Source of the DNA: Lysobacteraceae bacterium CU05-9
Lineage (GTDB): Bacteria > Pseudomonadota > Gammaproteobacteria > Xanthomonadales > Xanthomonadaceae
Length of the DNA: 64,000 nucleotides
Assembly (NCBI GenBank): GCA_007556525.1
Contig: SWJS01000002.1
Coordinates: forward strand, 186,001 to 250,000
Direction: 5' to 3'
Positions 1 to 64,000 of the stretch are shown here, piece after piece. The translations under genes and the position numbers were made by a program. Position 1 is the first letter of the stretch; every line of letters begins with the position of its first letter. The notes below the pieces were generated by a model. It made no database searches, was not told the origin of the DNA, and saw only the letters and a program-made list of their open reading frames with translations.

Positions 1-1
1 T

Positions 2-508
2 GATTCGTCATGGGATATCCAAGTGGAGTGCCAAAAAGCCCTCGCCTCCGCCGGCTATCTGCAATACGAGACTTCCGCATATGCACGCGATGGCAAACGC
101 TGCGAACATAACTTGAACTACTGGCGCTACGGCGATTATCTCGGCATCGGTGCGGGTGCTCACGGCAAAATCACCATGGGCGCCACGCAGGAAATCATCC
201 GCCGCTGGAAGGTCAAGCATCCGCGCACGTTCATGGAGACTGCCGGCACGATCCCCTGTATCGGTGGCGACGATGTGATTGAGCCGTCGCGTCGTCCGTT
301 CGAGTTCATGATGAATGCGCTGCGGTTGAACGATGGTTTTGGCTTGAATATGTTTGAATTGCGCACTGGCTTATCGCGCGATGTGATCATGCCGCAGCTC
401 AATGAGGCGCTGGCGAAGGGCTTCATTTCACTCACGGATAACGAATGGGTTAAGCCCACGGATCTCGGTCGTCAATTTACGAATGACGTCATGACGTTGT
501 TTTTGTAA
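2..508 (+). CDS. hemW: HemW-like radical SAM heme chaperone, C-terminal part
   Basis: The gene enters from the left edge of the window, and only its last 168 codons are present. The visible part contains the conserved HemW block YETSAYAR followed by HNLNYWRYGDYLGIGAGAHGK, then a C-terminal winged-helix-like segment ending in DVMTLFL. HemW (once annotated as oxygen-independent coproporphyrinogen oxidase) is a radical SAM protein that binds heme and passes it to target proteins. The 4Fe-4S CxxxCxxC motif would lie upstream of the window. The family assignment is firm from the YGDYLGIGAGAHG block. The frame is open to the first base, so the start lies outside. Confidence 0.9.
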   Translation, partial: DSSWDIQVECQKALASAGYLQYETSAYARDGKRCEHNLNYWRYGDYLGIGAGAHGKITMGATQEIIRRWKVKHPRTFMETAGTIPCIGGDDVIEPSRRPFEFMMNALRLNDGFGLNMFELRTGLSRDVIMPQLNEALAKGFISLTDNEWVKPTDLGRQFTNDVMTLFL

Positions 509-554
509 ATCTGCCAAAATGGTGAAATCACGCGTTGACGCAAGGTTTCCCCAA

Positions 555-1886
555 ATGTCCCTCGATTCCACTCTCGCCGCCGAATATCCCGCTCACATCG
601 CTGAAGTCAGCAAACGCGCCACCGTTGCGCTCGAACGTGGGGGCTTCGATCATCTGGTCATCCCGTCCGGCGTTTTGCGCTATCAAGTGTTTGATGATCG
701 CGACTATGCGTTCGCGGTGAATCCGAATTTCAAATATTGGGTACCGATCACCAACGCGCCGAGTTCGTGGATCGTATTTACGCCGGGCTCGAAGCCCAAG
801 TTGATTTTCATGCAGCCGCATGATTACTGGCATTCGGTACCGCAAGATCCATCCGGTTATTGGGTTGATCAATTCGACATCGTGATCATTCGCGAAGCCG
901 ACGAAGCGTTGAAGCATCTCCCATCATCGGGCAAGCTCGCGATCCTTGGTGAAGAAAATTCGGCGTTGGGTTCCTTCGTCCCAAACAACCCTGCGCCTGT
1001 TCTGGATTACCTCGACTACCACCGCCATTCCAAAACCCCTTACGAAATTACGATGATGCGTGAAGCCACGCGCATCGGCGTGTTGGGCCACCTCGCTGCC
1101 GAGAAAGCATTCCGCGAAGGCAAGTCGGAGTTTGCAATCCATCTCGCGTATCAGGAAGCAACGCAGCAAGAACCATTCGATCTGCCGTACATGAACATCA
1201 TTGGCTTGAATGAGAATGGTGCAGTTTTGCACTATACCAACCGTGCGCGCACTGCCCCACCAAAGTTGCTGTCGTTCCTGATTGATGCGGGCGCGTCGTT
1301 CGGCGGTTACGCATCCGACATCACACGCACTTACTCGTACGTGCAGGATGAGTTCCAAGCGATGGTCGATGCGGTGGACAAAGCGGAGCTGGAATTGTGC
1401 GCGATGGTTGTACCAGGTGTAGATTACAAGGAAATCCACATGGCGACGCACATGGAAATGTCGCAGATCCTTAACGACTTCGGCGTGATTACTTGCTCGC
1501 CGGAAGCGGCGTTGGCGGGGCGGATTAGCAATGCGTTTTTCCCGCATGGCATTGGTCACCCGATTGGCTTGCAGGTGCACGACGTTGCCGGCTTCCATGC
1601 TGCGGATACCGGCGGTCGCATCGAGCGTCCGGTTGGTCAGCCATACTTGCGCTTGACGCGTGAACTGATGGAAAACTCCGTCGTCACCATCGAGCCTGGC
1701 ATCTACTTCATTCAAATGTTGCTCGACGAAGTGCGCGCGACGGATGCAACCAAGGACGTCAACTGGGATCGCGTGGCTGAATTCATGCCTTATGGCGGCA
1801 TCCGCATTGAGGACAACGTGGTGGCACGCTCGAGCAGCGCGCCCTTGAATCTCACGCGTGAGGAGTTTGCGAAAGCGCGCTCTTGA
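555..1886 (+). CDS. pepQ: Xaa-Pro dipeptidase PepQ
   Basis: Prolidase that hydrolyses Xaa-Pro dipeptides in the cytoplasm. It is 443 aa and matches the length and order of the E. coli enzyme. The dinuclear metal ligands of the pita-bread fold are visible: Asp244 and Asp255 (DAGASFGGYASDITRT), His331 (HGIGHPIGLQVHDVAGFH), Glu380 (TIEPGIYF) and Glu419 (IRIEDNV). The ATG at 555 has a good ribosome-binding site (AAGG about 10 nt upstream); a possible GTG-type start at 519 would add 12 unsupported residues. It lies 46 bp after hemW on the same strand and is followed by a strong terminator. Confidence 0.95.
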   Translation: MSLDSTLAAEYPAHIAEVSKRATVALERGGFDHLVIPSGVLRYQVFDDRDYAFAVNPNFKYWVPITNAPSSWIVFTPGSKPKLIFMQPHDYWHSVPQDPSGYWVDQFDIVIIREADEALKHLPSSGKLAILGEENSALGSFVPNNPAPVLDYLDYHRHSKTPYEITMMREATRIGVLGHLAAEKAFREGKSEFAIHLAYQEATQQEPFDLPYMNIIGLNENGAVLHYTNRARTAPPKLLSFLIDAGASFGGYASDITRTYSYVQDEFQAMVDAVDKAELELCAMVVPGVDYKEIHMATHMEMSQILNDFGVITCSPEAALAGRISNAFFPHGIGHPIGLQVHDVAGFHAADTGGRIERPVGQPYLRLTRELMENSVVTIEPGIYFIQMLLDEVRATDATKDVNWDRVAEFMPYGGIRIEDNVVARSSSAPLNLTREEFAKARS

Positions 1887-1890
1887 GCAC

Positions 1891-1919
1891 TAGTTATAGT
1901 TAGAGTTAGACGCTGTAGT
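1891..1919 (+). repeat. GTTAGAG-family dispersed repeat, copy 1
   Basis: Starts 5 bp after the pepQ stop codon and contains TATAGTTAGAGTTAGAC. Near-identical cores occur inverted at 16751-16781 and direct at 49511-49547. A diverged inverted copy at 1974-2000 faces it across the pepQ terminator. Confidence 0.6.
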
Positions 1920-1923
1920 GATG

Positions 1924-1954
1924 CGGCGCCCGATGGGCGCCGTTTCTCTTTTTG
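1924..1954 (+). terminator. Rho-independent terminator after pepQ
   Basis: A perfect 8-bp GC-rich stem (CGGCGCCC / GGGCGCCG) with a GAT loop is followed by a T-rich tract (TTTCTCTTTTT). It lies between pepQ and the AarF-type kinase gene and should end hemW-pepQ transcripts. Confidence 0.85.
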
Positions 1955-1973
1955 CGCCATTCGGCGCGCTTTC

Positions 1974-2000
1974 ACTAAACCGTCTACCTATACCTCTACC
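1974..2000 (-). repeat. GTTAGAG-family dispersed repeat, copy 2 (inverted, diverged)
   Basis: On the minus strand it reads GGTAGAGGTATAGGTAGACG followed by GTTTAGT. This aligns with copy 1 in the AGACG and TTTAGTG parts. Together with copy 1 it brackets the pepQ terminator as an imperfect inverted pair. Confidence 0.45.
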
Positions 2001-2044
2001 TTCGTTCACGCCATGCTACGGTGGCGCGTCTTACATTCATTCAC

Positions 2045-3745
2045 ATGAATGAAGATATCGATGGCGCCCCACCGTCTGCATTGGGGAGAACGGCAGAAAT
2101 CCTGACATTCCTGATGAAATATCGGAGTGCGGGAGTTTTTGGTGGGTTGGATACTGACGCGACCGCGATGGCGAACGTCACTGACGACAACGAGCCGGGG
2201 AAGCCCGAAGAGTTTGTCGCGGACCTCGAGAAATTGGGTCCGGCGTTCGTCAAGATTGGACAAGCGTTGAGCACGCGACCGGACATGGTACCGCCGGAAT
2301 ATCTCAAGGCGCTCGAACGAATTCAGGATGATGCGACCGCACTTGATTACGAGGTGATTGCAGAGGTCGTCGAGAGCGAGCTTGGCATCAAGATCAACAC
2401 GGCTTTTAGCGAGTTTGACAAAACACCAATCGGTGCCGCATCACTTGCGCAAGTCCATAAGGCGCGGCTGCGTGACGGACGTCCGGTTGCAGTGAAAGTG
2501 CAGCGACCAAACATTACTGAGCAGATCAAAGCTGACTTGGACGCGTTGGATTCGTTGGCGAACAAAGCTGATCGCTGGACGGACATGGGACGCCGCATCA
2601 AGTTTGCGGATTGGGTGCATGAGTTCCGTCGCACCTTGCTTGCCGAGTTGGATTACCGGACCGAAGCGGAGAATTTGCAGCGGTTTGGAAAGCATTTTGA
2701 CAAGTTCGATGAACTGTTCGTGCCGCAACCGGTGTGGGATTTCACGAAGCAAAAAGTCCTCACCATGGATCTCGTCGATGGCGTCAAGGCGACGGACATC
2801 AGTGGCATGCGTCGTGCCGAGGAAGATCTTGGCGCGCTCGGTGAAGCGATTATGCGGGGGTATTTGGATCAGGTTTTCGTGCATGGAGAGATTCATGCGG
2901 ATCCGCATCCGGGCAATGTGCTGATCACCAACGATGGTCGCGTGGCGTTGCTGGATCTCGGCATGGTCGCGCATGTGCCGCCGAAGCGTCGCGATCAATT
3001 GTTGAAGTTGTTGTTTGCCGCCGTCGATGGTCGCGGCGAAGAAGTTGCGGCGGAAGCGGTCGCGATGGGCACGCGTCTGGAAGATTTCGACGAGGAAAAA
3101 TATTATCGCGAAGTCGGCCAAATGGTGTCGCGCTATTCGGCGAGTGCCGGTCACGGTCGAACCTTGTCTGAAGGTCGCATGGTGCTGGATCTGACGTTGA
3201 TCGGAACGGCTTGTGGTTTGCGAACGCCACCCGAGTTGAGTTTGCTCGGCAAAACATTGCTCAACCTCGAAGGGGTTTCGACGGCGCTTGATCCAAACAT
3301 GGACGTCAAGAAGGTCGTCGAGTCGCATCTCGAATCGGTGATGCGTGATCGTTTGAAGAAATCGTTCTCGCCAGCGAACATCGCATCGGAGGCCATTGAG
3401 ATTCAAGCGTTGATGCGTGAGTCTCCCGCGAAGATCTCCACGATCCTTTCCTTGCTTGCCGAAAATAAATTGCAATTGAAGATGGTGGGCCTTGAGGAAT
3501 CGCACTTGATGGAAAACATCCAGAAGGTGGCGAACCGCATTTCAACGGGACTCATTGTCGCTGCTTTGATCGTGGCTTCTGCCATGTTGATGAACAACCA
3601 GGGTGGTCCGCGATTGATGGGGTATCCGGCGTTGGCGTTGGTTTTTTTCGTGATTGCAGCGGTGCTTGGCGTCGGAATCGTGGTGGCGGCGATGCTGTCG
3701 GATCGGCGTGCAAAGCCGCGGGAAACCTCGGGTCCACGCAACTAG
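2045..3745 (+). CDS. AarF/UbiB (ABC1) family atypical kinase
   Basis: A 566-aa protein of the ABC1/ADCK/UbiB family, whose members support ubiquinone biosynthesis or lipid homeostasis through an atypical kinase or ATPase fold. Visible motifs are KIGQALSTRPDMVPPEY (the family-specific KxGQ segment), the alanine-containing nucleotide loop AASLAQVHKA, the lysine of VAVKVQRP (Lys151), HGEIHADPHPGN (Asp286) and the DLG motif (Asp304). Two hydrophobic helices at about 499-518 and 525-552 anchor the C-terminus in the membrane, as in UbiB. ATG 2045 is preferred over an upstream GTG at 2021. No other ubi genes are nearby, so a ubiquinone role is not proven. Confidence 0.9.
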   Translation: MNEDIDGAPPSALGRTAEILTFLMKYRSAGVFGGLDTDATAMANVTDDNEPGKPEEFVADLEKLGPAFVKIGQALSTRPDMVPPEYLKALERIQDDATALDYEVIAEVVESELGIKINTAFSEFDKTPIGAASLAQVHKARLRDGRPVAVKVQRPNITEQIKADLDALDSLANKADRWTDMGRRIKFADWVHEFRRTLLAELDYRTEAENLQRFGKHFDKFDELFVPQPVWDFTKQKVLTMDLVDGVKATDISGMRRAEEDLGALGEAIMRGYLDQVFVHGEIHADPHPGNVLITNDGRVALLDLGMVAHVPPKRRDQLLKLLFAAVDGRGEEVAAEAVAMGTRLEDFDEEKYYREVGQMVSRYSASAGHGRTLSEGRMVLDLTLIGTACGLRTPPELSLLGKTLLNLEGVSTALDPNMDVKKVVESHLESVMRDRLKKSFSPANIASEAIEIQALMRESPAKISTILSLLAENKLQLKMVGLEESHLMENIQKVANRISTGLIVAALIVASAMLMNNQGGPRLMGYPALALVFFVIAAVLGVGIVVAAMLSDRRAKPRETSGPRN

Positions 3746-3790
3746 TACTTCTGGGGGGTTGAAAAATCGTCCACAAATCCACATTCTTGT

Positions 3791-4165
3791 ATGGGTATGC
3801 GAAACCTGAACGAAAATCCGGAACATTTGACGGTTGGCACCGTGCTTGCGACGCGCGTGGCTGATCGTCTCGACGATGGCGCGGTGTTGACGTACGTCCA
3901 CCGTGATTATTGCGGCATGGGTTTGGCGAAGGATGAGGACACATACGTCTACGCATCCGTGTGGGACGGCTATCCGCCGACCATTGCGGATATTCGCACG
4001 GAGCCGAAGGGCTTGAAGTTCGCATCGCGTGACAAGTTCATTGATTGGCTCGCATCGCAGTCCGATGAGTCGTTGGCGGGGTTGGAGTTGGAGAAGGAAT
4101 TTTTTCACAATAACCAACGCATTACCCTTGAACGTCTGCAGGATTTCGCTGAAGCATCACTCTGA
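3791..4165 (+). CDS. Conserved-looking hypothetical protein
   Basis: A 124-aa acidic soluble protein with no signal peptide and no membrane helix. I do not recognise a family. Visible features are an internal HRDYCGMGLAKDEDTY stretch that ends in WDGYPP, and a C-terminal helix-rich region. The start may be 3791 or the next ATG at 3797. It stands alone between the AarF-type kinase gene (46 bp upstream) and the VOC gene on the same strand. Codon use looks like that of its neighbours, so it is probably a real gene, but its function cannot be stated. Confidence 0.65.
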   Translation: MGMRNLNENPEHLTVGTVLATRVADRLDDGAVLTYVHRDYCGMGLAKDEDTYVYASVWDGYPPTIADIRTEPKGLKFASRDKFIDWLASQSDESLAGLELEKEFFHNNQRITLERLQDFAEASL

Positions 4166-4265
4166 CGTGATATTGCGTTTAGGTATGTAACCCCTGGCGT
4201 AACGCCGAAATCGCATCGCGCTCAAATCGACAAGACTTTCACCGCAGTTGTCCGAGACTGCAGAC

Positions 4266-4616
4266 ATGAAAGTCATTCGAGTCGTCCCAAATCTTAGAAA
4301 TACCGAACCCGAGAAGGCACAGGAATTCTACGGTGATGTGTTGGGTCTGGATCTTTTGATGGATCATGGATGGTTGCAGACCTACGGCGCACCCGGCGAA
4401 AAATCCGCGCAAGTCACTCTCGCATCCCACGGTGGTTCCGGCATGCCTGTTCCCGAACTCTCGATTGAGGTCGATGATCTCGACACTGCGCTGCAGCGTG
4501 CGCGCGATGCTTCGCTGATGATTGAGTATGGTCCTGAGGTCGAAGAATGGGGTGTGCGGCGCTTTTTCGTGCGCGATCCGTTCGGTCGGTTGATCAATAT
4601 TTTGCAGCACCTATAG
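4266..4616 (+). CDS. VOC (glyoxalase/bleomycin resistance) superfamily protein
   Basis: A 116-aa single-domain vicinal-oxygen-chelate protein. The N-terminal beta-alpha-beta unit includes the typical AQEFYGDVLGLDLLMDHGW segment, and the C-terminus has the classic RRFFVRDPFGRLINILQ ending. Family members are lyases, isomerases, dioxygenases or drug-binding proteins, and the substrate cannot be read from the sequence. ATG 4266 was chosen because the family consensus begins right after it; a TTG at 4248 would add six residues. Confidence 0.85.
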   Translation: MKVIRVVPNLRNTEPEKAQEFYGDVLGLDLLMDHGWLQTYGAPGEKSAQVTLASHGGSGMPVPELSIEVDDLDTALQRARDASLMIEYGPEVEEWGVRRFFVRDPFGRLINILQHL

Positions 4617-4657
4617 CGACTGTCGACATAGTTGGGTGAGCAAGGCAAGATGGTGGA

Positions 4658-6094
4658 ATGAATGATTCCACCCTTCCGCCACGCGTCGCGGAATTTGACG
4701 AGACCCTTGCATTGCAGAAGGCTGCGCACTTGGAGGCGATGAGTCCTTCGTTGGCAGCGCGCCGCGATTCTCTGCAACGTCTCTACCGTTTGATTACCGA
4801 AAATGAAGATGCATTGGTCGCCGCGATCAACTCCGATTATGGCCATCGTGCAGAGTTTGAGACGCGGTTTGCTGAGGCGTTTTTGTTACGTCATGAAATT
4901 AAGTCGACGTTGAAGCAACTGCGCCGTTGGATGCGACCCGAGAAGCGTCACCTGAGTTTCCTGCAGTATCCGTTTGCACGGGCGTGGACGTTCCCGCAAC
5001 CCAAAGGTGTGGTTGGCATCATCGTGCCATGGAATTTCCCGTTGCTGTTGAGCATGGGTCCGGTGACGACGGCATTGGCTGCGGGCAATCGCGTCATGGT
5101 CAAAATGTCCGAGAACTCAAATCATCTTGCTTCGTTGTTGCGCGAGATCGTGCCGAAGTATTTCGATGCGTCTGAGCTTGCGGTGTTTGAAGATGGCGGT
5201 GGTCGCGGCCCCTCGTTCAGTGCGTTGGCGTTTGATCATTTGTTTTTTACGGGGTCGTCGTCGACTGGTCGTGCCGTGATGATGAATGCCGCGCGTAATT
5301 TGACGCCAGTAACGTTGGAGCTTGGTGGCAAGTCGCCTGCAGTGATTGGCGATGACTACGACATTGCCGAGGCGGCGAAGCGTGTGATGTGGGCCAAGAC
5401 CTTGAACGCCGGCCAGATCTGCACCAACGTCGATCATCTGTATGTGCCTGAAAACAAGGTGGATTCGTTCGTCGCTGCTGCACGCGCGAGGATGGCAGAG
5501 CACGTTTCCGACATCAATAGCGGTGACTACACGGCGGTGATTGATCAGGTGTCTTACGATCGATTGCAAGCGACATTGGCGGATGCAGTTGCGAAAGGTG
5601 CAACGCGAGTTGATTTGCTGCCGGGTGAAGCGGGTGACGCGGCGCGCCGCATCATGGCGCCAGTCGTGTTGCTCAACGTCACGGATGACATGGAGGTGAT
5701 GCAGCGTGAAATCTTCGGGCCATTGCTGCCGATCATTCCGTATCGAAGTGTCGGAGACGTGATCGTCGATATCAATTCAAAGCCGCGCCCTCTCGCGATG
5801 TATGTTTATTCGCATGATCGATCGTTGCAGGAGAAATTTTTGCACAACACTCTGACCGGTGGCGTTGGATTGAACGAAGCCGTCGTGCAAGCAGGGATCC
5901 ACTCGTTGCCATTTGGTGGCACGGGCAACTCCGGCATGGGTCACTATCACGGCATCGAAGGCTTCCACACATTCTCGAAGTTGCGACCGGTGTTTAAGCA
6001 GAGCCGTGTGTTCCGTGGGTTGGATTTGTTTTTGCCACCCTATGAAGGCTTGCCACGTCGACTGCTGTCGTTGCTCGGTAAATTGCAAGGATAA
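4658..6094 (+). CDS. Coniferyl-aldehyde-dehydrogenase-type NAD(P)-dependent aldehyde dehydrogenase
   Basis: A 478-aa class 3-like aldehyde dehydrogenase that oxidises an aldehyde to its acid. The active site is complete: IVPWNFP and LELGGKSP with Glu221, and NAGQICTN with catalytic Cys255, at the usual spacing. The overall pattern (short N-terminus, RRWMRPEKR, membrane-leaning hydrophobic C-terminus RGLDLFLPPY) resembles coniferyl aldehyde dehydrogenases (CalB) of Proteobacteria, which often act on medium-chain or aromatic aldehydes. The next gene, an iron alcohol dehydrogenase, begins 2 bp after the stop, so the two form an operon that probably converts alcohol to acid. Confidence 0.9.
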   Translation: MNDSTLPPRVAEFDETLALQKAAHLEAMSPSLAARRDSLQRLYRLITENEDALVAAINSDYGHRAEFETRFAEAFLLRHEIKSTLKQLRRWMRPEKRHLSFLQYPFARAWTFPQPKGVVGIIVPWNFPLLLSMGPVTTALAAGNRVMVKMSENSNHLASLLREIVPKYFDASELAVFEDGGGRGPSFSALAFDHLFFTGSSSTGRAVMMNAARNLTPVTLELGGKSPAVIGDDYDIAEAAKRVMWAKTLNAGQICTNVDHLYVPENKVDSFVAAARARMAEHVSDINSGDYTAVIDQVSYDRLQATLADAVAKGATRVDLLPGEAGDAARRIMAPVVLLNVTDDMEVMQREIFGPLLPIIPYRSVGDVIVDINSKPRPLAMYVYSHDRSLQEKFLHNTLTGGVGLNEAVVQAGIHSLPFGGTGNSGMGHYHGIEGFHTFSKLRPVFKQSRVFRGLDLFLPPYEGLPRRLLSLLGKLQG

Positions 6095-6096
6095 AA

Positions 6097-7275
6097 ATGT
6101 ACTTGATTCCCAAAGTGCGCGTAGCTCTCAACCGCGTTGTATTGCCATTGTTGAAATTCCCTGTGCCGGAGACGTTCGTCGGCGCGGATACCGCGTTGGT
6201 GCTGTGCCGGAAAATTGCGGAGACGCATGAGCGTGTTTTGCTGGTGACGGATCCATCGTTGGTATCGTTGGGACTCGTCGACGGATGCATCAATGCGTTG
6301 CGCTCACAGGGCGTGACGGTGAAGGTGTTTTCGGAGGTTGAGCCTGATCCAAGTTTCGCGTTAATTGAACGTGGGCTCGAAGTCATGCATTCGTTTGATG
6401 CCGATGCGTTGCTTGCGATTGGCGGCGGCTCGACGATCGATACTGCAAAGGCAATGTCGTTGTCGTTCGCGAACAAGAAGCATCCCTCCCAACTCACCGG
6501 TCTGTGGTTGTATGCATTGCCGCGCAAGCGTGGGTTGCCGTTGTATGTGGTGCCGACGACTGCTGGCACGGGTTCCGAGGCGACGGTGGTGTCGGTGTTG
6601 TCGGACGTTGCGAATGAAACGAAGGTCACGATCATTGAGCCGAAACTGGCGCCCTCTTCCGTCGCGTTGGATCCCCTGCTGACGTTGGGATTGCCTGCAC
6701 CGATCACGGCGGCGACGGGGATGGATGCGTTGACGCATGCCGTTGAAGGATTCGTGTCGACGATGGCGTTGGCGGAAACCGACAAGCAGTGTTTGGAAGC
6801 GACGCGGTTGATCGCGTTGTCGTTGCCGATTGCGTATTCGGATGGGCCGGACATTCTTGCGCGCCGTGACATGTTGGTTGCGTCCAATCTCGCGGGTCTC
6901 GCGTTCACTCGTGCGGGCGTTGGATACGTCCATGCGATTGCCCACCAGCTCGGCGCTTTGTATCACGTACCACATGGGTTGGCGAATGCGATTGTGTTGC
7001 CGTATGTGCTCGATTTTTCGCTGCCAGAGTGCGAGAAGCGATTAGCCTTGCTGGGTGAAGCTGCGGGTGTCCGTGGTGGCGGCGCGGCGTTCATTGCATG
7101 GATCCGTTCGTTGAATGAATCGTTGGGTATTCCATCCAAGGTGTCTGCACTGCGTCGGGAAGATTTTGACAAAATCATCAATCACGCCTTCGCCGAAGCA
7201 CATGGAACTTATGGCGTGCCGCGTTACATGACACGAGAGGATGCTGTGGTCGTATTGGAGAAGTTGCTTCCGTAA
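6097..7275 (+). CDS. Iron-containing alcohol dehydrogenase
   Basis: A 392-aa group III (Fe-type) alcohol dehydrogenase. Visible motifs are the NAD-binding GGGSTIDTAKA, PTTAGTGSEATVVSV, DALTHAVEGFVS, and the metal-binding histidine region GYVHAIAHQLGALYHVPHGLANA. It interconverts an alcohol and an aldehyde. It is tightly coupled to the preceding aldehyde dehydrogenase (2-bp gap), so the pair likely handles the same substrate in sequence. Substrate identity is unknown; the family includes butanol, propanediol and lactaldehyde enzymes. Confidence 0.92.
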   Translation: MYLIPKVRVALNRVVLPLLKFPVPETFVGADTALVLCRKIAETHERVLLVTDPSLVSLGLVDGCINALRSQGVTVKVFSEVEPDPSFALIERGLEVMHSFDADALLAIGGGSTIDTAKAMSLSFANKKHPSQLTGLWLYALPRKRGLPLYVVPTTAGTGSEATVVSVLSDVANETKVTIIEPKLAPSSVALDPLLTLGLPAPITAATGMDALTHAVEGFVSTMALAETDKQCLEATRLIALSLPIAYSDGPDILARRDMLVASNLAGLAFTRAGVGYVHAIAHQLGALYHVPHGLANAIVLPYVLDFSLPECEKRLALLGEAAGVRGGGAAFIAWIRSLNESLGIPSKVSALRREDFDKIINHAFAEAHGTYGVPRYMTREDAVVVLEKLLP

Positions 7276-7323
7276 GTTTTATCTTTCACGTTCGTTGAAG
7301 CATTGGAGTCTCATACTGATCGC

Positions 7324-7854
7324 ATGGCCTCCACAAAAACAATCTGGACCATCGGACATTCCTCGCACACGTTCGAGGAGCTGGTTGCCATGCTGCAATC
7401 GTTCGATATCCAAGCCGTTGCCGATGTACGTCGCTTCCCTGGCTCACGAAAATTTCCGTGGTTCAACAAAGACAGTCTCGCCGTCACATTGCCTGACGTC
7501 GGCATTGAGTATCACCACTTCGTCCACCTCGGCGGACGTCGCCGACCGCTGAAGGATTCGCACAATGATGCGTGGCGGTTGGATGCTTTCAAAGGTTATG
7601 CGGATTACATGGAGACGCCGGAGTTCGTCGAAGCATTGAAGCAACTCGAGAAGTTAGCCTCATTGAAACGCACTGTTTTCATGTGCTCTGAGGCCGTTTG
7701 GTGGAGCTGCCATCGATCGATGGTGTCCGATGCATTGAAGCATGCGGGCTGGAACGTGCAGCACATCATGGGCGTCGGCAAGTCGACCGAACATCCTTAC
7801 ACGAGCCCTGCACGGATCGAACACGGTGAATTGGTATACTCCAAAAAATCATGA
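7324..7854 (+). CDS. DUF488 domain protein
   Basis: A 176-aa protein of the DUF488 family, recognised by the N-terminal IWTIGHSSHTFEELVAML, the DVRRFPGSRKFPWFN motif, and the late C-S-E/W-W-S-C-H-R segment (MCSEAVWWSCHRSMVSDAL). Members are widespread small proteins of unknown biochemical role. ATG 7324 was selected because the family consensus starts at TIWTIGHS. Its stop codon overlaps an ATG (ATGA) in the frame of the following lipoprotein gene, which suggests co-translation. Confidence 0.85.
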   Translation: MASTKTIWTIGHSSHTFEELVAMLQSFDIQAVADVRRFPGSRKFPWFNKDSLAVTLPDVGIEYHHFVHLGGRRRPLKDSHNDAWRLDAFKGYADYMETPEFVEALKQLEKLASLKRTVFMCSEAVWWSCHRSMVSDALKHAGWNVQHIMGVGKSTEHPYTSPARIEHGELVYSKKS

Positions 7855-7871
7855 CCTCACCCGGAGCTTGC

Positions 7872-8660
7872 ATGTCAGTTTCACGACGTTGTTTTTGGAC
7901 CGTAATCGCAGCGATCAGTCTCGCATCATGCGCGACCACACCAACAGCGTCTAACGATGCAACCTCCCTTGAATACTTAAACCAAACGATTCGACTCCTG
8001 CGCTTCGACACCGATGCGAGCGAACGCGAGGCGCTCAAGCGACTCAATGCAATGGTCGCGCAAAATTCCGCTGCGAGCCCCTTCAGCGCTTCATTCAATC
8101 CGGCGTTGAAAGAGTATCAATTTCGATTCGATACCAGCACAACGAAAAACTGTTACAGCCAAGAGCAGTTTGAACGACTTGCGTATACCGAACCTAGCAT
8201 CGACAGCGTTTCGTTTTCGTATGCCCGGTTCAGTGGTGGCGCAGGAATCTCCATGGTCGCCAACTGCGTTCGCGGCATTTCAGTTAAGAATTCAAGCTAC
8301 GAGAACGGCGGCTATGCACGCACCGAGACCTTCCCGGTGACAGGCGCATACATCAGTGAAGAAACGCTCAATCAATTAATCCGCGAACCAACACGCGACA
8401 TCGCGGCTTTGCGCAACTTGCTAACGTCGAAAAACTCCGCAAAGGGTGTCGCGAGAATCGAGCGAGCCGCGTACTCAACGGTCCGTCATAGACCTACGAG
8501 GGGCCGCATTCAATTCGAAAAAATACCTTGCTACCCTGTGGAGCGTGCGGAAAATACCTATCTCACTTCATTCGCCACCGGCGTGAAGCCGCCACGTCCG
8601 ACCTACAGTATTTACCCGCACGTTGAAGATGCGAAGTGTCTCGGGATGATTCGGCTCTAA
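7872..8660 (+). CDS. Putative outer-membrane or periplasmic lipoprotein, unknown function
   Basis: A 262-aa protein with a short signal peptide (RR, hydrophobic core) and the lipobox LASC, lipidated at about Cys20. No family was recognised beyond that. Three further cysteines (NCYS, ANCVR, PCYP) lie in the mature part. ATG 7872 is supported by GGAG seven bases upstream and by the signal peptide; an in-frame ATG at 7851 overlaps the DUF488 stop. Its stop codon overlaps by four bases that of the convergent EamA gene. Confidence 0.75.
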   Translation: MSVSRRCFWTVIAAISLASCATTPTASNDATSLEYLNQTIRLLRFDTDASEREALKRLNAMVAQNSAASPFSASFNPALKEYQFRFDTSTTKNCYSQEQFERLAYTEPSIDSVSFSYARFSGGAGISMVANCVRGISVKNSSYENGGYARTETFPVTGAYISEETLNQLIREPTRDIAALRNLLTSKNSAKGVARIERAAYSTVRHRPTRGRIQFEKIPCYPVERAENTYLTSFATGVKPPRPTYSIYPHVEDAKCLGMIRL

Positions 8661-9538
8661 CTCGCACGCTTCGAGCTGGAAGTCAGTTGCACGCCGATGA
8701 TCGACAACAACACCAACGCAAACCCAATGCCGGTCCGTGCCGTCAACGATTGACCGAGAAACACCCAGCCAAGTATCACCGCCGCCAAAGGACTCAGTAA
8801 CGCGAGTGATGAAACGGCTGCAGGCGAGATGCGCGCCGCAGCACGACACCACAATGAATACGCCAACACCGATCCGAACAAACACAGGTATGCGTATCCA
8901 AGCACGTTACGCGGCGTGAGCGACGGCAAAGAAGGATCGACGAACAACGCGAGCGGCAACAACATCAAGCCACCGAGCAACAACTGCCATCCTGTCAACG
9001 CAAGCACGGGCATCGGCAGCTTCCATCGATTAGTGAGAAATGTTCCGAGCCCCATGCATGCCGCACCACCCAACGCAGCGGCGACACCGATCGTGTCCCA
9101 CTTCGCGGACGGGCCCAATAACAAAACTGCCATGCCAAGAACGCCAATGAACGCAGCGAGCCATGCGGATTTGGAAGGAGGTATTTTGTCGACAACCAAA
9201 ATCAACACCATCACCATCAACGGCTGCACCGCACCCATCACCGCCGCTAACCCACCCGGCAATCGGTAGGCCGCAATGAAAAGCAACGCTTGAAACACAC
9301 CGATGTTCAACGCCGACAATGCAAGGAGCTTGCGCCAGTTCTCACGCAACGGCAATTTGAATCCCGTCGTCGCGATGAGAATCAGACCCGCAGGCAGGCA
9401 TCGAAACAACGCTGCCCAATAGGGTCGCTCAGGCGGCAAAAATTCCGTCGTCACCATGTACGTCGATCCCCAAATCAAAGGGCCGATGGCGGTCGTCAGA
9501 ATGAGTGGCCAGTTAATCGCATCGCGTTGGGAATTCAT
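8657..9538 (-). CDS. EamA/DMT-family transporter (YedA-like)
   Basis: A 293-aa inner-membrane protein with about ten hydrophobic segments arranged as two EamA domains. The N-terminal IGPLIWGSTYMVTTEFLPP is typical of the drug/metabolite exporters related to YedA and RhtA. Such proteins export amino acids or other metabolites; the substrate is not predictable. Its start overlaps the stop of the upstream patatin gene (9535) by four bases, so the two are translationally coupled on one transcript. Confidence 0.88.
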   Translation of the reverse strand: MNSQRDAINWPLILTTAIGPLIWGSTYMVTTEFLPPERPYWAALFRCLPAGLILIATTGFKLPLRENWRKLLALSALNIGVFQALLFIAAYRLPGGLAAVMGAVQPLMVMVLILVVDKIPPSKSAWLAAFIGVLGMAVLLLGPSAKWDTIGVAAALGGAACMGLGTFLTNRWKLPMPVLALTGWQLLLGGLMLLPLALFVDPSLPSLTPRNVLGYAYLCLFGSVLAYSLWCRAAARISPAAVSSLALLSPLAAVILGWVFLGQSLTARTGIGFALVLLSIIGVQLTSSSKRAS

Positions 9539-10512
9539 TGCGCTATGTTAACAGCGGCGGCGCGATGCGAAAGCATCGTCAGCACTCTCGGATCCTGCAA
9601 CGCAATCTGTGCGCGCGCATGACCCAAGGTATTGAGAACTTCACGGGCATCGGCGTCGATTTTGTCGAGAGCAACTTTGCTTGCATCATCATCGGAAAGC
9701 ACATCATCCAGCATGACGTATCGCTCTTCGGTGAGGCGGTGACGCAAGATCGAATCCGCAACAATTTCCTGCGCCGAGATCGACAGCTCCAGAAGGTGTC
9801 GCGGCGCTCTCAAAGGATTGAACCCACCCCAATCCAGCATTCCTCCCCGGCCGTTCCGTGTTTGCGTCGTCCGCTGCGTCGTACCCGTTGTTCCAATCGC
9901 GAGAATATACATATCCCGCTCTTCGCATGACATGTGAAAGTCCGCCTCGTTCAACGCGATGGCACCAGGTGCATTGGCAAACAAACCACCATCGAGATAT
10001 TCCCGATTATTCAAAACGAATCGCGGGAAATATGCAGGCGCCGCACTCGTTGCGAGAGCTACATCAACTAACCGTGTGTTCGCGCCTCGCATGTCCAATG
10101 GATCGTGAGGCGTTGCAAAAACAACCGGCGCCCCATTCGAGTAATCCAACACCGGAATGATCGTCGGATGCTTCAACTCCTGCAAAGTGCGTGTGCCGAA
10201 CCATGCATCGTCGCCGAGCAATTCACGCATCGCATCGGTCGTGTAAGGCGATTGCCACATACCGAACGTATTTCGTCTTCGGAAAATATCGCCGCCGTGC
10301 AGTTCAAACATCCGCACGATGTCGGCAGTTGGTTTCTCGAGCGCGATCGCCAGCGCAATGATGCCACCGATCGACGTACCGGCGAGAAGTCCGAAGCAGT
10401 TGGCGAGTGGCGTTCCAGCTTTTTGCTCGAGTGCGTCCAAGATCCGTGCCGTATACAAACCACGGAAACCGCCTCCGGAGAGCGCGAGAATCTGAAAACG
10501 CTTGGTATCCAT
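9535..10512 (-). CDS. Patatin-like phospholipase, CapV-like
   Basis: A 325-aa patatin-family lipid acyl hydrolase. The Ser-Asp dyad is intact: the oxyanion loop SGGGFRG at the N-terminus, GTSIGG with nucleophile Ser47, and DGGLFANAP with Asp174. The compact layout, with ILALSGGGFRGLYTA at the very start, resembles CapV phospholipase effectors of CBASS defence more than the large FrsA or RssA types. However, no cyclic-dinucleotide synthase, Cap2/Cap3 or other defence gene is adjacent. It lies 72 bp downstream of an unusual tRNA gene and is coupled to the EamA gene after it. A general lipid-hydrolase role is equally possible. Confidence 0.85.
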   Translation of the reverse strand: MDTKRFQILALSGGGFRGLYTARILDALEQKAGTPLANCFGLLAGTSIGGIIALAIALEKPTADIVRMFELHGGDIFRRRNTFGMWQSPYTTDAMRELLGDDAWFGTRTLQELKHPTIIPVLDYSNGAPVVFATPHDPLDMRGANTRLVDVALATSAAPAYFPRFVLNNREYLDGGLFANAPGAIALNEADFHMSCEERDMYILAIGTTGTTQRTTQTRNGRGGMLDWGGFNPLRAPRHLLELSISAQEIVADSILRHRLTEERYVMLDDVLSDDDASKVALDKIDADAREVLNTLGHARAQIALQDPRVLTMLSHRAAAVNIAQ

Positions 10513-10584
10513 CTTCCGAGTCTATTCCCGGCAGGCTTGCCATACCGTGACAGAAGGAGGAATTATGGTGAAGTCCATCAGCGA

Positions 10585-10687
10585 TGGTACCCCCGGCGGG
10601 AATCGAACCCGCGTTGCCGCGCTTATCTGGCGCGTGCTTTCACCGGTTTATAAGTCCGGCGCTTTGACCAACGTTAGCTACAGGGGC
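10585..10687 (-). tRNA. Atypical tRNA gene, anticodon UAU (AUA/Ile codon), long variable region
   Basis: The minus strand folds as a cloverleaf ending in encoded CCA. The acceptor is GCCCCTG pairing with CGGGGGT and discriminator A. The D arm has TTGG, a three-pair stem and an A-A mismatch. The anticodon arm CCGGA-CTTATAA-ACCGG has four pairs plus an A-A mismatch and reads anticodon TAT. The T arm is GCGGG-TTCGATT-CCCGC. Between anticodon and T arms lies a 30-nt variable region holding a second perfect hairpin (CGCGC, loop CAGATAA, GCGCG). Total length is 103 nt, longer than ordinary class I or II tRNAs. Whether it is charged with Ile is unknown. Confidence 0.7.
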
Positions 10688-10695
10688 AAATATCG

Positions 10696-10714
10696 AAAAA
10701 ACGCTTAGCCAGCG
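10696..10714 (-). terminator. Terminator of the modABC operon
   Basis: Reading the minus strand, CGCT-ggcta-AGCG is followed by six T residues. The hairpin lies inside a larger 8-bp inverted repeat (AATATCGA / TCGATATT, 10689-10723). It sits 64 bp past the modC stop and just ahead of the tRNA-like gene, so it separates the two transcripts. Confidence 0.6.
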
Positions 10715-10777
10715 CTCGATATTCGGAATTGCCTGTGCATGGTTGATGTGTTGATCATTGGCATAGCATACCGCAAA

Positions 10778-11401
10778 TCAATCGATTTGAATCACCGTAT
10801 CCGCCAGCCGTTCAACTTCACTCGCGTCATGGCTGACATACAGAATCGGCAACTTCAATTCATCACGAATGCGTTCGATGACGGTCATGATGTCGTCACG
10901 TCTCGCTCGGTCCAACGACGACAATGGTTCGTCCATCAAAAGGAACCGTGGACCACTGAGCAGTGCCCTACCGATGGCAACGCGTTGTGCCTCACCGCCT
11001 GACAATGTGTTCGGCGTTCTGTCGAGGAGATGCTTGATTCCGAGGAACTCTGTCGCTTCATCCAACGACATCCAACGACGTTCCGGTGCCGAGAGATTCC
11101 AGCCGAACAACAAATTCTCGCGGACACGCTTGTGCGGAAACAATCGATCATCTTGAAACACGTAGCCGGCGCGGCGATGTTCGGGAGCGACGTTGATTTT
11201 GGAAGAACCATCAAAAACCACTTCACCATCGACACAAATCGTACCTTCGTCAGGTGTCAGCAATCCCGCAATCATGTTGAGGATGCTTGTCTTGCCCGCA
11301 CCCGACGGACCAAACAACGCCGTCAAGCCACTCGGCGCGGTGAACGTCGCACGCACTTGCGTGTCGCCAAGCTTCTTGAGGAGATGGACGTCAAATGACA
11401 T
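10778..11401 (-). CDS. modC: Molybdate ABC transporter ATP-binding protein, short form without MOP/TOBE domain
   Basis: A 207-aa ABC ATPase that powers molybdate import. It has Walker A GPSGAGKTS (31-39), the signature LSGGEAQR (133-140), Walker B FLLMDEP (153-159) and the switch His in YVSHD. Typical ModC proteins are about 350 aa and carry a C-terminal molybdate-binding MOP/TOBE domain. This one stops right after the ATPase core, with no frame-shifted remnant visible in the 90 bp before the terminator. The start overlaps modB by 11 bp. Last gene of modABC. Confidence 0.88.
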   Translation of the reverse strand: MSFDVHLLKKLGDTQVRATFTAPSGLTALFGPSGAGKTSILNMIAGLLTPDEGTICVDGEVVFDGSSKINVAPEHRRAGYVFQDDRLFPHKRVRENLLFGWNLSAPERRWMSLDEATEFLGIKHLLDRTPNTLSGGEAQRVAIGRALLSGPRFLLMDEPLSSLDRARRDDIMTVIERIRDELKLPILYVSHDASEVERLADTVIQID

Positions 11402-12086
11402 GGTGATTTTTGCCTTGGTACATGCGGCGCGCGATGATTTCAGATAGCAGCAAGGCAGCCAACGAAATGATCACTGCGATGATGCTCAAGCGCGTCACCA
11501 TCGACTCCCCACCTGGAACTTGCAGGGCTGAGTAAATCGCAATCGGCAGCGTGCGCGTCTCACCCGGAATGTTCGACACAAACGTAATCGTTGCGCCGAA
11601 CTCACCGATCGACCTTGCGAAGCCCAACACGCACGCCACCAAAATTCCCGGCACCGATAACGGTAACGTGATGGATGCGAAGGTTTTCCATGGAGATGCA
11701 CCGAGCGTGCGCGCGGCATTTTCGTAACGCTTGTCGACCGCTTCGATCGAGAGCCTCATTGCACGAACCATCAACGGCAATGCCATGATCGCTGCAGCCA
11801 ACGCTGCACCGGTCCAGCGGAACATCAGCGACATCCCAGCCTCGTTGAGCCACTTGCCAATGAAACCCGTATTGCCGAAAACGACGAGCAGCAACCAACC
11901 CGTCACAACCGGTGGCAACACGAGTGGCAAATGCACGATGGCGTCGACAAGGATCTTGCCGGGGAAGTTTACGCGCGCGAGCAACCAAGCCAAACCAAAT
12001 GCAATCGGCAAACACAGCAATACCGCAACAACACTCACCTTCAATGAGAGTGTGATGATCTCGAGTTCTTCCGGCGTCAACATCAA
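11391..12086 (-). CDS. modB: Molybdate ABC transporter permease ModB
   Basis: A 231-aa inner-membrane permease with about five helices. The EAA loop that contacts ModC is visible as YENAARTLGASPWKTFASITLPLS. The segment ARSIGEFGATITFVSNIPGETRTLPIAIYSALQ is diagnostic for ModB. It begins inside the end of modA (4-bp overlap) and ends inside modC, so the three genes are translationally coupled. Confidence 0.95.
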   Translation of the reverse strand: MMLTPEELEIITLSLKVSVVAVLLCLPIAFGLAWLLARVNFPGKILVDAIVHLPLVLPPVVTGWLLLVVFGNTGFIGKWLNEAGMSLMFRWTGAALAAAIMALPLMVRAMRLSIEAVDKRYENAARTLGASPWKTFASITLPLSVPGILVACVLGFARSIGEFGATITFVSNIPGETRTLPIAIYSALQVPGGESMVTRLSIIAVIISLAALLLSEIIARRMYQGKNHHVI

Positions 12087-12847
12087 CGCGTACCGAATCC
12101 GTATTTCGTAAAGATGCGGTGACCTTCGCGTGACAAAAGAAACTGCCGGAACGCCTCGGCTTCCTTGTGCGTCGATGATCTCAATGTCGCGATTGGGTAT
12201 GTGATGGGTGGATGGCTGCTCTCCGGAAATACTCCGGCGACGCGGACTTTCTTAGAGGCCACTGCATCCGTTGCATAGACAATTCCCAACGGTGCTTCGC
12301 CACGCTCGACTAAAGCGAGTGCGGCGCGTACGTTTTCGCCACGGGCAATTCGATTCTCCACGGAGCTCCAGACACCAAGTTGCTGCAACGCTGACTTCGC
12401 GTACTTGCCTGCAGGAACTGCGTCAGGGTCTGCAAGAGATAACCGTGCGCCACGTAAGGCATCCGCTAACGGAAAGTTCCGATTGACCTTGAAATAAAGC
12501 GTATTCGTCATTGGACCCACCAACACCAGTCGATTGCTCAGGAATGATTTGCGCGTATTCGGTTTCAACAAACCTTTCCGCTCAACATCATCCATCCACT
12601 CCTCATCGGCAGACACAAACAGATCGGCGGGCGCATTGGATTCGATTTGCCGTGCAAGCGCGGACGATGCCGCGAAGGAAAGCACCGGCTTTGCATGCCC
12701 CTTCGCGGCCCATGCATTGGATGCTTCCGTCATCGATTCCTGCAAACTCGCTGCGGCAAGCACGACAGGCCCACGCTCTTGCGCGTGCACTGCCGAAATG
12801 CCGAAGGAGACCAGCAGGACTGCAATGATGGATCGGAATTTTTTCAA
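12083..12847 (-). CDS. modA: Molybdate ABC transporter periplasmic binding protein ModA
   Basis: A 254-aa periplasmic solute-binding protein. A signal peptide ends at about VHAQ (residues 1-23). The mature protein shows the ModA pattern VVLAAASLQESM, FAASSALARQIESNAPADLFVSADEEWMD, and the PVGKYAK-like AVPAGKYAKSAL. It binds molybdate or tungstate for import by ModBC. First gene of the operon; about 107 bp of noncoding DNA precede it with no clear ModE palindrome that I can see. Confidence 0.95.
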   Translation of the reverse strand: MKKFRSIIAVLLVSFGISAVHAQERGPVVLAAASLQESMTEASNAWAAKGHAKPVLSFAASSALARQIESNAPADLFVSADEEWMDDVERKGLLKPNTRKSFLSNRLVLVGPMTNTLYFKVNRNFPLADALRGARLSLADPDAVPAGKYAKSALQQLGVWSSVENRIARGENVRAALALVERGEAPLGIVYATDAVASKKVRVAGVFPESSHPPITYPIATLRSSTHKEAEAFRQFLLSREGHRIFTKYGFGTR

Positions 12848-12954
12848 GGGATGTTCAAGCCGTTAATGCAGGCGGAGTCAATATTCTTTCCGCAGAGTAT
12901 TCTTGGGAGCAACAAATCATTCTGATTCAGCGGTGTCACTGGCAAACTGCGGCA

Positions 12955-14190
12955 TCAATGTTTCGAAACCACTTCCGGGAAAAACCGACTTGCACCATAT
13001 CCTATCAGCACACCGATGAACATCGCTCCCGGCGCACTCATTCCAGTGAACATCAACATGATGAGCAGAACCGCGATCGGTTTGCCCATGCCGACAGTTG
13101 TCGCAGCCGTCATCCCCGCGACGAGCGCGACGGTCGTTGGAGTCCCAGGCAAGAACGCAATCGCGGCAAGGCTCGCCACGGCACCGGCAAACATCAATGG
13201 GAACGCCGCACCACCACGCCAGCCGCTAGACAAGCAGATCGCTAGTGCCAATGCCTTCAAAAAACCGAGTCCGAGAAGCGCTGTCCACGCTGTGTTTTGA
13301 ATGCCATGTTCCAGCGCGTGAATTAATTCGTGGTGGCCGGAAAATCTCACGAGCGGAAACGCTGCGGCTAACGCGGCGAATACCGCCGTGCCAATCAATG
13401 TTTGCAGCCCCGGACGTCCCATTTTCGACAACGCGACTGAGATACGCGGCTGGAGGAACCGGAAAACAGAACCGATGATCGCACCCAGTAATGCAGGGAC
13501 CAGTGCCCACAGCAAATCACTGCCATCGAATGGTGCGTCGTATGCGGGCAAAGGCAATCGCAGCGTGTTGCTCGGCATCAAGCGATTCGCCACAAACAAA
13601 AACCCGCCAAGGCCAGCAACAGCTCCAAGAAACTTCAGCGGTAGCGGCGTGGCATTTTCTCCATCACCGGAATGCATCTGGCGAAGATCTTCGTTTTCAT
13701 CGGCATAAACTGCCGCGCCTGGTGGTGAGCCATACAAGCCGGACAATGCAGCGACGGAGCCAGTGTCACCGATCAGGCGAGCTTCGGCTTCGCTGCGTGC
13801 AATCAACAACGCAACGATTGCAGAGGCCTCAGAAACGACGGCAATGAGTCCGGCTTCAGGACCCACGGCTCCGCCAAATCCGACGGCGACAATCGCCGAC
13901 AATGCAAGAAATAGCGTCGAGCGTTTCTTGAGATGCAACGGATCACTCGTCAGCGTCAACTGCGTTCCGAGATCTACGTCTTCAGTCTGCCGACGAATCA
14001 GCGCGATCAAAACGCCGCCGGCCATGATCGCAGCTGCGACATACCAGCGTGCGTCGGAGATCGACCACACTGCGTCACTAACTGCATTCATCCCCCAAAA
14101 AGTCACCGCAGCCAACGCACCCGCCAGTGCACCGTAAACTGCTGCAATGAAAACTGAGCGAGGGGCGATTCGCATTTTTACAGCATCCAT
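12955..14190 (-). CDS. CLC-family chloride channel/ion channel protein (YfeO-like)
   Basis: A 411-aa polytopic protein of the voltage-gated chloride channel superfamily. The selectivity-filter motifs are present in the form seen in distant bacterial CLCs: GGAVGPEAGL (counterpart of GREGP), SGLYGSPPGAAVYA (GSxxGAxxA) and GWRGGAAFPLMFAGA (counterpart of GGxFxP). The N-terminus has a helix after a short cytoplasmic leader. CLC members are either channels or anion/proton antiporters; the gating glutamate context suggests anion transport, but the ion is not certain. Its first codons overlap the end of the upstream phospholipase-D-like gene by 13 bp. Confidence 0.85.
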   Translation of the reverse strand: MDAVKMRIAPRSVFIAAVYGALAGALAAVTFWGMNAVSDAVWSISDARWYVAAAIMAGGVLIALIRRQTEDVDLGTQLTLTSDPLHLKKRSTLFLALSAIVAVGFGGAVGPEAGLIAVVSEASAIVALLIARSEAEARLIGDTGSVAALSGLYGSPPGAAVYADENEDLRQMHSGDGENATPLPLKFLGAVAGLGGFLFVANRLMPSNTLRLPLPAYDAPFDGSDLLWALVPALLGAIIGSVFRFLQPRISVALSKMGRPGLQTLIGTAVFAALAAAFPLVRFSGHHELIHALEHGIQNTAWTALLGLGFLKALALAICLSSGWRGGAAFPLMFAGAVASLAAIAFLPGTPTTVALVAGMTAATTVGMGKPIAVLLIMLMFTGMSAPGAMFIGVLIGYGASRFFPEVVSKH

Positions 14191-15719
14191 TCAATCGGCA
14201 GCCAAGACATCACGACGACGCTCGCACGTCGCAACCACGATGCATGAGGTTCGCGTTCGAACGTAACGCTTTGGCCATTTTCATTCGTCGTCCAACGCAG
14301 ATTATTCCCATCCAACGTCACGACATAGCTGTTGTTCGCGCCATTGGCTGCAAGCGATGCCGGCAATTGAGCGGCGAGATTCGGACTCTCAATCAACAGT
14401 CCCATCTCCGTATTCAACGCAGCCGAACGTGGATCCATGTTGAATGACCCAACGAAAACTTGCTTGCCATCGACTTCAAATGTTTTGGCGTGCAGACTCG
14501 CGCCGCTGCTACCAGTCAGTCCGCCGGTTCCGGTCGCGACGATCGTTGCGCTTGGTTTGAGCTCGTAAAGTTTGACGCCTGCGCGCAGCAATTCCTTGCG
14601 ATATTTGGCGTAACCCGAATGCACGGCGGCCACGTCCGTTGCGGACAATGAGTTCGTCAAAACCGTCACCTTCACTCCGCGCTTCGCCAACTCCGTTAAC
14701 TCATCCGTGCCTGCTTGAGTCGGAACAAAATACGGCGACACAATCGTAAACTCGTTCTGCGCCGAATCAACGACTTGCCGTGCGCGACCCATCAACGTTT
14801 GTTCCCGCGAAGCCTTACCCAAGCCCTTAATTGGATCGTCACTGATCATCTGCGCGCTCGTCCATTCCAATGGAATGCTGCCGGAATGCAATTGCTCAAC
14901 CAGTCCGGATTGCGCCAATGCTTTCAAATACGTCTGCGTTGCGGCGTTGTTCGCCGGAGTGGTGCCGATATCAATTGGAGGGGTGGTTTTGGGGACGATG
15001 CTTGAAATCGGATACGTCGATTCACTCGCCCAATAGCGATCGAAGTCGCTCGACACGCTGCCCACCACTTCACCTGCGGCAAGCACGTCGAGGTCAGCAA
15101 ACATGACGCCATCACCCGCGCCAAAATATTCGTCCCCCACATTGCGTCCGCCAACCACGGTGGTTTGGTTATCCACGGTGAATGATTTGTTGTGCATGCG
15201 CCGGTTCGTGCGCGCGAAGTCACTCAGGTAATCCAGCACACGCCATTCGCGATGCATCAGAGGATTGAACACGCGAACTTCAAAATTCGGATGGGCATCC
15301 AAACCCATCAGCACACCATCCATCCCACCGGTGTTGTTGTCGTCGAGGAGAAGTCGAACGCGCACGCCGCGATCTGCCGCACGCCGCAAGCTCTGCAACA
15401 GCAAGCGTCCCGACACTTCGTCATGCCAGATGTAATATTGGACGTCGATGCTTTTCTCGGCGACTTCGCTCAACGCTGCCCGGATCGCAAACGCATCCCG
15501 GCCATCCGCCAACGGGTAGATTCCTGTTTGACCCGTGTGATCCGCACGCAATCTGGTGACGGAACGACCGAGCACCGTGTCTGCCGTGTCAGTGATGTGC
15601 GTCGAGGGTGCTTCACTACTGCGCGGAGGCAGCGGTCGATACGTGAGAAACGAAAGCGCGAGGAGTGTCGCTGCGATTGCAACGAGAACTATCAAAACCC
15701 ACTTGATCCACTTACGCAT
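14178..15719 (-). CDS. Phospholipase D-like, cardiolipin synthase C type
   Basis: A 513-aa membrane-anchored enzyme with one N-terminal helix (residues about 4-26) and two HKD motifs: His176-x-Lys178-(x4)-Asp183 in MHNKSFTVD, and His410-x-Lys412-(x4)-Asp417 in LHAKTFEVD. This matches the ClsC/YmdC branch, which makes cardiolipin from phosphatidylglycerol with phosphatidylethanolamine as donor. E. coli ClsC works with a partner YmdB that is not seen here. ATG 15719 has a strong GGGGAGA ribosome-binding site; a longer frame would run into the tRNA gene. Confidence 0.88.
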   Translation of the reverse strand: MRKWIKWVLIVLVAIAATLLALSFLTYRPLPPRSSEAPSTHITDTADTVLGRSVTRLRADHTGQTGIYPLADGRDAFAIRAALSEVAEKSIDVQYYIWHDEVSGRLLLQSLRRAADRGVRVRLLLDDNNTGGMDGVLMGLDAHPNFEVRVFNPLMHREWRVLDYLSDFARTNRRMHNKSFTVDNQTTVVGGRNVGDEYFGAGDGVMFADLDVLAAGEVVGSVSSDFDRYWASESTYPISSIVPKTTPPIDIGTTPANNAATQTYLKALAQSGLVEQLHSGSIPLEWTSAQMISDDPIKGLGKASREQTLMGRARQVVDSAQNEFTIVSPYFVPTQAGTDELTELAKRGVKVTVLTNSLSATDVAAVHSGYAKYRKELLRAGVKLYELKPSATIVATGTGGLTGSSGASLHAKTFEVDGKQVFVGSFNMDPRSAALNTEMGLLIESPNLAAQLPASLAANGANNSYVVTLDGNNLRWTTNENGQSVTFEREPHASWLRRASVVVMSWLPIEWML

Positions 15720-15740
15720 GTATTCTCCCCTCGCTCGGCA

Positions 15741-15816
15741 TGGTGGGCCCACCAGGACTCGAACCTGGAACCAAAGGATTATGAGTCCTCTGCTCTAACC
15801 ATTGAGCTATAGGCCC
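15741..15816 (-). tRNA. tRNA-Ile(CAU), lysidine type
   Basis: The 76-nt minus-strand sequence folds as a standard cloverleaf with encoded CCA. The acceptor GGGCCTA pairs with TGGGCCC, the D arm has GCTCAATGGTTAGAGC, the anticodon loop CTCATAA reads CAU, and the T arm is CCAGG-TTCGAGT-CCTGG. The 6-bp-rich acceptor and the GGACTCATAATCC arm match the minor isoleucine tRNA whose C34 is changed to lysidine by TilS so that it reads AUA, rather than a methionine tRNA. Confidence 0.85.
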
Positions 15817-16127
15817 GTGCGAACCGTTAATGATAACGAAGTGCGCGAATTTCTTAAACAAAAACGTGGACCCGCCGCTAGCGCGCTCGCGGGGAACCAT
15901 GCGTAAAGCGCGAATGAACGGAAAAGTGCGGAATCGACATAGCTTTTTGTTCAAAATACATGTGACACTTATCACGAATGAAACTGTGAAACCTGTCAAC
16001 GTCACAGAAACGAACATCCGAAAGACATTAAGACGGCGTGAAACCGTTTTGTCACAGAATGACACCTAGGATAGACACATCGGAGAGGCAATCCGAGAGC
16101 ATCGGCCCCGCGGGCCAGGGAAACACC
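15817..16127. other. 311-bp intergenic region between divergent genes
   Basis: Lies between tRNA-Ile(CAU) on the minus strand and the hypothetical gene at 16128 on the plus strand. It should hold the promoter of the tRNA-clsC-like transcript, and it carries a sigma-70-like promoter (16049-16077) for the downstream gene. A GC-rich patch at 15870-15895 can form a weak hairpin. No further gene was seen. Confidence 0.5.
16049..16077 (+). promoter_or_regulatory. Candidate sigma-70 promoter for the hypothetical gene at 16128
   Basis: TTGTCA (16049-16054, five of six bases) and TAGACA (16072-16077, weak) are separated by 17 bp, about 50 bp before the start codon. Confidence 0.35.
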
Positions 16128-16658
16128 ATGACAACTGCATTTGCCGGACACCAATATCCGGCGGCGTTGGCGCTCGAAATCCAGGGAAGACTTCAAGCAA
16201 TATTTTCGGAACCTTTCGTATTAGATGATGCGGCAGACTCCCATCACACCCTTGCACGTCAAGCATTGACGGACATCCTCGGCCTTTGGGACGGCTACAT
16301 TAAGCAAGTTGCAAACTTCATCGTTTTTGCTTCAAAGGCACCGGGTCGCACCGCTGACTTGATGCTCGTGAAGCCCGACTTACTCACTCGGATTGATCGT
16401 ATCGACTTCGACCGTCAGGTTGAAAAAATCGAAATGCTCTGCCCCGACTTCACCATCTCCGATGACACTCGCAATGACATCAGGGAAATCTCGCTTGCGC
16501 GTTACGCCTTGAAAGCGAAGTCCACGTCCGACGCACTGAAATCCATCAGCGCCTCCGATCTGCTTCGTTGGCACAGCGTTATGCTCAGCGTCATTGGCTT
16601 GTCGGCAACGGCCATCGCAGCGAAGTATCGCGATGTTGGCCCTTACTTTGTTGAGTAG
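16128..16658 (+). CDS. Hypothetical protein, 176 aa
   Basis: A soluble, mixed-charge protein without signal peptide or membrane helix. I do not recognise a family. Predicted mostly helical; the middle contains FVFASKAPGRTADLMLVKPDLL and the end is rich in small residues (SVIGLSATAIAAKYRDVGPYFVE). ATG 16128 follows AGGGAA at good distance. It has its own candidate promoter and is followed by a strong bidirectional terminator shared with rpoD, so it appears to be a monocistronic gene. Function unknown. Confidence 0.65.
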   Translation: MTTAFAGHQYPAALALEIQGRLQAIFSEPFVLDDAADSHHTLARQALTDILGLWDGYIKQVANFIVFASKAPGRTADLMLVKPDLLTRIDRIDFDRQVEKIEMLCPDFTISDDTRNDIREISLARYALKAKSTSDALKSISASDLLRWHSVMLSVIGLSATAIAAKYRDVGPYFVE

Positions 16659-16659
16659 G

Positions 16660-16708
16660 AGTAGTAGTACGAGTTAGAGGAGTGAGTCCTCTCGCTCTAC
16701 CTCTGCCG
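16660..16708 (+). repeat. GTTAGAG-family dispersed repeat, copy 3 (subtype b)
   Basis: Starts at the stop codon of the preceding gene and contains GAGTTAGAGGAGTGAG followed by an inverted echo (CCTCTCGCTCTACCTC). A close relative with TTAGAGGAGTGAG is at 45881-45912. Confidence 0.5.
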
Positions 16709-16715
16709 TAATAAG

Positions 16716-16747
16716 AAAGCCCGCGAAGATTTCCGCGGGCTTTTGCT
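16716..16747. terminator. Bidirectional terminator between the hypothetical gene and rpoD
   Basis: A perfect 10-bp stem (AAAGCCCGCG / CGCGGGCTTT) with an 8-nt loop has A-rich and T-rich flanks on both sides, so it can end transcripts from both convergent genes. Confidence 0.85.
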
Positions 16748-16750
16748 TTA

Positions 16751-16781
16751 ACTAAATAGTCTAACTCTACCTATAACTCAC
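16751..16781 (-). repeat. GTTAGAG-family dispersed repeat, copy 4
   Basis: On the minus strand it contains TATAGGTAGAGTTAGAC followed by TATTTAGT, almost identical to the copy at 49511-49547. Its first bases include the TGA stop codon of rpoD. With copy 3 it brackets the terminator in inverted orientation. Confidence 0.6.
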
Positions 16782-18667
16782 TCGACATCCAGGAACGAGC
16801 GCAGCTGTTCGGATCGAGAAGGATGACGCAACTTACGCAACGCCTTCGCTTCGATCTGACGAATCCGTTCACGCGTGACGTCGAATTGCTTACCGACTTC
16901 TTCCAGCGTGTGATCCGTGTTCATGTCGATGCCAAAACGCATGCGCAAAACCTTCGCTTCACGCGGCGTCAAACCAGCCAACACGTCACGCACCGTTTCC
17001 GTGAGGTTGATGTTCGTGGTGGCTTCAATCGGAGACTCGACGTTCGTGTCTTCGATGAAATCACCCAGATGCGAATCTTCATCGTCACCGATCGGCGTTT
17101 CCATGGAGATTGGTTCCTTCGCAATCTTCATGACCTTTCGGATCTTGTCTTCCGGCATTTCCATTTCCTTCGCCAGTTCTTCAGGCGTGGCTTCACGGCC
17201 GAACTGCTGAAGCATCTGACGCGAAATGCGGTTGAGCTTGTTGATGGTTTCGATCATGTGCACCGGAATACGGATCGTGCGAGCCTGATCCGCGATCGAG
17301 CGCGTGATGGCCTGACGGATCCACCAGGTGGCATACGTCGAGAACTTATAACCACGACGGTATTCGAACTTGTCGACGGCCTTCATCAAACCGATGTTGC
17401 CTTCCTGGATCAAGTCGAGGAATTGCAGACCGCGGTTCGTGTACTTCTTCGCAATCGAAATCACCAAACGCAAGTTCGCTTCGACCATTTCGCGCTTGGC
17501 TTGACGGGCCTTCAACTCACCGGCATACAGCTGCTTGCTGACGCGATCGAGTTCCGCAATCGAGATGTGCATGTTGCGTTCGATGTCGATGATCGCCTTC
17601 TGCTCATCCTGGATTTGATCCTTGATGTCACGCATTGCCGAAGACCACTTCTGCTTACGCTTGATCAGGTCGTCGACCCAACCGAGATTCGTTGCGTTGC
17701 CTTCCCACGTACGGATGAAATCCTTCTGTGGCATCTTCGCAACGCGCATCGCATAGTCACGCACGCGCAGTTCGCAAGTACGCAAGCTCTTGCGTTCTTC
17801 ACGCATGAACTCGACCAACGCATCGGTGTAATTCAAAGGCAGCTTGAGCGTGTCAAAAATCTCACTCATCGCCTCACGTTCCTTCAACGTGGTCTTGTGC
17901 TCGGCACCATTCTTCTCAACCGACTTCAGGAACTTCGTGAAGTGTGCGGCAAGGTCGTTGAACTTCTGCTCAACTTCTTCAGGATCCGGACCCGACGGCG
18001 CTGGCTCTTCAGCGGTGGTCGTCGTATCGTCTTCATCCTCATCCGCTTCCGCGTCGTCCGCGTCAGCGGCTTCAACCTTCTCAACCTTTGAGGCTGGACC
18101 AGTCTGTGCCGGCGTTGGAATTTCGTCAGGGACTTCTTCGTTCGGATCGCGGAAACCGACGATCACTTCAACGAGACGCTTCTCGCCTGCCTTGTACGCT
18201 TCGTAATCTGCCAGCACCGTCGCGATCGTGCCCGGGAATTGACCCAGCGCGTGATGCAACTCACCGAGACCTTCCTCGATTCGCTTCGCAATCTTGATTT
18301 CGCCTTCGCGCGTCAACAGCTCGACCGTACCCATTTCACGCATGTACATGCGGACGGGGTCCGTGGTGCGACCGCCTTCAGCGTCGAGACCGGTCAATGC
18401 GGCGGCGGCTTCTTCGGCTGCCGTTTCGTCGACGTCACGCGAGCCACTGCCATCCGACAGCAACAGCGTATCCGCATCCGGTGGAGCGTCCAGAACTTCG
18501 ATGCCCATACCGGACATCACGCCCAGCACTTCTTCCAACTGCTCGGGATCGACAACGTCATCCGGCAACGAGTCGTTGATCTCCGAATGCGTCAAATAAC
18601 CTTGTTCAATGCCCTTCGCGACGAGCAATTTGATCTCGCGTTCGAGCGCTTGACGATTTGTAGCCAT
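16778..18667 (-). CDS. rpoD: RNA polymerase primary sigma factor RpoD (sigma-70)
   Basis: A 629-aa housekeeping sigma factor. Region 1.1 is at the N-terminus ([21 protein letters not shown]). Region 1.2 contains [22 protein letters not shown] non-conserved acidic spacer at about 195-230 is rich in Asp and Glu. Region 2 is intact ([38 protein letters not shown]), as is region 3, and region 4 has the helix-turn-helix [32 protein letters not shown]. The length and spacer match gammaproteobacterial RpoD. It stands alone, not next to dnaG and rpsU, and has its own promoter just after dtd. Confidence 0.98.
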
Positions 18668-18708
18668 GCAGCAGTTCCCAGGAAAATGGAAGCAAAAGTG
18701 AACCGCCT

Positions 18709-18714
18709 ATTATA
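18709..18714 (-). promoter_or_regulatory. Perfect -10 element of a probable rpoD promoter
   Basis: TATAAT on the minus strand, 42-47 bases before the rpoD start codon. No good -35 hexamer is seen at 16-18 bp upstream, where the dtd stop codon lies, so an activator or extended contacts may be needed. Confidence 0.45.
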
Positions 18715-18721
18715 CCGCTTC

Positions 18722-19162
18722 TCAAGGTCTTAATAGGAACGTGACTGGTCCATCATTGACCAGGCTTACTACCATATGGGCACCGAAGCGGCCAGTTTCC
18801 ACCCTTGACAGATGTTTTTCGCGAACTTTCTGAACAAATGTGTCAAAAAGCACCCTCGCCCGTTCAGGTTCGCACGCTCCGGTGAAGGAAGCACGCATCC
18901 CGCTGGAGGTATCGGCAGCCAAAGTGAACTGACTGACGAGCAATATTTCCCCCTGAATGTCCTTGACAGAGCGATTCATGCGGCCAGCATCGTCCGAGAA
19001 AATCCGATAGCCGGTCAATCGGTCCGACATGCGGTCGAGATCCTTGTCCGTATCACCGGGTTCGACCCCCACGAATGCGAGGATTCCGGGGCCGATCTCG
19101 CCGACGGTTTCGTCATCAACGGTGACCTTGGCTTCGCTGACGCGCTGGATGAGGACGAGCAT
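18722..19162 (-). CDS. dtd: D-aminoacyl-tRNA deacylase
   Basis: A 146-aa homodimeric proofreading enzyme that hydrolyses D-amino acids, and glycine mischarged on tRNA-Ala, from tRNA. Both cross-dimer active-site motifs are present: SQFTLAADTSSGMRASF (SQFTL) and NDGPVTFLL (the GP cis-dipeptide motif). The length is exactly that of the family. It is divergent from the acyltransferase gene and lies just upstream of rpoD on the same strand. Confidence 0.95.
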   Translation of the reverse strand: MLVLIQRVSEAKVTVDDETVGEIGPGILAFVGVEPGDTDKDLDRMSDRLTGYRIFSDDAGRMNRSVKDIQGEILLVSQFTLAADTSSGMRASFTGACEPERARVLFDTFVQKVREKHLSRVETGRFGAHMVVSLVNDGPVTFLLRP

Positions 19163-19233
19163 GTTTGGTGTATCTCCCGGTAGGTGTTACGTTTGTAACA
19201 GTTTGGAACACCTCACGGAAAGAATCGAGACAA

Positions 19234-20139
19234 GTGGACAAGTTTCTTGCGCGCATCGCATATGTTTTCGCGGCAGCTGTCGCGCGGACACCGTGGTCAT
19301 TGCAACGCGGTGTCGCGAATTTGATTGGGGATTTTTTGCAGGCACGCAATACGAAGATTGCCCGGTCCACCATGCGCAACCTCGAACTCGCGTATCCGCA
19401 GATGCCGGACAAGGATGAAAATGCGCGGCGGATTTTGCAGACGACGGTGATGCAAGGGTTGGAGACGTTGAAGTTTTGGACGACACCAACGCAACGGAAT
19501 TTGCGTCGCATCAAGCGCGTCAATGGTGAGCAGTTGTTCGACGACGCGATCGCGGCCGGCAAAGGCGTGATCGTGACTGCGCCTCACTACGGCAACTGGG
19601 AATTGTTGAATCAATGGCTGGCGGAGAAAACTGAGATCGCCGTTTTGTACGCACCACCGGATGCGAAAGCGGCAGAAGAATTTCTCAATATCGTTCGCGA
19701 CAACGACAATCATCGCGTGACGCAAGTGCGTGCAGACGGTGCAAGCGGCGTGAGAACGTTGCTCAAAATCCTGAAGCAAGGCGGCGTGATTGGCATCTTG
19801 CCGGATCAGCAGCCGAAGGTGGGGGATGGGGAGTATGCGCCGTTTTTTGACTATCCTGCCTTGACCATGACGTTGCTGAGCAAGCTCGCGCAGAAGACGA
19901 AAGCACCGGTAATCATGGCGTATTGCGAACGTGTCGACGACAAGGATCTGCAGTTTGAAGTGCACCTCGAAGCCGCGGATCTGGAAATCTACGACGACGA
20001 TCTAAACGAATCGGTCGCTGCATTGAACCGAAGCGTCGAAAAAATCGCCCGCCGTGACTTCCTGCAGTATCAATGGACGTACAAACGGTTTACAAAACAA
20101 GTTGGTGACAAGAATCCCTACTACCCGGATTGCTATTGA
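19234..20139 (+). CDS. Lipid A biosynthesis acyltransferase (LpxL/HtrB family)
   Basis: A 301-aa inner-membrane acyltransferase that adds a secondary acyl chain to lipid A. The catalytic HX4E motif is visible as APHYGNWELLNQW (His118, Glu123), followed by GASGVRTLLKILKQGGVIGILPDQQP, a hallmark of the LABLAT family. The N-terminal hydrophobic helix anchors the protein. The most likely start is GTG 19234 after GGAAAG/GAGA; the open frame extends to 19165 without family support. The LpxL, LpxM and LpxP branches cannot be told apart by eye. First gene of an envelope cluster. Confidence 0.88.
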   Translation: MDKFLARIAYVFAAAVARTPWSLQRGVANLIGDFLQARNTKIARSTMRNLELAYPQMPDKDENARRILQTTVMQGLETLKFWTTPTQRNLRRIKRVNGEQLFDDAIAAGKGVIVTAPHYGNWELLNQWLAEKTEIAVLYAPPDAKAAEEFLNIVRDNDNHRVTQVRADGASGVRTLLKILKQGGVIGILPDQQPKVGDGEYAPFFDYPALTMTLLSKLAQKTKAPVIMAYCERVDDKDLQFEVHLEAADLEIYDDDLNESVAALNRSVEKIARRDFLQYQWTYKRFTKQVGDKNPYYPDCY

Positions 20140-20636
20140 TGGATGAAATCAGCTTGCCGCGTTCTGACTGGACGCCCCTGCCCGCCCGAGCGCGCGCAAT
20201 GTTTATTCTCAACAATGTGCTTATTTTTGGACTCATCGGCATTGCAGCAGCGGTGGCGGTGTTCGTGATTTTCGCGATTGGCTTGAACATGGACCGCCTC
20301 ATTCCTGTTGCCGTCGCGCTTGGCTTGATCGGAATCGGCATTGGCATCTGGCGCGGCTATAAAGTGCACAAAAATTTCCGCTGGCGCCTCGATGACACCG
20401 GTCTCGGCATCCGCAGTGGGCACATGTGGATGAAAGACGCGCGCGTTCCGATTCAACGCGTACAGCATCTCAACCTCTCGCGCGGTCCGTTGCAACGCAA
20501 GCGCGAACTCGCGACGCTCACAGTGTTCACCGCGGGCACCGCGAACTCTTCCGTGAAATTGCCAAATATGGACAACGGTATCGCGGAGCAAATCCGCGCG
20601 TACCTGTCCGAGCGCATTGATTGGGTGGACGAATGA
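20139..20636 (+). CDS. Bacterial PH-domain (bPH2) membrane protein, YdbS-like
   Basis: A 165-aa protein with two N-terminal transmembrane helices (about 20-45 and 50-70) and a bPH2/DUF304 domain (RWRLDDTGLGIRSGHMWMKDARVPIQRVQHLNLSRGPLQR). The VPIQRVQH signature is typical of YdbS proteins. Start and stop overlap both neighbours by a few bases (TGATG and ATGA), so it is co-translated with the acyltransferase and the larger YdbT-like protein. YdbS/YdbT pairs are membrane proteins implicated in envelope homeostasis or peptide resistance. Confidence 0.85.
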   Translation: MDEISLPRSDWTPLPARARAMFILNNVLIFGLIGIAAAVAVFVIFAIGLNMDRLIPVAVALGLIGIGIGIWRGYKVHKNFRWRLDDTGLGIRSGHMWMKDARVPIQRVQHLNLSRGPLQRKRELATLTVFTAGTANSSVKLPNMDNGIAEQIRAYLSERIDWVDE

Positions 20637-22183
20637 ATTCGCCGGCGGCGGTACCTGAGTTAGACCGCAGGCTCTATCCGCATTCGTGGGTTTTTGCGCT
20701 GATTAAAGCGTTACCTCAGATGCTGCCGTTGCTGATTGCCGGTGGCTTCCTCGGTAAGGCGGACAGCTTGATGGTGCGCGGGATCATCGTGAGTGCCATC
20801 TTCGTGATGATCATTGTTTTTCAGATCATCGCATCGCGCATCACCCGTTGGTCCATTGCGAATCAAGCGGTGTTCGTGCGCACGGGCATCTTCGACAAAG
20901 ACACCAAAATCATTCCGTTCAACCGCATCCAGAACGTCAAGCTGACGCAGAATGTTTTGCACAGAGTGTTCGGCGTTGCACGTGTTGAGCTGGAGTCTGC
21001 CGGTTCCAAAAAACCCGAGGCCACCTTCGACGTCCTCCGCTACAACGACGCGCGTGCGCTATCCGACTTGATTCAATCGCGTGGCAAAGTCAGCGCGGAC
21101 GGTATGCCTGTCGTCGAGGAAATCAAAGGCGATGTGTTGTTGCACATGCCGATTGGTGAGTTGATCCGTTTTGGGTTTGTGTCCAACCGCGGGATGATCG
21201 TTCTCGCTGCCGCGTTCGCGGCAACGATGCAGTTCATGGACGATTTCTGGGATACGTTCACGGGCTTCCTGATCAAGCATTTCGATTTCAGTAACCAGGT
21301 TGATCGCATCGTCCATCTATCGACGCCGATGCTGATTGCCTTTGCGGTCAGCTTGATTGCACTCGTGATTGTGTTCGTGCGCTTGCTGTCGATCGTGCTC
21401 GCGTTCTGGACGCACTACAACTTCACGTTGACCGAGCAACCGCGGCGACTGCAAACGGAGCGCGGTTTATTCGCACGTTGGCATGATGCGATTGTGAAGA
21501 GCCGCATCCAATCCTTCCGCATCAAGGAGGGCATTTGGCATCGCCTTGTCAATCGTCAAACCGTCGACGTCGATACATTGTCCGGCAGCGATGGCGCCAT
21601 GAACGAAGATGGCACAGCGAAGAAGCAGTCCAACCACTTGCTCCCAGTTGCAACGCCGCAACGCGCCGCGCAAATCATCGAGCATCTTGCGCAAGGACTG
21701 GAAATTGATGGGCGCGCCTGGCAACGCATTGAAACGAAAAACTTCGCGAGACTTTTTGTCGGTCAATTACTGACCTTGATTCCCGCGGTGGTCGGCACGC
21801 AAGTCATGTTGCGCTTCATTCCGCAGATGCAGTCGTGGGTGAATCAGCCGATCTATTTCTCAGCCATCGGCATTTGGTTACTCAGCTGCATCATCAGTGC
21901 CGCGTATCAAGTGCGGTTCCATGCGTACTCGCTGGACAGCAATTCGTTCGCCGTACGGCGTGGTTGGCTGTCACGCAAATGGCACTTCGCGGAGATCAGG
22001 CGCGCGCATGTGGTGTCCTTGCAACAAAGACCCGTTGATCGCTGGTTCAATACGGCGACGTTGACGATGGATACGCCGGGTGCGGCGAGAGGCGTTTTGA
22101 AAATGCCTCTGCTACCTTACCCGCGTGCGGTTGAATTGCGCGACGCCATCACCGGTGAATTGAACAGATCAATCCAGAGCTGA
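20633..22183 (+). CDS. Large bPH2-domain membrane protein, YdbT-like
   Basis: A 516-aa protein with several transmembrane segments and three bPH2-type repeats. The first is RWSIANQAVFVRTGIFDKDTKIIPFNRIQNV, the second starts near NFTLTEQPRRLQTERGLF, and the third near FHAYSLDSNSFAVRRGWLSRKWHFAEIRR. It is the usual partner of YdbS. The start codon overlaps the ydbS-like stop (ATGA). The last 67 bp overlap the convergent glycosyltransferase gene in antisense. Confidence 0.85.
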   Translation: MNSPAAVPELDRRLYPHSWVFALIKALPQMLPLLIAGGFLGKADSLMVRGIIVSAIFVMIIVFQIIASRITRWSIANQAVFVRTGIFDKDTKIIPFNRIQNVKLTQNVLHRVFGVARVELESAGSKKPEATFDVLRYNDARALSDLIQSRGKVSADGMPVVEEIKGDVLLHMPIGELIRFGFVSNRGMIVLAAAFAATMQFMDDFWDTFTGFLIKHFDFSNQVDRIVHLSTPMLIAFAVSLIALVIVFVRLLSIVLAFWTHYNFTLTEQPRRLQTERGLFARWHDAIVKSRIQSFRIKEGIWHRLVNRQTVDVDTLSGSDGAMNEDGTAKKQSNHLLPVATPQRAAQIIEHLAQGLEIDGRAWQRIETKNFARLFVGQLLTLIPAVVGTQVMLRFIPQMQSWVNQPIYFSAIGIWLLSCIISAAYQVRFHAYSLDSNSFAVRRGWLSRKWHFAEIRRAHVVSLQQRPVDRWFNTATLTMDTPGAARGVLKMPLLPYPRAVELRDAITGELNRSIQS

Positions 22184-23271
22184 TTGTATTTCGCGTTCAT
22201 CGTCTCACGGCTATGTTCGCGGAATGCCTGGTGGTGCGCATTGATGCCCAGGCGCTTGCCGGCTTCCGGATGGTCCAGCAGATACTGCAACGCATCGGCG
22301 AGGTTGTACGGATCATTTTCGGCGACTAACAAGCCTGTTTGATCGTGTTCAATCACTTCCTTGACGCCGGCAACATCCGTTGCAACGACTGCCATGCCGG
22401 CTGCCATCCCTTCGAGCAACGCCAACGGCATGCCTTCCCAGTGCGTGGACATCACGAAAATTTGGTTGCCTTGAAGCAAACCCGGAACATCGCGATGCAC
22501 TCCGAGGAACTTCACCTGCGAGGACAAATCGCACTTCGCAACGAAGTCTTCCACGACTTTACGATGCTGTGAACCACCACCACCGGCGAGATGCAATGTG
22601 GGGGTGTAGCCTTTTTGCTTCAGAACATGCAGTGCCTGGATCAGCGTGATGTGATCTTTCTGCTGCGAGAAGCGCGACACCATCACCAAGTCCGGCGCAC
22701 GCTCCACGAACGGATGCTCACGCGCATGACGGAATGGCGCGAGGTTGATGCCGTTCGGAATCGCCTTCGTTCGCAATGCCGGCATGCCCATGTTCAACAA
22801 TGCTTGCTTCACACCTTCCGAGACGCCCACGAACGCATCGGTGAATGGCGCCAGTGCATGCGTCTGCTGCAGACGACGTGGCGTGTAACGCTCGCGCGTG
22901 TTGTGCTCGATGTGCACGATGTGCGGAACCTCTGCCTTCAACGCGGCCATCCGTCCCCAGATGTGTTCACTGAAACCGTGCGCCACGAAAATATCCGGTT
23001 TGAACTCGCGACAAATCTCAATGAGTTGCTTGATGGTTTGACCGTGCGTCCACGAGCCGACTTCGCGCAACGGAACACCTTGCGATACCAGCTCATCGAC
23101 ACGATCGCGTGGCGTACGGCGCTTTGTGCGCAACACCAACAAAGGCTCCACAGTTTCAAAAGGATCATCCAATGCAGACTTCACCAATTGCACGGCAACT
23201 TGCGTCGCACCACCGGTGAAACCACCCGTCACGAAATGCAGCACACGGATCTTACGTTCTAGTTCCATCAA
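22117..23271 (-). CDS. GT4-family glycosyltransferase
   Basis: A 384-aa cytoplasmic GT-B enzyme of family GT4. The N-terminal acceptor domain opens with VLHFVTGGFTGGATQVAVQL. The donor-binding C-terminal domain holds the VSRFSQQKDHITLIQAL segment and STHWEGMPLALLEGMAAGMAVVATDVAGVKEVI, the EX7E-type motif that binds nucleotide sugar. It probably builds lipopolysaccharide or another surface glycan; sugar and acceptor are unknown. Start overlaps the end of the GT39 gene by 4 bp, so the two are one operon. Confidence 0.88.
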   Translation of the reverse strand: MMELERKIRVLHFVTGGFTGGATQVAVQLVKSALDDPFETVEPLLVLRTKRRTPRDRVDELVSQGVPLREVGSWTHGQTIKQLIEICREFKPDIFVAHGFSEHIWGRMAALKAEVPHIVHIEHNTRERYTPRRLQQTHALAPFTDAFVGVSEGVKQALLNMGMPALRTKAIPNGINLAPFRHAREHPFVERAPDLVMVSRFSQQKDHITLIQALHVLKQKGYTPTLHLAGGGGSQHRKVVEDFVAKCDLSSQVKFLGVHRDVPGLLQGNQIFVMSTHWEGMPLALLEGMAAGMAVVATDVAGVKEVIEHDQTGLLVAENDPYNLADALQYLLDHPEAGKRLGINAHHQAFREHSRETMNAKYNQLWIDLFNSPVMASRNSTARG

Positions 23272-24950
23272 TCTTGTGTTCCAGGTTTTTCCTTCACGAA
23301 GTCATTCGCCAATTCGTCAGCCGTCGCAGGACACATTTCATTGCCGCGAATCAAAAGCCAAGTCCGGCGATTGTAGACTCCCATGTTCATTGCACTCGCT
23401 GCATTGAAGCACTTCGGCAGCGCGATATCTTCGCCGAGAATCCAGCGGTTTGGTTTCTCGGACGCCCATTGCTGCGCCGCATTCCATTGCGTCAGCGAAC
23501 CCGTGAGGAAGCCAAATGTCTTCGCAGGTCGATCAGCCATCAACAGATTTTGTTCCTTCCATTGGACCAGCGCGAGCTCGCCGCCGGGTCCAATGATCTC
23601 ACCCGTGTGATCCATCAATTCCTTCGCGGAACTATCGTCATTCAACACCGGATAGGCAACGAGGCTCAAGCCACACCACAGCAAAAACAGCGTCGCCAAC
23701 ACACCTAACACCGCCTGCTTGTAGCGCCATAGCGCAATCAGCAATGACAGCACACCAACGACCAACACCATCAAGCCAACGCTTTGAGCGCCGTCACCGA
23801 TTTTGGCAGCAAACTTCGGATCACCAAACGTAAGCATTCCGCCAGCAACGATGAGTCCGAGAATCAACAACAAATTGAAACCCGTCAAAACACGCTGCAC
23901 CGATCGTCGCGTGATCAACTCTCCAATGTACGGCCCCATCGCAAGGCAGAACATCGGCAGCACCGGCATGATGTAAACCTCACGCTTGCCGCGGCTGATG
24001 CTGAAGAAAATCACCGTCAGCACAACCCATCCCAACAAGATCAGGATGCGCGAGTCTTTCCGCTGCAACGCTTCGCGCCATGGCTTGATCACGAACGGCA
24101 ACAACAACGTTGCAGGCAACCACTGCAGCACAATCACTTCAATGAAGTAATACCACGGTTGATTGTGACCCCATGGATTTGCGTAACGCTTCGCGGTCTG
24201 CTTCAACAGAATATTGTCCGCATACGCTTGATATGCAGGGTTGTTTGATTGATCGACGCTCCACACCATCGGCAACAACCAAGCGAGAATTGGCAACAGC
24301 AAGAACACCAACCCCAACAAACTCGACCAACGCAAGGTCTCATTCGGCTTGATGTGGTTCCAACCGCGCACCATCGCGTACAGCACCGGAATCAGCATAA
24401 ACAAGACGATGATGCCAACGCCCTTCGTGATGACGCCCAGACCCGCCATGAAGAAACCGAGACACCAGAGTTTGAGATTCGGCTTCTCGCAGAAGTGCCT
24501 TAAGAACGCCCACGCCGCCAGCGTCAATTCAAACGTCAGCAACGGATCGATCTGCGCGCGCTTGAACTGATACGTAAACATCAGCGTAAACAAGGTCATC
24601 CACGACGCGTATTCGCCGGCATTTTCGCCAGGCCACAAACGCTCGCCCAGATCACGCACCAACCACAGAACACCGAGTCCACTCAGCAGCGATGGAATCA
24701 GGAACGACCACTTGACGGATCCCGTGATGGAATAAAACACCGCCAAAATCCACATGAAAACAGGCGGTTTATCCGGATACAGTTCATCACCGCGCATCGG
24801 GAACAACCAGTTACCCGACTCGACCATCTGCTTGGCAACCAATACAAATCGCGGCTCATCCGCCGGCCACGGGTCGCGCAATCCAATGCCGATCGCAAGC
24901 ATCACGATCGCAATGATCCAGAACCACTGTCGCTCATAACGTCGGATCAT
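23268..24950 (-). CDS. ArnT-like glycosyltransferase (GT39/PMT family)
   Basis: A 560-aa polytopic inner-membrane enzyme with about 11-12 helices and a periplasmic C-terminal domain. The catalytic first periplasmic loop has WPADEPRFVLVAKQM then GNWLFPMRGDELYPDKPP, the GT39/ArnT pattern with the essential Asp-Glu. ArnT members transfer an aminoarabinose or other sugar from a polyprenyl carrier to lipid A; others act on proteins. No arn operon is adjacent, so the sugar is unknown. Coupled by overlap to rsmB before it and to the GT4 gene after it. Confidence 0.85.
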   Translation of the reverse strand: MIRRYERQWFWIIAIVMLAIGIGLRDPWPADEPRFVLVAKQMVESGNWLFPMRGDELYPDKPPVFMWILAVFYSITGSVKWSFLIPSLLSGLGVLWLVRDLGERLWPGENAGEYASWMTLFTLMFTYQFKRAQIDPLLTFELTLAAWAFLRHFCEKPNLKLWCLGFFMAGLGVITKGVGIIVLFMLIPVLYAMVRGWNHIKPNETLRWSSLLGLVFLLLPILAWLLPMVWSVDQSNNPAYQAYADNILLKQTAKRYANPWGHNQPWYYFIEVIVLQWLPATLLLPFVIKPWREALQRKDSRILILLGWVVLTVIFFSISRGKREVYIMPVLPMFCLAMGPYIGELITRRSVQRVLTGFNLLLILGLIVAGGMLTFGDPKFAAKIGDGAQSVGLMVLVVGVLSLLIALWRYKQAVLGVLATLFLLWCGLSLVAYPVLNDDSSAKELMDHTGEIIGPGGELALVQWKEQNLLMADRPAKTFGFLTGSLTQWNAAQQWASEKPNRWILGEDIALPKCFNAASAMNMGVYNRRTWLLIRGNEMCPATADELANDFVKEKPGTQD

Positions 24951-26239
24951 GCGCGCTTCCTAATCAATGCGTAAAAAAATCCATCCGCATGCAAGTCTCC
25001 CGGCAAGCGTTGGTGTCCCACATACTTTCCGTCATTCGTGCATGCAATGCCATAGCCTGTGCGTTCAATCTCCACGCACTCCGCATCCGGATGCAAGCCA
25101 AGGAAGGTTGCGATTTGGTTGGCATTTTCGACGCGCAAGATCGAACACGTGCAATACAGCAACGTGCCACCTGGCTTGAGCTGCGCATATCCATTGAGCA
25201 AAATCCGATGCTGCATCTCGACCAACGCATCGATATCTTCGCGACGACGGTGCAACAACACATCCGGCTGACGGCGCACCACGCCGGTTGCCGAGCACGG
25301 CACATCCAGCACGACCGTATCAAATGAGTGATCGAAACGAATCGTCCGCGAGTCAGCGACCTGCAGCGACACATTCGGTCCCAGCAACTTCAAGCGCTGC
25401 AACGTCTCTTCAATTTGCTTCAAACGCCTAGCGTTGTTATCCAGCGCGATCAACTTATTCGGCGACTGTGTTTCCAACAAAGCCGCAGTCTTCCCACCCG
25501 GCGCCGCGCAAGCATCCAACACATCACCGGACGCATTAACCAAGTAAGCGGTCGCCTGCGCGGACAAATCCTGCACCGAGACATGACCTTCCGCAAACCC
25601 CGGCAAATCATGCACGGAAACTGCTTCACTCAACTCAATCGCGTGCTCAAACTCCGGCACTGCAACGGCATCCATCGGCAACGACGCCAAGTACTCATCG
25701 CGCGAAATGAAGCGCGGATTCACGCGCAGGAACATCGGCGCCTGCAACGCAGACTGTTCAAAAACCATATCCGCCAACTCACCCCAATCGCGTCGAATCA
25801 TCTCAACGAGGAACGGTGGCCACTCCGACGACGATGGCAAAGGCAACACACCTTCGCGCTGCACACGGCGCAGAACCGCGTTCACCATATTCGCTTGATG
25901 CGCACGACCAATCGCACGCGCAGCATCCACCGTCGTCGCCAATGATGCGTGCGCCGCCAAACCCATGTCATGCAATTGCGCGATACCGATGTACAGCAAC
26001 GCGCGCAAATCCGCATCGCGCTTGCCCAGCGGACGCGGCATCATGCGATCAATCGTTTGCTGGTACGCGACGCGATTGCGGATCACCGCCATGACCATCG
26101 CTTCGACTAACGCACGGTCACGCGAGTCGCGCATCGACGGCAGCGACTCATTCAATACCGCCTTTAAAGAGCGCCCATCAAAAACAACCGCATGGACAAT
26201 GCGCGCCGCGAGAACTCTTGCATCGACGCCGTCACTCAT
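24947..26239 (-). CDS. rsmB: 16S rRNA m5C967 methyltransferase RsmB
   Basis: A 430-aa enzyme with an N-terminal NusB-like RNA-binding domain (about 1-140) and a C-terminal Rossmann methyltransferase domain. S-adenosylmethionine binding is seen in LDACAAPGGKTAALLE. The two catalytic cysteines are in LDVPCSATGVVRRQPD and LLYCTCSILRVEN. It methylates C967 of 16S rRNA. It follows fmt by 5 bp, part of the conserved def-fmt-rsmB block. Confidence 0.96.
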   Translation of the reverse strand: MSDGVDARVLAARIVHAVVFDGRSLKAVLNESLPSMRDSRDRALVEAMVMAVIRNRVAYQQTIDRMMPRPLGKRDADLRALLYIGIAQLHDMGLAAHASLATTVDAARAIGRAHQANMVNAVLRRVQREGVLPLPSSSEWPPFLVEMIRRDWGELADMVFEQSALQAPMFLRVNPRFISRDEYLASLPMDAVAVPEFEHAIELSEAVSVHDLPGFAEGHVSVQDLSAQATAYLVNASGDVLDACAAPGGKTAALLETQSPNKLIALDNNARRLKQIEETLQRLKLLGPNVSLQVADSRTIRFDHSFDTVVLDVPCSATGVVRRQPDVLLHRRREDIDALVEMQHRILLNGYAQLKPGGTLLYCTCSILRVENANQIATFLGLHPDAECVEIERTGYGIACTNDGKYVGHQRLPGDLHADGFFYALIRKRA

Positions 26240-26244
26240 CGTGA

Positions 26245-27159
26245 TTACTGACGCTGACGATGCGCGTTGACGTAGTCAGGCGCAGAGATCGGCTTGCCAC
26301 CATCGCGTTGCATGCGTTGAATGCGCAAAGCATCCGAACCACACTTCACGTCGATGCCATCACGCGTAATCGCAATGACTTCGCCTGGCTTCTCCGGACC
26401 ATCGTACGCAATCGCAATCGCATCGTGCACGCGCAGACGCTCACCGTTGATGGTGGTCTCCGCAACTGGCCACGGATTGAATGCACGCACCGTGTCCGCA
26501 ATTTCCAATGCAGAGAGGGCCCAGTTGATGTGAGCTTCGTTTTTCTCAAGTTTATTGGCGTACGTCACGCCCTCAAGAGGCTGCGGTTGCGGAGGTGGAC
26601 GGATGCCGGCACGCAGCAAACCCAGACCATCAGTCACAACTTGTGCGCCCCACTCGGCGAGTTTGTCATGCAACATGCCGCCCGTTTCATGCGGATGAAT
26701 CACGACAGGTACGGACAAAATAATCGGCCCGGTATCGAGACCTTTCTCCATCATCATCAAACACACGCCGGTGGATTTATCACCGGCCTGGATCGCACGT
26801 TGAATCGGCGCAGCACCACGCCAGCGCGGCAGCATCGACGCGTGCACGTTCCAGCAACCATCGGGGAACATGTCGAGCACGCTCTGCGGCAAAATCAAAC
26901 CGTACGCCACTACGATCATCACGTCGGCATTGTGCGCACGTAACTCTTCGCGCGCTTCCTTCGACTTGAAGTTGAGCGGCTGGAAGACTGGGATGTTGCG
27001 TTTGATCGCCTCCATTTTGACAGGGGATGGCGTCAAGCCACGACCACGACCTGCGGGACGGTCCGGTTGGGTGTAAACCGCAACGACTTCGCCCTTATCG
27101 CACGCAGCCTTCAACGCAGGCACGGCGAACTCGGGAGTTCCTGCAAAAACAATTCTCAT
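26245..27159 (-). CDS. fmt: Methionyl-tRNA formyltransferase
   Basis: A 304-aa enzyme that formylates initiator Met-tRNA using 10-formyl-tetrahydrofolate. The N-terminal Rossmann domain carries [13 protein letters not shown] and the signature [20 protein letters not shown], followed by the C-terminal OB-like tRNA-binding domain (about 205-304). Located 12 bp after def in the standard def-fmt-rsmB operon, which links the two enzymes that add and remove the formyl group. Confidence 0.97.
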
Positions 27160-27171
27160 TGGCTGCGGTCC

Positions 27172-27681
27172 TTATTTGTTCTTCGCGGCTTTGGCGAGTT
27201 TCTTGCGGACCATTTCGCGCTTGAGCGGCGATAGGTAGTCAACGAACAATTTGCCATCGAGGTGATCCATCTCGTGTTGGATGCACACGGCAAGCACGCC
27301 ATCGGCGTCCAATTCGAACTCTTCGCCCTGACGGTTCACGGCCTTGACCTTGATCGTGTTCGCACGGGTCACATCCGCAAAAATCCCGGGCACCGACAGG
27401 CAACCTTCCTGATACACCTGCTCGCCATCGCGCTCAAGGATCTCAGGATTCACGAACACCAGCGGATTGCTTTGATCTTCGCTCACGTCGATGACCATGA
27501 AACGTTGATGCACGTCGACCTGACTCGCAGCGAGGCCAATGCCCGGCGCGTCATACATGGTGGCGAACATCTGGTCAAAAAGTGCCTGGAACTCATCGCC
27601 CGTCACCTTCGACACGTCGACCGGTTTGGCAACGGTGCGCAGGCGCGGATCTGGAAATTCAAGAATGGGAAGTAACGACAT
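27172..27681 (-). CDS. def: Peptide deformylase
   Basis: A 169-aa metalloenzyme that removes the N-formyl group from new proteins. All three conserved motifs are present: [17 protein letters not shown] (metal ligand Cys94) and QHEMDHLDG (His136, Glu137, His140). ATG 27681 fits the family N-terminus ([14 protein letters not shown]); a longer frame from 27708 is unlikely. Transcribed divergently from dprA. Confidence 0.97.
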
Positions 27682-27831
27682 TGCAAGGTTCTTCGGATTC
27701 GGTATCACCCTATATTCTACCGTTTATCGGCTGAATCATGCGGTTTGTCGGGTTTTGGGACAGGTACCGTTTGGCGAGGTCGCGCGGCGGCACACAGTGG
27801 TTTTTGTTTCTACTCAAAAGGTCCCGTCCCC

Positions 27832-28998
27832 ATGCCACTCCCCGACTACGCCGAACCACTGCTGACCATTCTCGCTCCCAAGTACGGCGCTGGCGTCAAA
27901 CGCAAATACATTGAAGAGTTGCGGGCGCCACCGTGTGTGGCGGATGTTTTGCCCATGATTGACGCGAAGAATAAGGACTATTTGAAGGAGCTGAAGGATG
28001 AAAAAGGCGACCTAAAGCGCCGCGTGGATCGCGCGATGGAGTGGCTCTCGCATCCGAACCATCACTTCATTCCTTGGTATTCACCACTTTTCCCTGCGAT
28101 GCTCAAGCGCGGCGATTCCTTCCAGGCGGGGCTGTTCGTGGACGGCAATCCTTTGGCGCTGTGGTTCCAGCAAATCGCGGTGATCGGGTCCCGCAATCCG
28201 TCGTGGCAAGGGAAGGACAATACGGATTTTTTCGTGGAGGGGCTGGTTAAGTCGGGCTTGGCGATCACGAGCGGACTCGCGGCAGGGATTGATTCGCGGG
28301 CGCACGAGGCGGCGCTCAGGTTCGGTGGCGTGCCCATCGGTGTGCTCGGGAATGGGCCGGACGTCATCTATCCCGCGTCGAATCGACGATTGCAGACGGA
28401 AGTGGCGGAGGCGGGAGCAGTGGTGACGGAGTTTTTCCCGGGGGACCGCCCTGATCGGTATCACTTCCCCTTGCGCAACCGCATTATTGCGGGGCTCTCG
28501 GTCGCAACGATGCTGATTGAGGGGCGCGAAGGGTCCGGTGCGACAGGAACCGCGAAGCATGCGCTGGATAACGGCAAAGAGGTGTTTGCGGTGCCGGGCT
28601 CGATCCACAACCCCCTGTATCGCGGAAATCATCGCCTGATCAAGGACGGGGCGATACTCGCGCAATCGATTCCGGAGGTATTGCAGGAGATTGAAGTCAT
28701 GCGGGAGCGCTGCAATCTGGACTTCGAGGAGGTGCCCGAGGAGCTTAAGGCGGCGCTGGCTGAACAGTTCTGGATTGACCCCATTGAAAACCCCTTCGAC
28801 GACCCCGACTACAACACCTTGTGGCAAAGCTTCGACGACGACCCAACAGATATGGGTTCACTGGTTGAGCGCACTGGATTGACGTTTGCGAAAGTCTCGG
28901 TCATTCTGGTGGAGCTGGAGTCTGAAGGCAAAGTCATTAGTCTTGACGGGCGCTACCACAAGGTCCGCAAACGCAGAGCACTTTCGGGTGCAGGCTGA
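27832..28998 (+). CDS. dprA: DNA-processing protein DprA (Smf)
   Basis: A 388-aa protein that loads RecA on incoming single-stranded DNA during natural transformation. The Rossmann-like core shows [55 protein letters not shown], and [36 protein letters not shown]-terminal winged-helix DML1-like domain follows ([27 protein letters not shown]). ATG 27832 has AAGG upstream. Followed by smg at 5 bp. The order dprA-smg-topA-tsaC is conserved in Beta- and Gammaproteobacteria. Confidence 0.95.
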
Positions 28999-29003
28999 GG
29001 GAA

Positions 29004-29498
29004 ATGAAAGAAAGCATTTTGGACGTACTGCTGTATTTATTCGAACACTACCTGACCGCTGAGGCGGACCTCGTTCAGGATCGCAACCAGCTCATCAGTG
29101 GCCCCCTTTCCGACGATTTAGGGCGTGCCGGCTTCTCCGCCGAAGAGATTAAACGCGCATTTGACTGGCTCGACGCCCTGGATCAGCAGCGTCCGGCAGG
29201 TGGCAGTGCGCCTGTATCGCTGCATTCGGCGGTGCGGGTGTTCCATGGCCGTGAGCTCGAGAAGTTGGATCGGGAGTGCATCGGTTTTCTCATGAAATTG
29301 GAGCAGCAGGCAGTGCTGACGCCGGCGCAACGGGAGATCGTTGTGGACCGCGCAATGGCGCTGGATCAGGATCCATTGGAGCTCGATGACTTGAAATGGG
29401 TCGTTTTGATGGTACTGTTCAACCAACCAGGTAGTGAAGCGGCGTATGCCTGGATGGAAACGCAGATTTTCGAGGATGACCCCGAATCGGTTCATTGA
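29004..29498 (+). CDS. smg: Smg family protein (DUF494)
   Basis: A 164-aa protein beginning [17 protein letters not shown], the invariant opening of Smg/DUF494. It contains the usual [21 protein letters not shown] segment and the ending [26 protein letters not shown]. Smg is always found near dprA and topA; its biochemical role is still unknown. Co-transcribed with dprA. Confidence 0.93.
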
Positions 29499-29517
29499 CG
29501 GAATCTGAACGCACCTC

Positions 29518-29547
29518 TTGACATTCGTCGAAAGGCGTGAAAATCAT
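29518..29547 (+). promoter_or_regulatory. Candidate sigma-70 promoter of topA
   Basis: A perfect TTGACA (29518-29523) is followed after 18 bp by AATCAT (29542-29547, four of six bases). It lies 20 bp past the smg stop and would give a leader of about 85 nt including the hairpin at 29557-29584. Confidence 0.45.
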
Positions 29548-29556
29548 AAAAAAGGA

Positions 29557-29584
29557 AACGCCCACCCCTCATCCGGTGGGCGTT
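29557..29584. terminator. Strong stem-loop in the smg-topA gap
   Basis: A perfect 10-bp stem (AACGCCCACC / GGTGGGCGTT) with an 8-nt loop. On the plus strand no T-tract follows, so it is a poor terminator for smg and may act as a leader hairpin of topA. On the minus strand a T-rich tract (TTTCCTTTTTT) follows, which would stop antisense transcription. Confidence 0.6.
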
Positions 29585-29639
29585 AGCTTCTCGACCAGTC
29601 CTTAACATGGCACAGGGCATGGTCTGATTTGAGGAATTT

Positions 29640-32126
29640 ATGGCCAATAACCTGCTCATCGTGGAATCGCCGGCAAAGGCGAAGACCATTAATAAGTACC
29701 TGGGAAAGGATTTCATCGTCCTGGCCTCGTACGGTCACGTCCGCGACGTAGTCCCGAAGGACGGCTCGGTCGACCCTGACAAGAACTTCAGCATCGAGTG
29801 GCAGCTCAATTCGAAGAGCGCCCCGCATCTCGACAAGATCTTCAAAGCCGCCAAGGACGCGTCCAACATCTATCTGGCGACTGACCCGGATCGCGAAGGT
29901 GAGGCCATCTCCTGGCATCTGTCGGAGATCATGGCGAAGAAAGGTCTTTTGAAGGACCGCAACGTCAAGCGTGTCGTGTTCACGGAAGTGACGCAGAAGG
30001 CGGTGCAGGAAGCGGTTGCCAACCCACGTGACATTTCCGAGTGGCTCGTCGATGCGTATAAGGCGCGTCGCGTTCTCGACTATTTGGTCGGTTTCAAAAT
30101 CTCCCCACTGCTCTGGCGTTACATCCGCGGCGCGAAATCCGCCGGACGTGTGCAATCCCCTGCCCTTCGTTTGATCGTTGAGCGTGAGGCGGAGATCGAA
30201 GCATTCGTGTCGCAGGAATACTGGTCGATTGATGCGCATTGCTCGCATCCGAAGCAGGATTTCGCCGCGAAGTTGATCCGCTACGACAACAAGAAGTTCG
30301 AGCAATTCACGATCACTGATGAAGGTGATGCGTCCGCTGCGAAGGCCCGCATTCTCAAGGATGCGCAAGGACAACTGCGCGTCACTGATGTCTCGTCGAA
30401 GGAACGCAAGCGCCGCCCTGCACCTCCGTTCACGACATCCACGTTGCAACAGGAAGCTGGCCGCAAGCTTGGTTTCCCGACGCGCAAGACGATGCAAGTC
30501 GCACAGAAATTGTATGAAGGCATCCGCATCGGCGACGAAGGCACGGTCGGTCTGATCTCCTACATGCGTACTGACTCACTGTCGTTGTCCGGCGAAGCGC
30601 TGGGGCAATTGCGTGACGTGATTGCTCGCGACTATGGCATTGAGAATTTGCCGGATAAGCCGAATTTTTATAAGAACAAAAACCAAAATGCCCAAGAGGC
30701 CCACGAAGCAATTCGACCAACCTCGGCGTTGCGTACTCCTGCACAAGTTGCGAAGTACCTGACGGAAGACGAGCGCAAGTTGTACTCGTTGATTTGGAAG
30801 CGTGCGGTTGCATCGCAGATGATTCCGGCGACGATGAATACGGTGTCGATCGACTTGGCAGCAGGTTCCGATCATACGTTCCGCGTCTCGGGTACGACGG
30901 TGGTGGTACCGGGCTTCCTTGCGGTTTACGAAGAAGGTCGCGATGCGAAGCGCGTCGATGACGACGATGAAGGCCGCAAGGTACCGCCGTTGAAGATTGG
31001 CGATGTCGTTGATTTGAATGACGTTGTGACGAATCAACATTTCACCGAACCGCCGCCGCGTTATTCGGAAGCGTCGCTAGTGAAGGCGCTCGAAGAATTC
31101 GGCATTGGCCGTCCTTCGACGTACGCCTCGATCATCTCGACGTTGCTTTATAAGGACTACACGATCCTCGATAACAAGCGGTTCAAGCCGACGGATTTGG
31201 GACGTGTTTTGGTGATCTTCCTGACGGAATATTTCAACCGTTACGTGGATTACGGCTTTACGGCCGCGATGGAAAATGAGCTCGACAAGATCGCCGAAGG
31301 CGAAGCGAAGTGGCTCGAGGTGATGGAGCAATTCTGGAAGGCGTTCGGTGAGCGCATCAAGGAAGTGACGGTGATCATCAACGGCCGCGAAGTGAAGTTC
31401 CCGGGCATCGTTGAGCTGGGCACGGATCCGGTGTCGGGCAAACCGTTGTCGGCGCGCGTCGGTCAGTACGGTGCGTTTGCGCAGATCGGTACGGTGGATG
31501 ACGAGGAAAAACCGAAGTTCGCTTCCTTGATGGATGGGCAAAGTATTTTTACGATTTCGCCGAAGGATGCGCTGGCGTTGTTCGCACTGCCGCGGACGTT
31601 GGGTGAAGTCGATGGCGTTGAAGTCGTGGCTGCACGTGGTCCATTCGGTGCGTATGTCCGTAAGGGCACGACGAATGCGTCGCTCAAGGGTGATGACAAT
31701 CCGTACACGATTGAATTGGATCGTGCCCTGTTCCTGATCAATGAGAAGGAAGAGTTCATCCGCAATCGCATCATCAAGGAGTTTGATGGTTCGAAAATTC
31801 AGGTGCTGAATGGTCGTTTTGGGCCGTTTATTTCCGACGGCGAATTGAATGGCAAAATTCCGAAGGACGTCGAGCCTCGTTCGATCACGTTGGAGCAAGC
31901 CGAAGAGTGGTTGAAGGAAACGGGCAAGCCGGCGCGTCGTGGTTTTGGTCGTAAGGCCGTGAAGAAAGTCGCGAAAAAAGCTGCGGCGAAGAAGGTTGCC
32001 AAGAAGGCAGCGACGAAGAAAGTCGCCAAAAAAGCCGTGAAAAAGGCTGCGAAAAAGACCGCCGCCAAGAAAACGGCCGCCAAAAAAGTCGCGAAGAAAG
32101 CCGCTGCCAAGAAATCGGCCGAATAA
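29640..32126 (+). CDS. topA: DNA topoisomerase I
   Basis: An 828-aa type IA topoisomerase that relaxes negative supercoils. The Toprim domain at the N-terminus (LLIVESPAKAKTINKYLG; DPDREGEAISWHL) is complete, and catalytic Tyr308 is in LISYMRTDS. The C-terminal part has topoisomerase repeat modules (FGPFISDGELNGKIPKDV) but no tetracysteine zinc fingers, unlike E. coli. It ends in about 55 residues of Lys-Ala-rich histone-H1-like tail (about 774-828). Start codon has GAGGAATTT upstream. Confidence 0.97.
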   Translation: MANNLLIVESPAKAKTINKYLGKDFIVLASYGHVRDVVPKDGSVDPDKNFSIEWQLNSKSAPHLDKIFKAAKDASNIYLATDPDREGEAISWHLSEIMAKKGLLKDRNVKRVVFTEVTQKAVQEAVANPRDISEWLVDAYKARRVLDYLVGFKISPLLWRYIRGAKSAGRVQSPALRLIVEREAEIEAFVSQEYWSIDAHCSHPKQDFAAKLIRYDNKKFEQFTITDEGDASAAKARILKDAQGQLRVTDVSSKERKRRPAPPFTTSTLQQEAGRKLGFPTRKTMQVAQKLYEGIRIGDEGTVGLISYMRTDSLSLSGEALGQLRDVIARDYGIENLPDKPNFYKNKNQNAQEAHEAIRPTSALRTPAQVAKYLTEDERKLYSLIWKRAVASQMIPATMNTVSIDLAAGSDHTFRVSGTTVVVPGFLAVYEEGRDAKRVDDDDEGRKVPPLKIGDVVDLNDVVTNQHFTEPPPRYSEASLVKALEEFGIGRPSTYASIISTLLYKDYTILDNKRFKPTDLGRVLVIFLTEYFNRYVDYGFTAAMENELDKIAEGEAKWLEVMEQFWKAFGERIKEVTVIINGREVKFPGIVELGTDPVSGKPLSARVGQYGAFAQIGTVDDEEKPKFASLMDGQSIFTISPKDALALFALPRTLGEVDGVEVVAARGPFGAYVRKGTTNASLKGDDNPYTIELDRALFLINEKEEFIRNRIIKEFDGSKIQVLNGRFGPFISDGELNGKIPKDVEPRSITLEQAEEWLKETGKPARRGFGRKAVKKVAKKAAAKKVAKKAATKKVAKKAVKKAAKKTAAKKTAAKKVAKKAAAKKSAE

Positions 32127-32132
32127 CTCGCC

Positions 32133-32690
32133 ATGAAAGTTCTCTCCGCCGCCGAATGTGGTCTTGTTTGCCGCAACGGCGGCGTTGTTCTTTATCCGAC
32201 GGAAGGTGTGTGGGGTCTCGGCTGCTCGCCCATTGACGAGGATGCGGTGCGCCGTGTGTTGGCGTTGAAGTCGCGCGAGGAGTCCAAGGGGCTCATTCTC
32301 ATCGCTGCGTCGATTGCGCAGCTGATGCCGTTCCTCGATATCACTTCGCTGTCGGAAGATCGCTGCGACGAGATTTCTGCGTCCTGGCCCGGCCCCAACA
32401 CGTGGGTCATTCCTGCATCAGGTTTAGTGCCGGCGTTCGTGCGCGGGGCGTTTCAGAGCGTTGCCGTGCGTGTGACGTCGCATCCATCAGTGCGCGAGAT
32501 GTGCAATTCGTTTGGCGGGGCGTTGGTGTCGACTTCCGCCAATGTCGCCGGTGCGCCGTCGCCGTTGTCATTCGCGACGGTTTGTTCTTCGATCGTCTCG
32601 GGCGTCGATGCGGTTTGCGTCGGCGATACGTTAGGGACGGGTGTTGCGTCGACGATTCGCGATGCGGTGACGGGTGAAGTTCTGCGCTAG
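32133..32690 (+). CDS. tsaC: L-threonylcarbamoyladenylate synthase (TsaC/YrdC)
   Basis: A 185-aa YrdC/Sua5-type enzyme that makes threonylcarbamoyl-AMP for t6A37 of ANN-reading tRNAs. The N-terminal YPTEGVWGLGCSP, the K-S-R-like ALKSREESKGLILIAAS and ALVSTSANVAGAPSP are the diagnostic motifs. It starts 6 bp after topA. Its stop shares four bases (CTAG) with the stop of the convergent membrane-protein gene. Confidence 0.95.
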   Translation: MKVLSAAECGLVCRNGGVVLYPTEGVWGLGCSPIDEDAVRRVLALKSREESKGLILIAASIAQLMPFLDITSLSEDRCDEISASWPGPNTWVIPASGLVPAFVRGAFQSVAVRVTSHPSVREMCNSFGGALVSTSANVAGAPSPLSFATVCSSIVSGVDAVCVGDTLGTGVASTIRDAVTGEVLR

Positions 32691-33067
32691 TTGATGTTCA
32701 ACCGTTTGCGGACTGCTGCAGCGAGCGCCATGCGCCCCACGTACAACGCGATCAGCACGATGAGGATGCGTGTCGCACTGCCGGCAAATCCCGTCGCCTG
32801 ACCAATCGCGGTCATCTGATACAACACCGTCAAAATAATCAGCGGCGCCATATACGATATCCAGAACAATGGTCCGCGGAACACTTCATATTTCGCCTGC
32901 AGAATGTTTGCCTGCGGAATCGCGGGCCACTTCGACTCGCCAGGTAATCGGGGACTCACGCCGTTCGTGCGATCAAGCGCCTTCAGGAAGAACCAACGCA
33001 ATCCAAGGACGAGCAACGCGATAAACGCGAACTGGAATGCGAATGTGAGTAGAACGGTTGAATTCAT
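32687..33067 (-). CDS. Small membrane protein, paralogue of the next gene
   Basis: A 126-aa protein with an N-terminal transmembrane helix and two or three C-terminal helices. Shared with the neighbour at 33088 is the pattern GExKWPxxP, then AK, then a Px-F hydrophobic stretch, LYQ, and a C-terminal RKRL. ATG 33067 was chosen because the helix begins there; the longer open frame to 33283 runs antisense into the upstream gene's coding region. The Px-F/LYQ part weakly recalls MAPEG-type proteins. Function unknown. Confidence 0.65.
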   Translation of the reverse strand: MNSTVLLTFAFQFAFIALLVLGLRWFFLKALDRTNGVSPRLPGESKWPAIPQANILQAKYEVFRGPLFWISYMAPLIILTVLYQMTAIGQATGFAGSATRILIVLIALYVGRMALAAAVRKRLNIN

Positions 33068-33087
33068 TTTTTTTGATCTCGGGAATA

Positions 33088-33495
33088 CTATTGACCGACT
33101 CTGCTCTTCGAGGCGGTAAGGCGCTTGCGAACCAACAATGCAAGAGCGTATTGATGAAGGACCATCGCCGCAAGCACAACGCCAGTAATGATCATGATCT
33201 GGCAAACGAGACTCTTCCCGTCCGCCATTTGAGCTCCGACGGTTTGATAAAGGATGAACATCACTGCGAACAATCCAAGCCAACCCAGAAAGAACACGGG
33301 GCTTGAAATCACGTCAGACTTCGCCCGCATGACCTCTTCATTTGGGAACGATGGCCACTTTTTCTCACCCAGGAATATAGGCTTGGATCCGTTACTCCGT
33401 CGCACCGTTTTCAACTGATCGGAACGGATCAGCCAGATCATCCCGAGGATGAAGGCACCAAAGCCAAAGTAAATCAGATATCCAATCCAGCTCAT
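33088..33495 (-). CDS. Small membrane protein, paralogue of the previous gene
   Basis: A 135-aa protein with a hydrophobic N-terminal helix, a central hydrophilic segment (FLGEKKWPSFPNEEVMRAKSD), and two or three helices ending in ALALLVRKRL. It is clearly related to the protein at 32687-33067 and lies 20 bp upstream on the same strand, so the pair arose by tandem duplication. A MAPEG-like relation is possible but weak. Function unknown. Confidence 0.65.
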   Translation of the reverse strand: MSWIGYLIYFGFGAFILGMIWLIRSDQLKTVRRSNGSKPIFLGEKKWPSFPNEEVMRAKSDVISSPVFFLGWLGLFAVMFILYQTVGAQMADGKSLVCQIMIITGVVLAAMVLHQYALALLVRKRLTASKSRVGQ

Positions 33496-33541
33496 AACCG
33501 TCGTCTCAAACTCGTTCCGGCAAGATTATCAAATCAACATT

Positions 33542-33949
33542 TCATGCAAGTGAAGATTGCAACTTCGCCCGATAGAACTTCGCGCGGATGACACTTGCAA
33601 GGAACATCACCGGCAACGCGACCAACGCGAATGCCATCAAGTATTTCAACGATGCGGTGAAGCCAGCCTCATTGCCGACAATGCGAGTTGCGATGACAAC
33701 AGCGGCCAACACACCGAGCATCGCCAACGCATCAAGCAACCAGGCGACGACGGACGAGTGCAAGGCGAGTAATCGGCCACGCAGTTGAGCGTCGGTGATT
33801 TTGCGGCGTTGTTTCTCGTCGAGGAAACGACGGAAGTAAGCAACACCCGATCGCGTGCCGAGACGATACTTCGAAACCATGTGCATCAAGACTGTTCCGA
33901 ATGCAAACAGCAGCACATACATCAGCAACTCAGCATTTGTATTCGCCAT
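33542..33949 (-). CDS. Small membrane protein of unknown function
   Basis: A 135-aa protein with a first helix at about 8-28, a basic cytoplasmic loop (YFRRFLDEKQRRKITDAQLRGR), then two or three helices. It is not visibly related to the two membrane proteins next to it. Its start abuts the stop of the SDR gene (33949), and it lies 46 bp before the paralogue pair, so the three probably share a transcript. Confidence 0.6.
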   Translation of the reverse strand: MANTNAELLMYVLLFAFGTVLMHMVSKYRLGTRSGVAYFRRFLDEKQRRKITDAQLRGRLLALHSSVVAWLLDALAMLGVLAAVVIATRIVGNEAGFTASLKYLMAFALVALPVMFLASVIRAKFYRAKLQSSLA

Positions 33950-34728
33950 CAGAATCCATACCTCAGGAAGCCACCGTCAACCGCCACGCATTCACCGGTA
34001 ATGTACGACGCAGCAGGCATGCACAAAAACGCAATCGCCGCCGCAACCTCTTCCGGCTCACCAACGCGTCCCATTGGTGTCCGTAACAAAACATCATCCA
34101 AATATTCCGGATCCGCCAACTTCTCCGACGTCCGCCGCGTCCGAATGTACCAAGGCGCAACCGAGTTCACACGGATGCCATCTTCTGCCCACTCGACCGC
34201 AAGGTTGCGTGTCATCTGATGCATCGCCGCTTTCGTCATGCCGTAAACGGCGCCAGTGCGAACATGCATCACACCGGACACGGAACCGACATTCACAACC
34301 GAAGTCGCAGCGTGCTTCACCAACAACGGATGGCAGAAGCGCGAGATTTCAAATGCGGAAAAAGTATTGAGCTCGAACAGATGCCGCCACTCTTCATCGG
34401 AATAATCCGTCGCCGGCATCGACTTATTGCCGCCGGCGTTGTTGATGAGAATGTGCAGGCCTTCGTCGAAGTCCTCGACCCAATCGATCAAGTCACGCCG
34501 CTCTTCATCGCGCGAAACATCAGCCGGGAAAATCTGCACATCACGCAACGGAAATTCTTCGAGGATTTCGTCGCGGGCATTTTCGAGTGAGTTCAGATCA
34601 CGGCCATTGAGCAATACATCGGCGCCGAGCGATACGAGCTCACGCGCCGTTGCGAAACCAATGCCCGCACTCGCGCCGGTGACCAGCGCGAGCTTCCCAT
34701 CCAAACGCCAACGATCATTTGCCATCAA
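33949..34728 (-). CDS. Short-chain dehydrogenase/reductase (SDR)
   Basis: A 259-aa classical SDR with the cofactor motif [12 protein letters not shown], the NNAG motif ([10 protein letters not shown]), catalytic Ser-Tyr-Lys ([21 protein letters not shown]) and the typical C-terminus [12 protein letters not shown]. It resembles the plant tropinone-reductase-like branch and enoyl or 3-oxoacyl reductases. The substrate is unknown. Either of two adjacent ATG codons (34728 or 34725) could be the start. Shares a base with the next membrane-protein gene. Confidence 0.92.
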
Positions 34729-34743
34729 CGCACACCGAAAAAA

Positions 34744-36657
34744 TTACTGACAGAGACAGTGTGCCACGGGAGTGATGACTTGACCTGATGGTTTTGACGA
34801 CAGCTTACGCAGAACATCAAATTCCTTGACCATCTGCGGCGATGCTTCCACGAAGAAACTACGCAGGAACGAGTTGCCCGCAATGAATGCCTTGACCCGC
34901 GGAACCTTGCCGAACAACTCGGAGAATGGTGTCGCTTTCTCTTCGATGTACTTTTGGCCGTAAGAGCCAACATCACCGAGCTTTGCCAACGATGCCGCGT
35001 ACTTGATCGCATCATTCAACGTACCGAACTCATCGACCAAACCGCGTTCCTTCGCTTGCGCACCCGTCCAAACACGACCTTGCGCAATCTCATCGATTTG
35101 CTCGTAAGTCTTGCCGCGCGCCTTCGCAACGTTGCCCGCGAAATCACGGTAACCCTTCTCGATCACGCCTTGAATCAAGCCCTTCACTTCAGGTGCCATT
35201 GGACGTGTTGGATCAAACGCACCGGCAAATGGCGTGGTTTGGACGCCGTCGGTGTGGACACCGATTTTGTCGAGGCCACGAGTGACATTCGGAATCAAAC
35301 CAAAAATACCGATCGACCCCGTAATCGTCGAAGGATCCGCATAGATTCGATTCGCATCCATCGAAATCCAATAGCCACCCGATGCCGCCAAGTCACCCAT
35401 CGATGCGACGACCGGCTTGCCCGCCTTCTTCAATGCATTCACTTCACGGCGGATTTGTTCCGATGCAAAAACTTCCCCACCCGGCGAATTCACGCGCAGC
35501 ACAACCGCCTTGATGGATTTGTCCTTCAACGCTTCACGCAAAAGCTTCGACGTCGAGTCACCACCGATGGTGCCGGCTGGCTTTTCGCCACCTGCAATTT
35601 CGCCTTCCGCAATGATCACGCCAACGTTCGACGTTGCCATCAAAGGCTGTGACTTGTTCGGTTCCATGCTGATCGTATCGAGGTAATTCTGATAGCCGAT
35701 CGCACGGTAACCAAGATCATTCGAATCGTCCTTGACGCCCTTCTTCGCAATCATGTCGTTGAACTCGGCGCGCGTTTTCAAACCATCAACCCACTTCGAT
35801 GCCAACGCATATTTCGCAAGATCACCATCGGTGATGGACGTTTGATTGAGAATGCTTGCGTTCAAAGCGTCCGGCGTTGTCTTGCGATCTTTCGCGACGT
35901 CCGCCATGTAGCGCGTCCACACATCATTCATCCAGAACATGTCCGCTTCTTTCGCAGCAGGCGACGACGCATCGAGAATGTATGGCTCCGCTGCCGACTT
36001 GAATGTGCCGACCTTGAACAGCTGCATATCAACGCCAAGCTTGTCCTGCAACAACTCACGGTAGTACTGACGGTAGCGCGACAGACCCATCAACATGACG
36101 CCGTTCAATGGATCGACGTAAACCTGGTTGCCTGCAGCGGCGATCAAATATTGGCTTTGCTCGAAACCTTCCGTATACGTAATGACTTCCTTGCCGGAAT
36201 CACGTACGGCACGGACGGCTTGCGCGATTTCGCGCGTCGAAGCCCAGCCCGTTGGTGTCAACTTATCGAGATCCAGCACAACACGGTTGATGCGCTTGTC
36301 GTCCTTCACACGATCCAAAACTTGCAGCAGATCCCGTAAACGAACTTCGCTGGAATCATCACCGGCCATTTTGGTCAACGCTGAAGAGAACGGATCCTGC
36401 GTAAATTGCTCAACGACCTTGCCCTTCGGATTCAGCACGAGGGTCGTGTCGCTTTTCATTGAACTACCGCCGAAGATTCCCGCCAAGACGAGGATCAGGA
36501 AAATCAACAGGAAGAACAAAAAGATCGCATTGAACACCAGGCGACGCAGGAAATTGACGACGTCCCAGCAGCGCTTGAGGAATCGACCCAATGGCGACTC
36601 GAGGAAGCGGCGGCGTGCCGGTGGCGCGGGTGGAACGTGTTGGGCTGGTACAGACAT
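34744..36657 (-). CDS. sppA: Signal peptide peptidase SppA, 67-kDa type
   Basis: A 637-aa inner-membrane serine protease that degrades cleaved signal peptides. It has one N-terminal helix (about 32-54), then two tandem S49 domains. The catalytic lysine is in the KVGTFKSAAEPY segment of the first domain, and the serine is in MGDLAASGGYWISM of the second, the Ser/Lys dyad of the long E. coli-type enzyme. Located 15 bp after the SDR start region; likely monocistronic. Confidence 0.93.
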   Translation of the reverse strand: MSVPAQHVPPAPPARRRFLESPLGRFLKRCWDVVNFLRRLVFNAIFLFFLLIFLILVLAGIFGGSSMKSDTTLVLNPKGKVVEQFTQDPFSSALTKMAGDDSSEVRLRDLLQVLDRVKDDKRINRVVLDLDKLTPTGWASTREIAQAVRAVRDSGKEVITYTEGFEQSQYLIAAAGNQVYVDPLNGVMLMGLSRYRQYYRELLQDKLGVDMQLFKVGTFKSAAEPYILDASSPAAKEADMFWMNDVWTRYMADVAKDRKTTPDALNASILNQTSITDGDLAKYALASKWVDGLKTRAEFNDMIAKKGVKDDSNDLGYRAIGYQNYLDTISMEPNKSQPLMATSNVGVIIAEGEIAGGEKPAGTIGGDSTSKLLREALKDKSIKAVVLRVNSPGGEVFASEQIRREVNALKKAGKPVVASMGDLAASGGYWISMDANRIYADPSTITGSIGIFGLIPNVTRGLDKIGVHTDGVQTTPFAGAFDPTRPMAPEVKGLIQGVIEKGYRDFAGNVAKARGKTYEQIDEIAQGRVWTGAQAKERGLVDEFGTLNDAIKYAASLAKLGDVGSYGQKYIEEKATPFSELFGKVPRVKAFIAGNSFLRSFFVEASPQMVKEFDVLRKLSSKPSGQVITPVAHCLCQ

Positions 36658-36723
36658 GGAAATCCCCGTGTAAATCTAGGTTTTATCGTAACCAATCCTT
36701 GGCGCGTTTAAATGCACCAAAGG

Positions 36724-38082
36724 TCATGGATTGTTCGCAATCAGTTTCGCAATCGTGTTGCGCGTTCGCCAGTTCAGCAAAATGGCGGCGACTGTGAGCC
36801 CGCTGATTAAGCCGATCCACATGCCTTTCGGCCCCATTTCCTGCTGGAAACTCAAATAAATGCCGACCGGCATGCCGACCAGCCAATACGAAATCACTGC
36901 GATCCACATCGGGATTGTCGTATCTTTCAGTCCACGCAGCGTCGCAGCGGAAATGACTTGCACACCATCCGGAAACTGGAACATCGCCGCAAACAGAATC
37001 AACGTCGACGCCAATCCAATGACCGTGATGTCATCCGTGTACAAGCGCGTGAGATGCTCATTTCCAAAAATCATGATCGATGCCGACAGCACCTGCGTAA
37101 ACAGAACGATCGCAAGACCCGCATGCATTGCGTTGCGCACACCGACGTAGTTGCGGCGTCCCATGGCGTGACCGACACGCACAGTCGTCGCTTCGGCGAC
37201 ACCCACCGGAATCATGAAGCACAACGTTGCAATGCTGATGGCGATTTGATGACTCGACGCGATGACCGTGCCCAGCTTGCCCATTAACAAGGTCGTTGCG
37301 ACAAACAGACCACCTTCCATCAACACCATGACACCGATGGGGAGTCCTATTTTTAAGGTGTTTCGGATGACTTCCCAATTCGGGAGATCGAATTGCTTGA
37401 ACAATTGAAGGTCAGCAAAGCGGCGTGATTTTCGCAGTACCAAAATGAAACCAACCGCCTGCGCCCACATCACGATGATCGTTGCGACACCCAATCCTTT
37501 CGCACCCATCGATGGAAAGCCAAAGAGTCCGAACGTCAACACGTAACCAATCGGCGCGAGAATCACCACGCCAAGAATGCTGAGCACCATCGTCGGCGTC
37601 GTCCAATGCATGCCCTCCGCGAGATAGCGCATGCAGAAAAACAAGCACATCCCCGGCACGCCCCAGCGCACTGCCAGCAAAAAGTCCGACGCACCCGGAA
37701 TGATCGCGGGATCAATCCCAAACAGGCGCATGAAGAACGGCGAGAAACTCAGGAATGTAAACAGCAATACCGCGAGCGCCGCAGCGAGCCACAGGGACTG
37801 CCGGAAAAACGGTCCAACTTCACTTCTCTTCTCCGCACCGTGCATTTCGGACACGGTCGGCGGAATGGACATCAGCACACCGAGTGGCAACATGATCGGC
37901 AACCACAGGATGGCCGTGCCCACGGAGACCGCGGCGAGTGTTTCGGTGCTGTGGTGACCTGCGATGACGGAATCGACGAAGCCGATCAGCGCGGCGGAAA
38001 TCTGGCCGATGACCAGCGGACCTGCCAGGACGGCGGTCGTCTTCATTTCCGGAAGGAGTTGCGAGATGCGCTTATTGGTCAT
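36724..38082 (-). CDS. MATE family multidrug efflux protein (NorM-like)
   Basis: A 452-aa polytopic exporter with 12 helices in two MatE halves. The first half contains GPLVIGQISAALIGFVDSVIAGHHSTETLAAVSVG and the second begins GLPIGVMVLMEGGLFVATTLLMGKLG, the NorM pattern with a conserved acidic residue in helix 7. It exports cationic drugs in exchange for Na+ or H+. ATG 38082 (MTNKRISQLL) is preferred over 38118, which adds an unsupported leader. Confidence 0.9.
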   Translation of the reverse strand: MTNKRISQLLPEMKTTAVLAGPLVIGQISAALIGFVDSVIAGHHSTETLAAVSVGTAILWLPIMLPLGVLMSIPPTVSEMHGAEKRSEVGPFFRQSLWLAAALAVLLFTFLSFSPFFMRLFGIDPAIIPGASDFLLAVRWGVPGMCLFFCMRYLAEGMHWTTPTMVLSILGVVILAPIGYVLTFGLFGFPSMGAKGLGVATIIVMWAQAVGFILVLRKSRRFADLQLFKQFDLPNWEVIRNTLKIGLPIGVMVLMEGGLFVATTLLMGKLGTVIASSHQIAISIATLCFMIPVGVAEATTVRVGHAMGRRNYVGVRNAMHAGLAIVLFTQVLSASIMIFGNEHLTRLYTDDITVIGLASTLILFAAMFQFPDGVQVISAATLRGLKDTTIPMWIAVISYWLVGMPVGIYLSFQQEMGPKGMWIGLISGLTVAAILLNWRTRNTIAKLIANNP

Positions 38083-38289
38083 AAATTCGTCAGCGCATGA
38101 GGATGGGCGCTGGCCCATATTCTGTATTGTTGCAGTGCGTCTATTTTATCGGTAAAACCGACCGTCCGTCGGCTCAAAATTAGGCGACCTGCAGGCTTGA
38201 CATTTCAAATTTGCCTTGTTTTTCAGGCGATATCGATATTTCGTTAAATTGCAAGCTTTCCACAGCGCCTCGGGAATTGTTGCAATTGT

Positions 38290-38332
38290 GCGTGAAACGC
38301 TAGGGAATCCTATTTTCACGTATGTTTCACGC
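38290..38332. repeat. Inverted repeat GCGTGAAAC ... GTTTCACGC with an extra TTTCACG
   Basis: Arms at 38290-38298 and 38324-38332 are perfect 9-bp inverted copies. A third TTTCACG at 38314-38320 lies 11 bp, one helical turn, before the right arm. This arrangement suggests protein binding sites rather than a terminator. The cognate protein is unknown. Confidence 0.5.
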
Positions 38333-38443
38333 CTAAGTGCTTGATTTTATTATCATTATCCAATGTGGTGAAAAAATCACCAATTTATCTAAGGGCGTGA
38401 CATTGAGCGGTTTGAACCCCCTTAACAAGTTCCATGCACAGAG

Positions 38444-38488
38444 TTATCCACAGATTATGTGGATAACCGAATTTTCCCTTGTGTATCA
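38444..38488. promoter_or_regulatory. DnaA-box cluster upstream of priA
   Basis: TTATCCACA (38444-38452) and its inverse TGTGGATAA (38458-38466) are perfect consensus DnaA boxes in an inverted pair separated by 5 bp. TGTGTATCA (38480-38488) is a third box with one mismatch. Confidence 0.65.
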
Positions 38489-38516
38489 GACATTTACGAC
38501 CCTTTGTCAGAATAAT
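38487..38516 (+). promoter_or_regulatory. Candidate priA promoter
   Basis: CAGACA (38487-38492, four of six) and AATAAT (38511-38516, five of six) are spaced by 18 bp, with the start codon 63 bp further. The third DnaA box overlaps the -35 element. Confidence 0.4.
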
Positions 38517-38579
38517 CTGTAGGAGTGATTGGCAAATCGTTCATGCTGAATATCTCGCCACTTCCCTTAGACTATCGTC

Positions 38580-40829
38580 ATGCCCGAGCCCCTTGACATT
38601 GCCGAAAAATCGACATCTCCAACCGTCTGGCGAGTCGCGGTCAATGCGCCCTTGCTGGCGTCGTTTGATTATCTCCCAGTCGACGGTCACGTGGCGACGG
38701 CTGGCGATATCGGGAAGCGTGTCCGAGTGCCCTTCGGTCGTGGCGACAAGGAGAGAATTGGGGTGATTGTGGCGGTTTTGGCGTCTGAAATGGCGCTGGA
38801 GCGGCTGACCCAGGCATCCGAGCTGCTGGATACCGTGCCGGTGCTGGATGGGGAGTTGCTTGAAAGTCTTTTGTGGCTGTCGCGCTATACGCACGGTCCG
38901 TTGGGCGAGGTGCTGTGGCAAGCGATGCCGAAAGTGCTGCGAGATGGCGAAGCCCTGTTTGTGGCGCCCTCTTTCGTTTGGTCGCTGACGGAGGCTGGAC
39001 GGACGCATTTGGGCTCTGCACGTGAAGGCCGGCCAAAAGCACTGCTGTCCGCCTTAGCCAATGGTCCTGTTTCCGAGGACGCTTTGCGCGTTGTGCATGA
39101 GAACTTCTCGACGACCGCGCGTGGCTTGCTGGCGAAGGAGTTTGTTGAACGTTCCGAGATCGCGTTGGATACGCGCGTGCGCAATGCCATCACATCTGTC
39201 GCGTCATTTGATGAAGCACATCCCCTGCATGCTCTGACCTTGAATGAAGAGCAAGCTAGTGTGCTTGCATCGTTGCAATCGCGGTCGGGCTTCAATGTCT
39301 CGTTGCTGGATGGCGTGACAGGCAGCGGCAAAACAGAGGTCTATCTGCAACGCATGGCGCAGGTGCTCGCATCGGGCAAACAAGTGCTCGTCATGGTGCC
39401 GGAAATTGGTTTGACGCCGCAGACCTTGCGACGGTTTGAATCGCGACTTGGCATTCCCGTTTACGCGTATCACTCTTCGATGAGCGATACCGAGCGCGCA
39501 CAAACTTGGATCGCTGCACGGACTGGCTTGGCGCGAGTGGTGGTGGGGACGAGGTCGTCTGCGTTTTTGCCGTTTGAATCGTTGGGCCTGATCATCGTCG
39601 ACGAAGAGCACGACAGCAGTTTCAAGCAGTTTGATGGCATCCGTTTCAATGCGCGCGACTTTGTGATTCAACGCGCATATCGATGGGACGTGCCGGTGAT
39701 TCTCGGTTCTGCAACACCGTCGTTGGAATCCTGGCAAAACGCCGTCAGCGGTCGTTACCATCGCGAGGAATTGCAGCATCGCGCCGGTGACGCGCAACCA
39801 CCACGCATCGTCGTGCAAGATATCCGTGCCGCGCGTTTGCAAGCAGGTTTGTCGCCCGATGCATTGAAGGCGATTGAGCAGACATTGGCGCGGGGTGAGC
39901 AAGTTTTGGTATTCAAAAACCGCCGCGGTTACGCCCCCGTCCTGCTCTGTCACGATTGCGGTTGGACCGCCAAATGCACGCGCTGCGACGCATCGATGAC
40001 CGTGCACAACAACGGTCGCCGTTTGCAATGCCATCACTGTGGCGCGTCGCGCTCTGCACCCAATGCGTGTCCCGACTGCGCATCCCTTGCGTTGCATCCG
40101 CAAGGTGTCGGCACGGAACGCATTGAAGGGTTTCTCGTCGACCATTTCCCCGATGCGCCGGTCATTCGCGTTGATCGCGGAACAACGCAAACGCGCGACG
40201 GCATGTTGCAGCAGTTGAGCAAACTCGGCGATGGCGCAGGCATCCTTGTCGGTACGCAGATGCTCGCGAAAGGCCATGATTTAAGCAACTTGACGTTAGT
40301 TGTCGTCGTCGGTGCCGACGAAGGTTTGTTTTCGGCGGACTTCCGCGCGAATGAACGCCTTGCGCAATTGCTGATTCAAGTGGCGGGTCGTGCAGGTCGT
40401 GCATCGCGGTTAGGCACGGTGATGATTCAAACGCATCATCCCGATCATCCGTTGCTGGCGTTGCTGATTAATGGTGGTTACAAGGCATTTGCGGCGAAAG
40501 AATTGCCGCAGCGACAAGCCGCGTTGTATCCCCCGTTCGCATTTCTCGCGTTGATCCGTGCGGAAGCGCAACATGTTGGCGATGCGCGCAACTTTCTTGT
40601 CGCGACGCGCGAGTTGTTGGCAAACGAGTTGGGCGTGGAAGCGATGGGTCCGTTGCCGGCGCCGATGCCTCGAAGAGCGGGATATTTAAGGGAACAGTTG
40701 TTGGTTTTGTCAGAGACGCGCAAGCCGTTGCACACCGTGCTAACGAACGCTTTACCCGCCATTTACGCGTTGCCCGAGGCGCGCAAAGTAAGATGGTCAT
40801 TGGACGTCGACCCTTACGACCTTTACTGA
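38580..40829 (+). CDS. priA: Primosomal protein N' (replication restart helicase PriA)
   Basis: A 749-aa SF2 helicase that restarts stalled forks by loading DnaB. The N-terminal 3'-DNA-binding domain (about 1-110) precedes helicase motifs: Walker A GVTGSGKTEVY, DEEH in IIVDEEHDSSFKQ, and AGRAGR (QVAGRAGRAS). The zinc-binding insertion has eight cysteines in CHDCGWTAKCTRCDASM and CHHCGASRSAPNACPDC. Full length. The upstream region carries DnaA boxes, which suggests a link of its expression to replication initiation. Confidence 0.97.
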   Translation: MPEPLDIAEKSTSPTVWRVAVNAPLLASFDYLPVDGHVATAGDIGKRVRVPFGRGDKERIGVIVAVLASEMALERLTQASELLDTVPVLDGELLESLLWLSRYTHGPLGEVLWQAMPKVLRDGEALFVAPSFVWSLTEAGRTHLGSAREGRPKALLSALANGPVSEDALRVVHENFSTTARGLLAKEFVERSEIALDTRVRNAITSVASFDEAHPLHALTLNEEQASVLASLQSRSGFNVSLLDGVTGSGKTEVYLQRMAQVLASGKQVLVMVPEIGLTPQTLRRFESRLGIPVYAYHSSMSDTERAQTWIAARTGLARVVVGTRSSAFLPFESLGLIIVDEEHDSSFKQFDGIRFNARDFVIQRAYRWDVPVILGSATPSLESWQNAVSGRYHREELQHRAGDAQPPRIVVQDIRAARLQAGLSPDALKAIEQTLARGEQVLVFKNRRGYAPVLLCHDCGWTAKCTRCDASMTVHNNGRRLQCHHCGASRSAPNACPDCASLALHPQGVGTERIEGFLVDHFPDAPVIRVDRGTTQTRDGMLQQLSKLGDGAGILVGTQMLAKGHDLSNLTLVVVVGADEGLFSADFRANERLAQLLIQVAGRAGRASRLGTVMIQTHHPDHPLLALLINGGYKAFAAKELPQRQAALYPPFAFLALIRAEAQHVGDARNFLVATRELLANELGVEAMGPLPAPMPRRAGYLREQLLVLSETRKPLHTVLTNALPAIYALPEARKVRWSLDVDPYDLY

Positions 40830-40838
40830 GGTTTCATC

Positions 40839-41678
40839 ATGAATAACGATATTTATCCGTGCGTTCTGTTTGAGCGTGAGGCGGCGGATGCCGGGACGTT
40901 TTATGCGGATTTGTATGGCGGGACGGCCTCGTCGGAGAATCCGTTCGTCACGATGGTGGATGTGTTCGGCCAAAAACTCATGCTGCTCAATTACGGCATG
41001 CCCATCGATAAAACTCCCGCGCTGAATCTCCATCTCAACATTGACGATGACGCGGAAGTGGATCGGATTTTCAATGCGTTGAAAGAAGGTGGACGCGAGT
41101 TGATGCCGTTAGGTTCTTATCCGTGGAGCCCGCGCTATGGTTGGGTCAACGATCGGTTCGGCACATCGTGGCAAGTGTATGGAACCGGTGGCGCAACGCA
41201 GCCGCAGACATTGGTGCCGTCGTTGATGTTTGTTGGTGACAAGGTTGGCAAGTGTTCGGAAGCGATGGAACTTTACACTTCGACGTTTCTGAATTCGCGC
41301 AGCAATGGAGCAAAGAAAGACGACAAGGGAAATGTGATGCACGCGGATTTTGAAATCGATGGATACCATCTTTATGCGATGGATTCGGAAGGACCGCATG
41401 CATTTGATTTCAATAACGGGGTGTCGATGCTTGTGCTGACGGATGATCAAGCGCAGACCGATCACTACTGGAGTTCGTTGCTCGCAGGTGGCGGCAAGGA
41501 AATGCAATGTGGTTGGCTCGAAGATCGCTACGGCGTGCGTTGGCAGATTGCACCGAAGGCGATCATCGCGATGGTCGGTGACAATGCCAATCCCGAGAAG
41601 CAACAAAGCGCCATCGCTGAGATGATGAAGCAGATCAAATTGGAAATCGCGCCAATCGAAGCCGCGTATAACGGGTAA
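40839..41678 (+). CDS. VOC-superfamily protein of the PhnB/3-demethylubiquinone-methyltransferase-like type
   Basis: A 279-aa protein made of two VOC domains of the PhnB type. Each has the typical pattern: first domain PCVLFEREAADAGTFYADLYGG, then GWVNDRFGTSWQVYG; second domain PSLMFVGDKVGKCSEAMELYTSTF, then GWLEDRYGVRWQIAP. Proteins with this architecture are often mis-annotated as 3-demethylubiquinone methyltransferases but lack an AdoMet-binding fold. The substrate is unknown. It starts 10 bp after priA and is probably co-transcribed. Confidence 0.85.
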   Translation: MNNDIYPCVLFEREAADAGTFYADLYGGTASSENPFVTMVDVFGQKLMLLNYGMPIDKTPALNLHLNIDDDAEVDRIFNALKEGGRELMPLGSYPWSPRYGWVNDRFGTSWQVYGTGGATQPQTLVPSLMFVGDKVGKCSEAMELYTSTFLNSRSNGAKKDDKGNVMHADFEIDGYHLYAMDSEGPHAFDFNNGVSMLVLTDDQAQTDHYWSSLLAGGGKEMQCGWLEDRYGVRWQIAPKAIIAMVGDNANPEKQQSAIAEMMKQIKLEIAPIEAAYNG

Positions 41679-41688
41679 ACTGGGTGTT

Positions 41689-42651
41689 ATGACCAAAAAT
41701 GCACTTGAACAACTTCGCGCCCTGAGCGTGATCGTCGCCGACAGCGGTGACATTGAAGCCATCGCCCGCCTGAAACCACAGGATGCGACCACCAATCCAT
41801 CATTGCTGCTGAAAGCCGTTGGCATGCCATCGTTGTCGTCCGTCGTGTCGGAAGCGATTGCGAGCGCGGAAGGTGCGGATGCGGATGCACGCGTTGCGGA
41901 TGCAGCCGATCGTCTGGCGGTTGCGGTGGGTAAGGAAATTTTGTCCAAAATCGAAGGCCGCGTCTCCACCGAAGTCGACGCACGTTTGAGCTACGACAAG
42001 GATGCGTCGATCGCGAAGGCGAAACATTTGATCGCGATGTACGAAGCTGCGGGCGTTTCGAAGGATCGCATCCTCATCAAGCTCGCATCGACGTGGGAAG
42101 GCATCCAAGCGGCGAAGGCTTTGGAAGCAGAAGGCATCAACACGAACCTCACGTTGCTGTTCAACATGGCGCAAGCGCGTGCGTCGGCGGATGCGGGTGT
42201 GTTTTTGATCTCTCCATTTGTTGGTCGCATTCTCGATTGGCATCTCGCGAATGGCATGTCGCCGGTAACGAATCCTTCGGATGATCCGGGTGTGAAGTCG
42301 GTGACGGAGATTTGGAATTTTTATAAGCAACATGGTGTGCCGACGGTGGTCATGGGCGCGAGCTTCCGCAACACCGGACAGATCCTTGCATTGGCAGGCT
42401 GCGATCGTTTGACGATCTCGCCGGACTTGCTGGATGAGATGGCAGCGATGGATATCGAAGTTCCTGCCGCGTTGACGTTCAACGGCGAAGTCACGCCATT
42501 GCCGACAGCGATGACGGAAGATGAGTTCCGTGCGGAAGTCGCCGCGGATCCAATGGCTTCCGAAAAATTGAAGGAAGGCATCGACAAGTTCGCGATCGAC
42601 CAAGTGAAGTTGGAAGACCTGATCCGCTCGCATGAAGCATTTGTGGCTTAA
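41689..42651 (+). CDS. tal: Transaldolase
   Basis: A 320-aa class I aldolase of the pentose phosphate pathway that moves a dihydroxyacetone unit between sugar phosphates. The Schiff-base lysine is in ILIKLASTWEGIQAAKALE, and the N-terminal Asp is in DATTNPSLLLKA. The GASFRNTGQILALAGCDRLTISPDLLDEM segment is conserved. Length and order are as in E. coli TalB. The last 20 bp overlap the start of the next gene. Confidence 0.97.
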   Translation: MTKNALEQLRALSVIVADSGDIEAIARLKPQDATTNPSLLLKAVGMPSLSSVVSEAIASAEGADADARVADAADRLAVAVGKEILSKIEGRVSTEVDARLSYDKDASIAKAKHLIAMYEAAGVSKDRILIKLASTWEGIQAAKALEAEGINTNLTLLFNMAQARASADAGVFLISPFVGRILDWHLANGMSPVTNPSDDPGVKSVTEIWNFYKQHGVPTVVMGASFRNTGQILALAGCDRLTISPDLLDEMAAMDIEVPAALTFNGEVTPLPTAMTEDEFRAEVAADPMASEKLKEGIDKFAIDQVKLEDLIRSHEAFVA

Positions 42652-43240
42652 AGCCGGACTTGTTTCTTTAATCGCCGCGCTCGTTCTCTCGGGCATCCAT
42701 CCCTATGAGCGCGGCACTTGGTGGATGGAAATTGCGCCGGTTCTCATCGCGTTGCCGTTGTTGATCGCGACGTACAAGCGATTTCCGTTAACGCCCCTGC
42801 TCTACACGTTGATTTGGCTGCAAGCGTTAGTGCTGATACTAGGTGGCGCGTACTCGTATGCTCGCGTACCACTTGGCTTTGCGATCCAGGATTGGTTGGG
42901 TATGGACCGCAATCCCTACGACAAAATCGGCCACTTCATGCAAGGCCTCACGCCCGCCATCGTCGCGCGCGAATTGTTAGTCCGTCATCGCGTGGTGTTG
43001 AAGAAGGGATGGTTGCTTTTGCTATGCCTATGCGTCGTGATGTTCATCAGCTCACTGTATGAGTTGATTGAATGGGCTGCTGCGTTGATGCTTGGCGAAG
43101 GTGCCGAAGAGTTCCTCGGCACGCAAGGTTACGAGTGGGATACGCAATCCGATATGTTCTACGCGCTGATTGGCGGGTTGGTTGCGTTGACCATTCTTGC
43201 GCCGTTACATGATCGGCAGCTTGCTTCAGCGAATGGATGA
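42632..43240 (+). CDS. DUF2238 (YjdF-like) inner-membrane protein
   Basis: A 202-aa polytopic protein with about six helices. The family signature GAYSYARVPLGFAIQDWLGMDRNPYDKIGHFMQGLTPAIVARE and YELIEWAAAL are those of DUF2238/YjdF. Biochemical function unknown. It starts within tal (20-bp overlap), so it is translationally coupled to it. Confidence 0.85.
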   Translation: MKHLWLKAGLVSLIAALVLSGIHPYERGTWWMEIAPVLIALPLLIATYKRFPLTPLLYTLIWLQALVLILGGAYSYARVPLGFAIQDWLGMDRNPYDKIGHFMQGLTPAIVARELLVRHRVVLKKGWLLLLCLCVVMFISSLYELIEWAAALMLGEGAEEFLGTQGYEWDTQSDMFYALIGGLVALTILAPLHDRQLASANG

Positions 43241-43263
43241 CGAATTCAAACGTTTCATCCAGG

Positions 43264-43935
43264 TTATTTCCAGTCAAGATCGTATCCGATCAAGTAGTCA
43301 TTATACTTTTGCAGCAAAGATATTCGCTTGCCCGGGTATGTCAGAGCGCCAACGCTCAAAAGTCGATACCTTGACTGTAGTAGAAGTGAGTATTTTTTTG
43401 ACGGGAGTTGATTACTTATTTCGTAAGAGTAGACCTTATCCAATCCCGAGTCAGACCAGATTCCGACGTAATGACTACCCCGAACCACCGGCGTTGCTCC
43501 TCGAAACGTCCCAGGTATGTTTGTGGGATGCGGTGCATTCTTTTGAAAATATGGATTGCCCTTTTGATCGGAACGGTCACGTGGTCTTTGCCATTTCGAC
43601 GGAGGCAGCCTAGCTTGTGCGATATTTCGTGGGTAAAAAAGAGGATAGTCGTTTGTCCTGAACAACGTCGCGCCGAGGTATCCGTTTATCCGCTTAACGC
43701 ATGAACCACGAAACTCGCGTGCTTGGACTAAGGTTAGGCTTCTTGAAATTAATTGAATATTCCTCCTCGCCTCAGCGACGTGCAGCAATCGCGTCTGAAG
43801 TGATTCGCCGTCCACGTTTTTCTGCGAACAGCTAAATCCATAGGGCGCCTCACGTATTTCGTCGGCTGTGACAGCGCTTGAAAGACTAAGGCAAGTTAGA
43901 ACCGCGAAAGTTGCACAAAATTTTAATTTGAACAT
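43264..43935 (-). CDS. Putative secreted protein, unknown
   Basis: A 223-aa protein with an N-terminal signal peptide (MFKLKFCATFAVLTCLSLSS, cleavage after AVTA). The mature part is basic and contains an RRNIQLISRSL segment and several tyrosine-rich stretches near the C-terminus (HYVGIWSDSGLDKVYSYE). No family recognised. Base composition looks lower in GC than neighbours, and the surrounding codon choice is more mixed, which may mean recent acquisition. ATG 43935 is chosen because the signal peptide starts there. Confidence 0.55.
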   Translation of the reverse strand: MFKLKFCATFAVLTCLSLSSAVTADEIREAPYGFSCSQKNVDGESLQTRLLHVAEARRNIQLISRSLTLVQAREFRGSCVKRINGYLGATLFRTNDYPLFYPRNIAQARLPPSKWQRPRDRSDQKGNPYFQKNAPHPTNIPGTFRGATPVVRGSHYVGIWSDSGLDKVYSYEISNQLPSKKYSLLLQSRYRLLSVGALTYPGKRISLLQKYNDYLIGYDLDWK

Positions 43936-44056
43936 CGTGGTAATCTCTCGCGGAGTGCAGACAGGCGACATCAATACGTTCTTGCTGGCACGTTAAATAC
44001 ACTACAAACCTGTAAGCGTTTGGGTGCGCAAACTAAATGGTGTGATTGATCAAATA

Positions 44057-45859
44057 TTAGAACGCGGGAATAAGCGGACCTTCAAGCCACAGCCAACGCG
44101 CCATCCAGGAAGCGACCAGACCGATCATCAACGTCAATGGCAAGCCAAGTAACAAGAAATCCTTGAAGGTATAGTTGCCAGGCTTCAAAATCAGCAAGTT
44201 GCCATGGTGTCCGATCGGCGTGAGGAAGGATGCAACCGCGCCTAGTGCAGTCACGACAACGAACGGCGTGACCGGCAATCCTAAAGTTGCGGCAAGTGCC
44301 AAAGCAATCGGCCCAAGTAAAACAGTTGTCGCGGCATCTGACAAAATCTGCGTCAACAATCCCGCCGCCGTGAACAACATGAAGAGGATCGCGAGCGTTG
44401 GCCAACCATTGACGAGATGGGCCATCCAGTCGGAGATCATTTTGGCAGTGCCCGTGTCTTCCATCGCAATGCCGAGCGGAATGACGCCCGCGATCATCAC
44501 GAAGATTCGCACATCGATGGAGTTGTAGGCCTCGTCGATTCCAACACAGCGCGTCGCGACCATTGCAACGGCGCCGAGCAAGAATGCCAGTGGCGGATCC
44601 AGCAGATGCGTTGCAGCAGCGAACACGGTCAATGCGAGAATACCCAACGAAACCGGTGAGAGCAATGGACGCTTTACGTCACCGCTAAACGGAACGAGCA
44701 TCAGGAAGCCATGGTGACTTGCAAGTTGCGAGAACTGCGAAGGATGTCCCCACAAAACAACGAGATCACCTTCCTGCAGGCGCTCTTCCGCATAACGCTT
44801 CTCGCGCAACTTGCCGCCGCGACGCCAAAGCCCCGTCACCAACACACCGTTACGCTGCACGAACTGCAGTTCGCGCACCGAGCGCCCGATGAATTCCGAG
44901 CCCGGTGCAACGACGGCTTGCACGAGTTGCGGCTTACCATCGCCCTGCTCCGCCAAAATCCCAAACCGCTCCACCGCATTCAACGACATGCCCGGATCGG
45001 CCTGCAGTGATGCAATGTCATCCGGACTCGCATCGACGATGAGGATGTCGCCGCGGCTTAGCGGACTTTTGTCAGTGAGATCATCGCGCTCGATGTCATC
45101 GCGCAACCAACCGACGACCTCGAATTTTTCGCCCATTGCCGCCTTCAGTTCCGCCAATGTCTTCGTCGCCCATCGCGATTCGCGGCCGATGACCAGCTCC
45201 GTGCGATAACGGTCGAGGCGGAAGTATTCGCTGTCATCCGCTTCGCCCATGTGCTTTGGCAAAAAGAACCGCATCAACAGGAAGTACAACGTCCCCATCA
45301 AGACTACGGCGACACCGATCGGCGTGATGCTGAAAATGCCGAGGGACTTCGCGCCACTGCGTTCGATCATGTCATTGGCAAGCAGGAACGCCGGCGCACT
45401 GACAAGCGTCAACGTCGTGCCAAGCGATGCTGCCAATGACATCGGCATCAGCAAGCGCGAGACCGAGAGTTTCTTGCTGCGCGCGAACTTCGTCAGAATT
45501 GGCACCATCATTGCGGTGACCATGACGTGATGCGTGAACGATGCTATCGCTGCAACGGTCGGCATTACGACGGCGATCGACCGCGTCTCGCTCGAGCCGC
45601 TAGCCTTGGAGACCCAATCACCGATTTTCTCGGTGATGCCCGTCGCGGTGAGGCCGGCACTGATCACGAAAACCGCCGCAACAATGATCGCAGGCTCGCT
45701 GGCGAAACCGCTGAGGGCTTTTTTGGAATCAAGGATCCCCGTAACGACGAGCGCCAGCAAGGTCAGCATCGCGGTCACATCGACGCGGAGCTTCTCCGTC
45801 ACAAAAAGATAGAGGGCCCCTGCGAGGATGACGAGAAAGGTAATTTGCTCGATCGACAT
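44057..45859 (-). CDS. SLC13/DASS-family anion permease with RCK_C (TrkA-C) domains
   Basis: A 600-aa inner-membrane transporter. The two halves of the CitMHS/SLC13 fold flank a cytoplasmic insert of two RCK_C domains at about 205-380 (for example VVAPGSEFIGRSVRELQFVQRNGVLVTGLWRRG). The C-terminal half has GVIPLGIAMEDTGTAKMI and TQILSDAATTVLLGPIALALA, and FLTPIGHHGNLLI is the conserved second signature. Members transport sulfate, dicarboxylates or other anions. ATG 45859 fits the membrane start; a longer frame would have an odd 50-residue leader. Confidence 0.87.
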   Translation of the reverse strand: MSIEQITFLVILAGALYLFVTEKLRVDVTAMLTLLALVVTGILDSKKALSGFASEPAIIVAAVFVISAGLTATGITEKIGDWVSKASGSSETRSIAVVMPTVAAIASFTHHVMVTAMMVPILTKFARSKKLSVSRLLMPMSLAASLGTTLTLVSAPAFLLANDMIERSGAKSLGIFSITPIGVAVVLMGTLYFLLMRFFLPKHMGEADDSEYFRLDRYRTELVIGRESRWATKTLAELKAAMGEKFEVVGWLRDDIERDDLTDKSPLSRGDILIVDASPDDIASLQADPGMSLNAVERFGILAEQGDGKPQLVQAVVAPGSEFIGRSVRELQFVQRNGVLVTGLWRRGGKLREKRYAEERLQEGDLVVLWGHPSQFSQLASHHGFLMLVPFSGDVKRPLLSPVSLGILALTVFAAATHLLDPPLAFLLGAVAMVATRCVGIDEAYNSIDVRIFVMIAGVIPLGIAMEDTGTAKMISDWMAHLVNGWPTLAILFMLFTAAGLLTQILSDAATTVLLGPIALALAATLGLPVTPFVVVTALGAVASFLTPIGHHGNLLILKPGNYTFKDFLLLGLPLTLMIGLVASWMARWLWLEGPLIPAF

Positions 45860-45880
45860 GACTGGTATCATAGCAATGCG

Positions 45881-45912
45881 AGTTGGAGTAATCGTTAGAG
45901 GAGTGAGAAGAC
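45881..45912 (+). repeat. GTTAGAG-family dispersed repeat, copy 5 (subtype b)
   Basis: Contains GAGTTGGAGTA and then TTAGAGGAGTGAG, matching copy 3 (16660-16708). It lies in the divergent gap before the amidinotransferase gene at 45937. Confidence 0.45.
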
Positions 45913-45936
45913 GCTCCCCGTCATTTGAGGCTTTGT

Positions 45937-46848
45937 ATGTTGACCCGTGATTTTGAGGCGTTCCGTCAGGCGTTCGAGCAGGCTGATTTGAATTTCGGAC
46001 CGGCGACGCCACGATGCGTTTTCCTTGTGACGCCTGAAGGCTTCATGCGCGCGGAGGAATCAGCGCAGGACAACGTATACATGGCGGCCGCTGAAGCGTT
46101 TGATCCGCAACGTGCATTGGCGCAGCATCGCGATCTGGTCCGCGAAATGTCGTCCGTCGTGCCTGCGATTGCGTTTGCGGGTTGGGCGGAGACGCCGGAT
46201 GCGGTTTTTCCGAATAATGTGTTCGCCACTGGCTCCGGCAATGTCGTGATTGGTCGCATGTTGCATCCCGTGCGCCAGCGCGAAGCGACCCGTGCAGATA
46301 TGCGTTCGTACTTCACGGACGTGCTCGGTTTGAATGAAATTGATTTATCCACCCAAAACCATCCATGCGAACTCACCGGCGCCATCGTTATCGACCGCGC
46401 GCGTGGTGTTGGATTCATCGGTTTGAGTGATCGCGTTGATGAAGAAGGTGCGCGCTTGATGCATGAAGCATTTGGGTTGCGTGCGTCGTTGGTGTTCGAT
46501 CTCGCCGATGGCGAATATCACACGAATGTGGTGTTGGCGATTCTTGCCGGTCGCGCTGCGGTGATTTGTCCGCGCGGTTTCGCGTCGTCCGAAGCAGCCG
46601 ACTTCATCGCATCGTTGTATGCGCCGCATTCGATCATGTGCACTGAAGCTGAGCATCAAGCTTTCGTTGGCAATTGCATTTCGGCCTCACCTGACACCGT
46701 GTGGATGAGTGCGGCTGCGGAGCGTGCTTTGACGTCTGAGCATGCGAAGCAATTGAACGATGCGGGCTTCTCCGTGCGTTCCGTTGAGCTGGACGCGATT
46801 GAAGCGGGCGGTGGGTCGTTGCGTTGCTGTATCGGCGAGATTTACTGA
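45937..46848 (+). CDS. Amidinotransferase/arginine deiminase-superfamily protein, CtlX-like
   Basis: A 303-aa enzyme of the pentein fold. Diagnostic segments are AETPDAVFPNNVFAT, HPCELTGAIVIDRARGVGF, the histidine in EYHTNVVLAILAGRAAV, and the terminal catalytic-cysteine motif GGGSLRCCIGEIY. This fits the CtlX group associated with citrulline use, and related arginine deiminases or dimethylarginine hydrolases. Substrate not proven. ATG 45937 is preferred over the TTG at 45925. It ends at a bidirectional terminator shared with clpB. Confidence 0.87.
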   Translation: MLTRDFEAFRQAFEQADLNFGPATPRCVFLVTPEGFMRAEESAQDNVYMAAAEAFDPQRALAQHRDLVREMSSVVPAIAFAGWAETPDAVFPNNVFATGSGNVVIGRMLHPVRQREATRADMRSYFTDVLGLNEIDLSTQNHPCELTGAIVIDRARGVGFIGLSDRVDEEGARLMHEAFGLRASLVFDLADGEYHTNVVLAILAGRAAVICPRGFASSEAADFIASLYAPHSIMCTEAEHQAFVGNCISASPDTVWMSAAAERALTSEHAKQLNDAGFSVRSVELDAIEAGGGSLRCCIGEIY

Positions 46849-46858
46849 ACACATGGAA

Positions 46859-46884
46859 AAACCGCCCCGAAGGGCGGTTTCTCG
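46859..46884. terminator. Bidirectional terminator between the amidinotransferase gene and clpB
   Basis: A perfect 9-bp stem (AAACCGCCC / GGGCGGTTT) with a CGAA tetraloop is flanked by A-rich sequence on the left and T-containing sequence on the right. It sits exactly in the 39-bp gap of two convergent genes. Confidence 0.85.
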
Positions 46885-46887
46885 TTC

Positions 46888-49467
46888 TTACTTCTTGGTG
46901 AAGGTTAATGCACCATCCGAGGCACCGACAACGATCGTGTCGCCGTTGGTGAATTCGCCGCCGAGAATTTTGTTGGCTAATTGATTCTCGAGCTGCTGCT
47001 GGATCGCACGCTTCAATGGACGCGCACCGTAAACCGGATCGAAACCAGCCGACCCGAGTTGATCCAGCGCCGCATCCGTCACGTCCAGCGAAATGCCGCG
47101 CTCGGCCAGACGTTTTTCGAGACCACGCAACTGAATTGCCGCGATCGAACGGATCTGCGACTGATCCAGTGGATGGAACACCACGATGTCGTCGAGACGG
47201 TTGATGAACTCAGGACGGAAATGACCTTGCACGACTTCCATCACCGATTCCTTCATTTCTTCGTATGACCCGTTATCCTGCGCAATCTGCTGGATGCGTT
47301 GCGAGCCCAGGTTCGAAGTCATGATGATCACCGTGTTGCGGAAATCAACTGTACGACCTTGACCGTCGGTAAGTCGTCCGTCATCGAGTACTTGCAGCAG
47401 AATGTTGAAAACATCCGGATGCGCCTTCTCGACTTCATCCAGCAAAATCACGCTGTACGGACGACGTCGCACCGCTTCCGTGAGGTAACCGCCCTCTTCA
47501 TAGCCGACATAGCCCGGAGGCGCACCGACCAAACGCGAAACTGCATGCTTTTCCATGAATTCCGACATGTCGATGCGAACCATCGCATCGGGTGAGTCAA
47601 ACAAAAACTCCGCCAACGCCTTCGACAGTTCCGTCTTACCCACGCCGGTCGGGCCGAGGAACAGGAACGAGCCACTAGGCTTGTTCGGATCCGCCAAGCC
47701 TGCACGCGAACGGCGGACCGCATCGCTGATGACAGCAATCGCATCTTCTTGACCGACGACGCGAACGTGCAAATGCTCTTCCATGCGCAACAACTTGTCG
47801 CGCTCGCCTTCGAGCATTTTGTTGACTGGAATGCCGGTCCAACGCGATACGACCTCGGCAATCTCCTCTTCCGTCACCTTGTCCTGCACGAGCTTGAAAC
47901 CCTGGTTGTCGACGGCATCTGCCAATTGCAGTTGCTTCTCCAACTCCGGAATCGTGCCGTATTGCAGCTCCGACATGCGCGCGAAATCCTGCTTGCGTTG
48001 CGCGGCCTCGAGTTCCGTCTTGGCTTTCTCAATTTGTTCCTTGATCGCCGACGTACCTTGCAGCGCAGCCTTCTCGGACTTCCAAATTTCGTTCAAGTCA
48101 TCGAAGGACTTCTGCAATTCCTCGATATCATTCTCGAGATCTTCAAGACGCTTCTTCGACGCGTCGTCCTTCTCCTTCTTCAACGCTTCGCGCTGAATTT
48201 TGAGTTGGATCAAACGGCGCTCCTGACGATCAAGTTCCTCCGGCTTCGAATCAATCTCCATGCGGATACGAGACGCGGCTTCGTCCATCAAGTCGATGGC
48301 CTTGTCCGGCAACTGGCGGTCGGCAATGTAGCGGTTCGACAAAGTCGCAGCTGCAACGATGGCGGGATCGGTAATTTCGACGCCGTGGTGCAACGCATAC
48401 TTCGGCTTCAATCCACGCAAAATCGCGATCGTATCTTCGACCGTTGGCTCACCGACGAATACTTTCTGGAAGCGACGCTCCAACGCAGCATCCTTTTCGA
48501 TGTACTGACGATATTCGTCCAACGTCGTTGCGCCGATGCAATGCAATTCACCGCGAGCCAACGCCGGCTTCAACATTTGACCGGCGTCCATCGCGCCTTC
48601 GCCTTTGCCCGCACCCACCATCGTGTGGAGTTCGTCGATGAAGAGGATGACTTGCCCTTCGTTTTTGGCAAGGTCATTCAAAACGGCCTTCAAGCGTTCT
48701 TCAAATTCGCCGCGATACTTCGCGCCAGCAATCAACGCGCCCATATCCAGCGACAAAACACGCTTCGACCGCAACGACTCCGGCACTTCGTGATTCACGA
48801 TGCGCTGGGCAAGTCCCTCGACGATGGCAGTTTTGCCAACGCCTGGTTCGCCGATCAAAACAGGGTTGTTCTTCGTCCGGCGTTGCAGCACTTGAATCGT
48901 GCGGCGAATTTCCTCATCGCGTCCGATGACCGGATCGAGCTTGCCCGACTCCGCGCGCGCGGTCAGGTCAATCGTGTATTTCTCCAACGCTTGGCGCTGG
49001 TCTTCTGCATTTTCGTCTTGCACAGTTTCTCCTCCACGCATCGCTTGAATGGCTTGTTCCAAATTCGATTCATTCGCACCGGCAGACTTCAACGCCTGCG
49101 ACGTCGTTCCACCATCGCGGAGCAACGCGACGAGGAACCACTCGGATGGAATGTATGCATCACCGGCCTTTTGGGCGAGTTGATCGGTGACATTGAGGAC
49201 ACGCGCGAGTTCATTGCTCAGCGTCACGTTGCCCTGATTCCCCGAAACCTTCGGGAGTTTATCCAAAATATCCTTCAACTGATTCCGCAAGATCGGCACG
49301 TTTACACCGGCTCGCGTGAGCAACGGCGACGTGCTGCCACCTTGCTGATCGAGCAATGCCATCAACAAGTGTGCGGGTTCAATGAAGTTGTTGTTGCGGC
49401 CCACTGCCGCGGATTGCGCTTCCTGCAGAGCTTGCGTGAAGCGACTGGTTAATTTATCTAATCGCAT
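46888..49467 (-). CDS. clpB: ATP-dependent disaggregase ClpB
   Basis: An 859-aa Hsp100 chaperone that rescues aggregated proteins with DnaK. It has the N-terminal substrate domain, NBD1 with Walker [14 protein letters not shown], the coiled-coil middle domain (about 410-530, with many E, K, Q and L), NBD2 with Walker [14 protein letters not shown] and the conserved sensor and arginine finger regions. The N-terminal start [18 protein letters not shown] is typical. A sigma-32-like -10 sequence is present upstream, as expected for a heat-shock gene. Confidence 0.97.
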
Positions 49468-49496
49468 CGTTCTACTTTCACATAATTCTCAACTTA

Positions 49497-49504
49497 ATAT
49501 GGGG
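49497..49504 (-). promoter_or_regulatory. Sigma-32-like -10 element of clpB
   Basis: CCCCATAT on the minus strand matches the heat-shock consensus CCCCATNT, about 30 bp before the start codon. The -35 position has no CTTGAAA; it is occupied by the GTTAGAG repeat copy. Confidence 0.5.
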
Positions 49505-49510
49505 TCTCGA

Positions 49511-49547
49511 TCACTCTAATTATAGTTAGAGTTAGACGATTTAGTCT
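49511..49547 (+). repeat. GTTAGAG-family dispersed repeat, copy 6
   Basis: Contains ACTCTAAT followed by TATAGTTAGAGTTAGAC and GATTTAGT. It matches copy 4 almost exactly. It lies between pgeF and clpB (both minus) and overlaps the -35 position of the clpB heat-shock promoter. Confidence 0.6.
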
Positions 49548-49564
49548 GCTCCAGACAGCTTTAA

Positions 49565-50338
49565 TTAATCTTCAGACATCCAGAGCAGGGAGACCATGCG
49601 GCCGGTACGTTGGTCGCGTCGATGGGAGAAAAAACGTTTCGAATCCGAGATGGTGCAGAGGTCACCGCCGAAGACGTTCGAAGCCGAAATGCCGGCGTCT
49701 TCGAGACGGATTCGCGCCAGTGCATAGAGATCGACGTTCCAATGGTAATCGCGGGTTGTTTTGAATGCGGCGCCGGCGCTCCAGTTGCGACTTACGAACG
49801 CGTCGTAAACATCCAGACCAATCTCGTATTTCGAAGGACCTGCAGCGGGACCCAGCCACACCGACATGTCAGCAGGATCGGAACCCATGGCGGCGATTGT
49901 TTTCTCGATCACGCCTTCAAGTAACGAACGCCATCCCGCATGCGCCGCTCCAATCACCGAACCATCGCGCGAAGCAAACAAAACCGGCAAACAATCCGCC
50001 GTCTGTATCGCCAGCACCAATCCACGTTCGCGCGTGAACGACGCATCGGCAGTCGGCAGATCATCGAGCTGCGATGCACGACGCAACTCAACGACATCGA
50101 CGCCATGAACTTGCTTCAACCAAAATGGCTCCGACGGCAACGCCGCCAACTTCACCAACTCTGCGCGATTGCGCTTCACAACAGCAGGATCGTCGCCGCG
50201 GGGAGAAGCCGTGTTGCCCATGTTGAAAGTATCGAACGGCGCTTCAGAAAATCCCGCACCATCGCGCGTCGTTGTGAGCCCGTGCACATTTGCGGGCGCG
50301 TTCCATTCGGCGGTAATCCAAGGCGTATTGGACATCAT
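49565..50338 (-). CDS. pgeF: Peptidoglycan editing factor PgeF / polyphenol oxidase (YfiH family)
   Basis: A 257-aa DUF152 enzyme. Conserved residues are in HGLTTTRDGAGFSEAPFDTFNMG, KQVHGVDVVEL (His), AIQTADCLPVLFAS (Cys) and GAAHAGWRSLLEGVIEKT (His), the copper/zinc-binding set. Members are reported as laccase-like oxidases, purine nucleoside phosphorylases and peptidoglycan-precursor editors. ATG 50338 fits the family; a start at 50359 would add seven residues. Next to clpB, as in many Gammaproteobacteria. Confidence 0.92.
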   Translation of the reverse strand: MMSNTPWITAEWNAPANVHGLTTTRDGAGFSEAPFDTFNMGNTASPRGDDPAVVKRNRAELVKLAALPSEPFWLKQVHGVDVVELRRASQLDDLPTADASFTRERGLVLAIQTADCLPVLFASRDGSVIGAAHAGWRSLLEGVIEKTIAAMGSDPADMSVWLGPAAGPSKYEIGLDVYDAFVSRNWSAGAAFKTTRDYHWNVDLYALARIRLEDAGISASNVFGGDLCTISDSKRFFSHRRDQRTGRMVSLLWMSED

Positions 50339-50393
50339 CAAAATTCCGTTGACCTGCACCTATCGTAACGCGGGCGCATGTAATACTGCGTAG

Positions 50394-51056
50394 ATGAAAC
50401 CGATTTTGCTTTTTGATTTCGATAGCACCATCACCAATGTCGAGGCGCTCGACCTTCTCGGCGAACAGCTCGCCGCGAACGGCCGGCTCACCGCCCACGA
50501 CGTCGCACAGATCAAGCACATCACCGATCAGGGGATGGCGGGTGAGATTGGTTTTGGGCAATCACTCGAGAAACGCCTCGATATCCTGAAGTTACAGGTC
50601 GTCGACTTACAGGATCTCATCGCCACGTTACATCACCGTGTCAGCGAATCCATCGACCGTAACAAAACCTGGTTCCTCTCCCACAGCGACCGCATCTGGA
50701 TTGTTTCCAGCGGCTTCAAGGAATTCATCGCGCCCGTCGTGCATCGCCTCGGAATCGAACCGGATCGCATCCTCGCAAACGAGTTCGTTTGGGATTCGCG
50801 CGGCATCGGTCACGTCGCGAAAGCGAGCCCACTCGCGCACGATCAAGGCAAGCCGAAAGTCGTCGCCGCCGCCAACTTCACGCAACCCGTGTGGATCATC
50901 GGCGATGGTTACACCGATTACGAAATCAAACTGCACGGCGCAGCTGACAAATTCCTCGCATTCACCGAGAATGTCCGCAGGCCCGGCGTCGCAGATGTCG
51001 CCGATCATGTTTTGTTGAATCTTGAAGAACTCATTGAGCTGGACCGCAATGCCTAA
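50394..51056 (+). CDS. serB: Phosphoserine phosphatase-like HAD hydrolase
   Basis: A 220-aa HAD-superfamily phosphatase. Motif I is FDFDSTITNVEALDLLG (nucleophile Asp), motif II is IVSSGFKEFIAP, and motif III with the conserved Lys and Asp is GDGYTDYEIKL. It is shorter than E. coli SerB and resembles stand-alone PSPase types. Coupling to serA by an 8-bp overlap supports the last step of serine synthesis as its job. Confidence 0.88.
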   Translation: MKPILLFDFDSTITNVEALDLLGEQLAANGRLTAHDVAQIKHITDQGMAGEIGFGQSLEKRLDILKLQVVDLQDLIATLHHRVSESIDRNKTWFLSHSDRIWIVSSGFKEFIAPVVHRLGIEPDRILANEFVWDSRGIGHVAKASPLAHDQGKPKVVAAANFTQPVWIIGDGYTDYEIKLHGAADKFLAFTENVRRPGVADVADHVLLNLEELIELDRNA

Positions 51057-52278
51057 TAAATTGTCGTACCCGAAGTCGCGTATGCAAGTTCTGCTGCTCG
51101 AAAATGTGCATCCCGTCGCCGTCGAACTCTTCGAAGCCCAAGGCTATCAAGTCGAATCGCTCAAGGGCGCATTGAACGAAGATGAGCTCATCGAACGCAT
51201 CAAGACCGTTTCGATTCTCGGCATCCGTTCCAAAACACAGGTCACCCAACGCGTCCTCGACAACGCCCCGAAATTGCTGACGGTGGGGGCTTTTTGCATC
51301 GGCACCAACCAAATCGATTTGCGTGCAGCCACCGAGAAAGGCGTCGCGGTTTTCAACGCGCCCTACTCCAACACGCGTTCCGTCGTTGAGCTCGCGCTCG
51401 CCGAAATGATTTTGTTAATGCGACAAGTGCCGGACAAATCCGCGCAATTGCATCAAGGCGTCTGGGACAAGTCCGCATCCGGCTCACATGAAGTCCGTGG
51501 CAAAACACTCGGCCTCATCGGCTACGGCTCGATCGGCACGCAACTCTCCGTGCTCGCAGAATCGCTCGGCATGCGCGTGGTGTTCTACGACATCGCAGAA
51601 AGACTCGCCCTGGGCAACGCGACGCAATGCAAGTCGATGCGTGAAGTTCTCGAACAATCCGACATCGTATCGCTACACGTCGATGGCCGTGCGTCTAACG
51701 CCAACCTCATCGGCGCCGCCGAACTCGCGTCCATGCGTGACGGTGCAATCCTCATCAACCTTAGCCGCGGCCATGTCGTCGACATCGATGCTTTGCGTGA
51801 CGCACTGGAGAGCGGCCGCTTGCGTGGCAGCGCTGTCGACGTGTTCCCTTACGAACCCGCGACCAACGACGAAATGTTCACGTCACCACTGTGCGGCATT
51901 CGCAACACGATCCTCACTCCGCATATCGGCGGCAGCACATTGGAAGCGCAGGAAAACATCGGTAATTTCGTCCCCAAAAAAATCTTCGACTTCATCGACG
52001 CCGGCAACACATCCAACTCTGTCAACTTCCCTGAGCTGATTTTGCCGCAGCTGACCAACGCACATCGCGTGCTGCACATCCATCGCAACGTGCCGGGGAT
52101 TCTTGCGCAGATCAACCAGATTTTCGCCGATCACCAAATCAACATCGTCGGCCAATACCTCAAAACCAACGATCAAATCGGCTACGTGATTACTGACATC
52201 GCGGCGGCTTATACGGACGACGTCATCCAGCAGCTCCGCTCGATTGAGAACACGATAAGGTTGAGACTGCTGTACTAA
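51049..52278 (+). CDS. serA: D-3-phosphoglycerate dehydrogenase
   Basis: A 409-aa enzyme of serine synthesis with the same length and order as E. coli SerA. The substrate-binding N-terminus has IGIRSKTQVT and FCIGTNQIDLRAA, the NAD-binding domain has GLIGYGSIGTQLSVLAESLGM, and the catalytic Arg and His lie in LINLSRGHVVDIDAL and LTPHIGGSTLEAQENIG. A regulatory ACT domain (about 335-409) follows, so feedback by serine is expected. The ATG at 51049 overlaps serB. Confidence 0.96.
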   Translation: MPNKLSYPKSRMQVLLLENVHPVAVELFEAQGYQVESLKGALNEDELIERIKTVSILGIRSKTQVTQRVLDNAPKLLTVGAFCIGTNQIDLRAATEKGVAVFNAPYSNTRSVVELALAEMILLMRQVPDKSAQLHQGVWDKSASGSHEVRGKTLGLIGYGSIGTQLSVLAESLGMRVVFYDIAERLALGNATQCKSMREVLEQSDIVSLHVDGRASNANLIGAAELASMRDGAILINLSRGHVVDIDALRDALESGRLRGSAVDVFPYEPATNDEMFTSPLCGIRNTILTPHIGGSTLEAQENIGNFVPKKIFDFIDAGNTSNSVNFPELILPQLTNAHRVLHIHRNVPGILAQINQIFADHQINIVGQYLKTNDQIGYVITDIAAAYTDDVIQQLRSIENTIRLRLLY

Positions 52279-52282
52279 CAGC

Positions 52283-52336
52283 AAGGTAAGGGGTAAAAGC
52301 TATCGCGACGCGGAAATCAGCTTTTACCCTTTAGCT
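52283..52336. repeat. GGTAAAAGCT inverted repeat (hairpin) between serA and rluD
   Basis: Left arm AAGGGGTAAAAGCT and right arm AGCTTTTACCCTTT form a 14-bp stem with one mismatch and a 17-nt loop. The right arm contains the rluD stop codon. It may terminate both convergent transcripts. The same arms flank the ORF at 54309-54746. Confidence 0.7.
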
Positions 52337-53292
52337 GCTTCTTTCGTGTCAGCCCGCAACGTATCCACCAGTGCCTTCATATCCGCCGGCATTGGCGCTT
52401 CGAACTTCATCTCTTCGCCGGTGATTGGGTGTTCAAATGAAAGTTGTTCGGCGTGCAGTGCCTGGCGCTTGAAGCTGCGCAACACTTGAATCAAATCTTC
52501 CGTCGCACCCTTCGGCAACTTCAACGAACCACCGTACAACGGATCGCCGATGATCGGATGCTTGAGGTGTTGCATGTGAACGCGGATTTGGTGTGTGCGG
52601 CCTGTTTCCAGACGGCACTCGAGCAAGGTGTGATTGCGAAAACGTTCGCGCAAACGGAAATGCGTCACGGCTTCACGACCATCTTCGCGGACAGCTTGGC
52701 GGATGCGGTCACGTGGATGGCGATCGATCGGCGCGTTGGCGGTACCGCCGGACACGAGAGCGCCTGAGACGACCGCGAGATATTGACGGTGCACATCGCG
52801 ATCTGACAACAGCTCGATGAGCTTAGTGTGGGCGGGGAGAGTTTTGGCAACGACCATCACACCGGAGGTGTCCTTGTCGAGGCGGTGGACGATGCCGGCG
52901 CGCGGCAGCTTATCGAGCGATGGGTCGTGGTGCAATAGGGCATTGACCAACGTGCCCGTAGGATTTCCGGCACCTGGATGTACGACAAGTCCTGCAGGCT
53001 TATTTAACACCAGGATGTCAGAATCCTCGTACAAAATATCCAGCGCAATGTCCTCAGGCTCGGAATGGGTCTGGACGGTCTCAACGGCGCTCAAAGTCAC
53101 AGTTTCGCCGCCCTTCACGGGATCGCGCGGACGTACGACGGCGCCATCGAGCAAAGCCTCGCCGGACTTGATCCACGAAGATAGCTTGGAGCGCGAATAT
53201 TCGCTGAAAAGTGTTGCCAAAACCGCATCAAACCGCTGCCCTGCCAAGTTGTCGGGTACGGTTGCGGTTCGCTGAATGGACGTTTCGGTCAT
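52324..53292 (-). CDS. rluD: 23S rRNA pseudouridine synthase RluD
   Basis: A 322-aa enzyme that makes pseudouridines in helix 69 of 23S rRNA. The N-terminal S4 domain (about 16-80, [30 protein letters not shown]) is followed by the catalytic RluA-family domain with [19 protein letters not shown] (catalytic Asp). It is divergently transcribed from bamD, as in E. coli. The last two codons before the stop lie in the GGTAAAAGCT repeat. Confidence 0.96.
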
Positions 53293-53371
53293 GGAAAAAT
53301 GTTCATCAGATTGAGCCTAAGACTGCTATTATGGGCTTTCCGTGCATTTGGCGCAGAGTTTTTTGAACACA

Positions 53372-54265
53372 ATGACCAACCGATCCCTCCATTTCCGCTT
53401 CGCAGCCATCGCGCTGACGTCGATTTTCCTCGTGACCAGCTGTTCGACGGTGAAGAGCGTTTTTAACAAAAAGAACACCGATAAATTCGAGGGAGTCGCC
53501 GCCGAATCGCTTTACGAGCAAGGCCATAAGAACATGGTCAGTGGCAATTGGGATCGTGCAGAGGAAATTTTCAAGCGCCTCGTCGCCCAGTATCCGTACG
53601 GCGCTGAAGCTGAGCAGGCGCAAATTGAGACCGCTTACGCGCAATATAAAGCGGGCAAAAATGAAGACGCCATCACCACGATTGACCGTTTCATCCGGAC
53701 CTATCCAACGCACCGTAGCATTGCCTACATGTATTACCTGCGTGGTCTGGTGAATTCGAACCGCGACACGGTGTTCCTGCGCCGCGTCTGGAATCTCGAC
53801 GCATCACGTCGCGAACTCGCAACGCCGAACCAGGCGTTCAACGATTTCTCGATTGTCGTGAACAACTACCCAAATTCGGCCTACGCGGCTGATGCGCGCC
53901 AACGCATGTTTGAGCTGCGCGATCTCTTCGCGCGCCATGAGCTGGATGTCGGCCTCTACTACTACAAACGCGGCGCGTACGTCTCTTCGATCGGTCGCTC
54001 ACGCGCGATCCTTGACACGTACCCGCAGAACCAATTCGCGGACGACGCAATTGCACTGCTCGCCGCATCGTACAAGTCCCTCAACAACACGGCACTTTAC
54101 GACTCCTCGGTTGCTCAACTCAAGCAGGCAAATCCGAACCACCCTTACCTGTCGGGTCGTTGGCCGGTCTATCCGAAGAACATCCGCAAGTTGAATCCAT
54201 TCGTGGGTGAGCGTTCTCCGATTGACAAGATCATCGACGCGCCACCGCCGCCTTTGAAGCGCTAA
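53372..54265 (+). CDS. bamD: Outer-membrane assembly lipoprotein BamD
   Basis: A 297-aa lipoprotein of the BAM complex that inserts beta-barrel proteins. The signal peptide ends at a lipobox VTSC (Cys about 24). Tetratricopeptide-like helical repeats follow (SLYEQGHKNMVSGNWDRAEEIFKRLVAQYPYG). ATG 53372 fits the signal peptide; a GTG at 53342 is less likely. Its stop is 16 bp before an inverted repeat arm. Confidence 0.96.
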   Translation: MTNRSLHFRFAAIALTSIFLVTSCSTVKSVFNKKNTDKFEGVAAESLYEQGHKNMVSGNWDRAEEIFKRLVAQYPYGAEAEQAQIETAYAQYKAGKNEDAITTIDRFIRTYPTHRSIAYMYYLRGLVNSNRDTVFLRRVWNLDASRRELATPNQAFNDFSIVVNNYPNSAYAADARQRMFELRDLFARHELDVGLYYYKRGAYVSSIGRSRAILDTYPQNQFADDAIALLAASYKSLNNTALYDSSVAQLKQANPNHPYLSGRWPVYPKNIRKLNPFVGERSPIDKIIDAPPPPLKR

Positions 54266-54280
54266 CGCAATACCTTCGGT

Positions 54281-54300
54281 TAGGTAACGGGTAAAAGCTA
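54281..54300 (+). repeat. Left arm of the inverted repeat enclosing the four-helix-bundle ORF
   Basis: GGTAACGGGTAAAAGCTA. The matching right arm at 54870-54887 reads GGTAAGGGGTAAAAGCTA on the minus strand, identical at 17 of 18 positions. Confidence 0.75.
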
Positions 54301-54308
54301 AACCGTCA

Positions 54309-54746
54309 TCAATGCTTCGAGCTTGGTGGCGGTTTTTGCATTTTGCGGTACCTATACGGAATACGGCGCCCATCCTGCTCGTATTCTTCCATGATCGACT
54401 TTCGCATTTTTCGACGAAGTGTCGTGAGCATTCGACTGAGTTGCCCGATTTCATCCAACACGGCTGCCACGTCACTTTTCGCCATCAGATCCAGGATGAT
54501 GCAAAGGCGCACTTGTGACTGCAGTTCTGAAAGTGATCCCTGCGCAATAACCATGAAGTTCAACCGGTCACGCTGAGTCTCTCGCGACCATCCTTCTGCA
54601 ATATTGCTCGAAATCGAAATGGACGCCCTCGACATCTGCGACCGCAGTCCGAAACGTTCCTCTTGCGGCAAGACCGGCAGTAGCTGAAAGATCATCCTCG
54701 CAATCACTGCGGCTTTCTGCCAGATCATTGTTTCATCGAAATGCAT
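54309..54746 (-). CDS. Four-helix-bundle protein of the TIGR02436 / 23S rRNA intervening-sequence (S23) type
   Basis: A 145-aa all-helical protein. The central signature RSQMSRASISISSNIAEGWSR is diagnostic of the family that includes S23/IVP proteins found in 23S rRNA intervening sequences and Avd-like proteins. The biochemical role of the family is unclear. Here it is not in rRNA: it sits alone between bamD and a lipoprotein gene, enclosed by an 18-bp inverted repeat that also occurs without the ORF at 52283-52336. This looks like an insertion into the loop of a hairpin. Confidence 0.85.
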   Translation of the reverse strand: MHFDETMIWQKAAVIARMIFQLLPVLPQEERFGLRSQMSRASISISSNIAEGWSRETQRDRLNFMVIAQGSLSELQSQVRLCIILDLMAKSDVAAVLDEIGQLSRMLTTLRRKMRKSIMEEYEQDGRRIPYRYRKMQKPPPSSKH

Positions 54747-54869
54747 AATGCCACCCTCTCCTGTTTCAGAAAGGATGGCCTACTGCATGTCTCACGAAAA
54801 TCAACGGATTCCGAAAATGTCGTAAGTGACTATCTCGACGTTGGTCAGAATAATCGGAGCCTCTCTACG

Positions 54870-54887
54870 TAGCTTTTACCCCTTACC
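54870..54887 (-). repeat. Right arm of the inverted repeat enclosing the four-helix-bundle ORF
   Basis: Minus strand GGTAAGGGGTAAAAGCTA. It contains the TAA stop codon of the lipoprotein gene that ends at 54876, so the repeat supplies the last codons of that gene. Confidence 0.75.
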
Positions 54888-55748
54888 TGCATTGGTGGGG
54901 AAGTAGATAGGTTTCAAAATGCCGCGGAGTTTATCGTAAGGCACGACCAGGGATTGCTCTCCAGCTGCGAAGGCGTCGATGTCATAGGGTTGGTAGTGAA
55001 GCAGGACGCCCTTGTCGGTGAAGGTGATGGAAGGTGGGATTTCGAATTTGTAGATCTCTTCGTGACCTTTGGGATCGTTGGGATGATGCTGTTTGATCCA
55101 GGTGCGGTAGGCGTCGTGTGCGAGCTCGGTGAACGCGGGGAGCTTGTTGAGTTCGAGGAGGTCGGCGAGTTTGAGTTGTTTTTGGGCGGACGGGTCGACG
55201 AGGTAATGCATCGTGGTCGGTTGGCCGTGAGCGCCGCCCCAGTAGGTGTAGCCTTTCAGCGTGAACATGTGGGCGTTGCCGTGGGTGCCGTGATAGCTCG
55301 GAGTGGCTTCGAGTTCGTAGGCGGCGACGCTGTCTTTGAGCGATTCGTTGGAGTCCTTGACGAAGGCATCGGCCATCTCCTGGTAGGTCGCGAAGTCACG
55401 CTTCGTTTCCATGTCCTTACCGACGCGGCCATATGCGCGGATCTCTTTGTCAAAAAATTCATTCACCCACTGATTGTTCGACTCTACGCGGGACATCTTG
55501 ATGGAGACGCAGTTTTTCTTCGGGGTCTTCGTGCAGGGTGGGAGTTGGATGTCGACGGGGACGATTTTGACAGTCAGTGGTTGCGTTGTCGAAGGTGTCG
55601 CCGGTGCTTCCGTTGCGGGAGGTGTCGGTTGATCTTCGACAGGCGCAGGTGTTGGCGCGTTCGTGGTGGTTTGAGCGGGAGCGGTTGGGCTGCTGCAGGC
55701 GATGAGTGCGGCGCTGAGGGCGATCGTAAGAATTGATTTTGTCATCAT
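54876..55748 (-). CDS. Putative lipoprotein with DUF3298-type domain (1 of 2)
   Basis: A 290-aa exported protein. The signal peptide ends in the lipobox LIAC (Cys about 18), followed by a Pro/Thr-rich linker (about 20-60). The mature part has paired cysteines CTKTPKKNC and a DUF3298/RsiV-like C-terminal domain with YTYWGGAHGQPTTMHYLVDP. A second member at 60883-61659 shares the YxGGAHG and KQxKLAD segments. Proteins with this domain (RsiV, PdaC) act at the cell wall; the role here is unknown. Its final residues Lys-Gly and the stop come from the inverted repeat. Confidence 0.8.
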   Translation of the reverse strand: MMTKSILTIALSAALIACSSPTAPAQTTTNAPTPAPVEDQPTPPATEAPATPSTTQPLTVKIVPVDIQLPPCTKTPKKNCVSIKMSRVESNNQWVNEFFDKEIRAYGRVGKDMETKRDFATYQEMADAFVKDSNESLKDSVAAYELEATPSYHGTHGNAHMFTLKGYTYWGGAHGQPTTMHYLVDPSAQKQLKLADLLELNKLPAFTELAHDAYRTWIKQHHPNDPKGHEEIYKFEIPPSITFTDKGVLLHYQPYDIDAFAAGEQSLVVPYDKLRGILKPIYFPTNAGKG

Positions 55749-55800
55749 GCGAATACCCTAGCTTGTCGGATGCAAAGGCCAAGTCAAAGAATCGCTACGC

Positions 55801-55826
55801 TAGGCTTAAGCCCTTAGCCTTTAGCC
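55801..55826 (-). repeat. GGCTAAA-type short tandem motif at a gene end
   Basis: On the minus strand GGCTAAA, GGCTAAG and GGCTTAA follow each other directly. The first two overlap the last codons and stop of the metallo-beta-lactamase-fold gene. It resembles the GGTAAAAGC arms in style, but the relation is uncertain. Confidence 0.35.
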
Positions 55827-57031
55827 TCGTGCGCAGCACACACCGGAACGGGATAGAGATTCGCCTTGTTGCCATCTCGCGTCGGAACGAGCGGATATTG
55901 CTCGGCGGTGCGGGTTGGCAAGTCGGGCCACCATTTGGCGAATGCGTAGGTCGAGTTGACGAGATCGACGGTCATGCCGGGAGGTGGGAGTATGAGGGGG
56001 TAGTTTTGGCAGGTGCTTGCTGCGACGGAACGGACGCCTGGTTCGGTCCACGTGTGGTCGGCGAGTTTAAATAACGCCCAGTGAATCGGCATCATCGTGC
56101 GCGCGCCGACTTGTTTCGCGGCGACGATCGCTTGCTCGGGACCGATGTGCCAATCGGGCCAGGCTTGGCTGTATTGCCCGACTTCGACGAGTGCAAGATC
56201 GAAGGGACCGAACTTGGAACCAATCTCCGGGAAGGAATCATGCATGCCGGTGTCGCCCGAATAAAACACACGATGCGACGGCCCGACGAACGCATAACCC
56301 GACCATAGCGTGTGATCGGCTTGTGGATTGATGCGACCGGAGTGATGGCGTGCGGGCACCGCGTTGATGGTCAGCGACTTCACTTTGGTTGATTGCCACC
56401 AGTCGAGTTCGATGATGCGATCCGGCGAAATACCCCATGATTTCAGGTGCGAACCGATGCCGAGAGGAACGACGAACAGGTTGGTCCAGGTGCGCATTCG
56501 CGCAATTGTGCCTTGATCGAGATGATCGTAATGGTCGTGCGAGATAACGACGACATCGACGTTTGGAATGTCGTTGAATTTCAACGGCGGATCATACCAA
56601 CGCTTGGGGCCCATGAATTGAAACGGCGACACACGATCGCTCCACACCGGATCGATGAGCACGGTCGTTTGGTCGAGATCCAACAACACCGATGAATGTC
56701 CGAACCATGTAACGCGTAAATCCGATGGTGTTTTCAGCGGTGCGGGTGATGTCTGCACGATGTTGATCGGCTCGTGCGGATTGCTGTCGATGTTTTCGCG
56801 GAAGGCGTCGCGCAATGATTTCGAAAATGATTCCTGCCACATCGGCTGCGGGTTATTGAATAATTTCCCGTCCCAATGGGTCGAAGCTGGAAACGTAGTC
56901 TTCGTTGCATCATTCGGCGCGGAGCCCATCGGTGTCCATGCCAGCGCGAGCAAAGCCATCGCGGCGATGACGAACAGCGCGAGTACCCCAATAAAAAACC
57001 GCTTCAATCTACTTAAGTTCGTACTCGTCAT
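55814..57031 (-). CDS. MBL-fold metal-dependent hydrolase, NAPE-PLD-like
   Basis: A 405-aa metallo-beta-lactamase-fold protein with one N-terminal helix (about 12-32) that anchors it to the membrane. The metal-binding HxHxDH motif is visible as ISHDHYDHLDQ, with further ligands in FYSGDTGMHDSF and MMPIHWALF. Segments HSSVLLDLDQTTVLIDPVWSDR and LVEVGQYSQAWPDWHIGPEQAI fit the N-acylphosphatidylethanolamine phospholipase D-like branch. Substrate not proven. The first 23 bp overlap the end of the DUF4153 gene. Confidence 0.87.
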   Translation of the reverse strand: MTSTNLSRLKRFFIGVLALFVIAAMALLALAWTPMGSAPNDATKTTFPASTHWDGKLFNNPQPMWQESFSKSLRDAFRENIDSNPHEPINIVQTSPAPLKTPSDLRVTWFGHSSVLLDLDQTTVLIDPVWSDRVSPFQFMGPKRWYDPPLKFNDIPNVDVVVISHDHYDHLDQGTIARMRTWTNLFVVPLGIGSHLKSWGISPDRIIELDWWQSTKVKSLTINAVPARHHSGRINPQADHTLWSGYAFVGPSHRVFYSGDTGMHDSFPEIGSKFGPFDLALVEVGQYSQAWPDWHIGPEQAIVAAKQVGARTMMPIHWALFKLADHTWTEPGVRSVAASTCQNYPLILPPPGMTVDLVNSTYAFAKWWPDLPTRTAEQYPLVPTRDGNKANLYPVPVCAAHEAKG

Positions 57032-58781
57032 TCCCCACCCTCACTCGCTTCCATGGATTCGGCACCAACTCCGCATTGCCGCTTTTCACCGATTCAAACA
57101 AGTCAGTTGTCGCGGGTCCTCGCACCAAGTCCGCGGGTTGCAGCATTCCGATTTGCTTCGGCTCATTATCGACGAGGACATAGACATGTGCCATCACCTT
57201 GGAATCATTTCCAAAAATAATCGCCTCACTCTGACCATCACCATTGAGATCCTGCCACCAGATCGTGCAACCAGTTCCTTCAGTGCACAGGAACATGTCA
57301 ACGTTATCTTGCTTATCAGCAATGCGCTTACGTAAAGCAGCATCCAACGGTGCGTTCACAGCCTCCGCATTGACGACATCAATCCGAACCTTCGAACCGT
57401 CATCCGAGGACTTGTCGCGCGGCTTCAATCGATCCGCTATGCGTCTACGGATTTTGTCTTCGTCACGCTTCACCCCGGCGGCGACATCCTTCGAGACGAA
57501 CGGCGCATTCGGTGCAGTGAGTTGGTTCAACGCGGCGAGGCCGAAACGTCCGTTTTCTTCCGTGAATTTAAGGTCCAAACCGGTGCCGAGGAATTTCATG
57601 ATGTTACCGCGCTCTGGCATCGCCTTCATCGCCAGCGTCCGCTTCAACTGCGCGTTCGCTTCAATGCGCCGACCATCGAGTAACGGCGTCAGGAATGCGA
57701 TGATGCCGATGCAAGTAATCACAGCGGCGATGCGGTTGGTGCGTGCGATCGTTGGCATCCAAGTCGCAGAGCGCGGACGCAACACGGAAACCGAATAGCC
57801 AATGGCATACGTGATCGCGAGCAACGTCACGAACGTGCCCCACAACCGCTCGGATGTCCACGAGTATTCGCTGACGCGTAGATAAAACGCCCACAACGCA
57901 ATCAAGCTCACCGGAATCAACGCAAGCCACAACCACTTCATCAATTGGCTGATGCGTGTTTGATACGGCGCGTCTTCATCACCGTCCTGGTAGGCCGCAT
58001 TGATAAATAATACCGAGAGTGCAACGGTGGGCAGCATGATCCAGGCGGCGGATCGGTTTTTGAAAATACCTGTGATACCGGTGAACGGCAAGCACACGAC
58101 CCAGACTGCGGCGAGCAACAACACCAACGGCAAAAACCACTTCAGCAACCCAAGCAGCAGGCGACGGAGATTTTCGAAACTTTCATGACGGAGCAACGCC
58201 GTCGCGATCACGACCGAGAACACCGCCGTTGTCGCAGGCATGTTGAACCAAGGCTTGCTGATTAGGTCGCGCAGTTCCTTGATGCCAATCAGCTTGAACA
58301 GTTCAGCACCCGCAAACAAAATCATCCAGAACAACTGCGTGAGCACGACCGCGAGCAAACACAAAATCGCGTTACGCCAAGTCGATTTATACAAATCGCG
58401 GTACGCGTGATGCGTTGGATTCAACACCGACCAATGCATGAGCAAATGCGTGGCTATGAACAAAAAGACCAGCATCGGCCCGACAGTTTGCGGTCGCCAC
58501 GATGGCGCTTCGGTTGGTGCGAACACCCAAGTGTTGTATTCAAAAACTGCAATGGTCAGCAGGATCAATCCGCCGATGATGATCGCGCGGCTGCGTTGCG
58601 AGAGACCATCAATCGCTTCGGTCGCATAGAACAAAACCGGCGCAAGCACCACGACATCAATCACCAACCGCAACGCCAGCGGCACCGGTGCTTCGAAATC
58701 GAAGTTGTAGTGGATGATCGCGAGGATGATGCCCTGAATCAGGCCGATCAGCGGGAGGTGCCAGCGAGTTTTGACGTCCAT
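57009..58781 (-). CDS. DUF4153 family membrane protein
   Basis: A 590-aa protein. The N-terminal 390 residues form about 10-12 transmembrane helices in the DUF4153 pattern (ALRLVIDVVVLAPVLFYA; PWFNMPATTAVFSVVIATALL; QLMKWLWLALIPVSLIALWAFYLRVSEY). The C-terminal 190 residues are soluble and end with IWWQDLNGDGQSEAIIFG, a calcium-binding-like DxNxDG loop. Function unknown. ATG 58781 (MDVKTRW) is chosen over 58808. The overlap with the downstream MBL-fold gene indicates co-translation. Confidence 0.75.
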   Translation of the reverse strand: MDVKTRWHLPLIGLIQGIILAIIHYNFDFEAPVPLALRLVIDVVVLAPVLFYATEAIDGLSQRSRAIIIGGLILLTIAVFEYNTWVFAPTEAPSWRPQTVGPMLVFLFIATHLLMHWSVLNPTHHAYRDLYKSTWRNAILCLLAVVLTQLFWMILFAGAELFKLIGIKELRDLISKPWFNMPATTAVFSVVIATALLRHESFENLRRLLLGLLKWFLPLVLLLAAVWVVCLPFTGITGIFKNRSAAWIMLPTVALSVLFINAAYQDGDEDAPYQTRISQLMKWLWLALIPVSLIALWAFYLRVSEYSWTSERLWGTFVTLLAITYAIGYSVSVLRPRSATWMPTIARTNRIAAVITCIGIIAFLTPLLDGRRIEANAQLKRTLAMKAMPERGNIMKFLGTGLDLKFTEENGRFGLAALNQLTAPNAPFVSKDVAAGVKRDEDKIRRRIADRLKPRDKSSDDGSKVRIDVVNAEAVNAPLDAALRKRIADKQDNVDMFLCTEGTGCTIWWQDLNGDGQSEAIIFGNDSKVMAHVYVLVDNEPKQIGMLQPADLVRGPATTDLFESVKSGNAELVPNPWKRVRVGNDEYELK

Positions 58782-58814
58782 GTACACGGCGCCCGTGGTG
58801 GAATTCAAACCAGT

Positions 58815-60455
58815 TTAGCGATATCCGTTGCTGATTGGGTAACGGCGCTCCTTGCCAAAAGCCCTCTTCGACACCTTCGGCCCCGGCGCCGATTGATGCC
58901 GCTTCCATTCGCTGATTCGCACGAGATGCAAGACGCGCTTCACCACGTCCTCGTTGAAGCCGGCCGCAATGATTTCGCCCGCATCCTGTTGTAGCTCGAT
59001 GTGCCGCTGAAGAATCGCATCCAGCACATCGTACGGCGGCAATGAATCTTGATCCTTCTGGTTGTCACGCAACTCTGCAGATGGAGGACGGTTGATCACT
59101 TCGGTCGGAATCACCGGCGCACCGGCGCGCGCATTGAGCCAACGGGACAGCGCGAACACTTCCGTCTTGTAAACGTCCTTGATCACCGCGTAGCCACCGT
59201 TCATGTCGCCGTAAATGGTGCAATAGCCGACAGCATATTCAGACTTGTTACCCGTCGTCAGCAACAGTCCGCCGAATTTATTCGACAATGCCATGAGGAT
59301 CGTGCCGCGGATGCGGGACTGCAAGTTTTCTTCGGTGGTATCGGATTCAGTACCTTCAAACGACGGCGCCAAGGCATCGAGAAATCCTTGAAACGGTTTC
59401 TCAATTGGAATCGTCATCATCGGCACGCCGAGGCGGTCGCATTGTTCCTGCGCCAAGTCATTCGATAAGTCGGCGGTGTAGCGCGATGGCAACCGCACGG
59501 CTGTGACATTCTCGGGACCCAATGCTTCTGCGGCAGCGACGAGAACCAGACTGGAGTCGATGCCACCTGAGAGACCGAGCCAGGTTTTTTTGAAGCCGTT
59601 CTTCAAGCAATAATCGCGCGTGCCACGGACGATCGCGCGCCACATCAAGGAGGTCTTACTTTCATCGTCCTCTTCGACCCACTGCACTTGCGTGAACTTG
59701 CCAGTGTCCGCGTCGAAATCAACGACCAGCAACAAGTCTTCGAACGACTTCGCCGCTTGATGCACATTCCCGTCCGCATCCGCGATCACGGACGCACCGT
59801 CATACACCAGCGAATCCTGACCGCCGACGACGTTGAGGTAGGCGATGGCGGTTTTGTTCTCTTTGACACGCGTGCTCAGCAAGTCATCACGTTGCGCGTG
59901 CTTCTCACCTTCGAAAGGAGACGCATTCAGCACCAACACGATTTGCGCGCCCGCCGCAACAGTCGAAGCCATCGGATCCGCGTACCAAATGTCTTCGCAA
60001 ATGATCAAGCCAACCTTGATGCCATTCACTTCAAAAACACAATCTTCACGATCCGGATCCACCACGAAATAACGACGTTCATCGAACACGGTGTAGTTCG
60101 GCAGTTCGCGCTTGCGGTAGGTGTGCTCAATGCGTCCATCGCGCAACACGCTGGCAGAGTTGTAAACCACAGCGCCGGCCGCTTCAGCCCAACCGACGAT
60201 CGCCGTAATGCCTGTGACGTCCTTCGCCAGTGCTTCAACTGATTCGGCGCATCGACGCAAATAACCCGGACGGTTGTACAAATCTTCCGACACGTATCCG
60301 CAAATCGACATCTCAGGAAACAAAATGACATCCGCCCTGAACTCATCACGCGCCTGCGCGATCAGTTGGCGCATCAAATCAAGATTGCGGTCGAAAGCGC
60401 CGACATGAAAATCGAATTGCGCCAGAGCGATGCGGAGTTTGTTGGTCATGGTCAT
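58815..60455 (-). CDS. nadE: Glutamine-dependent NAD+ synthetase
   Basis: A 546-aa two-domain enzyme. The N-terminal nitrilase/glutaminase domain has the catalytic triad segments ILFPEMSICGY (Glu), RKRELPNYTVFDE (Lys) and VGLIICEDIWY (Cys). The C-terminal amidotransferase domain has the ATP pyrophosphatase loop LGLSGGIDSSLVL and TGNKSEYAVGYCTIYGDMNGGYAVIKDVYKTEVF. It completes NAD synthesis from nicotinic acid adenine dinucleotide. Start may be 60455 or the ATG at 60449. Confidence 0.97.
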   Translation of the reverse strand: MTMTNKLRIALAQFDFHVGAFDRNLDLMRQLIAQARDEFRADVILFPEMSICGYVSEDLYNRPGYLRRCAESVEALAKDVTGITAIVGWAEAAGAVVYNSASVLRDGRIEHTYRKRELPNYTVFDERRYFVVDPDREDCVFEVNGIKVGLIICEDIWYADPMASTVAAGAQIVLVLNASPFEGEKHAQRDDLLSTRVKENKTAIAYLNVVGGQDSLVYDGASVIADADGNVHQAAKSFEDLLLVVDFDADTGKFTQVQWVEEDDESKTSLMWRAIVRGTRDYCLKNGFKKTWLGLSGGIDSSLVLVAAAEALGPENVTAVRLPSRYTADLSNDLAQEQCDRLGVPMMTIPIEKPFQGFLDALAPSFEGTESDTTEENLQSRIRGTILMALSNKFGGLLLTTGNKSEYAVGYCTIYGDMNGGYAVIKDVYKTEVFALSRWLNARAGAPVIPTEVINRPPSAELRDNQKDQDSLPPYDVLDAILQRHIELQQDAGEIIAAGFNEDVVKRVLHLVRISEWKRHQSAPGPKVSKRAFGKERRYPISNGYR

Positions 60456-60494
60456 TCGGACTTGAACGGATTAACCCATGATACCGTAACGCGC

Positions 60495-60839
60495 TTAACG
60501 CCTGCGCGTGCGATTCAAGCGGCGTTGGTTGGCCATTGCGGTTTTGTGAATTGGTTTCAGTCCCGCTTCCAAAATATCGCTCGCCGGATCCGCACTCACC
60601 GACCCCGTCATCATCTTCAACGGCATGAAGGCAGCTTCCATCCACATCGCCGCCCACGACGAATAAAACGCCATCACCTTCTCCGAGCTCATCCGCGTAA
60701 ATTCACGCTGATCGCGTCGCGACGGATTCGTACCGGCAAGCGCTATGCGCGTGAGACGTGACGCCACGACGGCGGGTGTCGCAAACGCGAGATCCGTAAC
60801 TTGCTTCTGGAGCTTGTCGGCGCTGGTTTTCTTAGGCAT
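60495..60839 (-). CDS. Phasin-like polyhydroxyalkanoate granule-associated protein (tentative)
   Basis: A short protein of 114 aa (120 aa if the upstream ATG at 60857 is used). The helical pattern, with VVASRLTRIALAGTNPSRRDQREFTRMSSEKVMAFYSSW, resembles the xanthomonad proteins annotated as PHA granule-associated phasins. A basic C-terminus (QRRLNRTRRR) follows. No pha synthesis genes lie in the window, so the functional reading is weak. It stands between nadE and a DUF3298-type gene on the same strand. Confidence 0.5.
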   Translation of the reverse strand: MPKKTSADKLQKQVTDLAFATPAVVASRLTRIALAGTNPSRRDQREFTRMSSEKVMAFYSSWAAMWMEAAFMPLKMMTGSVSADPASDILEAGLKPIHKTAMANQRRLNRTRRR

Positions 60840-60882
60840 GGCGATATTATCCGCCATGCCATGTGACTGATGCGTTACCGGA

Positions 60883-61659
60883 TTATTTGCCGATCGATTT
60901 CATGTATGCCGGCGTCGGATAATAATCGGCTTTCAGGACACCCTTCAGCTGCGAGTATGGAATCGTGTATTCCATGGGACCCTCCGCATATGGTGCAACC
61001 TCATAAACGTTGTAGAGGAACGTGAGACCAGTACGGTCGAAAACGAAATTCTCCGTCATCTCAAACTCAAACATCCTCAAGTACTCAGCAGCACCCTTAG
61101 CGCCTTCGCTCTTGACCACGCGTTGCCTGTTGCGCTCGCGTAACATCGCAGTCAATTTAGACATCTGCCCCGGCGCAACAACATCGGCTAGCTTGACTTG
61201 TTTGCGAGCCGTCGGATCCAGCACCACATACGCAAAATTCGGACTCCCGTGCGCCCCTCCCGTATACATCTCGGAGTGAACTGAGAACTGCTTTAAACGT
61301 CCCCAATCCCGCAGCGGAGCCGGAGTCACCTCATAATGGAAAGGCGGCGTCTCATACTCCTTGACGCCCTCATTCGATTGCGCGGCAAATGCATTGACGT
61401 CCTGCTGCAGCGTGCAGTTCTTCTTATTGCCATCACCCATATCGCTCCAGCAAGGCGGATACATGATGCGGTCCATCGTCGCTGTAATCCACGGATCGTC
61501 ACTTTGAATGCGCTTGAGATCCAGCTCCGCACATTGACCCTTGCCGAGCTTGCACGCCGGCATGGTGTAATTCGCCTTGACGACTTTGGACGCCGCCTGA
61601 CTCGTCGAAGGCCACGCCAGCAACAACCCCATCACAACAACACCGAATAACGCCCTCAT
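60883..61659 (-). CDS. Secreted DUF3298-type protein (2 of 2)
   Basis: A 258-aa protein with a cleavable signal peptide (about 1-22, ending SQAA). It is a paralogue of the lipoprotein at 54876: both have a mature N-terminal CKLGKGQC/CTKTPKKNC cysteine pair, the WGGAHG/TGGAHG core (MYTGGAHGSPNFAYVVLDP), KQVKLADVV/KQLKLADLL, and the ending PYSQLKGVLKADYYPT/PYDKLRGILKPIYFPT. Extra cysteines occur near CWSDMGDGNKKNC. The role is unknown, probably periplasmic. Confidence 0.8.
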   Translation of the reverse strand: MRALFGVVVMGLLLAWPSTSQAASKVVKANYTMPACKLGKGQCAELDLKRIQSDDPWITATMDRIMYPPCWSDMGDGNKKNCTLQQDVNAFAAQSNEGVKEYETPPFHYEVTPAPLRDWGRLKQFSVHSEMYTGGAHGSPNFAYVVLDPTARKQVKLADVVAPGQMSKLTAMLRERNRQRVVKSEGAKGAAEYLRMFEFEMTENFVFDRTGLTFLYNVYEVAPYAEGPMEYTIPYSQLKGVLKADYYPTPAYMKSIGK

Positions 61660-61828
61660 TGAGAACCCCTGAGTTGGTGGATATGTTTTTAGCGTAGAAC
61701 AATTTCACGTCCAAAAACCGCCCCTCAGCCATTTCCTACGGCACAACGGGTGGTTGTCTGACACATTTCGCACCTTGTTCAGGAAAATTCAGTTAGATTG
61801 TCACCAGACCAAACAACAACGGTGTCCG

Positions 61829-62302
61829 ATGAAACGCATTGCAATTTCGATGATTTTGGCTTCTGCCCTGGCCGCGTGTGCAACGACCGCAACCAATCCA
61901 AGTGGTTTGCAATCCACGGCACTCACCGGGCCTGAGGCGATGAAACTCGTCAAGCAATGCTCGCGTCCAAACCCGCCTCACGACATTCTGCGCCTCATGT
62001 CCCCGTCGGACATCCGACTGACGAACGCAAACCTCGGCAAGCTTGCCTCCATGAAGGACAGCGATGGCCGCGGTATCCGACCATTGAACGAATACATCTA
62101 TCAATACGTCGGCATCATCGACAAAGGCGTCAACAAAGTCTACGTCAACGCAATCATGCCACCACCGGATCAAATCATCTGGCAAAAACAAGCGCTCCTC
62201 ATGTGCGACGGCGGCGACCGTGCATTCGGCGCAGTGTTCAACCCCGAAACGAAAACCTTCAGCAATCTCGAAATCAACGGCTCCTACGCAAAGGGCCGCT
62301 GA
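61829..62302 (+). CDS. Small putative lipoprotein
   Basis: A 157-aa protein with signal peptide and lipobox LAAC (Cys about 17). Mature part has two further cysteines (VKQCSRP; LMCDGGDR) and a PPPDQIIWQKQALLMCDGG segment. No family recognised. ATG 61829 follows the signal; the open frame to 61754 would extend it without support. Its stop is 2 bp before the stop of the convergent histidine kinase gene. Confidence 0.7.
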   Translation: MKRIAISMILASALAACATTATNPSGLQSTALTGPEAMKLVKQCSRPNPPHDILRLMSPSDIRLTNANLGKLASMKDSDGRGIRPLNEYIYQYVGIIDKGVNKVYVNAIMPPPDQIIWQKQALLMCDGGDRAFGAVFNPETKTFSNLEINGSYAKGR

Positions 62303-62303
62303 C

Positions 62304-63917
62304 CTAACGCGGTTTTCGCAGCAGCGCATGCAGGCGCAGTCCACGCCCAAGATCATGAGCATGGAGGACCCCACCCAAAGACCGCACTCGATCCCGTAGC
62401 GATTGCAGTCCATGGCCGCGTGACAGGTCATCAACGCGGCCGATGCCGTCATCCAGTACATTGATGAACATCATCAACTCATCATTTCGCTCACTGATTC
62501 GTAGCCGCACCTCGCAGGCATCCGCGCGGGAATGCTTCACGATATTCGTGAGGGCTTCCTGCACGATGCGGTATGCGCTGTTCTGATACGCGATGTCGAA
62601 TTGACTGAGCAGCGACGCATCACCTTCCAACGTCATGCTGTAACTAATTTCCGCATTCTCCACCATCCTTCGCAGGCTTCCGCGATCGATGGCAACGATC
62701 AAACCAACTTCATCCAATGCGGCGGGCCGCAGCGCCTCCAACACCCGGGATATGTTGTTCCGCATCGCAAAGGTCAACGAACTCAATAGATCGACAGGTA
62801 CCGCTTCGTCCGGTCGCGCCTTCGCCAACTGCAAGTGAGTTTGTAACGCGGTTAAACTCTGACCAAACTCATCATGAAGCTCAAGTGCAAGCTGTCTGCG
62901 TTCACTCGCTTCAATGACCTGCATCTTTAATGCGGCCTCCCGGAGCTCGTTGGCAAGTTCGGTTGCACGGTGGTTGCTTGCGGTAAGGGCTTCGTTTTTT
63001 TCCGTGAGAATGTCCTGCGCCATGCCGAACAACAACGCCATCGCGCCGGCTACCGCGATGAATGCCTGCAACAGGATATTGGCATCACCTTTCATCCCAT
63101 ACCGATCCACCAGCTGCACAGCGACACTCGTCATGAACACGGAGATCGTTGCACCCCGCCATCCATATCTCATGGCAAAAACAATCACCGACGTCAACAT
63201 CGCCAACCGCATCAGCTCGAGCATCAACAATGAGCCGGAATTAATGCCGAGGAAAACCAGTCCCCCGAACAGTGGCAACAACCACGAACTTGCCTTGAGG
63301 ATCGGCAACATTCCTTTACGGAATTTCGGGGTCACGGCAATCGCGAGCAACGGCGCCGCCAACATGATGCCGACGAAATGCCCCAGGAAAACGCGAAGGT
63401 AAAACGTACTTACGTCAGGATCGGCTTGCTCCAGGAATACATAAATCCGATCCTTCGTTCCCGCAACCGCTGCAGAAATAATTGCGGCGATGTGGAGCAT
63501 CAGCATGTTTTTTTCGGATTGCAGATCAACCGGTTTGATGCGTCGATACTTGAGGAACAGCGCACCCGTTGATTGCGCCAATGGATCCACGATCGATCCA
63601 AGGAATGTAAGGTCCGGATGATTGCGCCAACCATACATGTTGAACCAGTTGATCCCGAACTTTCCCGGTATGCCCAGAAAGTAATACGCAAACACTTGCG
63701 CATTCAACCGCGCCGTCATCGCCGACAACAGCACCACCGGCCAATACCGATACGGCAACCACCACAGCATGAAGAACGTGATGCCCGATGGAAGCAACCA
63801 ATGCGTATAGGAGATTCGGATGATCGTCCAAAAACTGAACATCACGAACAACGCGATCAGTAAGTTATTCCGCCAAAATTTCTCCTGCGGCGTCCGCTTC
63901 CCCTCGATACCAAGCAT
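62304..63917 (-). CDS. MASE1-type membrane sensor histidine kinase (NarL-class, HisKA_3)
   Basis: A 537-aa sensor kinase. The N-terminal 300 residues form about eight transmembrane helices (MASE1-like). A coiled-coil linker (about 305-345) leads to the HisKA_3 dimerisation domain with phospho-acceptor His in ASERRQLALELHDEFGQSLTAL. The ATPase domain contains the N box (RIVQEALTNIVKHSRA) and G box (VLDDGIGRVD, GHGLQSLRDRVRSLGG). It should act with a NarL-family response regulator. The neighbouring gene to the right lies only 9 bp upstream but is too incomplete to identify. Confidence 0.88.
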   Translation of the reverse strand: MLGIEGKRTPQEKFWRNNLLIALFVMFSFWTIIRISYTHWLLPSGITFFMLWWLPYRYWPVVLLSAMTARLNAQVFAYYFLGIPGKFGINWFNMYGWRNHPDLTFLGSIVDPLAQSTGALFLKYRRIKPVDLQSEKNMLMLHIAAIISAAVAGTKDRIYVFLEQADPDVSTFYLRVFLGHFVGIMLAAPLLAIAVTPKFRKGMLPILKASSWLLPLFGGLVFLGINSGSLLMLELMRLAMLTSVIVFAMRYGWRGATISVFMTSVAVQLVDRYGMKGDANILLQAFIAVAGAMALLFGMAQDILTEKNEALTASNHRATELANELREAALKMQVIEASERRQLALELHDEFGQSLTALQTHLQLAKARPDEAVPVDLLSSLTFAMRNNISRVLEALRPAALDEVGLIVAIDRGSLRRMVENAEISYSMTLEGDASLLSQFDIAYQNSAYRIVQEALTNIVKHSRADACEVRLRISERNDELMMFINVLDDGIGRVDDLSRGHGLQSLRDRVRSLGGVLHAHDLGRGLRLHALLRKPR

Positions 63918-63926
63918 GGTGGTCAG

Positions 63927-64000
63927 TTACTCGATGATGACCTTGTCGCCGTCGAGACGGATCGTCTTTGGCTTGTTGTCGCCTGATGTGGTCTGCTTCA
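63927..64000 (-). CDS. C-terminal end of an unidentified gene
   Basis: The last 23 codons of a minus-strand gene enter from the right edge and end in a charged tail (TIRLDGDKVIIE). Too short to identify. Its stop lies 9 bp before the start of the histidine kinase gene, so the two are likely co-transcribed. Confidence 0.5.
   Translation of the reverse strand, partial: KQTTSGDNKPKTIRLDGDKVIIE

Follow-up and report, generated by a model that had tools for sequence, protein, structure and literature searches.

The DNA analyzed here, a stretch of 64,000 nt from Lysobacteraceae bacterium CU05-9 referred to below as the window, encodes a tRNA that, judged from sequence, has two anticodon arms: a UAU arm after the D arm and a GAU arm before the T arm. 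The gene belongs to a widely shared group of real bacterial and phage tRNA genes and is neither decayed nor an oddity. The features by which this architecture is proposed to be recognized, all present in the window gene and its relatives, are (i) a UAU arm and (ii) a GAU arm with a 7-nt loop, in which GAU lies ~12 nt from the T stem. The structure, its conservation, and its linkage to UAU can be read directly from the aligned genes. The molecule is probably a horizontally moving tRNA for AUA in which the two jobs of an anticodon are split between the two arms.

Architecture of the window gene

On the minus strand, the first half of the gene reads GCCCCTG TA GCTA ACGTTGGTCA AAGC G CCGGA CTTATAA ACCGG and the second half TGAAAGCA CGCGC CAGATAA GCGCG GCAAC GCGGG TTCGATT CCCGC CGGGGGT A CCA (Table 1). 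The acceptor stem has seven pairs, a G1·U72 wobble among them, and the T stem has five; A73 serves as discriminator, and the gene itself encodes the CCA end. With 51.4 bits (E 4e-8) against the Rfam tRNA model RF00005, the gene scores above the gathering score of 29, and together with the covariation among its relatives this places it within the RF00005 family. It is flanked by genes for an ABC-transporter ATPase (10778-11401, minus) and a patatin (9535-10512, minus) and occurs in one copy in the genome (2.35 Mb, 99.97% complete). ARAGORN misses the gene and calls no member of the two-armed family in the window.

Table 1. Coordinates of the two-armed tRNA gene and its parts in the window
Feature	Positions	Strand	Details
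Whole tRNA gene	10585..10687	(-)	103 nt; 5′ end at 10687; CCA at 10587-10585; full-length relatives exist
First anticodon loop CTTATAA	10648..10654	(-)	Anticodon UAU at 10652-10650; arm at 10659-10643
Adjacent D-stem 3′ strand AAGC	10661..10664	(-)	Partner 1 of GCTA at 10678-10675
Linker AAGC-A	10635..10639	(-)	Repeat of the D-stem 3′ strand, then an A like that at position 26; partner 2 of 10678-10675
Second anticodon arm CGCGC-CAGATAA-GCGCG	10618..10634	(-)	17 nt: 5 bp, 7-nt loop; stem covariation
GAU triplet of second loop	10625..10627	(-)	12 nt before T stem
GCAAC between second arm and T stem	10613..10617	(-)	5 nt, a normal class I variable-loop length
Leader with CCGAATAT and hairpin AATATCGA..TCGATATT	10688..10726	(-)	Directly before the tRNA

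An earlier note on this DNA had described a 103-nt cloverleaf with encoded CCA, a 30-nt variable region with GAT in a 7-nt loop, A13×A22 and A31×A39 mismatches, and an anticodon loop CTTATAA that gives UAU. All of these are found again, with the cloverleaf running from 10687 to 10585 on the minus strand and a variable region that reads TGAAAGCA-CGCGC-CAGATAA-GCGCG-GCAAC, GAT being at the center of the loop. The note's description of an unusually shaped tRNA of the AUA type (UAU), in which a second hairpin resembles an anticodon arm, is supported. The A31×A39 mismatch is usual for the family, in which 31-39 is paired in only ~60% of relatives. The note was also right in giving the variable hairpin the form of an anticodon arm and in seeing GAT at the anticodon place, but it overlooked the normal distance from this anticodon to the T stem, the second D-stem 3′ strand, and the fact that GAU is both the ordinary anticodon of tRNAIle and the conserved core of the loop.

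The minimum free energy of the window tRNA is -42.0 kcal/mol (z -1.87). In the free fold, the UAU stem has six pairs (G26-U44 is added) and the variable hairpin gains two pairs beyond a bulged A. The existence of relatives whose stems covary puts the tRNA far beyond chance.

Relatives and the second anticodon arm

The 189 distinct relatives were collected from chromosomes, from plasmids of Xanthomonas, and from phages that infect many different hosts; their sequences share ancestry, and counts among them are not independent events. Full-length relatives with 80-83% identity are present in 4 of 198 genomes of the family and on 20 Xanthomonas plasmids. Phages of Vibrio, Pectobacterium, and Klebsiella carry relatives that are ~73-79% identical, most of them annotated as tRNA-Ile, and further forms occur in Acinetobacter, Stenotrophomonas, and Synechococcus phages. 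A tight-pattern scan matched more than 120 viral contigs and 49 stretches of genome contigs, at least two of the latter (L079 and L117) by chance. The genome-contig matches span Gamma-, Alpha-, and Betaproteobacteria as well as Planctomycetota, Nitrospirota, and others in metagenome-assembled genomes. Occurrence is patchy: in the order, 13 of 398 genomes have the gene, and in the phylum 1 of 398, the latter being the window's own. A reversed control pattern gave no match in the order and phylum genome scans. Phage copies sit in tRNA arrays. The best explanation is that this tRNA for AUA moves horizontally. Orthologues with conserved stems, on which the earlier note had made its reading depend, are thus at hand, and its argument against decay is borne out: stems that covary across relatives rule a decayed gene out.

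A hairpin with a 7-nt loop is present in 188 of 189 distinct UAU tRNAs with long variable regions. Because the loop motif itself helped find part of this set, two scans that leave the variable region free were used. After removal of identical sequences, [AT]GAT[AT] occurs in the variable region of 72 of 80 and 43 of 43 unique matches, compared with 9% and 16%, respectively, of shuffled variable regions; both scans combined give GAU in 115 of 123 unique matches at a chance level of 9-16%. In nearly all of these matches the distance from GAU to the T stem is 11-13 nt; for the third anticodon base of an ordinary tRNA it is 12 nt. The eight exceptions include one TAGATGG loop, which keeps GAU, and two GGACG loops, and some of them are not clearly tRNAs of the two-armed type. 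When the second loop is fixed and the anticodon is left free, 77 of 77 viral contigs read UAU. No convincing two-armed tRNA with another decoding anticodon is present among the loci fetched for UAU tRNAs.

The consensus of the second loop is [C/U][A/U]GAU[A/U][A/G], with the variants CAGATAA, TAGATAA, CAGATTA, TAGATTG, and CTGATAA; the last (CUGAUAA) we take to be the loop of tRNAIle(GAU) itself. In the loop counts over 188 members, which include sequences retrieved via the loop motif, positions 34-36 are G, A, and U in 182-183, and positions 32, 37, and 38 vary. U33 is replaced by A in 175, position 37 (where bacterial IleRS prefers t6A) is U in 34, and A38 is found in 174 of the GAU loops compared with only 44 of the UAU loops. 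A73 is kept in 186 of the 188. The UAU relatives L278 and L307 carry a GGACG loop in place of GAU in the second hairpin. Kissing between AUAAG of the second loop and CUUAU of the anticodon loop was considered and rejected; it is possible in CAGATAA members and broken in CAGATTA members, though GAU stays.

In the long form of the tRNA, pairs 1-5 of the second stem are formed in 97-100% of members, with many compensatory changes, and pair 6 in 23%, so the stem is one of 5 bp, as in an anticodon arm. The check on covariation of the variable hairpin that the earlier note had suggested thus yields a stem whose covariation spans five pairs and no more. When 29 diverse members are aligned with MAFFT, 97.2% of the cells of the second stem are paired, with a covariation score for the whole structure of 0.76, versus 0.20 when shuffled. 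On this comparative evidence, the second hairpin is not a chance shape.

Short and long forms of the tRNA differ in what precedes the second arm. In the short form, the second arm directly follows the UAU arm without a linker in 28 cases, often with a canonical variable loop, e.g., AGGTC, behind it, which amounts to an ordinary tRNA plus one 17-nt anticodon arm. Three pairs of the short-form second stem are regular; G·G and A·C often take the place of the next two. The long form has a linker, e.g., TGAAAGCA or CAAAGCA, before the GAU arm. The end of this linker (AAGC-A, GAGC-A, or AGGC-A) repeats the D-stem 3′ strand and adds a base like that at position 26. With the linker strand, positions 10, 11, and 12 are paired in 92 of 93 long-form members; with the adjacent D-stem strand, 11 and 12 are paired in 93 of 93, 13-22 in 63, and 10-25 in only 17. 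Members with C12, found in Rhodanobacter only, have G in both D-stem 3′ strands, a covariation that is perhaps a single event. By nearest-neighbor energy, the two conformers are a median of -0.3 kcal/mol apart; this would allow a switch but is weak evidence for one, because nearly the same number of pairs is exchanged. A Levitt-type pair between the last base before the T stem and a D-loop purine is present in 165 of 181 relatives, always as G-C or A-U (126 in shuffles), and its retention places the tRNA core in register with the five-base tail of the second arm. In a Nevskia copy (L109:4402-4468), a third hairpin (CCTCACGCACCGTGAGG) separates the UAU and GAU arms.

ARAGORN names seven relatives (L087, L089, L092, L095, L099, L102, and L113) tRNA-Ile(gat); it mistakes the second arm for the anticodon arm and sets the 5′ end wrongly, and database entries of the family may be misnamed.

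Chromosomal and plasmid copies share a leader, seen before the gene in L073, L074, L082, L087, L104, and others, in which CGAATAY lies 25-40 nt upstream of the tRNA and is followed by a hairpin that often takes bases 1-4 of the tRNA into its 3′ strand, e.g., GGCGTGATCG..CGATCACGCC. Most chromosomal relatives have CGAATA upstream; it is found in 1.2% of 60-nt windows drawn at random from the same loci and in only 11 of 94 phage copies, and GAATA precedes 0 of 35 other own tRNAs. By the score used here, the leader helix is present in 36 of 48 copies versus 28 of 132 control tRNAs. The leader looks like a processing or regulatory element. In ten loci (L065, L089, L092, L094, L096, L098, L099, L102, L110, and others), a protein of ~180 aa, annotated as a 3′-5′ exoribonuclease on one plasmid, adjoins the tRNA on either side. 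A calcineurin-like phosphoesterase is encoded downstream of the tRNA in L072, L081, and L111.

Host context and known isoleucine tRNAs

The host has TilS and a candidate CAU tRNAIle2, and AUA accounts for 32 of 1151 Ile codons in the predicted ORFs of the window; both speak against an evident host need for the two-armed tRNA. The CAU tRNA that the earlier note had placed at 15741-15816 is real (74.6 bits), and its loop CTCATAA would fit the lysidine type. Neither a second IleRS nor an absence of TilS is seen in the host, and AUA-rich neighbor genes, considered as a reason for the chromosomal copies, are not seen either. AUA use is ~22% in viral contigs with the two-armed gene and the same in those with a short-loop form. 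At least 108 distinct viral UAU tRNAs (L393-L512) have ordinary short variable loops and good stems, and they mostly keep A38. The second arm is therefore not obligatory for every UAU tRNA but one solution and not the only one, and the idea that UAU tRNAs always need it is ruled out. The rarity of UAU stressed in the earlier note holds on bacterial chromosomes (PMC8007984) and fails in phages, where UAU tRNAs with short variable loops are common.

Like tRNAIle(GAU), the two-armed tRNA has A73 and a 5-bp arm whose 7-nt loop holds GAU at 12 nt from the T stem; it differs in the A33 of its GAU loop and in the extra UAU arm. It shares with tRNAIle3 the UAU anticodon for AUA and A73. Known Ile3 tRNAs typically have ordinary variable loops. 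The organisms with tRNAIle(UAU), or Ile3, include Mycoplasma, Bifidobacterium, Neorickettsia, and lactic acid bacteria (PMC8450103, PMC9976931). Theirs are listed as bacterial tRNAIle3 genes that partly replace tRNAIle2, whereas the tRNA described here has a second anticodon arm, and its host keeps TilS, a CAU tRNA with a CTCATAA loop, and an IleRS of unaltered type, with no replacement of tRNAIle2/TilS. Nor is it a tRNAIle2 of the lysidine type, in which TilS modifies CAU, its anticodon being UAU. No published description of a two-anticodon-arm architecture was found in open-access full text, where a literature search brought up synthetic or nematode cases only, and one may exist elsewhere.

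Two triplets in one tRNA and what they would do

In 2013, Taniguchi reportedly found that tRNAIle(UAU) is charged poorly by E. coli IleRS and that W905R restores charging. If bacterial IleRS charges UAU poorly but reads GAU, an AUA reader with U34 would need another signal for IleRS, and GAU in a second arm is the obvious one. The IleRS of the host is single copy and has the CxxCW motif (CGRCW), the W of which may correspond to W905. IleRS identity depends on the discriminator and the anticodon, with A73 being an isoleucine determinant (PMC9976931), and E. coli IleRS does not attach isoleucine to a tRNA whose C34 is unmodified (PMC11938285).

For charging, decoding, and a switch between them, we infer the following scheme. 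The UAU arm would pair with AUA on the ribosome, while the GAU arm would imitate the anticodon arm of tRNAIle(GAU), such that IleRS would recognize GAU there and the tRNA would receive isoleucine through this arm without lysidine modification. The A that replaces U33 would keep the GAU loop from decoding, and its presence in 175 of 188 members speaks against decoding by this arm. In the long form, the 5′ strand of the D stem could pair with either of the two 3′ strands; stacking of the GAU arm under the D stem would give a charging form and stacking of the UAU arm a decoding form. Taken further, and tentatively, the tRNA may be bistable, with two arms that compete for one D stem, one read only by the synthetase and the other only by the ribosome. 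Mobile elements could in this way decode AUA as isoleucine, without lysidine synthesis, in hosts whose IleRS rejects U34.

It is unlikely that the second arm instead serves as a decoy or shield, mimicking the anticodon arm of tRNAIle(GAU) so that a defense enzyme that cuts tRNAs is absorbed or evaded, with the UAU tRNA as a surviving spare. Such enzymes are known, and one of them cuts within a variable loop (PMC13096335); the two-armed tRNA is common in phages and plasmids; however, it is also present on chromosomes, a decoy would need neither the tie to UAU (77 of 77) nor a complete tRNA with A73 and CCA, and no nuclease specific for the tRNAIle(GAU) loop was found in the open-access literature. 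Distinctly unlikely is an uncharged regulatory or mobile-element RNA, similar to the role proposed for the allo-tRNA(UAU) of soil metagenomes. While the patchy presence across the order, the conserved leader, and the AUA-poor hosts would suit such an RNA, all tRNA features are kept under covariation, including the Levitt-type pair, the T loop, A73, and CCA, and phages place the two-armed gene in tRNA arrays. The purely regulatory RNA that the earlier note had considered finds no support here. Allo-tRNA(UAU) itself (Mukai 2017, reviewed in PMC7609411) shares UAU, an extra stem, and patchy occurrence with the window tRNA. Its acceptor/T stems are 8/4 or 9/3-9/4, compared with 7/5 and U8 in place here, and one proposed fold has an extra loop between acceptor and D arm, whereas the extra arm here stands before the T arm; the window gene falls outside that class.

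The long variable arm could also point to class II behavior, that is, to a leucine (or tyrosine) acceptor that reads AUA. A73 fits LeuRS and TyrRS, and a nematode tRNA with UAU and a long variable arm, nev-tRNAIle(UAU), is charged with leucine in vitro (PMC4300185). That tRNA belongs to a nematode lineage, and the abstract on it mentions no GAU loop. The class II tRNAs for Ser, Leu, and Tyr have a long variable arm in common with the two-armed tRNA but differ from it in arm length, loop, and distance to the T stem. The arm of the window tRNA, with its 7-nt loop and conserved GAU, ends 5 nt before the T stem compared with 0-2 nt in Ser controls, which sets it apart from class II, and the second loop is 10 nt from the T stem in 136 of 188 relatives; class II arms in the same loci, such as those of long-armed Ser tRNAs, end ~1 nt before the T stem and mostly have 4-nt loops. 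Class II behavior would leave the type-independent GAU unexplained and is very unlikely. Least probable is a dual decoder, a molecule that would switch between an arm reading AUA and an arm reading AUU/AUC. Isoleucine is the amino acid for both triplets and the long form has two D-stem partners, but position 33 of the GAU loop, where U is needed for the U-turn, is A in 175 of 188 members, and position 37 is U in 34 of 188.

In textbook tRNAs with anticodon identity, the same three bases serve both the ribosome and the synthetase. The present analysis identifies a tRNA family that gene finders miss or misname, as ARAGORN does in calling none in the window and several relatives tRNA-Ile(GAT). 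If division of labor between the UAU and GAU arms is true, codon reading and amino-acid identity would be split between two arms of one tRNA, and natural selection could pull the triplets for ribosome and synthetase apart. Such a tRNA would explain lysidine-independent reading of AUA by a tRNA carried on phages and plasmids and would provide tRNA engineering with a new blueprint.
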